Under the pieces are notes generated by a model. That model was given only the letters and a program-made list of their open reading frames with translations, was not told the DNA's origin and ran no database searches. Source: a virus. Taken from it: a stretch of 32,109 bases of DNA. Both the position numbers and the translations under genes were made by a program. The stretch covers positions 1 through 32,109 of the IMG/VR virus record IMGVR_UViG_3300043448_000877; one strand, written 5' to 3'. Within the stretch, counting starts at the first letter, position 1. The number at the start of each line of letters is the position of its first letter. Below are positions 1-32,109 of this stretch, piece after piece.

Positions 1-979
1 TTTGAACTGGTGCGCCGTCAGCATGAGCTGACCAACCATTTGGTGTATAATTAACATCAATACTTTCTATAACACAATCTTTCAATCTTGGTAGTTTGTC
101 GTTGTGTTGACCTTGTTGTTTAAAATCAATTTCAAACAAAGCAGGTGGAACCCAAAACATATTTTGACCTACTTCAGTATTCTTTTTGGGTGAAGCATAC
201 ATTCTAAATTTTTCAATTATGTTTTTTACCTGTTCAGCTTCAGCTGCGGAATATGGTGTAAATGTGAAAGATAATTGAAAATCTCTAAAGTTAACACCTT
301 GAAATAACACTTGTTTTTGTGGGTTGAAAACATAACCAGCTCTATTTAAAACCAATTTAAGTGCATCATTATCTCCACCACCAGCAAGATTCGTTGCTGC
401 TCTAACAGCTTTACCAATTAATGGTAATGCACCCATCGATGAAGCAATTGAAGATGTGTCATCATATGCTAGGGATGTTGTTAAATTGAAATTTTCTGGC
501 ATATATAAAGCAATTTGACCAACTGGCGTGCTTCTTTGATTATTTAAAAAACTTCCAAAAGCTTCATACATACCCGCAGTTGATTTTAATCCGGTGGTCA
601 GTCCACCAAAAACAGTATTCAAAGCACCTTGAAATGACCAATTACCCGAAAGAGTATCTTTTACACTACCAAATACCGATTCAGCCATATTAAAAATTCC
701 ACCTTCATTTTCATAAGCCTGTAGGACATTCTCACCAGCTGCACCTAATGCTTCAACTCCCTTATTAACAAAACCAGGCAATTCGTTCAATTTTACTTCT
801 TCAACTTCTTTAATTGTGAAATAAACTGCGTGAGATTTGTTAGAACTTCCAAGGTCTCTTGGATATTGATATGAAAAATATCCAATATCAGAACCAAATA
901 AATCTGATAGTGGACCACCAAAAAGTCCGCCTGGAATGTTTAGACCGCCAATTGATGTTGGTATTGAAATGATTGCCAT
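1..979 (-). CDS. 48: gp48-like baseplate tail tube cap protein (partial)
   Basis: Reading the minus strand from the ATG at 979 gives an uninterrupted frame of 326 codons that runs off the left edge, so the C-terminus is missing. It contains an NPQKQVLFQGVNFRDFQLSF stretch followed by an Ala/Glu-rich helix and an FRMYASP segment, and then a TPNGWSAH segment near the edge. These match what I know of the T4 gp48 family, which caps the baseplate and starts tail tube polymerisation. No strong Shine-Dalgarno is seen. A CATAAATA late-type element lies about 30 bases upstream. The gene diverges from gp4. The family call is from motif memory, not a search. Confidence 0.8.
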   Translation of the reverse strand, partial: MAIISIPTSIGGLNIPGGLFGGPLSDLFGSDIGYFSYQYPRDLGSSNKSHAVYFTIKEVEEVKLNELPGFVNKGVEALGAAGENVLQAYENEGGIFNMAESVFGSVKDTLSGNWSFQGALNTVFGGLTTGLKSTAGMYEAFGSFLNNQRSTPVGQIALYMPENFNLTTSLAYDDTSSIASSMGALPLIGKAVRAATNLAGGGDNDALKLVLNRAGYVFNPQKQVLFQGVNFRDFQLSFTFTPYSAAEAEQVKNIIEKFRMYASPKKNTEVGQNMFWVPPALFEIDFKQQGQHNDKLPRLKDCVIESIDVNYTPNGWSAHADGAPVQ

Positions 980-1007
980 GGTTGTTTTCTAGAAAAGTGA
1001 TATATAC

Positions 1008-1015
1008 TATTTATG
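1008..1015 (-). promoter_or_regulatory. Candidate T4-type late promoter for gp48
   Basis: The minus strand reads CATAAATA followed by GTATATATC, a 7/8 match to the T4 late element TATAAATA. It is placed so that transcription would begin roughly 20 bases before the gp48 start. The same octamer with a similar AT-rich tail occurs at 10147-10154 and 20629-20636. It overlaps the gp4 start codon on the other strand. Position and recurrence support it; no activity can be shown. Confidence 0.45.
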
Positions 1016-1447
1016 GCATATTCTGGAAAGTTCCGACCCTCAAATCCTCAAAAATATGTTGGGGATCCAAAAAACATCATATATCGCTCGAGTTGGGAAT
1101 GTCGAGTGATGAATTGGCTCGACAAAAATCCAAGTATTGTGTCTTGGGCTTCAGAAGAATTGACCATACCCTATAAATCTCCAGTTGATGGTCGTATGCA
1201 TCGATACTTTCCCGATTTTTTGGTTAAAGTTAGAGACAAAGATGGTCGAACAAGAACAATGATGCTTGAAGTTAAACCAAAGAAACAAACTATGCAACCT
1301 GTGCCAAAAAAACGGGTCACCAAACAATACATACAAGAAGTTGCAACGTGGGGTGTAAATCAAGCCAAATGGAAGGCTGCAACAGAATATTGTTTAGATA
1401 GAGGTTGGGAATTCAAATTAGTTACGGAAGACCACCTTGGGCTGTAA
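1013..1447 (+). CDS. 4: gp4-like head completion protein
   Basis: A 144-residue protein, close to the 150 residues of T4 gp4. It has the hallmark stretch WASEELTIPYKSPVDG then HRYFPDF, and then LEVKPKK. Together these form a PD-(D/E)XK-type nuclease core (D68, E86, K88). In T4, gp4 finishes the packaged head so that the tail can join. The start at 1013 puts MAYSGKF at the N-terminus, which fits the family better than any internal start. No good Shine-Dalgarno is visible. It is the first gene of the rightward virion block and is followed 11 bases later by a conserved structural-type gene. Confidence 0.9.
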   Translation: MAYSGKFRPSNPQKYVGDPKNIIYRSSWECRVMNWLDKNPSIVSWASEELTIPYKSPVDGRMHRYFPDFLVKVRDKDGRTRTMMLEVKPKKQTMQPVPKKRVTKQYIQEVATWGVNQAKWKAATEYCLDRGWEFKLVTEDHLGL

Positions 1448-1458
1448 CTAAATATCCG

Positions 1459-2076
1459 ATGATAACAAAATCCATACTCACCACATTAACAGAAGAAAAG
1501 ATTGCGGCTCAACATCCAACAATGAGCCGTGAATCTCTACGCTGGTTGATGCAGAAAATTGCAACACTTAGAAATCCAGGCCGACTTTCTGTGCCTATAA
1601 CAAAAGAAAAATCTAGGTGGACAAGACCTGGAGACCGTCAGAAGTTTCTGATGGGTGGCATGTATTATTTTGTATATGATGCCAAAGGTAAGGATTCGTT
1701 ACCATATTATGACAGATTTCCACTGGTATTACCACTTAAAAGACTACCAGATGGCTTCATAGGATTAAACCTACACTATTTGCCGTTAAGATACAGGGTC
1801 ATTTTCCTAAGAAAATTATTGAACTTTGCAATCTACAACGAAGATGATGAGATTAAAAGAATCCGCATCACCTATCCAATCCTGGATGCTTCCTCTAAGT
1901 TGAAAGAATTTAGACCTTGCATCAAACGTTACCTTTATACACACATAAAGTCTAGGATACTGGCTGTGGAACCTAACGAATGGGATGTGGCTACATATTT
2001 ACCAGTGCATCAATTCAAAAACGCACAACCAAAACAAGTTTGGCAAGATTCCATACAAGAAATAAGGACCTCTTAA
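1459..2076 (+). CDS. Conserved T4-like virion morphogenesis protein, role unknown
   Basis: A 205-residue protein if it starts at the ATG at 1459; a TTG at 1405 inside gp4 is also in frame but would force a 43-base overlap. The central block has MYYFVYDAKGK, PYYDRFPLVLPL and DGFIGLNLHYLPLRYR, and the end is rich in charged and aromatic residues (QVWQDS). I associate this pattern with a protein next to gp4 and the tail tube gene in marine T4-like phages, but I cannot assign it firmly. In T4 the gene after 4 is 53 (baseplate wedge), yet this sequence does not resemble T4 gp53 as I know it. The stop abuts the tail tube ATG (TAAATG). Confidence 0.75.
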   Translation: MITKSILTTLTEEKIAAQHPTMSRESLRWLMQKIATLRNPGRLSVPITKEKSRWTRPGDRQKFLMGGMYYFVYDAKGKDSLPYYDRFPLVLPLKRLPDGFIGLNLHYLPLRYRVIFLRKLLNFAIYNEDDEIKRIRITYPILDASSKLKEFRPCIKRYLYTHIKSRILAVEPNEWDVATYLPVHQFKNAQPKQVWQDSIQEIRTS

Positions 2077-2745
2077 ATGGCTACAATTAGCGAATTTAAA
2101 TCTAGTTTTTCTGGTGATTTAGCAAGAACCAATAGGTTTGATGTTGAAATCCCTATACCACTAACACTATTGCCATATTTAAAAACGGCAAGAACTTTGA
2201 AATATCGTTGTGAAGTTGCAAACTTGCCAGGTAAAAGTCTTTCAACAATGGAACAAAAAACATATGGACCAGTAGAAAAGTTTCCATATCTGACAACATA
2301 TAACGATATTGATTTGACATTCATTGTTGATGATGATATGTCACAAAAATTTCTTTTTGACGGTTGGTTAAATTTTATCAATCCAACCTACAACAATAAT
2401 ATACGTTATAAAGAAAATTATGCAACAACACTAACCATTAACCAGTATGACACATCAAACGAACGAACCTATACAGTAAGTTTGTTAGATGCATATCCTA
2501 TTTCCATGAATCAATTAGATTTGGACTGGAATGGTGAGGGTTATCATAAACTGACAGTTACTTTCGCTTACACCTACTGGAAAAATCTTTCTCTACAAGG
2601 TTTGGGCATGGATCTTTTGGATGCTGGCTTAGAATCTGTAGCAACCTCTCTTGGTGGATTGGGAGGTTCTCTTGGAAGTGGTTTGTCTAGTGGTTTTAAT
2701 TCTATGGCAGATGCTGTGAATTCACCAATAAATTTTAATGAATGA
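2077..2745 (+). CDS. 19: gp19-family tail tube protein
   Basis: A 222-residue protein. The first 170 residues follow the T4 gp19 tube fold pattern: an N-terminal FSGDLARTNRFDVEI segment, LKYRCEVANLPGKSL, then TYGPVEKFPYLTTYNDIDLTFI, a D-D-M loop, and the late strand LTVTFAYTYW. A Gly/Ser/Leu-rich tail of about 50 residues makes it longer than T4 gp19 (163 residues). The tube forms the inner conduit of the contractile tail. Because gp48 is close by and gp54 shares this fold, a baseplate-proximal tube paralogue is an alternative. It starts directly after the preceding stop. Confidence 0.85.
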   Translation: MATISEFKSSFSGDLARTNRFDVEIPIPLTLLPYLKTARTLKYRCEVANLPGKSLSTMEQKTYGPVEKFPYLTTYNDIDLTFIVDDDMSQKFLFDGWLNFINPTYNNNIRYKENYATTLTINQYDTSNERTYTVSLLDAYPISMNQLDLDWNGEGYHKLTVTFAYTYWKNLSLQGLGMDLLDAGLESVATSLGGLGGSLGSGLSSGFNSMADAVNSPINFNE

Positions 2746-2760
2746 TGATAAGGAGATATT

Positions 2761-3486
2761 ATGGCTTTACCAAAACTTGAAGTGCCAACATATGAATTGC
2801 AACTACCTGTTTCTAAAAAGAATATAAAATACAGACCATATTTGGTCAGAGAACAAAAGGCTTTGATGATGGCATTGGAATCTTCCGATGCCAAGACTAT
2901 TCAACACAACGTCAGAGAAATTTTGAACGTATGCACCTTGTCTAAAGAGATTGACATTGATGAATTGCCAATCATAGACATTGAGTATTATTTCCTACAA
3001 CTGAGAGCAAAGTCTGTTGGTGAAATATCTGAATCAAAATATCGTTGCAACAATGAAGTTGAAGATAAAACTTGTGGTAACATCATGGAAGCAAAGGTTA
3101 ACTTAACAGAAGTCATACCTGTTCAGGAAGAATATGTTGATCCAGAAATCCAATTGACAGAAACCATTTCTGTTAAGATGAAATATCCACCATTCAGATT
3201 GGTCAAAGATTCTGTTGATTTAGAAGATATTACAGAAATCACATTTAATATGTTAGCTAACTGTATTGAATATGTTTATGATGGTGAACAGTTCCATTAT
3301 GCAAATGAAGTTCCAACAGAAGAAATGATTGAATTTATTGAACAGTTGAACCAAGAACAGTTTGAAAAACTGGAAAGGTTCTTTAATAGTATTCCTAAAT
3401 TGTCTAAGAAGATTGATATGAAATGTTCCAAGTGTGGTTTTGAACACCACTTGGATGTGGAGGGCCTCGAAAGTTTTTTCGGCTAA
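2761..3486 (+). CDS. 26: gp26-like baseplate hub assembly protein / tail assembly chaperone
   Basis: A 241-residue protein with an excellent ribosome-binding site (AAGGAGATATT before ATG). It opens with LPKLEVPTYELQLPVSKK and YRPYLVREQKALMMALES, the pattern of the T4 gp26 hub assembly family, and is slightly longer than T4 gp26 (208 residues). Two Cys pairs (near residues 100-110, and KCSKCGFEHH at the end) could bind zinc. The gene ends in a run of six T and GGC TAA. The -1 frame stays open beyond the stop for 63 codons, so the gene probably yields both a short form and a frameshifted long form (see 3474-3480). Confidence 0.85.
   Translation: MALPKLEVPTYELQLPVSKKNIKYRPYLVREQKALMMALESSDAKTIQHNVREILNVCTLSKEIDIDELPIIDIEYYFLQLRAKSVGEISESKYRCNNEVEDKTCGNIMEAKVNLTEVIPVQEEYVDPEIQLTETISVKMKYPPFRLVKDSVDLEDITEITFNMLANCIEYVYDGEQFHYANEVPTEEMIEFIEQLNQEQFEKLERFFNSIPKLSKKIDMKCSKCGFEHHLDVEGLESFFG
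3474..3480 (+). promoter_or_regulatory. Candidate -1 ribosomal frameshift site T TTT TTC
   Basis: In the gp26 frame the codons are AGT TTT TTC GGC TAA. The heptamer T TTT TTC fits the X XXY YYZ rule for tandem -1 slippage, two codons before the gp26 stop. Slipping gives CGG CTA ATA and then an open frame to 3671. Tail assembly genes of many long-tailed phages use this arrangement. I did not find an obvious downstream pseudoknot by eye. Confidence 0.65.
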
Positions 3487-3671
3487 TACTTGGTTATGAT
3501 GACTTAAAAAATTACTACAAGACTAACTTTTCATTGATACAACACCATAAGTATAGTCTTACTGAACTTGAAGATATGATACCTTGGGAACGAGATATCT
3601 ATGTCGCTATGTTGATTCAATATTTGGAAGAAGAAAACCAAAAACTTAAAGAACGACAGAGAACAAAGTAA
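3480..3671 (+). CDS. Frameshift extension of gp26 (tail chaperone T-like domain)
   Basis: This 63-codon open frame begins in the -1 frame at the slippery site and ends with TAA immediately before the next ATG at 3672. It reads LGYDDLKNYYKTNFSLIQHH, then ELEDMIPWERDIYVAMLIQY and a Glu/Lys-rich helix. The MIPWERDIYVAMLI part resembles the C-terminal extension of tail assembly chaperones. Upstream in this frame there is a TGA about 50 bases before the site and no ATG, GTG or TTG until a TTG about 20 codons in. Independent translation is therefore unlikely. The fusion with gp26 would be about 303 residues. A sequencing error in the T6 run is the main alternative. Confidence 0.7.
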   Translation, partial: RLILGYDDLKNYYKTNFSLIQHHKYSLTELEDMIPWERDIYVAMLIQYLEEENQKLKERQRTK

Positions 3672-5519
3672 ATGAAATTTTTTGGAAACAATAAAAAAGA
3701 CACAGGCGAAACATCGTCAAGTCCAGTTGTGTCTGAAAAAACCAAACAATCTGCTAGTTTGTTTAAAAGAACAGCTAGCAAAATTGGTGACGTTTTAAAG
3801 AACAAATTTAGTAAATCGGAAGAATCATCTTTCGAACCTATGAGCAATGCAAAGTATCTAGGTGAAATTTACAAAATGATGGTGCAAAACCGTGATGATG
3901 CGAAACTAGACAGACAACAAAAAATTAATCGTAGAGAAGAAGAAGAATCTGAGGATCAAAAGAGACACGAAGAAATAATCAAAGCTCTTTCACTACGTAG
4001 AATACCAAAACCAAAAAAAGTTATTCGCCGTGAAAGAAAGGCGGAAGAAGCTGCGAAGAAAAAGGCACCTCCTAAACAGCCAACAAAGCCTCAGCCACCA
4101 AAGCCACAACCAAAGCCACAGCCTCAAGCACCAAAACCAGAGGCACCAAAACCACAACCTCAAGCACCAAAACCAGAGGCACCTAAACCTCAACCAAAAC
4201 CTGAGCCAAAGCCACAGCCAAAACCTGAGCCAAAGCCACAGCCAAAGCCAGAACCAAAGCCACAGCCAAAACCTGAGCCAAAGCCAGAACCAAAGCCACA
4301 GCCAAAGCCAGAACCAAAACCTGAACCAAAGCCACAGCCAAAACCTGAGCCAAAGCCAGAACCAAAACCTGAACCAAAGCCACAGCCAAAACCTGAGCCA
4401 AAGCCAGAACCACCAAAGCCTCAGCCACCAAAGAAAACTGAGCCTGTTAGAGAACCACCAAAACAACCACCAAAGAAAGCAGAACCTGTTAGAGAACCAC
4501 CAAAACAACCTTCTGCTCAACCTGCAAGACCACAACCAGGAAAAACATCAGCCACAAGAATGGGCAGAGAAGGTGAAGGACTAAAAGGATTAGATTCAGC
4601 TGCAAGAGCATCAAACATCAAAAAAGAACTTAATAGTTTAGGTGCTTCATCGGTATTGGCTGGTGGTATATTATTGGTTGCGTCTAAAGAAACTGCTGCT
4701 GGAGAAACACTTACAGAAGCTGGACCAGTAGCATATAAAAATACTTGGCGAAATATGGAATCAGGAAAATCTAAGATTCCAGCTGACAAATATAAAAAAA
4801 TTGCTGCAAAGGATCCTAGTGTTCCTCAATCCGGACCTGGTGCTGGAACAGCATATATGAATTTCACTTTTGCCAAAAAATGGTCAGGCGAAAAATGGAA
4901 ATCAGTGATAGAAGATCCAGACCAAAATAAATTTTTTGAAGCTGTTGGATATCATGGCGGCACCAAATACATGGGTAGGTCACTCATTGGTATAACACAC
5001 GAAGGAACTTATAAAGCCATTGGTAAATTTTTGGGATTAGATTTAGTTAATAATCCAGAATTGATTAATAGAGATGTTCAAACCACAACTGCTGCTACTT
5101 TAGCGTATTTGGCGTTACTTGCCGGCAACAGTTTAAATGCAGCGTTATCAATTGAAAAAATGAAAGCTGGTTATGAGAAAGGTTTAAGAATATTAAATTC
5201 TTATACCAATCAAGATGACTTAGATAAAGCTGTAATGTTATTGACGGCAGGAAAAGGTAATGTCGATATATCTAACGTGGAACAAGTTCGTGCAGCTTTT
5301 TCTGGAAATGGTGACAGACCAACTTATCTAAGGCAGCAATTAGAATCTGGTAAATCAGCCTCTAAATTGTTGGGTATAACAACAGAAAATCTTGACCTTC
5401 ATAAAGAAAGTGGTAAATCTTCTCCGGTAAGTAATAACACCACAAATAACAATTATGTTTCCGAAGAATCTGCAAATACCAACAGAGTTGATGATAGACC
5501 GGCCCACAAAAGAAAGTAA
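3672..5519 (+). CDS. Hub or tape-measure-like protein with Lys-Pro repeat and GH19-like domain
   Basis: A 615-residue protein in four parts. Residues 1-100 are charged and end in a Glu/Arg-rich coiled helix (REEEESEDQKRHEEIIKAL). Residues about 138-285 are a Lys-Pro-Gln-Pro/Lys-Pro-Glu-Pro repeat. Residues about 330-560 resemble a GH19 chitinase-like muramidase: a Glu (E340) in ASKETAAGE, then KYMGRSLIGITHEGTYKAIG and LGLDLVNNPELI. The tail is Asn/Thr-rich. Its place after the tail chaperone gene and its length, close to T4 gp29 (590), suggest a tail-interior or hub protein that opens the cell wall during infection. The start abuts the preceding stop. The enzymatic assignment is by motif only. 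Confidence 0.7.
   Translation: MKFFGNNKKDTGETSSSPVVSEKTKQSASLFKRTASKIGDVLKNKFSKSEESSFEPMSNAKYLGEIYKMMVQNRDDAKLDRQQKINRREEEESEDQKRHEEIIKALSLRRIPKPKKVIRRERKAEEAAKKKAPPKQPTKPQPPKPQPKPQPQAPKPEAPKPQPQAPKPEAPKPQPKPEPKPQPKPEPKPQPKPEPKPQPKPEPKPEPKPQPKPEPKPEPKPQPKPEPKPEPKPEPKPQPKPEPKPEPPKPQPPKKTEPVREPPKQPPKKAEPVREPPKQPSAQPARPQPGKTSATRMGREGEGLKGLDSAARASNIKKELNSLGASSVLAGGILLVASKETAAGETLTEAGPVAYKNTWRNMESGKSKIPADKYKKIAAKDPSVPQSGPGAGTAYMNFTFAKKWSGEKWKSVIEDPDQNKFFEAVGYHGGTKYMGRSLIGITHEGTYKAIGKFLGLDLVNNPELINRDVQTTTAATLAYLALLAGNSLNAALSIEKMKAGYEKGLRILNSYTNQDDLDKAVMLLTAGKGNVDISNVEQVRAAFSGNGDRPTYLRQQLESGKSASKLLGITTENLDLHKESGKSSPVSNNTTNNNYVSEESANTNRVDDRPAHKRK
4081..4435 (+). repeat. Degenerate hexamer-based coding repeat (Lys-Pro-X-Pro)
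   Basis: A tandem array of CCAAAGCCA, CAGCCAAAA and CCTGAGCCA type units encodes alternating KPQP and KPEP. The proline spacing suggests an extended, stiff linker between the helical N-terminus and the muralytic domain. Codons vary between CCA and CCT and between CAA, CAG, GAA and GAG, so the repeat is somewhat diverged. It can be expected to vary in copy number between relatives. Confidence 0.9.
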
Positions 5520-5522
5520 AAA

Positions 5523-6905
5523 ATGGCAGACAATAAATTAAATTACCAACAAGCCAGAAGAATCAGAAAATCTAATTTTTCTGATATGGTCCTTGACCAG
5601 TTGGCTCAAAAAGACACTGGTATTGTTAGTGCTATTGGTAAAACAATTTCACTAAGAAGTCAAGCTCGTATAAAAGGTATCAAAGAAAAATTTGACCCGT
5701 TGAACGTCATAAGATTTATGACAGGTGGTTCAAGATTTGTTCCAGCATTGTTTGGTAAATTAACTGGTCGTAGTCAAAGAGACATTGACTATTTCACAGG
5801 CAGAACTAAAAGTGTTATTGGTGGTTACAACACAGCAGATAAACTTAAAAAACTTCCTGGTGAAGGTGACACAGCAGGAATCAATGAACAATTATCTAAG
5901 ATATATTCATTCTTAAAAAATAGCCGTGAAGAAGATATTAGATTAAGAGAATTGGAAAAAAATTCTGCGGAAGAAATTGAAAGTGAAAAACAAAGACGCC
6001 ATAAAGAATTCTTGGCAGCTCTTACTGGAACAAAATTTACAGCACCAGTGCAAGAACAAAAAACTGCTGAACCCGTTAGACAAGAACCATCTGTGATGGA
6101 TTATATTGCTGAAGCATTCAGTATTGGTCGTGCAGCGTTGCCAGTTTTGGCCAACATTGCCAGATTCTTTATGTTTAACCCAATTGGTCTTGGTTTGTTG
6201 GCTGGTGCAAGTTTGCTCATGCTTCTAGAAAATGATAAAAATCCAGAAGCAACAACAAAAAGTATTCTTGGTGCGATGGATCCTGGAGCTGAATCTAAAG
6301 CAATTATGGAAGCTGCGGAAAGCACCGATGCAGTTGAACGTAAGAGATTGAATCTTCTTGCTGATAGACCATCTGAAGATAAAGCATCTTTCCTAACTCC
6401 ATGGAAAGACAAAGAGATGCAAGATGCATATCTTAAAAAGATTGGTTGGGATGAAAAGAGTGGAACAACCGAAGAGGAACGTAGAAAAGGTTTTTCACGT
6501 ATTGATTCTGAGGGTAGATTAGTAACACCAGTTAAACCTGCGCCAGAACCAACACCTGCAAAAAATGCAACTGTTCCAAATGAAAGTGCTGCTGAAACTA
6601 AACGACTTAATTCGGTTCCAAATACAACACCAACAGCGGTGCCAGAACCAGCAGCTGCAGAACCAAAGGCAACTCCAGTTTCAGTAACACCAAAATCATC
6701 ACCTGTATCCAATTTAACCAATCAGGTTAATTTTGGTAATATTGAGGCTAAAAATCAGAATGTTACACCAACAATGGTCAATAAAACCGTCAACAACGTG
6801 ACCAAAACTCAACCTAAGAGTGGTTTAAGACCTATTGAGATATCGGTTAGAAATGATGAACCGACATTCATGGGATTGATTGTTGATTCTACTCGGATGA
6901 TATGA
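5523..6905 (+). CDS. Tail/hub-associated protein, paralogous N-terminal region to the preceding gene
   Basis: A 460-residue protein starting three bases after the preceding stop (TAA AAA ATG). Residues about 120-165 (LSKIYSFLKNSREEDI then EKQRRHKEFLAAL) resemble the helix of the preceding protein (LGEIYKMMVQNRDDAK then DQKRHEEIIKAL), so the two share an ancestral module. Residues about 202-236 are hydrophobic (VLANIARFFMFNPIGLGLLAG) and could insert into a membrane, which would suit a tail-interior protein released on infection. The C-terminal third is Pro/Ala/Thr-rich, then Asn-rich. I do not recognise a named family. It is the last gene of the rightward block, facing gp32. Confidence 0.7.
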   Translation: MADNKLNYQQARRIRKSNFSDMVLDQLAQKDTGIVSAIGKTISLRSQARIKGIKEKFDPLNVIRFMTGGSRFVPALFGKLTGRSQRDIDYFTGRTKSVIGGYNTADKLKKLPGEGDTAGINEQLSKIYSFLKNSREEDIRLRELEKNSAEEIESEKQRRHKEFLAALTGTKFTAPVQEQKTAEPVRQEPSVMDYIAEAFSIGRAALPVLANIARFFMFNPIGLGLLAGASLLMLLENDKNPEATTKSILGAMDPGAESKAIMEAAESTDAVERKRLNLLADRPSEDKASFLTPWKDKEMQDAYLKKIGWDEKSGTTEEERRKGFSRIDSEGRLVTPVKPAPEPTPAKNATVPNESAAETKRLNSVPNTTPTAVPEPAAAEPKATPVSVTPKSSPVSNLTNQVNFGNIEAKNQNVTPTMVNKTVNNVTKTQPKSGLRPIEISVRNDEPTFMGLIVDSTRMI

Positions 6906-6926
6906 AAAACCCCGCACTAGGCGGGG
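6903..6926 (-). terminator. Rho-independent terminator after gp32
   Basis: The perfect 6-bp inverted repeat CCCCGC-ACTAG-GCGGGG (6910-6926) is followed on the minus strand by TTTTT (6909-6905), the classic layout for ending the leftward gp32 transcript 35 bases past its stop. On the plus strand the hairpin lacks a U tract, so it should stop the convergent virion transcript only weakly. The T tract overlaps the stop codon of the plus-strand gene. Confidence 0.85.
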
Positions 6927-6960
6927 TAAACTAAAGGCGAAGAAAGGAGCGATTTAGTTT

Positions 6961-7854
6961 TTAATCGTCAGCCAACTTTGAGAAGTAAGCCATATCATCA
7001 TCATCTGTTGCTGGTTCCCAAGGTGGGGTATCATCAGCAACTTTCTTAGGTGCAGCCTTAGCTTGTTCAACTGTGGTTCTTGCTCGTGGAGCATCACCAT
7101 CATCATTCAAACCAAGAACTTTATCCAAACGTGTTTTCAAAGCATCATAAGACTTAAATTCTTTGTCAGCAACCAACTCTGAAAGAGAATGTTGTGACTT
7201 CCAAATCTTTTCAAGTTCTTCATCGTCATCCAACAATGCTGATGGTGACATAAATTCAGACTTATCATAGTTCTGATAACCTGCAACCTTAGTAATCTTC
7301 AACTTGAAGTTAGCACCTTTCCAGAAATCAAATGGATTGATTGGTGTTTCATCTTCAAACTGAGGATTCATTGCTTCAGTAATCTTCTCAAAAATCTTAG
7401 CACCGAACTTGAACAATTTAACTTGTCCTTCATTCTCTGGATGCTTAGGATCAGATACGATGTAGATGTTAGCGATGTAAGATAGTTTACGCTTTTGTTT
7501 ACGAACAATATCCTTGTTCGCTTCAATGCCTGAGTTCCACAATTTGTTGTTGTGTTCACATACAGGACATTGTTGGTTTTTGGTTGTCAAACATTTGTCG
7601 ATTAACCAACCACCAGGACCTTGGAAGCCATGTTCGAAAATCTTAGCCCAAGGAAGACCGTCATCACCATCTACTGCTGCTGCGGGTAGAAAGCGAATAG
7701 TAGCCATGCCGTTGCCGGCTTTGTCCACTTCTGGTCGCCAAAAATTTTCTTTATCGGATTTGCCTTCTGTTGATGCGTTGAGCTCTGCTACTTTAGATTT
7801 CAACTTGTCCAGATTGCCTGAACTTTTCTTTAGGCTTGAAAAATCAATACTCAT
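6961..7854 (-). CDS. 32: gp32-like single-stranded DNA-binding protein
   Basis: A 297-residue protein (T4 gp32 is 301). It has the gp32 layout. A basic N-terminal LAST-like region for cooperativity is followed by a core with FWRPE and GMATIRFLPA. A zinc site follows at H75, C88, C96 and C99 (H-x12-C-x7-C-x2-C), with the aromatic strands after it. An Asp-rich acidic tail (DDDDMAYFSKLADD) would contact partners such as gp59. It coats ssDNA in replication, recombination and repair. The gene order gp33-gp59-HAD-gp32 resembles T4. It has its own strong sigma70-type promoter and an AT-rich leader with a triple repeat. Confidence 0.97.
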   Translation of the reverse strand: MSIDFSSLKKSSGNLDKLKSKVAELNASTEGKSDKENFWRPEVDKAGNGMATIRFLPAAAVDGDDGLPWAKIFEHGFQGPGGWLIDKCLTTKNQQCPVCEHNNKLWNSGIEANKDIVRKQKRKLSYIANIYIVSDPKHPENEGQVKLFKFGAKIFEKITEAMNPQFEDETPINPFDFWKGANFKLKITKVAGYQNYDKSEFMSPSALLDDDEELEKIWKSQHSLSELVADKEFKSYDALKTRLDKVLGLNDDGDAPRARTTVEQAKAAPKKVADDTPPWEPATDDDDMAYFSKLADD

Positions 7855-7874
7855 AATTACCTTCTTTCTTATTA

Positions 7875-7907
7875 AACGGAATATTAACGGAATATAAACG
7901 GATTGTC
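7875..7907 (-). repeat. Three tandem 11-bp units in the gp32 leader
   Basis: On the plus strand AACGGA recurs at exact 11-base spacing (7875, 7886, 7897), giving units AACGGAATATT, AACGGAATATA and AACGGATTGTC. It sits between the promoter and the gp32 start, inside the presumed 5-prime untranslated leader. T4 gp32 represses its own translation by binding its leader cooperatively, so this is a candidate autoregulatory element (inference). Confidence 0.7.
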
Positions 7908-7917
7908 CACATGATAC

Positions 7918-7946
7918 ATTATATAATATTATTTAGGCGCCGTCAA
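7918..7946 (-). promoter_or_regulatory. Sigma70-type promoter for gp32
   Basis: The minus strand shows TTGACG (7946-7941), 17 bases, TATAAT (7923-7918). Transcription should start near 7911, leaving a leader of about 55 bases. The -35 lies inside the end of the HAD phosphatase gene. It matches six other promoters in the window in its exact spacing. Confidence 0.85.
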
Positions 7947-8427
7947 GCAGAAACTTTAACTGTGCCAAGGTATCTGGAATATTTCTGTGCAAGATTGCCA
8001 GACCACCTGCTTCACGCCAATCATTAATGATACTTTCGGTATCGTCAATGATTATTGTGTCACTTCTAGCATATTTTTTCTTATGCTGTTTACCTGGAAC
8101 GAAATTGCGTTGGAAATCAATATCGTGTTTTTCCAACCATTCGATTTTTTGTTTGGAGATTGCATCATACCTTTTCTGACTGGCAGTAGAGGAAAGAATC
8201 TGTGTTGGTGGCACTGCGTTACGTAATGCCATAATCAACTGCATAGCATCAGGCATCATTTCTAGTGTTGCAAAGTTTCCATCAGCAATAAATTTATCAA
8301 AGTATGTATCAAACTCTTTATTGTTTCTTGCTTCGGCAGGATAGATGTTGAAAAGTTCTTTGTAACGTTTTTCAAAATTGGCAATCACACCATCCATGTC
8401 CAGATAGATACAACTGATTCTACGCAT
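7933..8427 (-). CDS. HAD-superfamily phosphatase, 5'(3')-deoxyribonucleotidase-like
   Basis: A 164-residue protein with the HAD nucleophile motif YLDMDGVIANF (D10, D12) at the N-terminus, a Ser/Thr motif II (ILSSTAS), a Lys-rich stretch and a motif III of acidic residues in IIIDDTESIINDW. Size and motif I resemble 5'(3')-deoxyribonucleotidases, which dephosphorylate nucleotides. A polynucleotide 3'-phosphatase role is an alternative. It overlaps the end of gp59 by eight bases, and the promoter of gp32 begins in its 3' end. Confidence 0.8.
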   Translation of the reverse strand: MRRISCIYLDMDGVIANFEKRYKELFNIYPAEARNNKEFDTYFDKFIADGNFATLEMMPDAMQLIMALRNAVPPTQILSSTASQKRYDAISKQKIEWLEKHDIDFQRNFVPGKQHKKKYARSDTIIIDDTESIINDWREAGGLAILHRNIPDTLAQLKFLLDGA

Positions 8428-9028
8428 AGTCTCTCAAACTTTCTTTTAAAATGTTTTTGAATTTTTGTTTATCGTAATGTATAAACGGTGTGTATTTTTC
8501 AATTTTTCTTTTGTATGTTGGCCAAACAACATCGTCTGTTATTTTTTTAGACCACATCGGTAAGAAATTCATGATATCATTCAATATACAAACCGTTTCG
8601 ATACTTACATTACCATAAGTCATTTCTTTCAACAATAATGGATATTGTCCATCTTCAACCATCAACATTTCATTTGGTGATTGTGTTGCGTTAAGTAGTC
8701 CTATTATATCTTGTTCAAAACGGTAAGTCAAGCTCTGGTTTCTTTTTTGCCATTTCTTGTAATTTTCTTCACCATCATTACCAGATATATCACCTACCCA
8801 ATTCACATTAGTTTCCAAAAAGTTGGCAATATAAAAAGACTTCAAATCATCTATGCTATACTTACGTGATAGTTTGTAAAAGGAATACTTTGCTTTATTG
8901 TTTGCAAAGTTGTCCTTTGATACGTTGGTCTTTCCGTTATAACGAAAAAAATCGTAAGAATCAGAAGTAAAATGAAGTTTAATGCTTTGATAGAGGGCAT
9001 ATGCTTCAAATCCTGTTGTTTCGGTCAT
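8420..9028 (-). CDS. 59: gp59-like DNA helicase loader
   Basis: A 202-residue protein (T4 gp59 is 217). It shares the family pattern: YQSIKLHFTSDSYDFFRYNGKT, KYSFYKLSRKYSIDDLKSFYIANF, VGDISG, YRFEQDI and a late IHYDKQKFKNIL. In T4 it loads helicase gp41 onto gp32-coated forks, linking recombination to replication. The start ATG overlaps the gp33 stop (ATGA), so the two are translationally coupled. Its position upstream of gp32, its binding partner, agrees with T4. Confidence 0.92.
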   Translation of the reverse strand: MTETTGFEAYALYQSIKLHFTSDSYDFFRYNGKTNVSKDNFANNKAKYSFYKLSRKYSIDDLKSFYIANFLETNVNWVGDISGNDGEENYKKWQKRNQSLTYRFEQDIIGLLNATQSPNEMLMVEDGQYPLLLKEMTYGNVSIETVCILNDIMNFLPMWSKKITDDVVWPTYKRKIEKYTPFIHYDKQKFKNILKESLRDYA

Positions 9029-9246
9029 AAAGGCAATTTAGAACTTTTCTTCAATAAATTCAAATCTTGTGCTTCTTCTCTAATCTTTGCCTTTAAGGCA
9101 CTGGATATTAAAGAAGAAGCAACATCAATTTCCATACCAGTTTGTTCACAATGATAAATGATTGCTTCCATATGAGAGCATTCTAGTTCTGCACTCTTTT
9201 TACCAATCATTTCACTAAATTCATTAATCTCTGTCTTTGTCGGCAC
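9025..9246 (-). CDS. 33: gp33-like late transcription coactivator
   Basis: A protein of about 73 residues if it starts at GTG 9246. The C-terminal part (MEAIIYHCEQTGMEIDVASSLI, then LKAKIREEAQDLNLLKKSSKLPL) matches the gp33 pattern of T4-like marine phages. T4 gp33 bridges RNA polymerase and the sliding clamp at late promoters. No ATG exists between the end of the cell-wall hydrolase and this domain. GTG 9246 or TTG 9252, the latter overlapping the preceding TGA, are the likely starts. The frame is open much further upstream only because it shadows the hydrolase gene. Confidence 0.82.
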   Translation of the reverse strand: MPTKTEINEFSEMIGKKSAELECSHMEAIIYHCEQTGMEIDVASSLISSALKAKIREEAQDLNLLKKSSKLPL

Positions 9247-9248
9247 GT

Positions 9249-9743
9249 TCAAGCTTTCGTATAAAAAATATGGTTTCCAATTGTTCTCACAGGTCGAATG
9301 TTTGACCAACCCGGATGAACGTATGTCGCATGGTAAAACATTGCACGTGCCTTGGCAAGCTCTCTGTGTAATACCGATTCTCTGATTGCTCTCTTGGCAA
9401 TATACAAACATTCTTCCCAAGCATATTGGTTTCTTACTGGACCAACCTTTTCGCAAGTCCATGAAAACTGGCATGTTTGACCTGTCTTTTGGTAAACAAC
9501 GCCACAAAAATCTTTTGGAAAAGGACCACCATTGTTTGCACGATTGATTGTAACTTGTGCTACGGCCAATTTTCCTTCATGTGGTTCCATTGCAGCCTCA
9601 TAGTAAATGTTTTTGGCCATGCAAAGAATTTGTTGATTTATATCAGCACTAACTTGTTGTTGTAAATCTGGTTGTGCTTGATATGCCTTTAGAGGCAAAA
9701 ATAAAATAGATAAAGCTAAAATTAAAGTTGATAAAAACTTCAT
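9249..9743 (-). CDS. Secreted SleB-like cell-wall hydrolase (endolysin candidate)
   Basis: A 164-residue protein with a hydrophobic signal-like N-terminus (residues 1-23), then AKNIYYEAAMEPHEGKLAVAQVTINR, the signature of the SleB/hydrolase_2 family, with E49 as probable catalytic residue. YHATYVHPGW and a final GNHIFYTKA also fit. It should cleave peptidoglycan for lysis, exported by the host Sec system or anchored through its signal. The ribosome-binding site is AAGGAGAACTA before ATG. It is followed by gp33 with essentially no gap. Confidence 0.85.
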   Translation of the reverse strand: MKFLSTLILALSILFLPLKAYQAQPDLQQQVSADINQQILCMAKNIYYEAAMEPHEGKLAVAQVTINRANNGGPFPKDFCGVVYQKTGQTCQFSWTCEKVGPVRNQYAWEECLYIAKRAIRESVLHRELAKARAMFYHATYVHPGWSNIRPVRTIGNHIFYTKA

Positions 9744-9764
9744 TAGTTCTCCTTGTGTGTGTAA

Positions 9765-9780
9765 AGGGGCCTAAGCCCCT
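9765..9780 (-). other. Short inverted repeat, weak terminator candidate
   Basis: AGGGGC-CTAA-GCCCCT forms a perfect 6-bp stem with a four-base loop, between the gene ending at 9786 and the hydrolase start at 9743. On the minus strand it is followed by only TTT and then ACAC, so termination would be partial. It could lower read-through into the lysis gene. Confidence 0.45.
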
Positions 9781-9785
9781 AACCC

Positions 9786-10073
9786 TCAGGTAGATTTCTT
9801 TGTAGACAGAACTTTTGTGGTTGGTTCTGGAGATTGAATATTAGAAACGAAGCCGTTTAGTGTTTGGGCTTTGTTGATAATATCTTGTTCTGAGGGGATT
9901 GCTGGCAAAGCCGGATGTTCAGGTGGTGTTTCACCTTTGGCCTTTGCAGTATCGCATTTGATGTTCCAGTCTTGTTGTAGACGGTCTCTTTCTGCGTTGT
10001 ATGAATCATATAACATGTCTCTCGCCATTTTTAATAGTTCAAGACGGATCTCAAAAGGTGTCATGTTTGACAT
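9786..10073 (-). CDS. Conserved T4-like phage protein, function unknown
   Basis: A 95-residue protein beginning MSNMTPFEIRLELLKMARDMLYDSY, a helical start I associate with a small conserved protein of marine T4-like phages. The middle is Gln/Lys-rich and the C-terminus is Pro-rich and basic. No enzyme motif or membrane segment is seen. The start is supported by TAGGAGAAAACT before ATG. It has its own candidate late promoter (10147-10154), which hints at a late, virion-linked role. Confidence 0.75.
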   Translation of the reverse strand: MSNMTPFEIRLELLKMARDMLYDSYNAERDRLQQDWNIKCDTAKAKGETPPEHPALPAIPSEQDIINKAQTLNGFVSNIQSPEPTTKVLSTKKST

Positions 10074-10121
10074 AGTTTTCTCCTAATTGTGTTGTGTAAT
10101 GTGTGATAGTGGATTTTTTAA

Positions 10122-10141
10122 ATGGGTCCCACCGAACCCAT
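10122..10141 (-). other. Inverted repeat in the leader of the 9786-10073 gene
   Basis: ATGGGT (10122-10127) pairs with ACCCAT (10136-10141) around an eight-base loop. The loop and right arm contain the 12-mer CCCACCGAACCC, which occurs again at 10795-10806 behind the tmRNA tag. There is no U tract. It lies between the candidate late promoter and the gene, so it would be at the very 5' end of that transcript. Confidence 0.5.
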
Positions 10142-10145
10142 ATAC

Positions 10146-10754
10146 TTATTTATGAAACTCCACACCGTCATATTCTGGAATACCCAGAATTGACCTTGAT
10201 ACATCAAGAATGTATATCAATCTTCGTTGTTTCGATTTGTTGTATGCACTATGCATTTGTCCATTGTCAAAACCAAATAGGTCTGACCAGTACACTTTTG
10301 TGGTAATAACCTCAAAGCACACATCACCTTCCGGAACAATTAAAGGTATGTGTATACGAATTGTTTTGTGTGATGAGTTTTCAATATCAGCGTGAGGTTC
10401 AATCACACCACCAGCATCCAAAATGCTGTAACCACTACAACCATATTTTGGTGTGAAATATTTTTTTGTTAATGCTGATGCTGTAGGGAAAAGACTTTGT
10501 ATTTTTTCTTCTAAGAAGAAGTTATATTCAACATTTTGTTCGGGATAACAATAACGTAATCCTTCAACTTTCCACATTTGTTTTTCGGATTCATTTAGTG
10601 TTGTGTATGGATTAGCAGCGGCATAAGAAATACCACCTTTGAATGTGGTAAAAAAATCTGTATGATGTGCCAAAAATTCTTCACGTAATTTTGGTGCTAA
10701 TTCCATCAACTCATCAGCAATTTTTATTTCATTTCTATACCAAATAGACTGCAT
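10146..10754 (-). CDS. Aspartyl/asparaginyl beta-hydroxylase-like 2OG-Fe(II) oxygenase
   Basis: A 202-residue protein with the iron site H121-x-D123 in GGVIEPHADIE, the strand TIRIHIPLIVPEG, a distal H168 in GQMHSAYN, and R178 for 2-oxoglutarate in RRLIYILDV. This is the core of the Asp/Asn hydroxylase family, which hydroxylates protein side chains or small substrates. The ribosome-binding site GGAGGAGTA is strong. The gene lies directly downstream of the tmRNA coding piece and may share its transcript. It is one of five oxygenase-like genes in the window. Confidence 0.82.
   Translation of the reverse strand: MQSIWYRNEIKIADELMELAPKLREEFLAHHTDFFTTFKGGISYAAANPYTTLNESEKQMWKVEGLRYCYPEQNVEYNFFLEEKIQSLFPTASALTKKYFTPKYGCSGYSILDAGGVIEPHADIENSSHKTIRIHIPLIVPEGDVCFEVITTKVYWSDLFGFDNGQMHSAYNKSKQRRLIYILDVSRSILGIPEYDGVEFHK
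10147..10154 (-). promoter_or_regulatory. Candidate late promoter for the 9786-10073 gene
   Basis: CATAAATA followed by AGTATATGG on the minus strand. This is 7/8 to T4 TATAAATA and nearly the same as the element before gp48. It overlaps the stop of the hydroxylase gene. Predicted start is near 10135. Confidence 0.45.
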
Positions 10755-10771
10755 TACTCCTCCAAATTAGT

Positions 10772-10800
10772 GGTGGGTATTCTGTTACGAGGAACCCACC
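10772..10800 (-). other. Inverted repeat after the tmRNA coding piece
   Basis: GGTGGGT (10772-10778) and ACCCACC (10794-10800) form a perfect 7-bp stem with a 15-base loop. It lies just past the tag reading frame and before the ribosome-binding site of the hydroxylase gene. No U tract follows. It may mark the 3' processing boundary of the tmRNA precursor or shield the hydroxylase start. Confidence 0.5.
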
Positions 10801-10934
10801 GAACCCTAGTCAGCGTTTAGGCTGCCAATGCGAACTTTTCATCGTTTGCGTTTACTTTGATTTACTTTTTACGACTATCTGTGTCGAGTTGTCCACTTCT
10901 ATACTCTTTACCCTGTCGAAACCATGGCAGGCCC
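10801..10934 (-). ncRNA. ssrA: Permuted tmRNA, coding piece (5' acceptor strand, tag frame)
   Basis: The minus strand from 10934 reads GGGCCTG, then GGTTTCGACAGGG, the conserved tmRNA 5' domain. GGGCCTG pairs over all seven positions (one G-U) with CAGGTCC of the acceptor piece at 11146-11152. AGAGTAT (10907-10901) pairs with GTATTCT (11180-11174), and ACAAC (10892-10888) pairs with GTTGT (11202-11198), rebuilding helix 2 between the pieces. A small hairpin CGAC/GTCG precedes the tag. Tag codons begin at GCA 10849. Because the acceptor piece lies upstream, the gene is circularly permuted, as in alpha-, some beta-proteobacteria and some cyanobacteria. The 3' end is uncertain by about 20 bases. 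It rescues stalled ribosomes and tags their products. Confidence 0.92.
10817..10849 (-). other. tmRNA tag reading frame (ANDEKFALAA)
   Basis: Codons GCA AAC GAT GAA AAG TTC GCA TTG GCA GCC then TAA encode ANDEKFALAA. The E. coli tag is AANDENYALAA and beta-proteobacterial tags are very similar. The ending ALAA is the signal for ClpXP and related proteases, so tagged proteins should be degraded by host enzymes. The preceding AGTAAAC is the expected resume context. Confidence 0.95.
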
Positions 10935-10935
10935 A

Positions 10936-11130
10936 TCATAAAGAAACTTTGAATAAAGGCATACTCTCACTCAAATGTCTAATATATTCAAGCGTGGTAG
11001 GAAACTCTGATAATGTTCCTTTGTGGCTTTTGATTTCAACCTTACTTTGGTCGTTACTCTCAAGCCCATAAAAAAACATAGTAGTAGCACCACTATCTAA
11101 TTGACCTTTGAATTGTTGTTCAATATTCAT
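10936..11130 (-). CDS. Unknown 64-residue protein encoded inside the tmRNA intervening segment
   Basis: The ATG at 11130 is preceded by AAGGAAG (11140-11134) and a three-base gap. This Shine-Dalgarno begins one base after the CCA of the acceptor piece. The TGA ends one base before the first G of the coding piece. The protein starts MNIEQQFKGQLDSGATTMFF and ends HLSESMPLFKVSL, with a mixed charged middle. I recognise no family. An in-frame upstream start at 11187 would translate through the tRNA-like domain and is rejected. The near-perfect fit to the 207-base insert, with ribosome-binding site, argues for a real gene; its role in or with the tmRNA is unknown. Confidence 0.75.
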   Translation of the reverse strand: MNIEQQFKGQLDSGATTMFFYGLESNDQSKVEIKSHKGTLSEFPTTLEYIRHLSESMPLFKVSL

Positions 11131-11141
11131 AAACTTCCTTA

Positions 11142-11204
11142 TGGTGGACCTGGCGGGAGTCGAACCCACGTCCAGAATACGTTTCAAGTTGCTTCATACA
11201 ACCA
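11142..11204 (-). ncRNA. ssrA: Permuted tmRNA, acceptor piece (T arm and CCA end)
   Basis: The minus strand has a T arm GTGGG-TTCGACT-CCCGC (11169-11153), acceptor strand CAGGTCC, discriminator A, and an encoded CCA (11144-11142). Upstream there is no D arm, anticodon arm or 5' acceptor strand, so it is not an ordinary tRNA. Its missing partner strand is at 10934-10928. The stretch before the T arm (TATTCTGGACGTGGGTTCGA) resembles the 3' end of E. coli tmRNA. The 5' boundary is set just before the helix-2 strand GTTGT and is uncertain. In the primary transcript this piece comes first. Confidence 0.92.
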
Positions 11205-11207
11205 TAA

Positions 11208-11339
11208 TCACTCATAGGGTTTCAAAAAATCGTCACCCTCTGAATCTTTTTCAAAATTATTCCAATCATAGTTTACCAACTTATAAATCCAATAAGCGTG
11301 TAAACCTACAACAATAACAAGTAAAAATAATTTATCCAT
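11208..11339 (-). CDS. Small single-pass membrane protein upstream of tmRNA
   Basis: A 43-residue frame beginning MDKLFLLVIVVGLHAYWIYK, one transmembrane helix, then an acidic tail. Its TGA ends a few bases before the acceptor piece. The sigma70-type promoter at 11346-11374 would start RNA at or next to the A of the ATG, so translation from that transcript would be leaderless. A longer in-frame start at 11396 lies in the exonuclease gene. No family recognised. It may simply occupy the 5' leader of the tmRNA precursor. Confidence 0.5.
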   Translation of the reverse strand: MDKLFLLVIVVGLHAYWIYKLVNYDWNNFEKDSEGDDFLKPYE

Positions 11340-11345
11340 AATTGT

Positions 11346-11374
11346 ATTATACACCAATTTATTTAGTTTGTCAA
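11346..11374 (-). promoter_or_regulatory. Perfect-consensus sigma70 promoter for the tmRNA locus
   Basis: TTGACA (11374-11369), exactly 17 bases, TATAAT (11351-11346). Predicted start is 11339 or 11340. It overlaps the stop of the exonuclease gene. It should drive the small membrane gene, both tmRNA pieces, the gene between them and possibly the hydroxylase gene as one precursor. Confidence 0.88.
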
Positions 11375-12030
11375 CTGTTTTTGTGGTAATAATCAATAGC
11401 TCTAACTAAACCTTCAATGTGGTCTTGTGTCTTTTCTTTGAATATAACTGGTGGTGCATTATCTACAGCCATAATGATTACCAAATCATCAATAGGTTGA
11501 CCAACCAATTCTTCATACATCAATGCATATGCGGTAGTTTGCCAGAAATAATCTAAAATATCTTCACGGTTTTTGACCTTCTTTGATGTTTTAAAATCAA
11601 TTACTGCCAACTTACCTTCATACTCACCAATACAGTCAACACGTCCTGCCAATCCTAGTTGTGCAGACCACAGTCCAACCTCTTGGTAGTGTATGTTATT
11701 GATTTTGTTTAGATACGGTTTGATTGCTATGAACATTTCTTTAGCATCAGGCATAACATTACCTGGTGGTTTTGGTTCATTGTTCAAATAGTATTCACAT
11801 AACGTATGCATGTTGGTGCCACGGGATGTGGCCTGTCTGGAGATTTTGTTTGCAACCTCATCACCAACTCTGCGGCGCCATGCCATGATGGCTTCTTTTT
11901 TCTGAGCTCCCACCACAGTAGTTACTGATGGTAGTTTTTTACCATCAGGTGTAACATAATATCTTTTCCCATCAGGGAAAGTTTGAGACTCAATTTTTGG
12001 AATCTCTTTTGGTGGGCAATAAATGAACAT
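11371..12030 (-). CDS. PD-(D/E)XK exonuclease (RecB/Cas4/MGME1-like)
   Basis: A 219-residue protein. H75 lies in GTNMHTLCEYY, D132 in GRVDCIGEYEGK, D145 and K147 in LAVIDFKTSKK, and the QTTAYALMYEE helix supplies the Gln and Tyr of motif IV. This is the RecB-nuclease pattern shared with MGME1 and Cas4. A DNA end-processing role in replication, recombination or host DNA degradation is likely. Its ATG overlaps the radical SAM gene stop (TAATG). The T4-like core here otherwise lacks a comparable nuclease. Confidence 0.85.
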   Translation of the reverse strand: MFIYCPPKEIPKIESQTFPDGKRYYVTPDGKKLPSVTTVVGAQKKEAIMAWRRRVGDEVANKISRQATSRGTNMHTLCEYYLNNEPKPPGNVMPDAKEMFIAIKPYLNKINNIHYQEVGLWSAQLGLAGRVDCIGEYEGKLAVIDFKTSKKVKNREDILDYFWQTTAYALMYEELVGQPIDDLVIIMAVDNAPPVIFKEKTQDHIEGLVRAIDYYHKNS

Positions 12031-13550
12031 TACAATAATCCTAACTTCAATTGTTTGTATTCTAAAATAGTTTTGTCAGCTTCTTCTATCTTTTTATTTA
12101 GAAGTTGTTTATCGAACGTTCCGTCAATAATATCTTTAACGTCAACACCTAGACCAACCAATTCATATACGTCATGGTTGATACTAACACCTTTATTTGC
12201 ATTGCCATAGATTGATTTGCCTGCTGCAATACGGTGTTGTTCTGTTTCTTTATTTAAAGAATCGGCAATAGTTCTGACGGTATACCAATTTGTGTATTTG
12301 TTTTTCCAAATCATAATGCCTTCATCTTCTTGTGCATACCTGAAATCATCATCACCTTTTGGAACTTTATATTCACCAGGTGCCATTTCACTATACCCCC
12401 ACTTATCATACTCTTTTTCAAATTCACTCAATCGACTGACTGAACCTTTACGAATTAAAAGTGGCCACCAATCCCAATTATCAAACACTTCAAAGTTTTG
12501 GTCTAACAATATCTGTTGACTTTTCATTACACTAGAGATTGGTTCTCCAGGTAAACCAGCAATCATGCCTGTGTATGTGTAGATTGGTTTATATTTCTTC
12601 AACTGTCTAATCGCTTCAAACTGTCTTTCGTTATCTAAACCTTTACCAATGGCCTTCTTGGCCTCTGGATGCAAAGACTCAAGGCCAAACGTTGCAGCAA
12701 CAAGACCTGTATCAGCAAGCATTGGTATAGTTTCAGGGAAACGTTCAATCAAGTCTGCACGTAAGAATGCTGTATATGTAATCTTAACACCACTCTTTGC
12801 AATCGCTTCTGCAACATATTCTAGTTTTACCACGTTGTCGTTGAATGTGTCATCATTAAACCAATAGTTGTTGACGCCAAACAATTCATAGTTTCTACGC
12901 AACTCATCAGCTAGGTTGTCTACGTGACGAATGTAATCATTCTTTTTTTTACCCAACAACGGGAAGGCACAGAAACGGCACCTGAAAATACAACCACGAC
13001 TGATTTCAATTGGCAAGAAATTATTTTTGATTAGGTCACTTTCCAACCACTTGATTGATAAGTCACTATCATCATTCTTATATGTCATTTCAGCATTGAT
13101 TGAAAAGGTTTCTCTGTAAGGAACCCATTTCAAATCATCCAAACGTTTCTTTGTTAAGAATTTCAAATAGTGTAATACTGCTTCTTCAGCATAACCCCAA
13201 AAGATTCTATCGACCTTAGTCAAATCAACACCACTAATAGGAGTTTCATTGCCACCAATCAATGTCTTTACATGTGGATATTTCTCTTTAATGTGTTTGA
13301 ATAGGTGATTGATTTTATCAAATGCATAGACGAACGTGATACTGATACCAACAAACAAAGTTTTTGATCCAATAAATCTAGCACAGATTGTTTCCAATTC
13401 TTCTTCTGTGAAGTTGCCAAAATAATCAATAACTTCAATGTTGAAACCATGTGGTTCCAAAAAGGTTCTCAATCTTGCTGCACCGGCTGGACGACTAATC
13501 GTTCTAGTTCTTTCCATGCCAGTGAAAACAATTCCATGTGTTTCGTTCAT
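12030..13550 (-). CDS. Radical SAM enzyme with B12-binding-like N-terminal domain
   Basis: A 506-residue protein. Residues 1-130 have the Rossmann layout of the cobalamin-binding domain of B12-type radical SAM enzymes, but the DxHxxG cobalamin-ligand motif is not evident. The 4Fe-4S motif is C187-x3-C191-x2-C194 in ISRGCIFRCRFCAFP. It is followed by barrel segments NNYWFNDDTFNDN and GLESLHPEAKKAIGKG, and a long C-terminal region. Such enzymes make radical methylations, ring rearrangements or thioethers; the substrate is unknown. It lies next to oxygenase genes and three genes away from the Cys-rich block, suggesting a shared pathway (inference). Confidence 0.85.
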   Translation of the reverse strand: MNETHGIVFTGMERTRTISRPAGAARLRTFLEPHGFNIEVIDYFGNFTEEELETICARFIGSKTLFVGISITFVYAFDKINHLFKHIKEKYPHVKTLIGGNETPISGVDLTKVDRIFWGYAEEAVLHYLKFLTKKRLDDLKWVPYRETFSINAEMTYKNDDSDLSIKWLESDLIKNNFLPIEISRGCIFRCRFCAFPLLGKKKNDYIRHVDNLADELRRNYELFGVNNYWFNDDTFNDNVVKLEYVAEAIAKSGVKITYTAFLRADLIERFPETIPMLADTGLVAATFGLESLHPEAKKAIGKGLDNERQFEAIRQLKKYKPIYTYTGMIAGLPGEPISSVMKSQQILLDQNFEVFDNWDWWPLLIRKGSVSRLSEFEKEYDKWGYSEMAPGEYKVPKGDDDFRYAQEDEGIMIWKNKYTNWYTVRTIADSLNKETEQHRIAAGKSIYGNANKGVSINHDVYELVGLGVDVKDIIDGTFDKQLLNKKIEEADKTILEYKQLKLGLL

Positions 13551-13551
13551 A

Positions 13552-14346
13552 TTAAATAATTTCAGAATCCTTAACCACTTTGGTTACGTATTTTTGTTTA
13601 ATCGCTTCAAAGAAATCGATATCTTCTTCGGTCAATTCAACCGCATCAATTTTTTCTCGGTTGCCTCTTACCCAATTTTGCAGTTGTTCAAACACACCTT
13701 CGTAGTGAAAATGTTTGGTCACTTTTTTTGTATCATATGCATCCATAATGATATGATATCTATCTTCATCGGAATCATTTCTGATTTGGTGCCATTGATT
13801 TGTCCAAAGAATCCATACACCACCGTCAGCTGGCATGTGTAAATTTTTACCTTGGCAAATATGAACACACTTCTTATTTGTCCACAATGGAATATGAATA
13901 CGTGCCATGTATTCAGTTTCTTCCGCATCCCTATGAACTAAACTTTTTGAATGTGCTTTCAAACAGGTCACACGAGCTCTTACTGGATGAAATCCCATTT
14001 CACGTATATCATCTAAAACTTTTTTAATCTCACCAACGTATGCTTCTGTTGGTTTGTCGTGTTCAAGTCCATGTGAGATATTAAAGTATTTGTATGCTTT
14101 CAAAACCAAATCGTCTGTTGGTAAAAACGATTCAAGTGTTTGTCCTTTTTCCAACTGAATTGCTTCCCAACCGCCAGTCCATGTGGCTTCTTTGCACAAT
14201 AAACTCCAACCACCAAAACCATTGTATTGTGGTGTTTCATATTCTTCGCCTTGGACTACTTGGTCACCCAATGTGAATACACTTTCACGAACTTCTTTTT
14301 TAAGTTTCTCTATATCTACTGTATAATTTAATTTTTCGAAAAACAT
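13552..14346 (-). CDS. Asp/Asn beta-hydroxylase-like 2OG-Fe(II) oxygenase
   Basis: A 264-residue protein with the iron site H138-x-D140 in LVHRDAEE, then ARIHIPLWTN, HMPADGGVWIL, the distal H186 in NQWHQIRN, and R196 in DRYHIIMD. The N-terminal half (FGGWSLLC, TGGWEAIQL) is typical of hydroxylases that bind a protein or peptide. AAGGATAAAAG precedes the ATG. It starts a run of oxygenase genes and stands one base from the radical SAM gene. Substrate unknown. Confidence 0.8.
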   Translation of the reverse strand: MFFEKLNYTVDIEKLKKEVRESVFTLGDQVVQGEEYETPQYNGFGGWSLLCKEATWTGGWEAIQLEKGQTLESFLPTDDLVLKAYKYFNISHGLEHDKPTEAYVGEIKKVLDDIREMGFHPVRARVTCLKAHSKSLVHRDAEETEYMARIHIPLWTNKKCVHICQGKNLHMPADGGVWILWTNQWHQIRNDSDEDRYHIIMDAYDTKKVTKHFHYEGVFEQLQNWVRGNREKIDAVELTEEDIDFFEAIKQKYVTKVVKDSEII

Positions 14347-14356
14347 CTTTTATCCT

Positions 14357-15028
14357 TTATAAGTAACCAGTTTCTTTTAACATATCATACACTTGACCAT
14401 AATCATAAAATCTTGTGCGTAAAGCAAAAGCTTTTCTTAAATTGGCTTCACCACCTAAAGGTTCAACATTGTGTGGTATTCTAACATCTAACATATATGC
14501 TTCACTTGGTTGTGCCACAAAAGATCCAATTTCATAAACATCATCGAATGAATAGACAGCATCAACATATGTAATTTCCTCACATGTCGGCATGTTTTGT
14601 TTTTGAGCAACAAACTCTTTAACTCTTGTTTTTAATTCTTCCACATTTACGTTTTGGTCAACAATGGTGCCACCATCAACACCAAGGTGTCTATCTTCTT
14701 CTGTTTTCCAAGCATTAGCGTTTGGCTTTGCTTTGAAAAATACAGTTCTATAATTTTGTGGATCATAATAGAAATTAATTGTTGTAATGAAATCATTATC
14801 CACATGTGGTAACAATAGACTATTGATTGACATTCTTGTTACTTGGAAATCTTTCCAATATCGCTCAGGTATAACTTTATACAATACAACTTTTTCTGGT
14901 TCTGGTGTCCAAATCGTGTTATGCCTTACACCCAATCCATATTTACCCGCAAAAGAGTCTGCTCGACCTTGCGGTATGATTGTGTGTGGCATATATTCAA
15001 ATGTGCCTTTTAATTTAACAAATGACAT
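14357..15028 (-). CDS. 2OG-Fe(II) oxygenase-like protein, paralogue of the next gene
   Basis: A 223-residue protein with H75-x-D77 in LLLPHVDNDFITTINFYYD, a DVRIPHNVEP segment with the distal H186, and a late R198 or R204. It shares with its neighbour (15015-15548) the blocks IWTPEP, PERYWKDF, TVFFK/TVFYK, DSFVA/GSFVA and a KETG end, so the two arose by tandem duplication. The 2OG oxygenase call rests on H-x-D...H...R spacing and is weaker than for the other copies. It overlaps its neighbour by 14 bases. Confidence 0.68.
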   Translation of the reverse strand: MSFVKLKGTFEYMPHTIIPQGRADSFAGKYGLGVRHNTIWTPEPEKVVLYKVIPERYWKDFQVTRMSINSLLLPHVDNDFITTINFYYDPQNYRTVFFKAKPNANAWKTEEDRHLGVDGGTIVDQNVNVEELKTRVKEFVAQKQNMPTCEEITYVDAVYSFDDVYEIGSFVAQPSEAYMLDVRIPHNVEPLGGEANLRKAFALRTRFYDYGQVYDMLKETGYL

Positions 15029-15548
15029 TACCCGTTTCCTTTAACATTTCAACTACGTCCTTATACTTATGAACGAATGTGCCAAGTGTAATTGCTTTTC
15101 TTAGTTTAAAATCACCCTGAACACTATGTATTTGAGTTACATCAAGTGCCCACACCTCAAAATCTTTTGCTACGAAACTATCAACTTCTTCCAAATCTTC
15201 TTCAAAGTATATGTGACCATTGGTTTGATTTTCGACCTGTGCGGTCCTTGGCACATCAACCTTTGGTTTGTAAAATACTGTTCTACAACCTTCTGTTTGA
15301 AGATAGAAATTAATTGAGGTAATAATTTCGGTATCTGTATGTGGAGGTATTTTACAATTAATTGTCATTACTGTCAAGTGAAAATCTTTCCAGTATCTTT
15401 CAGGCAACACACCGTAAATCTTTCTAGGTTCTGGTGTCCATATCTTTTTGTAATCTATACCTTTACCATCTTCACCTTTAAAATCTTTTAATTGGTCAAT
15501 AACGGCAAAAAGTGGTTTCTCAAATGTGCTTTCCAATTTAGTGAACAT
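15015..15548 (-). CDS. 2OG-Fe(II) oxygenase-like protein, paralogue of the preceding gene
   Basis: A 177-residue protein from the ATG at 15548, which overlaps the stop of the upstream gene (TAATG) and has GAGTGGAAATA ahead of it. A GTG at 15557 is a less likely start. The iron site is H70-x-D72 (PPHTDTEIITSINFYL), distal H141 in DVTQIHSVQG and R150. It lacks the 30-residue insert of its paralogue. Function and substrate are unknown; the two copies in a row argue for different substrates or a heteromer. Confidence 0.68.
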   Translation of the reverse strand: MFTKLESTFEKPLFAVIDQLKDFKGEDGKGIDYKKIWTPEPRKIYGVLPERYWKDFHLTVMTINCKIPPHTDTEIITSINFYLQTEGCRTVFYKPKVDVPRTAQVENQTNGHIYFEEDLEEVDSFVAKDFEVWALDVTQIHSVQGDFKLRKAITLGTFVHKYKDVVEMLKETGNVIC

Positions 15549-16258
15549 TATTTCCACTCTTTAATCTTTGCCATACGACCACCCCAAGATTTCAAAATGA
15601 CCGTATTTTGTGCGTTCTTGTCTACCACTTTTCTGAGGTCAGTAGACAATGAGATACGTAGGTCATCGGACTTATTTTCTTCAACACCATGCAACACATA
15701 AGAAGGAAAGAAAATCAAACGTCCTTCTACTGGTTTATATCTACGTTCTTTTAGTTGTGGTGTTCCACTCAAAGAAATATTTAACCAATCAATTGCATGT
15801 GACGAATCGAACAATACGAGGTCACCACAACCTTCTTTTGCTTTGATGTAGTAAGTTGCAGCAATAGCCGATTCGGTGTGTCCATGAACTTCCAGTTTCT
15901 CTCCTGGTTCACGCACGTTGACCCAACCCATAAAGTGTTCACAACCACGAATGTTTAACATCCTAAGTTGTGGAATATTTTGAACAATCTTTTTGGTTAC
16001 AATGTCTATAATTTCTTGTTTCAGTATATCTAAATTGGGTCTGCTGTAGTCCCATATACTGTTGTTCGGGTCTTTGTCTTTACCCAATACGATATCTTTG
16101 CCGATACCATAGATTTCATCTAATAGTGTTTCGTTGAATTGTTCATCGAAACGTGTTTGCACTTCCCATATTGGACTTTGCCAAAATAGATTTTGTGCAT
16201 TTTGAAACCAATGATAACGGTCTCTATCTTCTTTAGTCATAGCAGTATTCATCACCAT
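15548..16258 (-). CDS. Putative 2OG-Fe(II) oxygenase (PF13759-type)
   Basis: A 236-residue protein. MGWVNVREPGEKLEVHGHTE gives the H127-x-E129 or H125-x-H127 metal site, AIAATYYIKAKEGCGDLVLF gives the jelly-roll strand, and VEGRLIFFPSYVLHGVEEN plus DDLRISLSTD gives distal H190 and R201. This matches the PF13759 putative oxygenase family frequent in T4-like aquatic phages. GAGGTGTTATT precedes the ATG at 16258. The upstream pair of small unknown genes overlaps none of it; the gap is 13 bases. Confidence 0.8.
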   Translation of the reverse strand: MVMNTAMTKEDRDRYHWFQNAQNLFWQSPIWEVQTRFDEQFNETLLDEIYGIGKDIVLGKDKDPNNSIWDYSRPNLDILKQEIIDIVTKKIVQNIPQLRMLNIRGCEHFMGWVNVREPGEKLEVHGHTESAIAATYYIKAKEGCGDLVLFDSSHAIDWLNISLSGTPQLKERRYKPVEGRLIFFPSYVLHGVEENKSDDLRISLSTDLRKVVDKNAQNTVILKSWGGRMAKIKEWK

Positions 16259-16271
16259 AATAACACCTCAA

Positions 16272-16649
16272 TCAATTTTGTTTTTCGAACCAGTCCTTAT
16301 ATTGTTTCAAATATTCTAACTTCAATTCATGTTCTTCATCAGTCAAATCTTCATCTTTTGGTTGTGAAACATAATTATCAAATTCTTCCGGTGGTGTTCT
16401 AATGTCCGTTTTCTTTACCCACCCAGCCTCAGTTGTGTGTTCCATATTTGAATCAAATAGAACAGTTAATATGTCTTTATATTTCCAAGACATTTCAAAA
16501 TATTTGTCTCTTTCCGCTGGTGTTAGATTCAACACATTTTTATAATATGTTGATTTCATAAATGTTGCAATAACACGTGGTTCAAAAAGTATTGCATCAC
16601 CATCATATGTTTTGATGGTGTCCAAATGTGTAAAACTATATCGTTTCAT
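16272..16649 (-). CDS. Unknown 125-residue protein, similar end to the next gene
   Basis: Opens MKRYSFTHLDTIKTYDGDAILF, has a helical centre (YFEMSWKYKDILTVLFDSN) and ends LKQYKDWFEKQN. Its upstream neighbour has LYEMFTDYEDVLTKVYGDA and ends VKSYKEWLDKR, so the two may be diverged copies. It overlaps that neighbour by four bases (ATGA). No known domain. It lies between the Cys-rich virion-type gene and the oxygenases, so it may be an accessory of that set. Confidence 0.7.
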   Translation of the reverse strand: MKRYSFTHLDTIKTYDGDAILFEPRVIATFMKSTYYKNVLNLTPAERDKYFEMSWKYKDILTVLFDSNMEHTTEAGWVKKTDIRTPPEEFDNYVSQPKDEDLTDEEHELKLEYLKQYKDWFEKQN

Positions 16650-16945
16650 CTTTTATCCAACCATTCTTTATATGATTTAACTTCATTAAATTCATTTTCA
16701 ACACCTTCTCTATACAATTTTGGTAAAAGAATAGTTGATTTTACCAATGCATCACCATATACTTTGGTCAATACATCTTCATAATCAGTAAACATTTCAT
16801 ATAATTGTTCTCTCACTTCTTGTGGAGAATCATAAAATGCTGCACGACAATTCGTATTAAAATAGTGTGTCATATGTTCGTAAACATATTTTGAACTGTC
16901 ATCAATTAAAACCCTCACAGGTCTTTTATATGAATATGTTGGCAT
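16646..16945 (-). CDS. Unknown 99-residue protein next to the Cys-rich gene
   Basis: A soluble, charged protein (MPTYSYKRPVRVLIDDSSKYV at the start). The start codon overlaps the stop of the Cys-rich gene (TAATG), which implies coupled translation and a shared role or stoichiometry. The region around YEMFTDYEDVLTKVYGD and the end KSYKEWLDKR resemble the following gene. I do not recognise a family. A chaperone or docking protein for the Cys-rich product is conceivable but unproven. Confidence 0.7.
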   Translation of the reverse strand: MPTYSYKRPVRVLIDDSSKYVYEHMTHYFNTNCRAAFYDSPQEVREQLYEMFTDYEDVLTKVYGDALVKSTILLPKLYREGVENEFNEVKSYKEWLDKR

Positions 16946-17853
16946 TAAGCAAGTTCCTTTTTTGGAATAATCTTTTCAATCAATCGACCAGTTTCAGCAA
17001 CAAGTTTAAACATCACGAAAATTGCAACCAATGCTGCACCTTTAATAAAACCAGGTTCTTTCTTACTTGGTCCAAACCAACGTTGCCATACACCAACAAC
17101 TTTACAAATTGGTATACCAAATCCCATAATCATCTTGCCTGTTAGGCTGCCTGTTTCTTTTTCACCCATCAAATAGGCCATTTCTTCTGCCCAAGGTGTT
17201 GCAATATCATATGCCCAAGACACGGACCATTTCTTAGCAGCCTCACTAAATTCTTCATCAGACATCCAAGGCATCATCTTAGGACCTTTGCCTTCCATCC
17301 AATCAACAACAATCTCTGCCCATGCACGATAACCATTGTAGATATCTGGATTGGTCTGAATCAAGCGTTCACCAAATGCTTGGTCTGCTTCGAAAATGTT
17401 TTGTTTCATTAAACCAAGGTCAAACAATTTGGTGCAAATAATCTTAGAACAGTTACAGTTATAGGTAAAACAGTTTTGGTCACTTGTGCAATTATAAACT
17501 GGATTGGTTGCTAATTGGCAGTCACCTGTTTGCAACCATGCTTGTGAATCACAATTCCAACAGTTGATTGCGGTGCAGTTGGCTGTCTTGTTACATTGAG
17601 CTGTGGTTTGTCCTGCTGGAGCTGTTGCATTGCAATTACAATTTGTAGCGTTCTTGTCATTACAGTTGCCAGCATTATTCTGTCTGTAATATTTTAGACC
17701 ACCAAATGAATTCATATTTGGTGCGCTTGGTCTTATTCCCGATTTGATATATCCATTAAGGAAGTTTAAGTCGGCAGTTGTATTTGATACTCTACCAATT
17801 TCCGAATTAATATTTGATACACCAATCGTTGAGCCTGATGATGGTAATGTCAT
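16945..17853 (-). CDS. Cys/Asn-rich virion-type protein, candidate modified substrate
   Basis: A 302-residue protein. The N-terminus (LPSSGSTIGVSNINSEIGR) is the start pattern of many phage tail and fibre proteins. Residues 64-140 hold 13 Cys, ten of them preceded by Asn (NCN, NCNCN, NCWNC), in a Thr/Ala/Asn-rich block with Trp only twice. The rest (FGERLIQTNPDIYNGYRAW, WSVSWAYDIATPWAEEMAYLMG) is helical, and residues about 268-290 are hydrophobic. A radical SAM/SPASM gene lies 34 bases upstream in the same direction. The Cys block could bind metal, form disulfides, or be turned into thioethers (inference). A late-type element sits upstream. Confidence 0.78.
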   Translation of the reverse strand: MTLPSSGSTIGVSNINSEIGRVSNTTADLNFLNGYIKSGIRPSAPNMNSFGGLKYYRQNNAGNCNDKNATNCNCNATAPAGQTTAQCNKTANCTAINCWNCDSQAWLQTGDCQLATNPVYNCTSDQNCFTYNCNCSKIICTKLFDLGLMKQNIFEADQAFGERLIQTNPDIYNGYRAWAEIVVDWMEGKGPKMMPWMSDEEFSEAAKKWSVSWAYDIATPWAEEMAYLMGEKETGSLTGKMIMGFGIPICKVVGVWQRWFGPSKKEPGFIKGAALVAIFVMFKLVAETGRLIEKIIPKKELA

Positions 17854-17884
17854 TTTAGTTCTCTTTGTTTAAAATTACTGTTAA

Positions 17885-17892
17885 TATTTAGG
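17885..17892 (-). promoter_or_regulatory. Weak candidate late promoter for the Cys-rich gene
   Basis: The minus strand reads CCTAAATA followed by TTAACAG, 6/8 to the T4 late octamer, about 30 bases before the start of the Cys-rich gene and across the stop of the SPASM gene. A structural gene would need late expression. The match is imperfect. Confidence 0.3.
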
Positions 17893-19342
17893 TCTCCAAC
17901 CTAGATTTACCATAAACAGGAATATCATCCAATTGACCAACAATTTCTTTAACTACCTTGATAGGTATAATCTTTTTACGAGTTTCTTCCTCTTTGTGTT
18001 CAAAGATTGTTCCAAAAATATCCTGTCTATCGAGCGGTAATGTATCACTCTTAATTAAAGTAGGAATGTAACCATCTGTCATTACTGTGAAACCTGCAGC
18101 AAATAGAGCTACGTTGTCAGAGTATGCATTAGCACATGAGATATCCCAAAACTTTTTGTCCAAGAACATACATGCACCTTTACAGATATGTAATACTGGA
18201 CACTCTGGACATTCTTTACGATTAGACCAGTGTGTGACAGATTTCAAAGCAACATTTGAATAATCATCTAGTGTTCCACCATGATGTGATTCACCGTTCT
18301 TTGAGATTTCCAAAGAACTCACGTTCTGACAGGTCATTACATTACCACGTAGGTCAACAGAAATGGTGTGTTCATCATCCATGCCACACTTTTGTCCCAA
18401 GAATTTAGATTCTCTGTGGTTCAATACACTATTTACAAAATCATCAATTTTTCCTAATTGACCTCTGAAACCTATTTGTCCCTGTGATGCATACAATTCA
18501 CCAAAAGCACGTTGACGGAAAGCAAAATGTTCTTCCTTAGTAATCAATGAATTCACGATGCCTTCTTCATCATATGCATCAACCATTGAACCTTCACCTA
18601 AGATAACATTTTCGTCACCGGTTAGGTTCACAAACCAGTCATAGATTTCTTTGCGGCTCTGATTCTTAGAATTCAGCATTGAGTTGAAACTGATGCTCTT
18701 ACCCAATCTAGTTTGCATACGATAGAAGTTTAAGATTCGTTCTTTAACTTCAGGATCATCGAATGGATCAGGACCACGAACATATTGACCTGGACCGTCA
18801 TGTGAAATTGACACAGCAAAGTCCATCATCATCAACCAATCAATGATTTCATCTGTAAGAATAGAACCATTGGTGATGATACTGAATTGTGGTTTTCTTT
18901 TCCACGAATCAAACTTCTCAGCAATTGCTTCAGCAAGTGGTTTCAGAGTCTTCCAGTAAACAAGTGGTTCACCACCCCAAAACTCGACCTTCAAACCAAC
19001 ATCTTCATCGAAATGTAAAACTTCCAACTTTTGCATGAAAGAATCAATATCTTTCTTAGAAGTTTCTGGTTGACGTTCAACAAATTTTTGAGAACAATAA
19101 TCACAAGTATAGTTACAGCTAAGCCCCATCTGAATTTTCAGATGGCTGATTAGTTTTGCCTTTTTGAGTGGTCTATCCTTATCAAATGGTTTGTAAGGTT
19201 TGCGTAAGTTTTGTTCTCTTTGATCCTCTGGATATTCAAAAACATTGCCTTCTGCATCTTTCAATACATTTGACATGTTGTCATAAAAGAACGTTTTTTT
19301 GTCACCATCTTCAAACCTTGTGGCTTCAATCTCAAAAATCAT
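17888..19342 (-). CDS. Radical SAM/SPASM maturase
   Basis: A 484-residue protein. The radical SAM cluster motif is C76-x3-C80-x2-C83 (MGLSCNYTCDYC), with GGEP at 123-126 and TNGS at 157-160. The C-terminal SPASM domain carries seven Cys: C319, C338 (after GNVMT), C378, C381, C387, C391 and C403. That is the full set for two auxiliary 4Fe-4S clusters, as in anaerobic sulfatase-maturating and RiPP-maturing enzymes. Such enzymes modify Cys, Ser or other residues on peptides. The adjacent Cys-rich virion-type protein is the obvious candidate substrate (inference). GAGGATACCCC precedes the ATG. Confidence 0.9.
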   Translation of the reverse strand: MIFEIEATRFEDGDKKTFFYDNMSNVLKDAEGNVFEYPEDQREQNLRKPYKPFDKDRPLKKAKLISHLKIQMGLSCNYTCDYCSQKFVERQPETSKKDIDSFMQKLEVLHFDEDVGLKVEFWGGEPLVYWKTLKPLAEAIAEKFDSWKRKPQFSIITNGSILTDEIIDWLMMMDFAVSISHDGPGQYVRGPDPFDDPEVKERILNFYRMQTRLGKSISFNSMLNSKNQSRKEIYDWFVNLTGDENVILGEGSMVDAYDEEGIVNSLITKEEHFAFRQRAFGELYASQGQIGFRGQLGKIDDFVNSVLNHRESKFLGQKCGMDDEHTISVDLRGNVMTCQNVSSLEISKNGESHHGGTLDDYSNVALKSVTHWSNRKECPECPVLHICKGACMFLDKKFWDISCANAYSDNVALFAAGFTVMTDGYIPTLIKSDTLPLDRQDIFGTIFEHKEEETRKKIIPIKVVKEIVGQLDDIPVYGKSRLET

Positions 19343-19382
19343 GGGGTATCCTCTTTAATGTTAACCTAATATTTATTTCACT

Positions 19383-19411
19383 ATTATATTCAATATCCAA
19401 GTTCTTCGCAA
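19383..19411 (-). promoter_or_regulatory. Sigma70-type promoter for the SPASM gene
   Basis: TTGCGA (19411-19406), 17 bases, TATAAT (19388-19383), with the -35 inside the end of phoH. A leader of about 35 bases follows. An AATAAATA octamer (19370-19377), 7/8 to the late element, lies just downstream, so the gene might be read both early and late. Confidence 0.65.
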
Positions 19412-20145
19412 GCCACAATCCATTGTTTTACCAAACTGGAGCGAACAATATCATCTGGCGTGAAGTATATTTCCTGAAAGGATGGCATTCTTCTGGCCAC
19501 TTCCAAGAAACTGTGGAATGCTGTCTGGTCTTTGTTACTCTTAATTAAATCCGTTTGTTTAAAGTCACCTGAGAATATAATCTTAGACCTGTGACCGACA
19601 CGGGTAATAATCGTATTCACCTCTGACCAGTTCAAGTTTTGGTTTTCATCTACAATAATGATGGCATCATCAATAGAAATACCACGAATGGCAGTGGTAG
19701 AAATAAATCTAACGAAACCTTGTTCCTTCAATCTGTCCCATGCATCGTTGCGACCAAATAATGTGGAAGCAATTTCTTTGTATGGTAACTCATAGATTTC
19801 TTGTTTCTCATTTAAATCACCTGGTAAAAAACCAACATCACGCAGTTGCACCAAAGACCTAACAACCACCACCTGCTTGAATGAGTTTGATTTGTCCAAA
19901 ACTTCTTCAAGCGCTTTGTAGAGTGCCAAAAAAGTTTTGCCTACTCCAGGACTGCCGAATAGTCCCATGAAGTAGGCACCGCCTTTATACATTTCAAAGA
20001 ATATTCTTTGATTTTCAGTTAATGGTTCAAAAGTTTTTAAGTGGTCTGGTTTTATTTTTAATGAATTGTTGATTACTGGTTGATGTTTTGTCTTGTGTTC
20101 ATCATCCCATTCGGACTGCTTTGCTGTTGTTTTTCTGGTAACCAT
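19390..20145 (-). CDS. phoH: PhoH-like P-loop ATPase
   Basis: A 251-residue protein with Walker A GSPGVGKT (64-71), VVVRSLVQLRDVGFLPGDLNEK, and Walker B with the PhoH sequence DAIIIVDENQNLNW, then IFSGDFKQTD. PhoH-like ATPases are frequent in marine T4-like phages. The biological role is unsettled (RNA-linked ATPase and helicase activity is known for related proteins). ATG at 20145 has GGAGAATTG ahead of it. The preceding TTG is not needed. A short Lys-rich gene overlaps its start. Confidence 0.92.
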   Translation of the reverse strand: MVTRKTTAKQSEWDDEHKTKHQPVINNSLKIKPDHLKTFEPLTENQRIFFEMYKGGAYFMGLFGSPGVGKTFLALYKALEEVLDKSNSFKQVVVVRSLVQLRDVGFLPGDLNEKQEIYELPYKEIASTLFGRNDAWDRLKEQGFVRFISTTAIRGISIDDAIIIVDENQNLNWSEVNTIITRVGHRSKIIFSGDFKQTDLIKSNKDQTAFHSFLEVARRMPSFQEIYFTPDDIVRSSLVKQWIVACEELGY

Positions 20146-20281
20146 CAATTCTCCTCTGTAATAATGCAGAAACCTTTACTTTATTTTCGGGTTTCTTCCT
20201 TTTTTTATTATTTGTTTTTTTGACCTGAGGTTTCTCCTCAGTTTTCTTTTTAGGTAGAAAAAGTGCTGGTATCTGAGCCAT
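20102..20281 (-). CDS. Lys-rich small protein overlapping phoH start
   Basis: A 59-residue frame, MAQIPALFLPKKKTEEKPQV followed by clusters of Lys, Asn and Arg. It starts inside the stop of the upstream gene (TAATG) with AGAGAGTGG ahead of it, and its end overlaps phoH by 44 bases in another frame. No domain is seen. The strong positive charge suggests nucleic-acid contact. The overlap layout is that of a genuine coupled gene, but the sequence alone does not prove expression. Confidence 0.55.
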   Translation of the reverse strand: MAQIPALFLPKKKTEEKPQVKKTNNKKRKKPENKVKVSALLQRRIDGYQKNNSKAVRMG

Positions 20282-20559
20282 TACCACTCTCTTTGCATTT
20301 TGGTTTTATGGCCAGTTTTAATTGTATTTCCAGGTATTGATTCTTTCATGCGATTGATGACATACTTTTCGAACGTGGAGTCAGCCTTACCCGTTCCTGG
20401 TGTGTCCATACGCATACCATCGCCGAGACCTGGAATGCCATCGGCTGAAAAGTGTCGTTCTAAATGGGGATTGTTTAGTTTGAATTCCTCATACTCAGCA
20501 AGGCGCATTGTATGTTCTTCAATTTCATTAGTGTTTTTATTCAAAAAAGTATAAATCAT
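20281..20559 (-). CDS. FmdB-like small protein without the zinc ribbon
   Basis: A 92-residue protein. The N-terminus (MIYTFLNKNTNEIEEHTMRLAEYEEFKLNNPHLERHF) resembles FmdB-type regulators of T4-like marine phages, but it has no Cys, so no zinc ribbon can form. A Gly-rich segment and a basic end (GHKTKMQREW) follow. The ATG at 20559 overlaps the previous stop (ATGA). A candidate late promoter is at 20629-20636. Confidence 0.7.
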   Translation of the reverse strand: MIYTFLNKNTNEIEEHTMRLAEYEEFKLNNPHLERHFSADGIPGLGDGMRMDTPGTGKADSTFEKYVINRMKESIPGNTIKTGHKTKMQREW

Positions 20560-21128
20560 GCGGGTTGAAACCAATCAGGTGTGTTACGATTTTTCCATTT
20601 GGCGAAACGGACTTTTTCCATTATATAGTATTTATGATACGACTTGAGTGAATCATATTTACGACCTGGAACTGGATTGTCCGACAAAACTTTGAGGTCA
20701 ACAGGCATGGCTGGCGTTGGTGCAAACCATTCGTTACCATAAGGTATATTAAATGGTGGTGAACTTAGGGCTGATTGCAATCTTGCACAAGAATGAATTT
20801 TACCATATCGATGTGTGTATTCATCAAGTAGTTCACACCACATTAGAAACAGCCAGCGATAATGTTTCTCATCTTCTCTCACCCAAATAGCTGAAGGGTG
20901 GTTGATATGAGTGGCACTATAAAGCACAGCATCACGACTATCTGAAAGAGTATAGCGGGTGTATTGTCGGCCAGTTGTCTCTCGGCGCAAACGTTCAGGT
21001 ACGCCATCAAGGAACCTATGAGCAGTAGAAAGAAGCTGAGCATATTCAATAATCATTTTAACCACGTGCTTATCACAATGCATTTCAGCACAGGTTTTGG
21101 GGTTAGGGTCAAGGTAAAAAATGTTCAT
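20556..21128 (-). CDS. Conserved T4-like aquatic phage protein, function unknown
   Basis: A 190-residue protein starting MNIFYLDPNPKTCAEMHCDK, then HVVKMIIEYAQLLSTAHRFL, HPSAIWVREDEKHYRWLF and a central Tyr-rich part ending NTPDWFQPA. His, Cys and Asp in the first block look like a metal or catalytic site. I associate this pattern with a protein common in cyanophage and other marine T4-like genomes, but I cannot name its function. It starts one base after the preceding small membrane gene stop and overlaps the next gene by four bases. Confidence 0.75.
   Translation of the reverse strand: MNIFYLDPNPKTCAEMHCDKHVVKMIIEYAQLLSTAHRFLDGVPERLRRETTGRQYTRYTLSDSRDAVLYSATHINHPSAIWVREDEKHYRWLFLMWCELLDEYTHRYGKIHSCARLQSALSSPPFNIPYGNEWFAPTPAMPVDLKVLSDNPVPGRKYDSLKSYHKYYIMEKVRFAKWKNRNTPDWFQPA
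20629..20636 (-). promoter_or_regulatory. Candidate late promoter within the 20556-21128 gene
   Basis: CATAAATA followed by CTATATAATGG on the minus strand. This is the third copy of the octamer with an AT-rich tail. It would supply the FmdB-like gene and those after it late in infection. Confidence 0.35.
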
Positions 21129-21129
21129 G

Positions 21130-21291
21130 TCACCAATGGCGGATTACGCCAGCAATAATAAAAAGGTTTGTGATGATGTATGATAACACAATAATGGTTC
21201 TTAGGCAAGCAATTATATTTGCCTCATGGTCATTATTACCACTTTTATCACCTAGGGCTTTTGCCCACAGGCGCCACCATTTACTCAGCAT
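21130..21291 (-). CDS. Small membrane protein conserved in T4-like aquatic phages
   Basis: A 53-residue protein from the ATG at 21291 (MLSKWWRLWAKALGDKSG), which overlaps the previous stop by 11 bases. One transmembrane helix (IIVLSYIITNLFIIAGVI) follows a hydrophilic stretch. In-frame ATGs at 21363 and between give longer versions, but the sequence pattern starts at MLSKWW. Role unknown. Confidence 0.65.
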   Translation of the reverse strand: MLSKWWRLWAKALGDKSGNNDHEANIIACLRTIIVLSYIITNLFIIAGVIRHW

Positions 21292-21562
21292 ATGGTTGTT
21301 GAACACGTTGAACATCGGTCCAACCTTGGCGTAATTGGCGAACACCATAACTATCATGTTCATGCACGGAATATTGTAGTCCGACCTTCCTTATCGAACC
21401 GGTTTCATCAACATGTTCGACCACACGAAATTCGTATGATAGTGGTTTTGGAATCATCACAGAAACTTGTGGAACTTCTATTTTAAAAGAACCACCACTT
21501 TGATAAACAGAACCAACCGTATTGTAGTTACCAATGCAAATTTGTGTGTTTAAAGATTCCAT
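21281..21562 (-). CDS. Unknown 93-residue protein
   Basis: A protein rich in Val and Ser with alternating polar and hydrophobic residues (beta-like): NTQICIGNYNTVGSVYQSGG, then KIEVPQVSVMI, FRVVEHVDETGSIRKVGLQY. GAGGATGTT precedes the ATG. It overlaps genes on both sides by about 12 bases. No family recognised; the beta-rich look would suit a small binding or virion protein. Confidence 0.7.
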   Translation of the reverse strand: MESLNTQICIGNYNTVGSVYQSGGSFKIEVPQVSVMIPKPLSYEFRVVEHVDETGSIRKVGLQYSVHEHDSYGVRQLRQGWTDVQRVQQPYAE

Positions 21563-21843
21563 AACATCCTCATCAAACCAATAGTATCGATACTTGTCAA
21601 CAGAATGTAGTTAGCAAGCATACCAAACGACCTACGAGTGAAAGCAGCCCAAGCATACAAGGCACAGCCAGTAATCCAAACAGGATACAAGGCCAACAAT
21701 GGCGGGTTGGGGACTGTGACTGCCATTGTAATACTACACCCAATACTAATAGCCCAAGCAACAAGCTCAACAATAAAACGAATCCTATTACTGTGCCAAT
21801 CACTTTTTATCCAATCAAAAGTAGGTTTTAATAATTCATTCAT
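21550..21843 (-). CDS. Integral membrane protein conserved in T4-like aquatic phages
   Basis: A 97-residue protein from ATG 21843, overlapping the previous stop. MNELLKPTFDWIKSDWHSNR is soluble, then FIVELVAWAISIGCSITMAV, PPLLALYPVWITGCALYAWAAF and the FGMLANYILLTSIDTIGL segment give about three helices. I associate this sequence pattern with a small membrane protein of marine T4-like phages; its function is unknown. Confidence 0.75.
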   Translation of the reverse strand: MNELLKPTFDWIKSDWHSNRIRFIVELVAWAISIGCSITMAVTVPNPPLLALYPVWITGCALYAWAAFTRRSFGMLANYILLTSIDTIGLMRMLWNL

Positions 21844-22033
21844 CGTGTGGTACAAAGGTTAGGTATCCATCAGGGTGAAATCCACACCCACGCAGGAACA
21901 TTGTGAAGTTTTCTAGTATTACATCCAATTCAACAGCATCAAATTCACTTGTTAATTTGTCACCATATGGTGAAACATTACGAGCAGTGAATTCATCGTA
22001 AATTGGATGCTGACACACCAATGTGAATTTCAT
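21836..22033 (-). CDS. Small conserved hypothetical protein
   Basis: A 65-residue soluble protein (MKFTLVCQHPIYDEFTARNV) with an acidic middle and the end FLRGCGFHPDGYLTFVPHDE. The GCGFHxxGxLxF segment resembles small proteins of related phages. No function assigned. It stands two bases from the upstream gene and overlaps the next by eight bases. Confidence 0.7.
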   Translation of the reverse strand: MKFTLVCQHPIYDEFTARNVSPYGDKLTSEFDAVELDVILENFTMFLRGCGFHPDGYLTFVPHDE

Positions 22034-22035
22034 TT

Positions 22036-22368
22036 TTATTCACCAAATTTTGGAATGTCAAATTCTCCAGATTTTTTGCTTGACTTCTTTGAAGTTGTTT
22101 CTGGTGGCACAGCAACGTCAGGAGTTACAGTAACTTTAGGAAAGCGGCGAGCAATATCTTCCACACTTACAGTCTGCATAGCAAACTGTTTGAATAGTTC
22201 ATAATTATCTGAGACACGCATAGCATTCTTAGAATTCATGCCTGCACCATCTTGTGTAAACAATGCACATCCACCGGTAGCAAGAGGTGCGATTTCGATA
22301 ATGTGGTCCAAATTAATAATAACTGGACAACCTTTATCAACCGAATTGACTTCAACAAATAAACTCAT
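22036..22368 (-). CDS. Conserved T4-like phage protein, function unknown
   Basis: A 110-residue protein with MSLFVEVNSVDKGCPVIINLDHIIEIAPLATGGCALF, then KQFAMQTVSVEDIARRF, and a Lys/Ser/Thr-rich tail. The start (AAGGAGTCACT before ATG) is well supported. I associate the N-terminal block with a conserved protein of marine T4-like phages of unknown role; the sheet-like pattern could bind a ligand. A strong promoter lies about 170 bases upstream inside the preceding gene. Confidence 0.75.
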   Translation of the reverse strand: MSLFVEVNSVDKGCPVIINLDHIIEIAPLATGGCALFTQDGAGMNSKNAMRVSDNYELFKQFAMQTVSVEDIARRFPKVTVTPDVAVPPETTSKKSSKKSGEFDIPKFGE

Positions 22369-22377
22369 AGTGACTCC

Positions 22378-22617
22378 TTATTTTCTATCACAATCTGCCA
22401 CACGAACTAAGAAAACTGTTTGCTCTGTGTGTGGACGAACAAAGAAACATTCACCTTTAATTGACCATACTAGATGGTTCTGCACACCGTCTTTGAAGTC
22501 TTTAAACTCTGGTGTTTTTGTATCCATTGAATAGATTTGATAGATTATAACACAAGCCAAAGCTGTTGTCAACCAGTGGCCAATATTATTCTTGATATAT
22601 GCTAAAATATTTTTCAT
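22378..22617 (-). CDS. Small single-pass membrane protein
   Basis: A 79-residue protein from ATG 22617, in an ATGA overlap with the upstream stop and AAAGGA ahead of it. HWLTTALACVIIYQIYS is a transmembrane helix near the N-terminus; the rest is a soluble domain (VWSIKGECFFVRPHTEQTVFLV). A perfect promoter lies across the segment encoding the helix, so a shorter product starting at MDTK (22528) is possible. No family recognised. Confidence 0.65.
   Translation of the reverse strand: MKNILAYIKNNIGHWLTTALACVIIYQIYSMDTKTPEFKDFKDGVQNHLVWSIKGECFFVRPHTEQTVFLVRVADCDRK
22544..22572 (-). promoter_or_regulatory. Perfect-consensus sigma70 promoter inside a small gene
   Basis: TTGACA (22572-22567), 17 bases, TATAAT (22549-22544). 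The plus-strand sequence ATTATAACACAAG here is identical over 13 bases to the promoter at 30403. Predicted start is near 22537, within the gene at 22378-22617. It should feed 22036-22368 and following genes. Confidence 0.8.
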
Positions 22618-22853
22618 AACCATCCTTTTAAATAAAGAACCATGTAAACAATACCACTAAAAAAACCACCAAACAGTAGAATGAATAGTAAATTTATTGA
22701 TTCATCACGGTAATAATCAACCTCATGTTTAATCATGTCACGTTGAGCTAATATCATTGGTGGTGCCTCACGGGAACCACCCAACATGTAAACTGTTTTT
22801 TCAGCTTCCTTCAATCTACGTAGTGCTGATATGTAATGTATGAATGATATCAT
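22614..22853 (-). CDS. Small membrane protein with N-terminal helix-rich domain
   Basis: A 79-residue protein from ATG 22853, overlapping the previous stop (ATGA) with GGAGAAAAAGA ahead. The first 55 residues are a charged helix (RRLKEAEKTVYMLGGSREAPP), and INLLFILLFGGFFSGIVYMVLYL makes a C-terminal membrane anchor. Function unknown; a tail-anchored topology is inferred. Confidence 0.7.
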   Translation of the reverse strand: MISFIHYISALRRLKEAEKTVYMLGGSREAPPMILAQRDMIKHEVDYYRDESINLLFILLFGGFFSGIVYMVLYLKGWL

Positions 22854-23095
22854 TCTTTTTCTCCATTTGGTCCTGTTTTGTCGAATGCTGTGCCACATTT
22901 ACCACACCAGAACCAAGTCCAACCCAAACCATTGTCGTGTAATTTACCATGAACATGACCTTCTTTTTCACAATCTTCAATTAATTGACGCCTTGCAGGC
23001 CAATAAATGTTTTTGTCATATTCGTTCATGGCCTCGGTCATTTTTAGGCGGCGTTCTTGGTCTTGTTGCCAACGGCGAGTTGAAATGTCACTCAT
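22850..23095 (-). CDS. Small protein with a CxxC zinc-ribbon half
   Basis: An 81-residue protein. A charged N-terminal helix (STRRWQQDQERRLKMTEAM) precedes CEKEGHVHGK and FWCGKCGTAFD, which supply three Cys and two His for a possible zinc site. TAAATG links it to the upstream stop. No function assigned. Confidence 0.7.
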   Translation of the reverse strand: MSDISTRRWQQDQERRLKMTEAMNEYDKNIYWPARRQLIEDCEKEGHVHGKLHDNGLGWTWFWCGKCGTAFDKTGPNGEKE

Positions 23096-23398
23096 TTAGC
23101 AAGTCACCCTAGTAGGACAATCTGACCGACTACAAACATAACCATATGCTCTACCATCCGAACCAATACCACATGTCTGACAACCCATTGTAGTTTTTTC
23201 AACCGTAGGCCATGGCACAGTATTTGGAGCGACCGTTGGCATCGATGGCGGATATGGTGCAGGTCGTGAGGCAAGATGATGCACCAATTCTCTCAGAAAA
23301 GCATTCTCTTTGGATAAAGCATCCAATCTAGTTTCTGCAAGTCTAATCTGATTTTCAAGGTCTTGCAGTTTTTCAATTAGTTCATCTTTCTTAATCAT
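23096..23398 (-). CDS. Coiled-coil protein with Cys-rich C-terminus
   Basis: A 100-residue protein from ATG 23398 (MIKKDELIEKLQDLENQIRL), which overlaps the stop of the upstream gene region. Residues 1-50 form a heptad-like coiled coil, then a Pro-rich linker (PAPYPPSMPTVAPNTVPWP), then five Cys in GCQTCGIGSDGRAYGYVCSR and DCPTRVTC, a likely zinc-binding knuckle. No known family. Confidence 0.7.
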   Translation of the reverse strand: MIKKDELIEKLQDLENQIRLAETRLDALSKENAFLRELVHHLASRPAPYPPSMPTVAPNTVPWPTVEKTTMGCQTCGIGSDGRAYGYVCSRSDCPTRVTC

Positions 23399-23399
23399 A

Positions 23400-24089
23400 T
23401 CAATCCCACAATGTTCTAAAGTATTTACCAAATAGTTTCAAACCGTTGTCGATACGGTCGTTGTGTGCTTTCAAACCTTCACGGTCTAGTTCACCTTCAA
23501 CTTTCCATTTGACTGTGCGTGATGTTTCACCTTCTTCAAATGGTTGTTTCATATGTTCCCAATCCATTTCAGGTTGAACAATCCAAAATTTTGCTTCATT
23601 ATCGTCATCACACAATTGTTCGAATGCCCAAATCATTTCATCGAGCACCCATTCATAACGAGCTTCGGCATTACCATCCCATTCCCAAGGATCTTTTGGT
23701 AATGCATAGATGGATTGTAGGTGTTTTGGCACATCTTCATCTTCAATGAAACCGTAACCATGTTTGGTTGCCTTGAGTTGTTTCAACATTGGCAAAATGA
23801 TTGGTGACAATGTGTGGTCCATAGACCATGTGTCCCAATAATCAATCTTCACATAATTCAACTCAGGATGGATTTTGTCCAACACCCATTGAATACCTTT
23901 AGAGATAAACATCAAACGGTCGGACAAATCATCAACCCATTTTGGTGTATCTACACCACGCATAGGATCCCATCTTTTATTGTATGGGTCACGGCTATAC
24001 TTAGACCAATCTGTCCAGAAAAAGATATAGTCCAAGAATCGTTGCGGATTGATCCAGTGATATCTTGGTTTGCTTTTGTAAATCTTCAT
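23400..24089 (-). CDS. Conserved phage protein, function unknown
   Basis: A 229-residue, acidic, Trp- and Asp-rich protein: YHWINPQRFLDYIFFWTDWSK, VKIDYWDTWSMDHTLSPIIL, MLKQLKATKHGYGFIEDEDV and a Glu-rich middle. The repeated DYWDTWSMD and KHGxGFxEDEDVP pattern is one I associate with a large-phage family of unknown function. It overlaps the epimerase gene by four bases (ATGA). Confidence 0.72.
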   Translation of the reverse strand: MKIYKSKPRYHWINPQRFLDYIFFWTDWSKYSRDPYNKRWDPMRGVDTPKWVDDLSDRLMFISKGIQWVLDKIHPELNYVKIDYWDTWSMDHTLSPIILPMLKQLKATKHGYGFIEDEDVPKHLQSIYALPKDPWEWDGNAEARYEWVLDEMIWAFEQLCDDDNEAKFWIVQPEMDWEHMKQPFEEGETSRTVKWKVEGELDREGLKAHNDRIDNGLKLFGKYFRTLWD

Positions 24090-24925
24090 AATTTTAACAT
24101 TTCTTCCAATGTAAATTGTTTTTGCATATAAGGCGAAACATCATGCAAGACAGAATGTTCCAAATCACCTTGGCGTCTTGGTTTAACATTTACCTTAAAA
24201 TCACAATTATTGACCTTTTTGAACGTGTCAATAATTTGTTGCACCGTATGTCCTTCACCTGTGCCCAAATTCTCTATCATAAGATTTGAAGGTCTAGTGA
24301 TAGCAAATCGAATGGCTTTGCACACTTCATATACGTGTATATAATCACGCACGGCGGTGCCATCAGGTGTATTATAGTCATTACCGTATAGATTGAACTC
24401 ACCTGTATCCCTCGCTTTCATTAAGTTATACATTAACCCATCCTGGTTTGTTGGTTCAAAACCAACACCAGCAGAACCAATAACATTATAGAACCTAAAA
24501 ACTGTATATGATTTGTTGCTCAAATTACAGTATTCACGAACCATCGTTTCTGTAACTTTTTTGGACATGGCATATGGACTATTGACATTCGCCGCAGCAC
24601 CAGTTGAAGCAAAAATAAAATTATCAAAACTTACTCTCTCCAAAACATTCAATGTGCCCGCCACGTTTGTTTGAAAGTAACGCATAGGCCATTTCACAGA
24701 ATCACCAACATTTACTAATGCAGCCAGATGCACCACAGTATCATAGTGTTCCTTCAAACATTCCATACTCAATATGTCTTGCTGAATGAATCTATTGGCA
24801 TAGGTTTTTTGGCCAATCCTATCCAAACCAGTTACATCAAAACCGACACTATCTGCCAAAACGGCACAAAGGTGTCGGCCGATATAACCATTACTTCCCG
24901 TTACTAGAATCTTTTTCATCTTCAT
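24086..24925 (-). CDS. NAD-dependent epimerase/dehydratase (GalE-like SDR)
   Basis: A 279-residue protein. The Rossmann GxxGxxG is GSNGYIG (10-16). LDRIGQ, DTVVHLAALVNVGDS, FASTGAA, then SPYAMSKKVTE supplies the Tyr-x3-Lys of extended SDR enzymes, and YNVIGSAGVGFEP follows. Best fit is UDP-sugar 4-epimerase or a related nucleotide-sugar enzyme, possibly for host or phage surface sugars. ATG at 24925 or 24919 are both possible. No glycosyltransferase is seen nearby. Confidence 0.88.
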   Translation of the reverse strand: MKMKKILVTGSNGYIGRHLCAVLADSVGFDVTGLDRIGQKTYANRFIQQDILSMECLKEHYDTVVHLAALVNVGDSVKWPMRYFQTNVAGTLNVLERVSFDNFIFASTGAAANVNSPYAMSKKVTETMVREYCNLSNKSYTVFRFYNVIGSAGVGFEPTNQDGLMYNLMKARDTGEFNLYGNDYNTPDGTAVRDYIHVYEVCKAIRFAITRPSNLMIENLGTGEGHTVQQIIDTFKKVNNCDFKVNVKPRRQGDLEHSVLHDVSPYMQKQFTLEEMLKL

Positions 24926-25367
24926 ATTTAATAGTGTTAATCATTGACATTTTTTGTTTGTTATCCCAAGACTTTAGGTAGTCATTGTCTGTATCAAACA
25001 AATTCATATAATCTGTTGCTGATAATTCACGGGTAGAAACAATCACTTCATCTAGGTGTTTTTGTGAAAATTCTTGGAAGTTCTCATTGTATGAACCAGT
25101 GGCATTCATTGTCACTTCATCCAAGGCATGAGATTCTTCACGAGCCTCAATCACATAACGCATACGAAACATTGATACAGTTTCAACTAAGTATAATTTC
25201 TTTTCCACTTTTTCACTCCAGTTATGTTCACCCCAAAAAGAGTATGAATCACTTTCACCAAAATCTTCTTCCATTAAGGCATGAAGGTCACAATACAGAT
25301 GGTTACCGGCAAATTGGGTGAATCTAATCCAACGAGCTTTCTCCTCACATTTCAGACACTTCATCAT
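24891..25367 (-). CDS. Conserved T4-like protein with N-terminal zinc finger
   Basis: A 158-residue protein. MMKCLKCEEKARWIRF and HLYCDLH give a likely zinc site (C4, C7, then C and H), then the block LYLVETVSMFRMRYVIEARE, then HALDEVTM and DEVIVSTRELSATDYMNLFD. I associate this composite pattern with a marine T4-like phage protein of unknown function. GAGGTAAATG precedes the start; it overlaps the epimerase gene by 35 bases. Confidence 0.75.
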   Translation of the reverse strand: MMKCLKCEEKARWIRFTQFAGNHLYCDLHALMEEDFGESDSYSFWGEHNWSEKVEKKLYLVETVSMFRMRYVIEAREESHALDEVTMNATGSYNENFQEFSQKHLDEVIVSTRELSATDYMNLFDTDNDYLKSWDNKQKMSMINTIKYEDEKDSSNGK

Positions 25368-25596
25368 TTACCTCAAAAGTTTTATCAATCTCATACAAAC
25401 ACACATTGGCCAGCTCAACGGCTGGCCATTTGTGCTGACTGGCATATTTTCTATTCTGCACAATGATGTCCATACATTCTTTGGCAATCAACTGAGACAA
25501 TTTCATAATTGCTTCTTGTTGATAAGAATCCATTTCATCCCAACAACCTTGTGCAGTCATACCAGACTGATACATCAATTCATCAAGTTTACTCAT
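25345..25596 (-). CDS. Small unknown soluble protein
   Basis: An 83-residue, mildly acidic protein with a helical pattern (MSKLDELMYQSGM, EAIMKLSQLIAKECMDIIVQN). Its ATG overlaps the metallophosphoesterase stop (ATGA) and its end overlaps the next gene by 23 bases. No domain recognised. Confidence 0.65.
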   Translation of the reverse strand: MSKLDELMYQSGMTAQGCWDEMDSYQQEAIMKLSQLIAKECMDIIVQNRKYASQHKWPAVELANVCLYEIDKTFEVNDEVSEM

Positions 25597-26519
25597 ACGT
25601 CAACAAACTTCAATTGAAATCTATCGGCACGGTCCTCATATGCATCATAACCACGTGGGTTACAAACAATACGAGTATTACCAATCATATAATCAAAATC
25701 TTCATGTGTATGACCATGAGTCCACAATTTGATTTGTGGATGATCCAAGATGAATTCATCTAATGCGGTGCTGTAACCACCATTCATAATGACTTCTTCT
25801 TTGTATCGTGGGTGAGTTGACGCTTTGCTTGGTGCGTGGTGACCCACAACAACAAACTTCTGGTCAAACTTACCTTCAATCATCACACGGATGTATTCCA
25901 ACATTTTCTTGTGGTCTTCCACAGCATCTTCTGGTGAAAAACGAGCAACACGTTCTTTGAATTCAAAGCCATCTTCAACCAGTGAATTGATTTCACCAAT
26001 TTTTTGTGTAATGTATTCACCATTCTCATCTTTCTTGTAGACTGGTGCTTTGTAATTCACAACACGATTGCTGTTGTTAACACAACGGAAGTCATTCATC
26101 ATACCAGTCATATGCAACAATGTAATTGGATCTTCGTTGTTCATATCTGTCCACAAAGTGCCACCGATGAATGTTACATCATCCACTTTTAGAATTTCTT
26201 TGTCTAAGATATGAAGATTGCGTAGATAACCAAGCCTATCACGGAGAATTCCAATAGTGTCCCTAAAATCACCGTGATAATGTTCGTGATTTCCCATGAT
26301 GTAGATAACATGAGGGAATCGTAGACAGCATTCTTGAAAGAACGTATGAATTGTTGTATTGCGGTCAAAACGGTCGTAAATGCCATAAACATCCCTATCC
26401 ATTACATCTTTGGCTACACAAATGTCACCGCCAAGAATAAGCACATCAGCACCTTCTGTATTATCAAGGCTGATAGGACCAAACTCAAGGTGGATATCCG
26501 AACAAACTGCAATTTTCAT
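25593..26519 (-). CDS. Calcineurin-like metallophosphoesterase
   Basis: A 308-residue protein with all five motifs in order: D-x-H (SDIHLEF, residues 8-10), GGD (ILGGDICV), GNHE (IMGNHEHY), GHH (VVGHHAPS) and GHTH (LWTHGHTHED). These bind two metals in calcineurin-like phosphoesterases. The substrate could be a nucleotide, cyclic nucleotide or protein phosphate; the sequence does not say. AAGGAAATAATACT precedes the ATG. It has its own perfect sigma70-type promoter. Confidence 0.92.
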   Translation of the reverse strand: MKIAVCSDIHLEFGPISLDNTEGADVLILGGDICVAKDVMDRDVYGIYDRFDRNTTIHTFFQECCLRFPHVIYIMGNHEHYHGDFRDTIGILRDRLGYLRNLHILDKEILKVDDVTFIGGTLWTDMNNEDPITLLHMTGMMNDFRCVNNSNRVVNYKAPVYKKDENGEYITQKIGEINSLVEDGFEFKERVARFSPEDAVEDHKKMLEYIRVMIEGKFDQKFVVVGHHAPSKASTHPRYKEEVIMNGGYSTALDEFILDHPQIKLWTHGHTHEDFDYMIGNTRIVCNPRGYDAYEDRADRFQLKFVDV

Positions 26520-26543
26520 AGTATTATTTCCTTATATGACTAT

Positions 26544-26572
26544 ATTATAACATGGATTGCTATATATGTCAA
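26544..26572 (-). promoter_or_regulatory. Perfect-consensus sigma70 promoter for the metallophosphoesterase
   Basis: TTGACA (26572-26567), 17 bases, TATAAT (26549-26544), with predicted start near 26537 and a leader of about 20 bases. The -35 overlaps the stop codon of the upstream gene at 26569. Confidence 0.88.
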
Positions 26573-26898
26573 CCATCGTTGTTTTTTTGCGACACACGTA
26601 GGATTCTAACCATGGTATCAGGAACCACAAACATACGTGCTCTAAATCTTTGTTGTCCTGATATGGGATCCTGTTGTCTGGTAAACTCCACACAACGACT
26701 TTCTGCGACCTGCAACATTAATCTTTCGAGTAGTTGTTTTTTAACCATATCATTAAAATCTGCGGCCGGCACTTGTAACAAATCAGTAAACCCTATATCT
26801 AATTGAGTAGCAAGCATTCTACCTTGAACAGCATATTCAGTTGAATCGGTAGCATTTTTATATGAATATGGATCTTCCCAAGGATTTAAGATTGCCAT
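26569..26898 (-). CDS. Conserved T4-like phage protein, function unknown
   Basis: A 109-residue protein: MAILNPWEDPYSYKNATDS, then DFNDMVKKQLLERLMLQVAE, SRCVEFTRQQDPISGQQRFR, and ARMFVVPDTMVRILRVSQ. I associate the ESRCVEFTRQQDP and RARMFVxPDTMVRxLR blocks with a conserved protein of marine T4-like phages of unknown role. The charged, beta-rich C-terminus suggests nucleic-acid or protein binding. It overlaps the nucleotidyltransferase-like gene by 13 bases. Confidence 0.75.
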   Translation of the reverse strand: MAILNPWEDPYSYKNATDSTEYAVQGRMLATQLDIGFTDLLQVPAADFNDMVKKQLLERLMLQVAESRCVEFTRQQDPISGQQRFRARMFVVPDTMVRILRVSQKNNDG

Positions 26899-27440
26899 TT
26901 ATATCCTCTTTGTTCAAATTTTGATTGTCTCCAACTTGTAACTGTTTTTGGATTGTTGATTTTTAAAATTTTACCTACACACAAATCATATTGCTCCCTT
27001 GAAATAAAGAGAATATCACTACTCAATTCATAGTAGGGCATACAATGCACAAAATCGAATGTGCTTCTAATGTCCTGCGGTTGGCCATTGTGCTTGGTAA
27101 TTAATTGAATTCCATTTTTTAATGTTGTGGCGTTTTCCGTTACAATCTTATTTCCACTGGTCAAATCCCTATACTTTTCATCGTAGTCAGCGATTTCATT
27201 TTCTTGCTCAATCTTGAAATGATCCAGAACAACATTCTGTGTAGATTGTGTTTTGAAATAAACGTCCCAATCTTTAGGTTCTTGTGATTGTAACAAGGAT
27301 GCGATGGCGCCTCCAGATAAGAACATATCATACAGATAATTTTTTGAAAATCTTTGGAAATAATCCATCTTCAATCTAATTCTTGCCTTTGCTGAAAGTA
27401 TATTGGCAATTTCTAAATCACTAAAATTAGTGGTAACCAT
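26886..27440 (-). CDS. Nucleotidyltransferase-like protein
   Basis: A 184-residue protein. FLSGGAIASLLQSQEPKDWDVYFKT (near residues 40-64) carries the GG and D-x-D pattern of the polymerase-beta-like nucleotidyltransferase fold, and STFDFVHCMPYY carries a third acid. This fold adds nucleotides to RNA, protein or small molecules. The assignment rests on these motifs only. No toxin-antitoxin partner is evident. Tailoring of tmRNA or tRNA is one speculative role. Confidence 0.65.
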   Translation of the reverse strand: MVTTNFSDLEIANILSAKARIRLKMDYFQRFSKNYLYDMFLSGGAIASLLQSQEPKDWDVYFKTQSTQNVVLDHFKIEQENEIADYDEKYRDLTSGNKIVTENATTLKNGIQLITKHNGQPQDIRSTFDFVHCMPYYELSSDILFISREQYDLCVGKILKINNPKTVTSWRQSKFEQRGYKWQS

Positions 27441-27642
27441 GTGGTTGTTCTTTCAATGATTGTTCCATCACAGGCAAAAGCAACAATAGAGTTTCCTCAC
27501 TATTTGAAATTTTAGCCAATGACACCATACGAGCCATAATCATGGCAGCCAAGTGTTGATAACTGACTGTATAATTCATTGAGACTTTATATAAAAAATC
27601 CACAAAGTCTTGATTTAATGTTGCAAATTCTTCTTCACTCAT
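27427..27642 (-). CDS. Unknown 71-residue protein
   Basis: A helical, Leu/Met-rich soluble protein (MSEEEFATLNQDFVDFLYKV, then LAAMIMARMVSLAKIS). It overlaps neighbours by four and 14 bases, in line with the coupled small genes around it. No recognised family. Confidence 0.6.
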   Translation of the reverse strand: MSEEEFATLNQDFVDFLYKVSMNYTVSYQHLAAMIMARMVSLAKISNSEETLLLLLPVMEQSLKEQPHGYH

Positions 27643-27806
27643 ACGGTTCTCCGTTTCATATCACCACACTTAGTGCAACACAACACAAATTTGTATTCAC
27701 AAGGTTTTTGGCTTGAATCAAACTCAAACACTTTAATGGTGTGATGTATTTGCCACTTATGTCTACAACCACGCAATAGTAAAAATATGCGGAACAACCA
27801 TTTCAT
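27639..27806 (-). CDS. Small protein with a Cys/His zinc-like motif
   Basis: A 55-residue protein from ATG 27806 (MKWLFRIFLLLRGCRHKW), starting just after the stop of the acidic gene. CRHKWQIHH, CEYKFVLCCTKCGD form a possible zinc ribbon (C-x-H plus CTKC). The N-terminus is hydrophobic. Longer starts exist but have no support. Role unknown. Confidence 0.62.
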   Translation of the reverse strand: MKWLFRIFLLLRGCRHKWQIHHTIKVFEFDSSQKPCEYKFVLCCTKCGDMKRRTV

Positions 27807-27807
27807 A

Positions 27808-28188
27808 CTAATCTTCCAGTTTTTCGAATTCGGGTTCACAATCGATAATCATTTCAGCTTCGGTCTGAATCCAACCATGTTCTTCTAGGTCAAGGTAAGA
27901 ATTTTCTTCCAAGAATTCTTCCAACCATTCACGTGTTTCATCATCACAATCATCATAATCATATTCTTCCCAGCAACCATCGGTGGTTTCAACCATTTCA
28001 ACATCGTAACCACAATTCCATAGGTCTGCACCCGCTTCGATATTAGGTGGATTATCATCTTCGGTTTCGCAGGTGAATTCACCCCAGCGCCAACCTGTTT
28101 CAGCAATAAATGTATTACCATCTTTGGTAAAATACATACGTTCAATAAGGGATTTTTTCCATGTGGGTTTAATAGACCATAGTGCCAT
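27808..28188 (-). CDS. Acidic protein conserved in aquatic T4-like phages
   Basis: A 126-residue, strongly acidic protein: MALWSIKPTWKKSLIERMYF is basic, then ETGWRWGEFTCE, and DDCDDETREWLEEFLEENSY is very acidic. Acidic phage proteins can mimic nucleic acid. The start codon joins the previous stop. No family name known. Confidence 0.68.
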   Translation of the reverse strand: MALWSIKPTWKKSLIERMYFTKDGNTFIAETGWRWGEFTCETEDDNPPNIEAGADLWNCGYDVEMVETTDGCWEEYDYDDCDDETREWLEEFLEENSYLDLEEHGWIQTEAEMIIDCEPEFEKLED

Positions 28189-28547
28189 TATTTTTTCTCC
28201 TGGTTTACATCAATCTTTGGTTCCATCAATGAATATGTGTTTTTTTGTTCAATACTTTCATATCGAATTGCATGAAACGAACCACTAAACGCTTTCGTCA
28301 TAGCATACAAAGGGAAAAAACAAACAGCCAAAGTGATTGTCATTAAAAGTCCAAGACCAACAAACAATTTTACATAAAGGTGATACGTGACTTCAAGTAG
28401 TAGATTCCAGAAACCTGAGGTGCCATAATTATCTTCCTCACCACCTTTGTTGAACTCACGAATGTGATTAGAAAAAGCCGTATTCAATCCTTCAGAACGG
28501 CAAATCAGTATATCAATAATACCACGATATAGTTTTAACATCTTCAT
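28188..28547 (-). CDS. Membrane protein with one clear transmembrane helix
   Basis: A 119-residue protein. A soluble N-terminus (IREFNKGGEEDNYGTSG) leads to LYVKLFVGLGLLMTITLAVCFFPLYAM, one or two membrane segments, then a soluble end. The ATG overlaps the previous stop (ATGA). No known family. Confidence 0.65.
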   Translation of the reverse strand: MKMLKLYRGIIDILICRSEGLNTAFSNHIREFNKGGEEDNYGTSGFWNLLLEVTYHLYVKLFVGLGLLMTITLAVCFFPLYAMTKAFSGSFHAIRYESIEQKNTYSLMEPKIDVNQEKK

Positions 28548-28825
28548 CCTTTCACCACTTCATAAGTTACCTCATAACCACCCTTGCGGTCGGTCCACCA
28601 GTCATCTTCATCCAACCAGTCCCAATCAATATCAATATCTTCGTCCCATGCTTTGTCAATGACTTCTCCAACGTCCAATTGTCCAGCTTCAAACTGAAGA
28701 TACATCAAATCAATCTCTGCTTCATCTTCAATATCAGAATAGATTTCTCCAAACAAATCACGGTCAATTTCGGCACCGAGTCGTTTCTCAACCTGATGCC
28801 ATTCCGATTTAACTACCATAACCAT
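28544..28825 (-). CDS. Very acidic small protein
   Basis: A 93-residue protein in which Asp and Glu dominate residues 30-75 (DEAEIDLMYLQFEAG, DIDIDWDWLDEDDWW). AAGGAGAACATT precedes ATG. It is a possible DNA-mimic or inhibitor, but nothing shows a target. It overlaps the membrane gene by four bases. Confidence 0.68.
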   Translation of the reverse strand: MVMVVKSEWHQVEKRLGAEIDRDLFGEIYSDIEDEAEIDLMYLQFEAGQLDVGEVIDKAWDEDIDIDWDWLDEDDWWTDRKGGYEVTYEVVKG

Positions 28826-28835
28826 AATGTTCTCC

Positions 28836-29336
28836 TTAACGTAGTGTGTAGTGTGCTACAAAAGCACCTGGTTTTTTAAGTGCCTCTGCTCGGCGAGTTT
28901 TATATTCAACGTTATCAACGTCCAATAATTTGGTTTCACCTGATTCACGTTTGTTCCAAATTTTCTCACATTCAGCTTTGGTGTAATCGGTAAAATGTAA
29001 ACAATCCTCAATAAACAACTTAGCATCATCTTCTGGCTTAGTCATAAATTCCTGTTTACTCTTTGGTTGTTCATCCAAACCTTCTTCAATAGGAACTACC
29101 TTACTTGTTTCCGCTCCTTTTTCAATGATAATTTGTTCCTGTTCAACCTTTACTGGTGTTTTTGGTCGGTGATTGGCCAACACAACAAGAGCTGTAAGTG
29201 CCATAACACCAATAACAATTTGTTTCCACCAAAGGTAGAAAATCAAACCTAAAACAAAAACACCAATACCACCCAGCACAACCATTTCTAGTGTGTTCTG
29301 AGAAAGACCAGTTTCATTGACAATTTCGGAATACAT
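28836..29336 (-). CDS. Membrane protein with soluble C-terminal domain
   Basis: A 166-residue protein. Two helices, VVLGGIGVFVLGLIFYLWW and IVIGVMALTALVVLANH (residues about 19-58), precede a charged soluble region (about 108 residues, KLFIEDCLHFTDYTKAECEK). The downstream small lipoprotein gene lies 13 bases upstream in coordinate. An inner-membrane spanin-like role beside the lipoprotein is conceivable but two helices do not fit well. Confidence 0.65.
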   Translation of the reverse strand: MYSEIVNETGLSQNTLEMVVLGGIGVFVLGLIFYLWWKQIVIGVMALTALVVLANHRPKTPVKVEQEQIIIEKGAETSKVVPIEEGLDEQPKSKQEFMTKPEDDAKLFIEDCLHFTDYTKAECEKIWNKRESGETKLLDVDNVEYKTRRAEALKKPGAFVAHYTLR

Positions 29337-29348
29337 TTAAATCACCTA

Positions 29349-29597
29349 TTAACGACCGTTGTAAGCAACCTCACATTGAACAGAAACGGGTAACATGATA
29401 ACACCATGGTCCGTTTTTTGTGGCAGGCTTTGAATCACCGGCCTCATTCTTGCATTGATACAATCCTTTGATGCTTGAATTACCTCAGCACGTTCAATAA
29501 CTTTTGCTTTTTCAAAGCCATCAAGTTTGGGTGTTGAACAGGCAGAGATAACCAAAAATAGAATAGTAAACATGCCATACCTCATAGTTCTAAACAT
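29349..29597 (-). CDS. Small lipoprotein (possible spanin component)
   Basis: An 82-residue protein from ATG 29597, with GAGAGGATTAGAA ahead. MFTILFLVISACSTPK has a lipobox (ISAC), so the Cys should be lipidated and the mature part should sit in the envelope. The mature part (about 60 residues) has KAKVIERAEVIQASKDCINA. Size and lipobox would suit an outer-membrane spanin or a superinfection-exclusion protein; no direct support for either. Confidence 0.72.
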   Translation of the reverse strand: MFRTMRYGMFTILFLVISACSTPKLDGFEKAKVIERAEVIQASKDCINARMRPVIQSLPQKTDHGVIMLPVSVQCEVAYNGR

Positions 29598-29811
29598 TTC
29601 TAATCCTCTCAATCAATTGAGCTGCTTCTGCATAATTTGAAATCTCATCTGTAAGTTCCATTTCTTGCAACATCAACTCAGCTTTTGCCATACGAATTAA
29701 TTGTAAGGCATAATCAATATCATCGTTGTCGGCTTGGTCCAACCACTCATCAAAACCTTCATCTGTGATATTCATAATGAAGTTAAGATTATCTCTATCC
29801 CACTCATTCAT
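29590..29811 (-). CDS. Conserved small acidic protein of T4-like phages
   Basis: A 73-residue protein: MNEWDRDNLNFIMNITDEGFDEWLDQADNDDIDYALQLIRMAKAEL. I associate the start MNEWDRDNLNFI with a short conserved protein of marine T4-like phages. All-helical and acidic; function unknown. It overlaps the lipoprotein gene by eight bases and the upstream membrane gene is three bases away. Confidence 0.75.
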   Translation of the reverse strand: MNEWDRDNLNFIMNITDEGFDEWLDQADNDDIDYALQLIRMAKAELMLQEMELTDEISNYAEAAQLIERIRNV

Positions 29812-29814
29812 GGT

Positions 29815-30024
29815 TTACTCCTTAAAGTTCAAGGATACACCCATGTCTTTGAATAGAATTCCAAAAAGACCAATCAAGCCCATTGAAGTAATAAAACCAA
29901 TTTCTTTTACACCATCAATCGTTGGCACCAAGAAAAAGTTCCACAACAACATCACTAGAATTGCATTAAAGCAAGTGACAATCAAAGCTGCCCCAAAGCG
30001 TGCAGTAAATTTAGACCAATCCAT
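29815..30024 (-). CDS. Small two-helix membrane protein
   Basis: A 69-residue protein. LIVTCFNAILVMLLWNFFLV and IGFITSMGLIGLFGILF are two membrane helices joined by a short loop. It looks like a holin by size and topology, but the position in an early-type cluster, far from the cell-wall hydrolase, does not favour it. Confidence 0.65.
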   Translation of the reverse strand: MDWSKFTARFGAALIVTCFNAILVMLLWNFFLVPTIDGVKEIGFITSMGLIGLFGILFKDMGVSLNFKE

Positions 30025-30026
30025 GA

Positions 30027-30359
30027 TTAGGCCTCGGTAGTTTCACTCTCTGTCGTTGCAACAGGAGCAGGAGTTGTTTTTGCTTTTACGGATCCAATAT
30101 AACGTCCGTTTGCATCAAACTCGGTGTGGTTAACCAATTGATAGGCCTTGACTTTGCGACCTTCTTTGTGAACCTTTACAATACCACCATCTTTGCGAAT
30201 ATTGTAAATGTTGGTGGACAAGCGATAGAGAACCGCTTCCTGATCCGTGCCTTTGAAACAGGCCTTAATCTCATCGGGAGATACAGGTTTACCTGATAGC
30301 AAGGTAACGGTGATTTTTTCGTGGCGATTTTGTTTGCCAGTTCGAACAGTATTTGACAT
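30027..30359 (-). CDS. Small conserved protein, possibly DNA-binding
   Basis: A 110-residue protein from ATG 30359 with AAAGGACTTAAA ahead (MSNTVRTGKQNRHEKITVTL). LLSGKPVSPDEIKACFKGTD, VLYRLSTNIYNIRKDGGIVK, then VHKEGRKVKAYQLVN read as a winged-helix-like pattern. I associate this sequence with conserved phage proteins of unknown role. A sigma70-type promoter stands 45 bases upstream, so it is probably among the first genes expressed. Confidence 0.75.
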   Translation of the reverse strand: MSNTVRTGKQNRHEKITVTLLSGKPVSPDEIKACFKGTDQEAVLYRLSTNIYNIRKDGGIVKVHKEGRKVKAYQLVNHTEFDANGRYIGSVKAKTTPAPVATTESETTEA

Positions 30360-30402
30360 TTTAAGTCCTTTCAAAAAACATTATAAAAAGTCCAACAGTT
30401 TG

Positions 30403-30431
30403 ATTATAACACAAGAATGGCATGTTGGCAA
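30403..30431 (-). promoter_or_regulatory. Sigma70-type promoter
   Basis: TTGCCA (30431-30426), 17 bases, TATAAT (30408-30403); predicted start near 30396. It shares ATTATAACACAAG with the promoter at 22544. Confidence 0.82.
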
Positions 30432-30455
30432 CCATCCATGTGTTGTTTTTTTGCA

Positions 30456-31607
30456 TCAGAATGGAATCTCATCGGAATCCTGCGGCAGATTGGTAGGTTT
30501 AGTCACAGGACCATCAACCTTCGCATCAACCTTGGAATACAAGTCAAGGAACGCCATTTTGGTGTCTGCATCGAACCGTGCCACGCATAGTTCAATAGCC
30601 TTCATACGGTCACCAAAGATTTTGAATGCCTTGGCAATGTGGACCAAACGGCGTGTGGAGATAATTTCATCAACAGCACCTTGGTCAAACGATTGGCGAA
30701 CAATATCAGCCCATTGTGTCAACTTCTCAACGAAATCTTTATCAGAAATCAATGGTTCAAGGATTTTCTTCTCAGTCTTAACATCAGGATATTCCTGTTC
30801 AACTGTAATAGGGAAACGTTCAAGGAACGCATCATCAAGAATCTGTGACAAGTAACGACCTTCTTCACTGCCACGACCTTTGGTGTTTGCTGTTGCAATG
30901 ATAGAGAATCCAGATTTTGGATAAACCATTTCACCATTCTTTTTGTTGTAGTATGGTTTGCCTTCTAGAATACCTTGCAAACACATCAACTTATTAGAAC
31001 CACGGTCAACTTCGTCAATCAACAGAATGGCACCACGTTTCATAGCTGTAATAACAGGACCATCACGGTTAACCACATTACCATTAACAAGAGTAGGACC
31101 ACCAAGTAGGTCGCTTTCATCCGTTTCGATGGAGATATTAACACGAATACACTCTCTGCCAAGTTCGGCACATACTTGTTCAACCATGAGTGTTTTACCA
31201 TTGCCAGATAAGCCTGTAACGAAAACAGGATAAAACATACCAGACTTAATGATATTACGTAAATCTTTAAAAAAACCAAAGGGAACATAATCAGGGTATT
31301 TCGTAGGGATTGATACATCAGAATCATCAACCAGTTTAGGTTGTTTGAATTCTAATACTTGTGCTGCAAGAGCCACTTCCATTTCAGGTTCTTCTTTCAC
31401 GACAGGTTTTGATTTTGTTCCGATATTGGGCAACTTGTATTCGCCACGACCAACACGGTATTCACTTTTAGTTACAAACCAATATGGGAAAGAAAAATCA
31501 TTTTCTTCAACCACACGGGTGATTTGGTCACGATTCAGAATAGAACCAGCACCATAAATTTCTTCTGCTGCCTTAACAAAGGTAGTTTGATTTCGGTTTA
31601 AACTCAT
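30456..31607 (-). CDS. CobS/MoxR-like AAA+ ATPase
   Basis: A 383-residue protein from ATG 31607, with GGAGATTATATT ahead. Walker A GLSGNGKT (132-139), ESDLLGG with the insert of MoxR/CobS-type ATPases, Walker B AILLIDEVDRG (D198, E199), GFSIIATANTKGRGSEEGR (sensor 1) and DDAFLERFPITV (Arg finger). The N-terminal 100 residues are variable. CobS-like ATPases occur in marine T4-like phages; cobaltochelatase is only one possible use, and remodelling of a complex is another. It has a 17-bp-spaced promoter upstream. Confidence 0.9.
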   Translation of the reverse strand: MSLNRNQTTFVKAAEEIYGAGSILNRDQITRVVEENDFSFPYWFVTKSEYRVGRGEYKLPNIGTKSKPVVKEEPEMEVALAAQVLEFKQPKLVDDSDVSIPTKYPDYVPFGFFKDLRNIIKSGMFYPVFVTGLSGNGKTLMVEQVCAELGRECIRVNISIETDESDLLGGPTLVNGNVVNRDGPVITAMKRGAILLIDEVDRGSNKLMCLQGILEGKPYYNKKNGEMVYPKSGFSIIATANTKGRGSEEGRYLSQILDDAFLERFPITVEQEYPDVKTEKKILEPLISDKDFVEKLTQWADIVRQSFDQGAVDEIISTRRLVHIAKAFKIFGDRMKAIELCVARFDADTKMAFLDLYSKVDAKVDGPVTKPTNLPQDSDEIPF

Positions 31608-31642
31608 AATATAATCTCCAGTTACGTTGTCCACATATTTGT

Positions 31643-31671
31643 ATTATACATGATTCCGAATTCTATGGCAA
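31643..31671 (-). promoter_or_regulatory. Sigma70-type promoter for the AAA+ ATPase
   Basis: TTGCCA (31671-31666), 17 bases, TATAAT (31648-31643); predicted start near 31636, leader about 30 bases with the ribosome-binding site at 31620. Confidence 0.82.
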
Positions 31672-31686
31672 GTATTAAAATAACAA

Positions 31687-31947
31687 TCATTTTTCATCCC
31701 ACTTTTGTGTCTGGTTAAAACTCTTTTCCTGCACCGTCAAATGGTCCTTGTGAAACTTGTTGTGTCTAGGATTACCACACATGGCACAGTCAGGATTACC
31801 ACAATCCATTGCATGATGTTTGGCAAACTTATGTGGTTCTCTCACATCAATACCATGTGACTTGGCAATTTTGGTTTGCTTATTAACAGCATTCTGGTCC
31901 TTCAACATTCTTGTTGAGCGTTTCACTTTTTGTTCTTCGTTGCTCAT
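31687..31947 (-). CDS. Small zinc-knuckle-like conserved protein
   Basis: An 86-residue protein. The N-terminus is basic; CGNPDCAMCGNPRHNK (C-x4-C-x2-C, CxxC and NPR) is a metal-binding knuckle I associate with small proteins of marine T4-like phages. The C-terminus is basic. The start overlaps the next gene by 65 bases in another frame. RNA binding is a guess. Confidence 0.75.
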   Translation of the reverse strand: MSNEEQKVKRSTRMLKDQNAVNKQTKIAKSHGIDVREPHKFAKHHAMDCGNPDCAMCGNPRHNKFHKDHLTVQEKSFNQTQKWDEK

Positions 31948-32092
31948 TTTTCAGTTTCTCCAATTCTTCGTTAAGAAAGATGATCCATTTGCAGGCAACT
32001 TCCATGTTATGCCGCAATTCTTCTACTTGTTCCTCAAGTGTGCTTATTTGGCCATCTTGAGAAACATCCCAAATAAAACCTAACACACTCAT
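31883..32092 (-). CDS. Small coiled-coil conserved protein
   Basis: A 69-residue protein starting MSVLGFIWDVSQDGQISTLE, then EEQVEELRHNMEVACKWIIF and NEELEKLKNEQRR as a coiled coil. I associate the start (GFxxDVSQxxxIxxLEE) with short proteins of marine T4-like phages. It overlaps the zinc-knuckle gene by 65 bases in another frame. A weak ribosome-binding site only. The window ends 17 bases upstream of its start. Confidence 0.68.
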   Translation of the reverse strand: MSVLGFIWDVSQDGQISTLEEQVEELRHNMEVACKWIIFLNEELEKLKNEQRRTKSETLNKNVEGPECC

Positions 32093-32109
32093 TGAACCAA
32101 ACTCTTTTT

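Follow-up and report, generated by a model that had tools for sequence, protein, structure and literature searches.

Introduction

The abstract of a 2022 study reportedly describes frameshifting as apparently conserved in several groups of T4-like phages, with T4 using genes 26 and 51. The slip site of phage lambda is G_GGA_AAG, and in E. coli dnaX a tandem slip heptamer is preceded, at a distance of about 10 nt, by an SD-like element. Lambda gpG and gpGT are a short and a long chaperone produced from one gene, which lies before the tape measure gene, by a -1 frameshift near its end (PMC5009743). For T4-like phages, Vladimirov, Gautam and Davidson 2022 (Virology 566:9-15), as it is represented where it is cited, identified TAC-N/TAC-NC genes. 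The PRFect paper cites it for T4-like phages that have a short gene together with a longer, fused one (PMC10885494), and another paper cites it for poly-T slip signals in the TAC-N genes of T4-like phages (PMC12846349). The original prediction for the DNA studied here had supposed such a frameshift to be undescribed in T4-like gp26; these two citations credit its description to the 2022 study.

The window, that is the whole stretch of DNA analysed, comprises 32,109 nucleotides of a viral record (IMGVR_UViG_3300043448_000877). On comparative evidence, its gene 26 carries a genuine programmed frameshift, of a kind widespread among T4-like phages. The principle was already published in 2022 and the locus is a new instance of it, adding breadth and a sharp test by synonymous constraint, and no new principle. 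We put at roughly 0.95 the probability that gene 26 yields two products by programmed -1 frameshifting, gp26 and gp26-gp51, as the short and the long tail assembly chaperone.

Results

The gp26 reading frame and its slip site

The following elements were located at gene 26.

2761-3486, plus strand: gp26 reading frame (short form, TAC-N), 241 aa; Pfam PF12322 T4_baseplate, E=4.8e-57; phrog_150, E=9e-61
3474-3480, plus strand: slippery heptamer T_TTT_TTC in the gp26 frame, recognised from its sequence and from its identity in 124/124 non-redundant relatives
3484-3486, plus strand: zero-frame stop TAA, one codon past the heptamer here and zero to two codons past it in relatives

In the profile search, gp26 scored 193.6 bits against PF12322 (curated cut-off, 24.5), and 1100 phage records match gp26. 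Its 3' end reads GAA AGT TTT TTC GGC TAA, the final codons being AGT (3472-3474), TTT (3475-3477), TTC (3478-3480), GGC (3481-3483) and TAA (3484-3486). The heptamer, nine bases ahead of the stop codon, had thus been placed correctly in the gp26 frame by the original prediction; the distance of two codons from the stop has to be corrected to one codon, GGC.

In a single sequence, such a heptamer is weak evidence and could be due to chance, because T_TTT_TTC occurred within the last 10 codons in 20% of synonymous shuffles of gp26, and any X_XXY_YYZ in 44% of them; it is comparison that settles the question. A -1 frame open as far as here was obtained in 0.3% of base shuffles, and among the long reading frames of the window, gp26 alone combines a heptamer at most 12 nt from the stop with a long -1 extension.

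We infer that most ribosomes would terminate at 3484 and release gp26, and that a minority would slip by -1 on T_TTT_TTC, with the P-site and the A-site tRNA-Phe both re-pairing with UUU, and would continue to 3671 to give gp26-gp51 (TAC-NC, about 303 aa). Such a tandem slip of two tRNA-Phe on U_UUU_UUC is what the rules for heptamers would predict.

Conservation of the heptamer among relatives

A first set of 80 loci was collected by a scan of viral contigs and was enlarged, by further scans and annotated phages, to 199 loci representing 169 distinct genes, from which 124 relatives with less than 97% nucleotide identity (at least 3% apart) were taken as the non-redundant set. TTTTTTC was found 9 or 12 nt ahead of the gp26 stop, with an extension in the -1 frame, at all loci of the first set except L053, in which an earlier break of the gp26 frame is probably due to an assembly indel. 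In the non-redundant set the TTT-TTC Phe pair is invariant (124/124). It can be seen that, first, codon entropy is zero at both Phe codons of the slip site, the next lowest value of a conserved column among the 124 genes being 0.459 bits. Secondly, every other conserved column varies synonymously, and both TTT and TTC are in use at the other conserved Phe columns, for example 65:59. Thirdly, the first T of the heptamer stays constant while the preceding Ser codon switches to AAT, GCT, GAT or GGT. Judged from these alignments, the constraint at the slip site acts on the nucleotides and not on the protein, because the Phe codons are fixed and are preceded by T without exception though the residue to which this T belongs changes. 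An X_XXY_YYZ heptamer in the zero frame is therefore conserved beyond coding need, with zero synonymous variation. The comparison with related phages that the original prediction had proposed bears it out, both the heptamer (124/124) and an in-phase -1 extension being kept.

The -1 extension and its relation to gp51

3480-3671, plus strand: -1 extension (gp51-type C-terminal domain, TAC-C), 63 codons plus stop; phrog_634, E=6.1e-30; -1 frame conserved in relatives

Read in the -1 frame from 3474, the DNA translates as FFRLILGYDD...KLKERQRTK (in full, FFRLILGYDDLKNYYKTNFSLIQHHKYSLTELEDMIPWERDIYVAMLIQYLEEENQKLKERQRTK) with a stop at 3669-3671, and from CGG at 3480 onward 63 codons are open, exactly as had been predicted. 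The first ATG/GTG/TTG codons of this frame past the slip site are TTG at 3534 and then ATG at 3576. The extension covers positions 56-118 of the 121 of phrog_634, whose annotation 'baseplate hub assembly catalyst' is the label of T4 gp51 homologues and which is matched in 583 phage records; it also matches the C-terminus of phrog_150. The original prediction had likened it to T-domain extensions; it is now assigned to the gp51 family and not to a T-domain of unknown kind.

In every relative with an intact gene, the extension lies in the -1 frame without internal stop and runs for at least 62 codons. Substitutions counted by -1 codon position were 1863:586:3001 in the part up to and around the first start codon and 2474:219:6444 in the part beyond. 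This pattern indicates that the extension is under purifying selection, with the periodicity of the -1 frame on both sides of the first possible start, so that an overlapping -1 frame is conserved from the slip site onward. In the group of relatives to which the window belongs, residues ahead of any start codon are conserved as well, R3, L11 and N13 being invariant (40/40).

Another explanation would make the extension a small gene in its own right (gp51), whose own start is used, once the gp26 stop has been reached, through re-initiation or coupling. It agrees with many cyanophage records, in which a separate gp51 starts just past the gp26 stop or within the extension, with the ATG overlapping the gp26 stop in Cr30, phiM9 and D481, and with the S-RIM2-like group, where an ATG is found no more than 23 nt from the gp26 stop in 59/81 genes. 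However, the heptamer is present in all genes of that group and is invariant in both groups, though re-initiation has no need of it. In the window's group such an ATG occurs in 0/43 genes, yet conservation of the -1 frame reaches back as far as the heptamer; re-initiation at an internal start was rejected here, this group having no usable start ahead of the well-conserved residues. Moreover, a single T4 gp51 chain holds both the gp26-like domain and the extension. A separate gene in place of the fusion is thus highly improbable, although in the S-RIM2-like group an additional, separate extension product is conceivable.

Comparison with gp26 and gp51 of T4

Matches to PF12322 were obtained for T4 gp26 (E=9e-64) and for T4 gp51 (E=4e-52), and the C-terminal part of gp51 also matches phrog_634; by these profile matches the two proteins are paralogues. 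When the gp51 profile was aligned with the frameshift fusion (hhalign), a probability of 98.9% was obtained (E=3.6e-17, columns 7-252 to 13-291), and the alignment is near full length and unbroken across the frameshift junction. This end-to-end alignment, together with the conservation described above, strongly supports the predicted programmed -1 frameshift joining gp26 to a tail chaperone extension. T4 gp26 and gp51 are homologous over their whole length to gp26 and the fusion of this phage: the long form equals the short form plus a C-terminal domain, the fusion corresponding to T4 gp51 and the short form to the T4 gp26 family.

The C-terminus of T4 gp26 is GLKEFFELL, in which GLKEFF is kept, with the Phe pair coded G TTC TTT G; since the pair is written TTC TTT, T4 gp26 lacks the slippery site. 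The two T4 genes are divergently oriented neighbours on opposite strands (26 on minus, 51 on plus), whereas here there is one gene with a -1 slip site. The simplest reading is that one frameshift gene or two genes lead to the same short and long chaperone pair, which T4 obtains from its separate paralogous genes 26 and 51.

Possible stimulators of frameshifting

3459-3464, plus strand: SD-like GGAGGG, putative stimulator; GGAGG ends 10 nt before the heptamer

An SD-like motif upstream of the heptamer was found in 123/124 relatives, mostly as GGAGG or GAGGG and 9-10 nt away. The invariant Glu at this place is coded by GAG in 76/124 genes, a strong excess over the 53/372 counted in three other columns of conserved Glu (p=5e-23, a value that is only indicative as the sequences are related). 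It is plausible that the element stimulates frameshifting, because its spacing equals that known from dnaX. The two loci share this spacing and differ in that the dnaX shift shortens the protein and is accompanied by a downstream hairpin, whereas no hairpin is evident in the window: folding gave no convincing stimulatory RNA structure downstream (z=-0.83). Ten stretches folded downstream of the heptamer gave no consistent signal, with only Vibrio phage D481 and L056 (z -2.6) standing out. In D481 (L090 1511-1590), a strong structure is predicted directly 3' of the heptamer (-24.4 kcal/mol, z=-4.8).

Variants in other phages

In Kyanoviridae, the gp26/gp51 pairs of P-SSM4, syn9, S-RIM2 and ACG-2014d have TTTTTTC and a -1 extension at the same position as in the window. 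Their records often give two annotated genes or omit the extension, and many have an ATG soon after the gp26 stop. A correction of annotation follows, as many cyanophage and related records omit gp51 or give it a doubtful start where the product would be a gp26-gp51 fusion. The heptamer is TTTTTTT in Caulobacter phage Cr30 and Pelagibacter phage HTVC008M, TTTTTTG in phiM9 and TTTTTTC in D481; the D481 protein as query had no matches among viral contigs.

The same two products could also be obtained by transcriptional slippage at the T run in place of ribosomal frameshifting. Runs of seven or eight T, such as those of HTVC008M and Cr30, are close in length to those on which the polymerase is known to slip. 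However, in the window and the 124 relatives a C comes after six T, the phase being that of a tandem-slip heptamer, and the SD-like motif stands at dnaX-type spacing; slippage of the polymerase seems even less probable than a separate gp51 gene. That a sequencing or assembly error in the T run split one continuous gp26-gp51 frame has a negligible probability and is refuted by the number of independent records, for although six T are a classic indel site and the phrog_150 model covers both parts, the identical frame break is found in nearly 180 records with the T-run heptamer, from many metagenomes and isolates, including the sequenced isolates P-SSM4, syn9 and S-RIM2. Five or seven T as an artefact, or relatives without the extension, had been named beforehand as what would speak against a frameshift; instead, the six-T break and the extension recur.

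Programmed frameshifting of gene 26 may extend to phages with another slip site. In Ackermannviridae (Vi01 group, L196-L213), a gp51-type -1 extension with a similar MPW motif is located at the gp26 stop, and a canonical heptamer near this stop is absent. The sequence there is GAR ATT TTC ATY TAA, in which ATT TTC is invariant and one codon ahead of the stop, a candidate site for slippage by one tRNA. We propose tentatively, as a combined reading that is somewhat doubtful, both that GGAGG/GAGGG is a conserved dnaX-type stimulator which sets the product ratio without a downstream structure and that the Vi01 group makes its fusion by a single-tRNA slip at ATT TTC.

Proposed chaperone role and gene order

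2077-2745, plus strand: tail tube protein, upstream gene; phrog_45 tail tube, E=1.4e-42; gp19-like Pfam match, E=2e-6

The tail block of the window is T4-like, with the tail tube gene followed by gp26 and then a long reading frame. Tube, chaperone, tape measure is the usual gene order, and in Cr30 and HTVC008M an annotated tape measure gene follows one or two genes later. When a tape measure gene was sought in the window, the reading frame 5523-6905 and the C-terminal part of 3672-5519 matched nothing in the phage collection. The reading frame 3672-5519 has a glycoside hydrolase 19/endolysin-like (lysozyme-like) domain, and inside it, at 4076-4510 (plus strand), are long PKPEP/PKPQ tandem repeats with unit lengths of 24 and 36 bases.

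That gp26 and gp26-gp51 act as tail assembly chaperones is suggested by analogy, by the order of the genes and by the assignment already published. The likeness to lambda gpG/gpGT, where a single gene supplies both the short and the long chaperone via a -1 shift, is one of arrangement and not of demonstrated sequence relation; by this analogy, the pair would coat the tape measure protein and recruit tail tube subunits during tail assembly. When a predicted model of gp51 (pLDDT 88) was compared with BFVD, relatives of gp26/gp51 were matched, and there was a weak match (E=1.1e-3) to a single entry with the name 'Tape measure chaperone'. The model had no confident fold match in the PDB, and a search of solved structures by sequence gave no match for gp51 and chance-level matches only for gp26.

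Elsewhere in the window

16945-17853, 17888-19342 and 15548-16258, all minus strand: loci of a Cys-rich protein, a radical SAM protein and a 2OG-Fe(II) oxygenase

AAAAAAG occurs near the end of 16945-17853 (minus strand). It was rejected as a further frameshift site, since it leads only into the next reading frame, which has its own overlapping ATG. The product of 16945-17853 is a Cys-rich protein of 302 aa with no PHROG match; a radical SAM protein (phrog_1802, E=1e-57) adjoins it, and a 2OG-Fe(II) oxygenase is near. Possibly the Cys-rich protein is modified and the others are its enzymes. Finally, like T4-like cyanophages, the window has a CobS-like gene ('porphyrin biosynthesis') at 30456-31634 and a PhoH-like gene at 19390-20148, both on the minus strand.

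Follow-up and report, generated by a model that had tools for sequence, protein, structure and literature searches.

Permuted tmRNA spacers of environmental phages as a probable exchangeable slot for protein-coding genes

A permuted tmRNA gene with a protein-coding spacer

The stretch of DNA analyzed here (the window) is the 32,109-nt IMG/VR virus record IMGVR_UViG_3300043448_000877, positions 1–32,109, and its genes for gp32, PhoH and a gp19-like tail tube protein identify the virus as a T4-like phage. Its minus strand carries a permuted tmRNA gene, recovered by an Rfam scan (RF04321, 119.4 bits, E 5e-23, span 11203–10817) and also called by ARAGORN, in which the 3′ acceptor/T-arm piece precedes the coding piece and both lie on the same strand. 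The acceptor piece (11142–11203) comprises the T arm and the 3′ acceptor strand CAGGUCC and ends in A-CCA at 11142; the coding piece (10770–10934, its 3′ boundary approximate) begins with the 5′ acceptor strand GGGCCUG, which from 10934 pairs at 7 of 7 positions with the CAGGUCC preceding ACCA. Rfam, ARAGORN and exact positions place both pieces. Acceptor pairs 2-49, 3-48 and 4-47 covary among relatives, and the tag reading frame (10817–10849, minus strand; ARAGORN and exact positions) specifies ANDEKFALAA, ending AA-stop.

Between the encoded CCA and the 5′ acceptor G1 lies a 207-nt intervening segment (IVS; 10935–11141, minus strand) that is expected to be removed during maturation. Reading on from CCA, it holds UA, a Shine-Dalgarno (SD)-like AAGGAAG, an ATG at 11130, a nested 64-codon ORF (10936–11130, minus strand) for the protein MNIEQQFKG...MPLFKVSL, a UGA stop (TGA, 10938–10936) and a single U (10935) ahead of the G at 10934. 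An earlier note on this DNA had described a 207-base spacer filled by a 64-codon ORF that stops one base before the coding piece, and its start, stop and lengths hold exactly to the base.

That note had also taken the ORF for a gene, and comparative sequence evidence indicates that it is a real, conserved protein-coding gene under protein-level selection. A protein search found 11 relatives in viral contigs and an alignment-based search 45 loci, with homology across the whole protein and a conserved reading frame (alignment A2, 37 sequences). The comparison in related phages that the note had proposed yielded five further distinct tmRNAs in which the ORF and its anchors recur. L001/L002, L003/L004 and L005 carry it inside a permuted tmRNA between the anchors CCA-UAARGAAAUU...AUG and UUA-UGA-U-GGG, as in the window, and L234 is a more distant cargo-borne member of the family. 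Median pN/pS among the cargo members is 0.28, the lowest value (0.10) being that of the window against L250. In most of the other loci the gene stands free, about 40 such homologues occurring in other phage contigs, and there it ends differently, lacking the C-terminal VSL. A tree of the family calls for two or more switches between a free-standing and a tmRNA-borne gene, a weak result given the few columns; a single origin of the tmRNA-borne form was weakly rejected (p-AU 0.028, with few columns and one long branch). Four phages with the free-standing gene (L020, L023, L025 and L048) carry a gene for a CUA-anticodon tRNA that ARAGORN labels tRNA-Pyl, which suggests amber suppression.

From the 37-sequence alignment, AlphaFold predicts a confident small alpha/beta-sheet fold for the window protein (pLDDT 95.5). 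Neither Pfam nor PHROGs gave a match, a PDB sequence profile search gave none, and no PDB fold was significantly similar (best, protein L-like, E 0.11), so that by these measures an endonuclease domain is absent. A fold search of the viral models in BFVD returned one uncharacterized phage protein (E 1e-5); a match there to I-TevI was weak (E 0.025, TM 0.43) and was not relied on. GenBank phage records and the bacterial genomes searched contained no homologue, and the 5′-anchor pattern matched seven bacterial contigs, none of them at a tmRNA. The product is presumably an accessory phage protein.

Other features of the window deserve mention. A run of protein-modification genes (10146–19342, minus strand) encodes a B12-binding radical SAM protein, a second radical SAM protein, two Asp/Asn beta-hydroxylase-like proteins and a 2OG-Fe(II) oxygenase, and may constitute a phage-encoded modified-peptide or modified-protein cluster. 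Near this run is a gene for a 302-aa protein with a Cys/Asn-rich center (16945–17853), and at 3672–5519 on the plus strand lies a gene for a 615-aa protein that contains an extended tract of Lys-Pro-(Gln/Glu)-Pro repeats.

Cargo in the spacers of environmental phages

A scan of viral contigs that used only the spacer's 3′ terminus (GTTTCTTTATGATGGG) recovered at least about 60 permuted tmRNAs, and among the matches listed most spacers carry other ORFs, unrelated to that of the window. With further scans based on the 5′ end plus ATG, on spacer length, and on the coding piece only, the pooled collection comprises at least 305 distinct permuted tmRNAs from viral contigs, at least 129 of which have an ORF-filled IVS (spacer of at least 75 nt, ORF of at least 20 codons) belonging to at least 59 families. 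Rfam scores representative loci with cargo as tmRNA_permuted. The earlier note had held that unrelated or absent inserts in related phages would speak against a coding insert; such inserts do occur, yet the unrelated ones are ORFs too and share the start and stop anchors, which makes the spacer a general cargo slot as opposed to a one-off.

The anchoring is apparent at both ends. Among the matches listed, start codons cluster 10–14 nt after CCA, most of them preceded by an SD-like AAGGA. Sorted by family, stops lie at −1 in 37, at −9 to −14 (in the 3′ arm of the spacer stem or close ahead of it) in 14, and within the coding piece in 8. Proteins of the −1 class listed end in SL (48 of 72) or FL (10 of 72), and the longest IVS listed is 514 nt. 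Recognizable cargo includes a thioredoxin with the CGPC motif (L222 and L243; PF00085, E 4e-21) and HNH homing-endonuclease-type proteins (L229, L232 and L197; phrog_655, E 7e-15), along with small membrane proteins and very short hydrophobic ORFs of 22–26 codons. Several families have members outside tmRNAs within the fetched loci. In 13 of 17 scorable families pN/pS lies between 0.06 and 0.42; it exceeds 0.6 in the other four, two of which show very few changes. All cargo-bearing sequences are metagenomic viral contigs and none is a GenBank phage record; in the GenBank phages inspected (Moby, Xanthomonas X1, Synechococcus BUCT-ZZ01, vB_Sm_QDWS359, XacN1 and UF_RH6) the spacers are 71–126 nt long and have no filling ORF.

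Some spacers depart from the common layout. In one cargo family (L292, L296, L310, L318, L323, L336 and L350) the frame stays open through the spacer and enters the tmRNA coding piece, so that an RNase P cut would leave a non-stop message. In L223, L241 and L326 the first ORF, for a 36-aa membrane-like protein, stops 92 nt short of the spacer's end, seemingly followed by a second hydrophobic frame; one spacer may here hold two genes. The L265 cargo contains an in-frame TAG, which could reflect decay or recoding. A winged-helix match for a 382-nt cargo (E 0.009) fell below the cut-off and was not used.

Cargo changes between phages that are otherwise alike at the locus. L387 and L396, from different samples, are identical over 1,500 nt on each flank and differ by one base in the acceptor piece, and they carry different ORFs between the arms; the more diverged pairs L275/L193 and L303/L478 also differ in cargo, and L083/L364 is a pair of one unfilled and one filled spacer. 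Among the matches listed, the window's closest flank match with other content (L350; 71% and 75%) holds another cargo family, and the 52-nt spacer of L230 is a deletion remnant of a window-type ORF. Just upstream of the window tmRNA lies a gene for a small membrane protein resembling the L472 cargo (38% over 34 aa), and in L055 and L056 a free-standing window-type gene adjoins the tmRNA; both arrangements fit, at the level of sequence likeness and position, a slot that genes enter. In L004 a GIY-YIG endonuclease gene (340–906, minus strand) follows a truncated cargo-bearing tmRNA copy, with a second permuted tmRNA beyond it, and in L003 a similar-looking gene (5367–6026, minus strand) lies downstream and is followed by a stray tmRNA 3′ fragment.

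These exact swaps could be read as the work of homing, in which endonucleases invade the tmRNA gene and all other cargo is passenger or remnant. The HNH cargo and the interruption of a cargo-bearing tmRNA copy by the GIY-YIG gene in L004 agree with such a history. However, only one of the 59 cargo families was recognized as an endonuclease among the matches listed, and plain homologous recombination between the conserved tmRNA halves explains the swaps as well; we consider homing an unlikely, though not negligible, account.

The spacer stem and proposed translation of the cargo

Pairing between the two ends of the IVS lengthens the acceptor stem to a helix of about 22 bp, and this helix covaries. 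In the window, the 5′ arm UAAGGAAGUUUAU (11129–11141, minus strand) holds the SD-like AAGGAAG and the start of the AUG, and the 3′ arm GUUUCUUUA-UGAU (10935–10947, minus strand) doubles as the last codons, V-S-L-stop; its UGAU lies opposite ACCA (A-U, a C.A mismatch, C-G, A-U), and about 12 further pairs follow. The window helix is present in both the MFE and the centroid structures (z −2.35). Across 35 distinct cargo-bearing sequences, 94% of cells pair and 13 of the 22 pairs have changed on both sides, giving a covariation score of 0.382 versus 0.139 for shuffled and at most 0.121 for slid controls. The coding-piece scan, whose pattern includes neither arm, gave the same picture, with 10.9 of 12 positions paired versus 8.3 for shuffled partners (maximum 9.35). 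Short unfilled IVSs share this stem. What sets the filled spacers apart is a ribosome-binding site in the 5′ arm, an SD being found in 25 of 36 filled versus 5 of 25 unfilled spacers listed from that scan. In the −1 class the 3′ arm is translated as the C-terminus, and because the last codons and stop are usually built into this arm, many cargo proteins end in -SL or -FL.

Folding models of seven precursors give the SD an unpaired probability of 0.00–0.08 in the full RNA versus 0.22–0.87 in the nascent RNA, so the stem is predicted to bury the SD in the finished precursor and to do so less in the nascent one. With the ribosome-binding site seated in a stem that extends the acceptor helix, the interference between translation and tmRNA maturation suggested by the earlier note is plausible.

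Selected protein-coding cargo, conserved anchors, a covarying stem and cargo that differs between locus-alike phages together support, at the sequence level, a reading in which the permuted tmRNA spacer is very probably an exchangeable cargo slot holding a nested protein-coding gene, one that would probably be translated co-transcriptionally. The slot, rather than the window protein, is the finding. One precursor would be transcribed, running from acceptor piece through CCA and spacer to coding piece. The spacer ends would pair as a continuation of the acceptor stem, placing the cargo gene in the hairpin loop, its ribosome-binding site in the 5′ arm and usually its last codons and stop in the 3′ arm. 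Translation would begin on nascent RNA, ahead of the 3′ arm closing the stem, the terminating ribosome would shield the RNase P site for a short time, and the spacer would then be excised by RNase P together with 3′ processing. Tailed phages (T4-like in the case of the window) would swap, keep or lose the cargo between constant tmRNA halves. The route by which the ribosome-binding site is reached is a model: the stem should also form in the excised spacer, and later translation should therefore be poor. On this reading, translation and maturation would be coupled.

It is tempting to extend this coupling to a switch, a tentative and rather doubtful proposal in which each precursor is either translated or matured, such that cargo and tmRNA output trade off. 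Ribosomes on nascent RNA would keep the SD/stop stem from closing and would mask the RNase P site. The excised cargo mRNA would have its stop codon at the extreme 3′ end; trimming could turn it into a non-stop message, which that same tmRNA could tag.

A different arrangement, in which the tmRNA is split, its halves transcribed separately with an ordinary gene merely between them, would accommodate IVSs of up to 514 nt among the matches listed and an internal promoter, which could exist; nor does a two-piece mature tmRNA strictly need a single precursor. Yet the IVS ends pair across the ORF and covary, the same stem occurs in short unfilled IVSs, and a start codon 10–14 nt after CCA leaves little space for a promoter of the gene's own, making this arrangement very improbable. 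Slightly more improbable still is a regulatory leader, in which translation of the ORF controls tmRNA maturation and the protein itself is irrelevant. The placement of the ribosome-binding site and stop in the processing stem, with the stop 1 nt from the RNase P site, and the occurrence of the 22–26-codon hydrophobic ORFs would suit a leader; amino-acid-level selection, free-standing homologues, the CGPC motif of the thioredoxin, and the turnover of content among relatives argue instead for cargo that matters as protein.

A chance ORF or assembly artefact, though an AT-rich 207-nt spacer like that of the window is filled to at least 80% in 0.6% of shuffles (ends fixed, interior dinucleotide-shuffled), is already refuted for the filled spacers as a set by their recurrence in independent samples and at least 59 families, by pN/pS and domain matches, and by the 3′-arm scan, in which 46 of 58 long IVSs listed (at least 75 nt) are filled, whereas 200 rounds of the null gave 1.3 on average and never more than 5. 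In that scan the start was free and the anchor ends in TGA in one frame, and the same anchor was retained in the shuffles. At new loci listed from the coding-piece-only scan, the filled fraction was 14 of 19 for IVSs of at least 110 nt (the other five lacking a filling ORF), 22 of 39 at 75–109 nt and 3 of 28 below 75 nt, and the 3′ ends were TGAT, TAAT and variants. The short-spacer pattern demanded TTATGAT, so its 3′ ends are no independent evidence, and the detector accepts a locus only if all 7 bp of its acceptor stem are intact, which under-counts decayed loci.

Relation to known tmRNA genes and inserts

A protein gene in a tmRNA spacer was not found in the published literature searched, which excludes most subscription journals, and novelty is accordingly claimed as "not found" and not as proven; the earlier note, too, knew of no such tmRNA gene. 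Its statement that known spacers are short needs a qualifier, given that a 2025 survey of 11,946 permuted genes reports, in the part of its text available, a repetitive element in one very long spacer and a tRNA gene in another spacer, and there mentions no protein gene (PMC11915505). The consulted portion of the Melnitz phage paper likewise treats phage permuted tmRNAs and mentions no cargo-type spacer gene (PMC9004378).

If the cargo-slot reading holds, a spacer thought to be waste becomes a conserved insertion site for protein genes, and the slot gives a reason for long tmRNA spacers to persist in phages. Pairs of the same phage with different cargo offer ready material for studying translation versus tRNA-type RNA processing on one transcript. 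Cargo proteins, the thioredoxin among them, will be overlooked by gene callers that mask tmRNA genes, and reading between permuted tmRNA halves is a route to accessory phage genes.

Several known systems invite comparison. The mRNA of arfA is a trans-translation target, and the end of the window ORF's mRNA could likewise make it a tmRNA substrate, although arfA shows no sequence likeness to the ORF. The free-standing homologues (L006–L011 and L018–L056) belong to the same family, with 51–71% identity to the window protein (A2) and conserved FFY, H-K-G and PLF positions, but they lie outside tmRNAs and their C-termini lack VSL. Group I introns, some with LAGLIDADG homing endonuclease genes, occur in the tmRNA T-loop, according to the part of the survey available (PMC11915505). 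The spacer gene resembles these in being coding DNA inserted into a tmRNA gene and missing (here, expected to be missing) from the mature RNA; the window differs in that its T arm is intact (CGUGGGUUCGACUCCCGC), the Rfam scan found no intron family, a pre-existing spacer is used, and the cargo is diverse and mostly non-endonuclease. The permuted tmRNAs of RF04321, RF01849 and RF01850 share with the window the gene order, encoded CCA, 7-bp acceptor, T arm, tag ANDEKFALAA and a spacer between halves; unlike those genes as far as the available reports describe them, the window's spacer is filled by a protein gene with a ribosome-binding site of its own.
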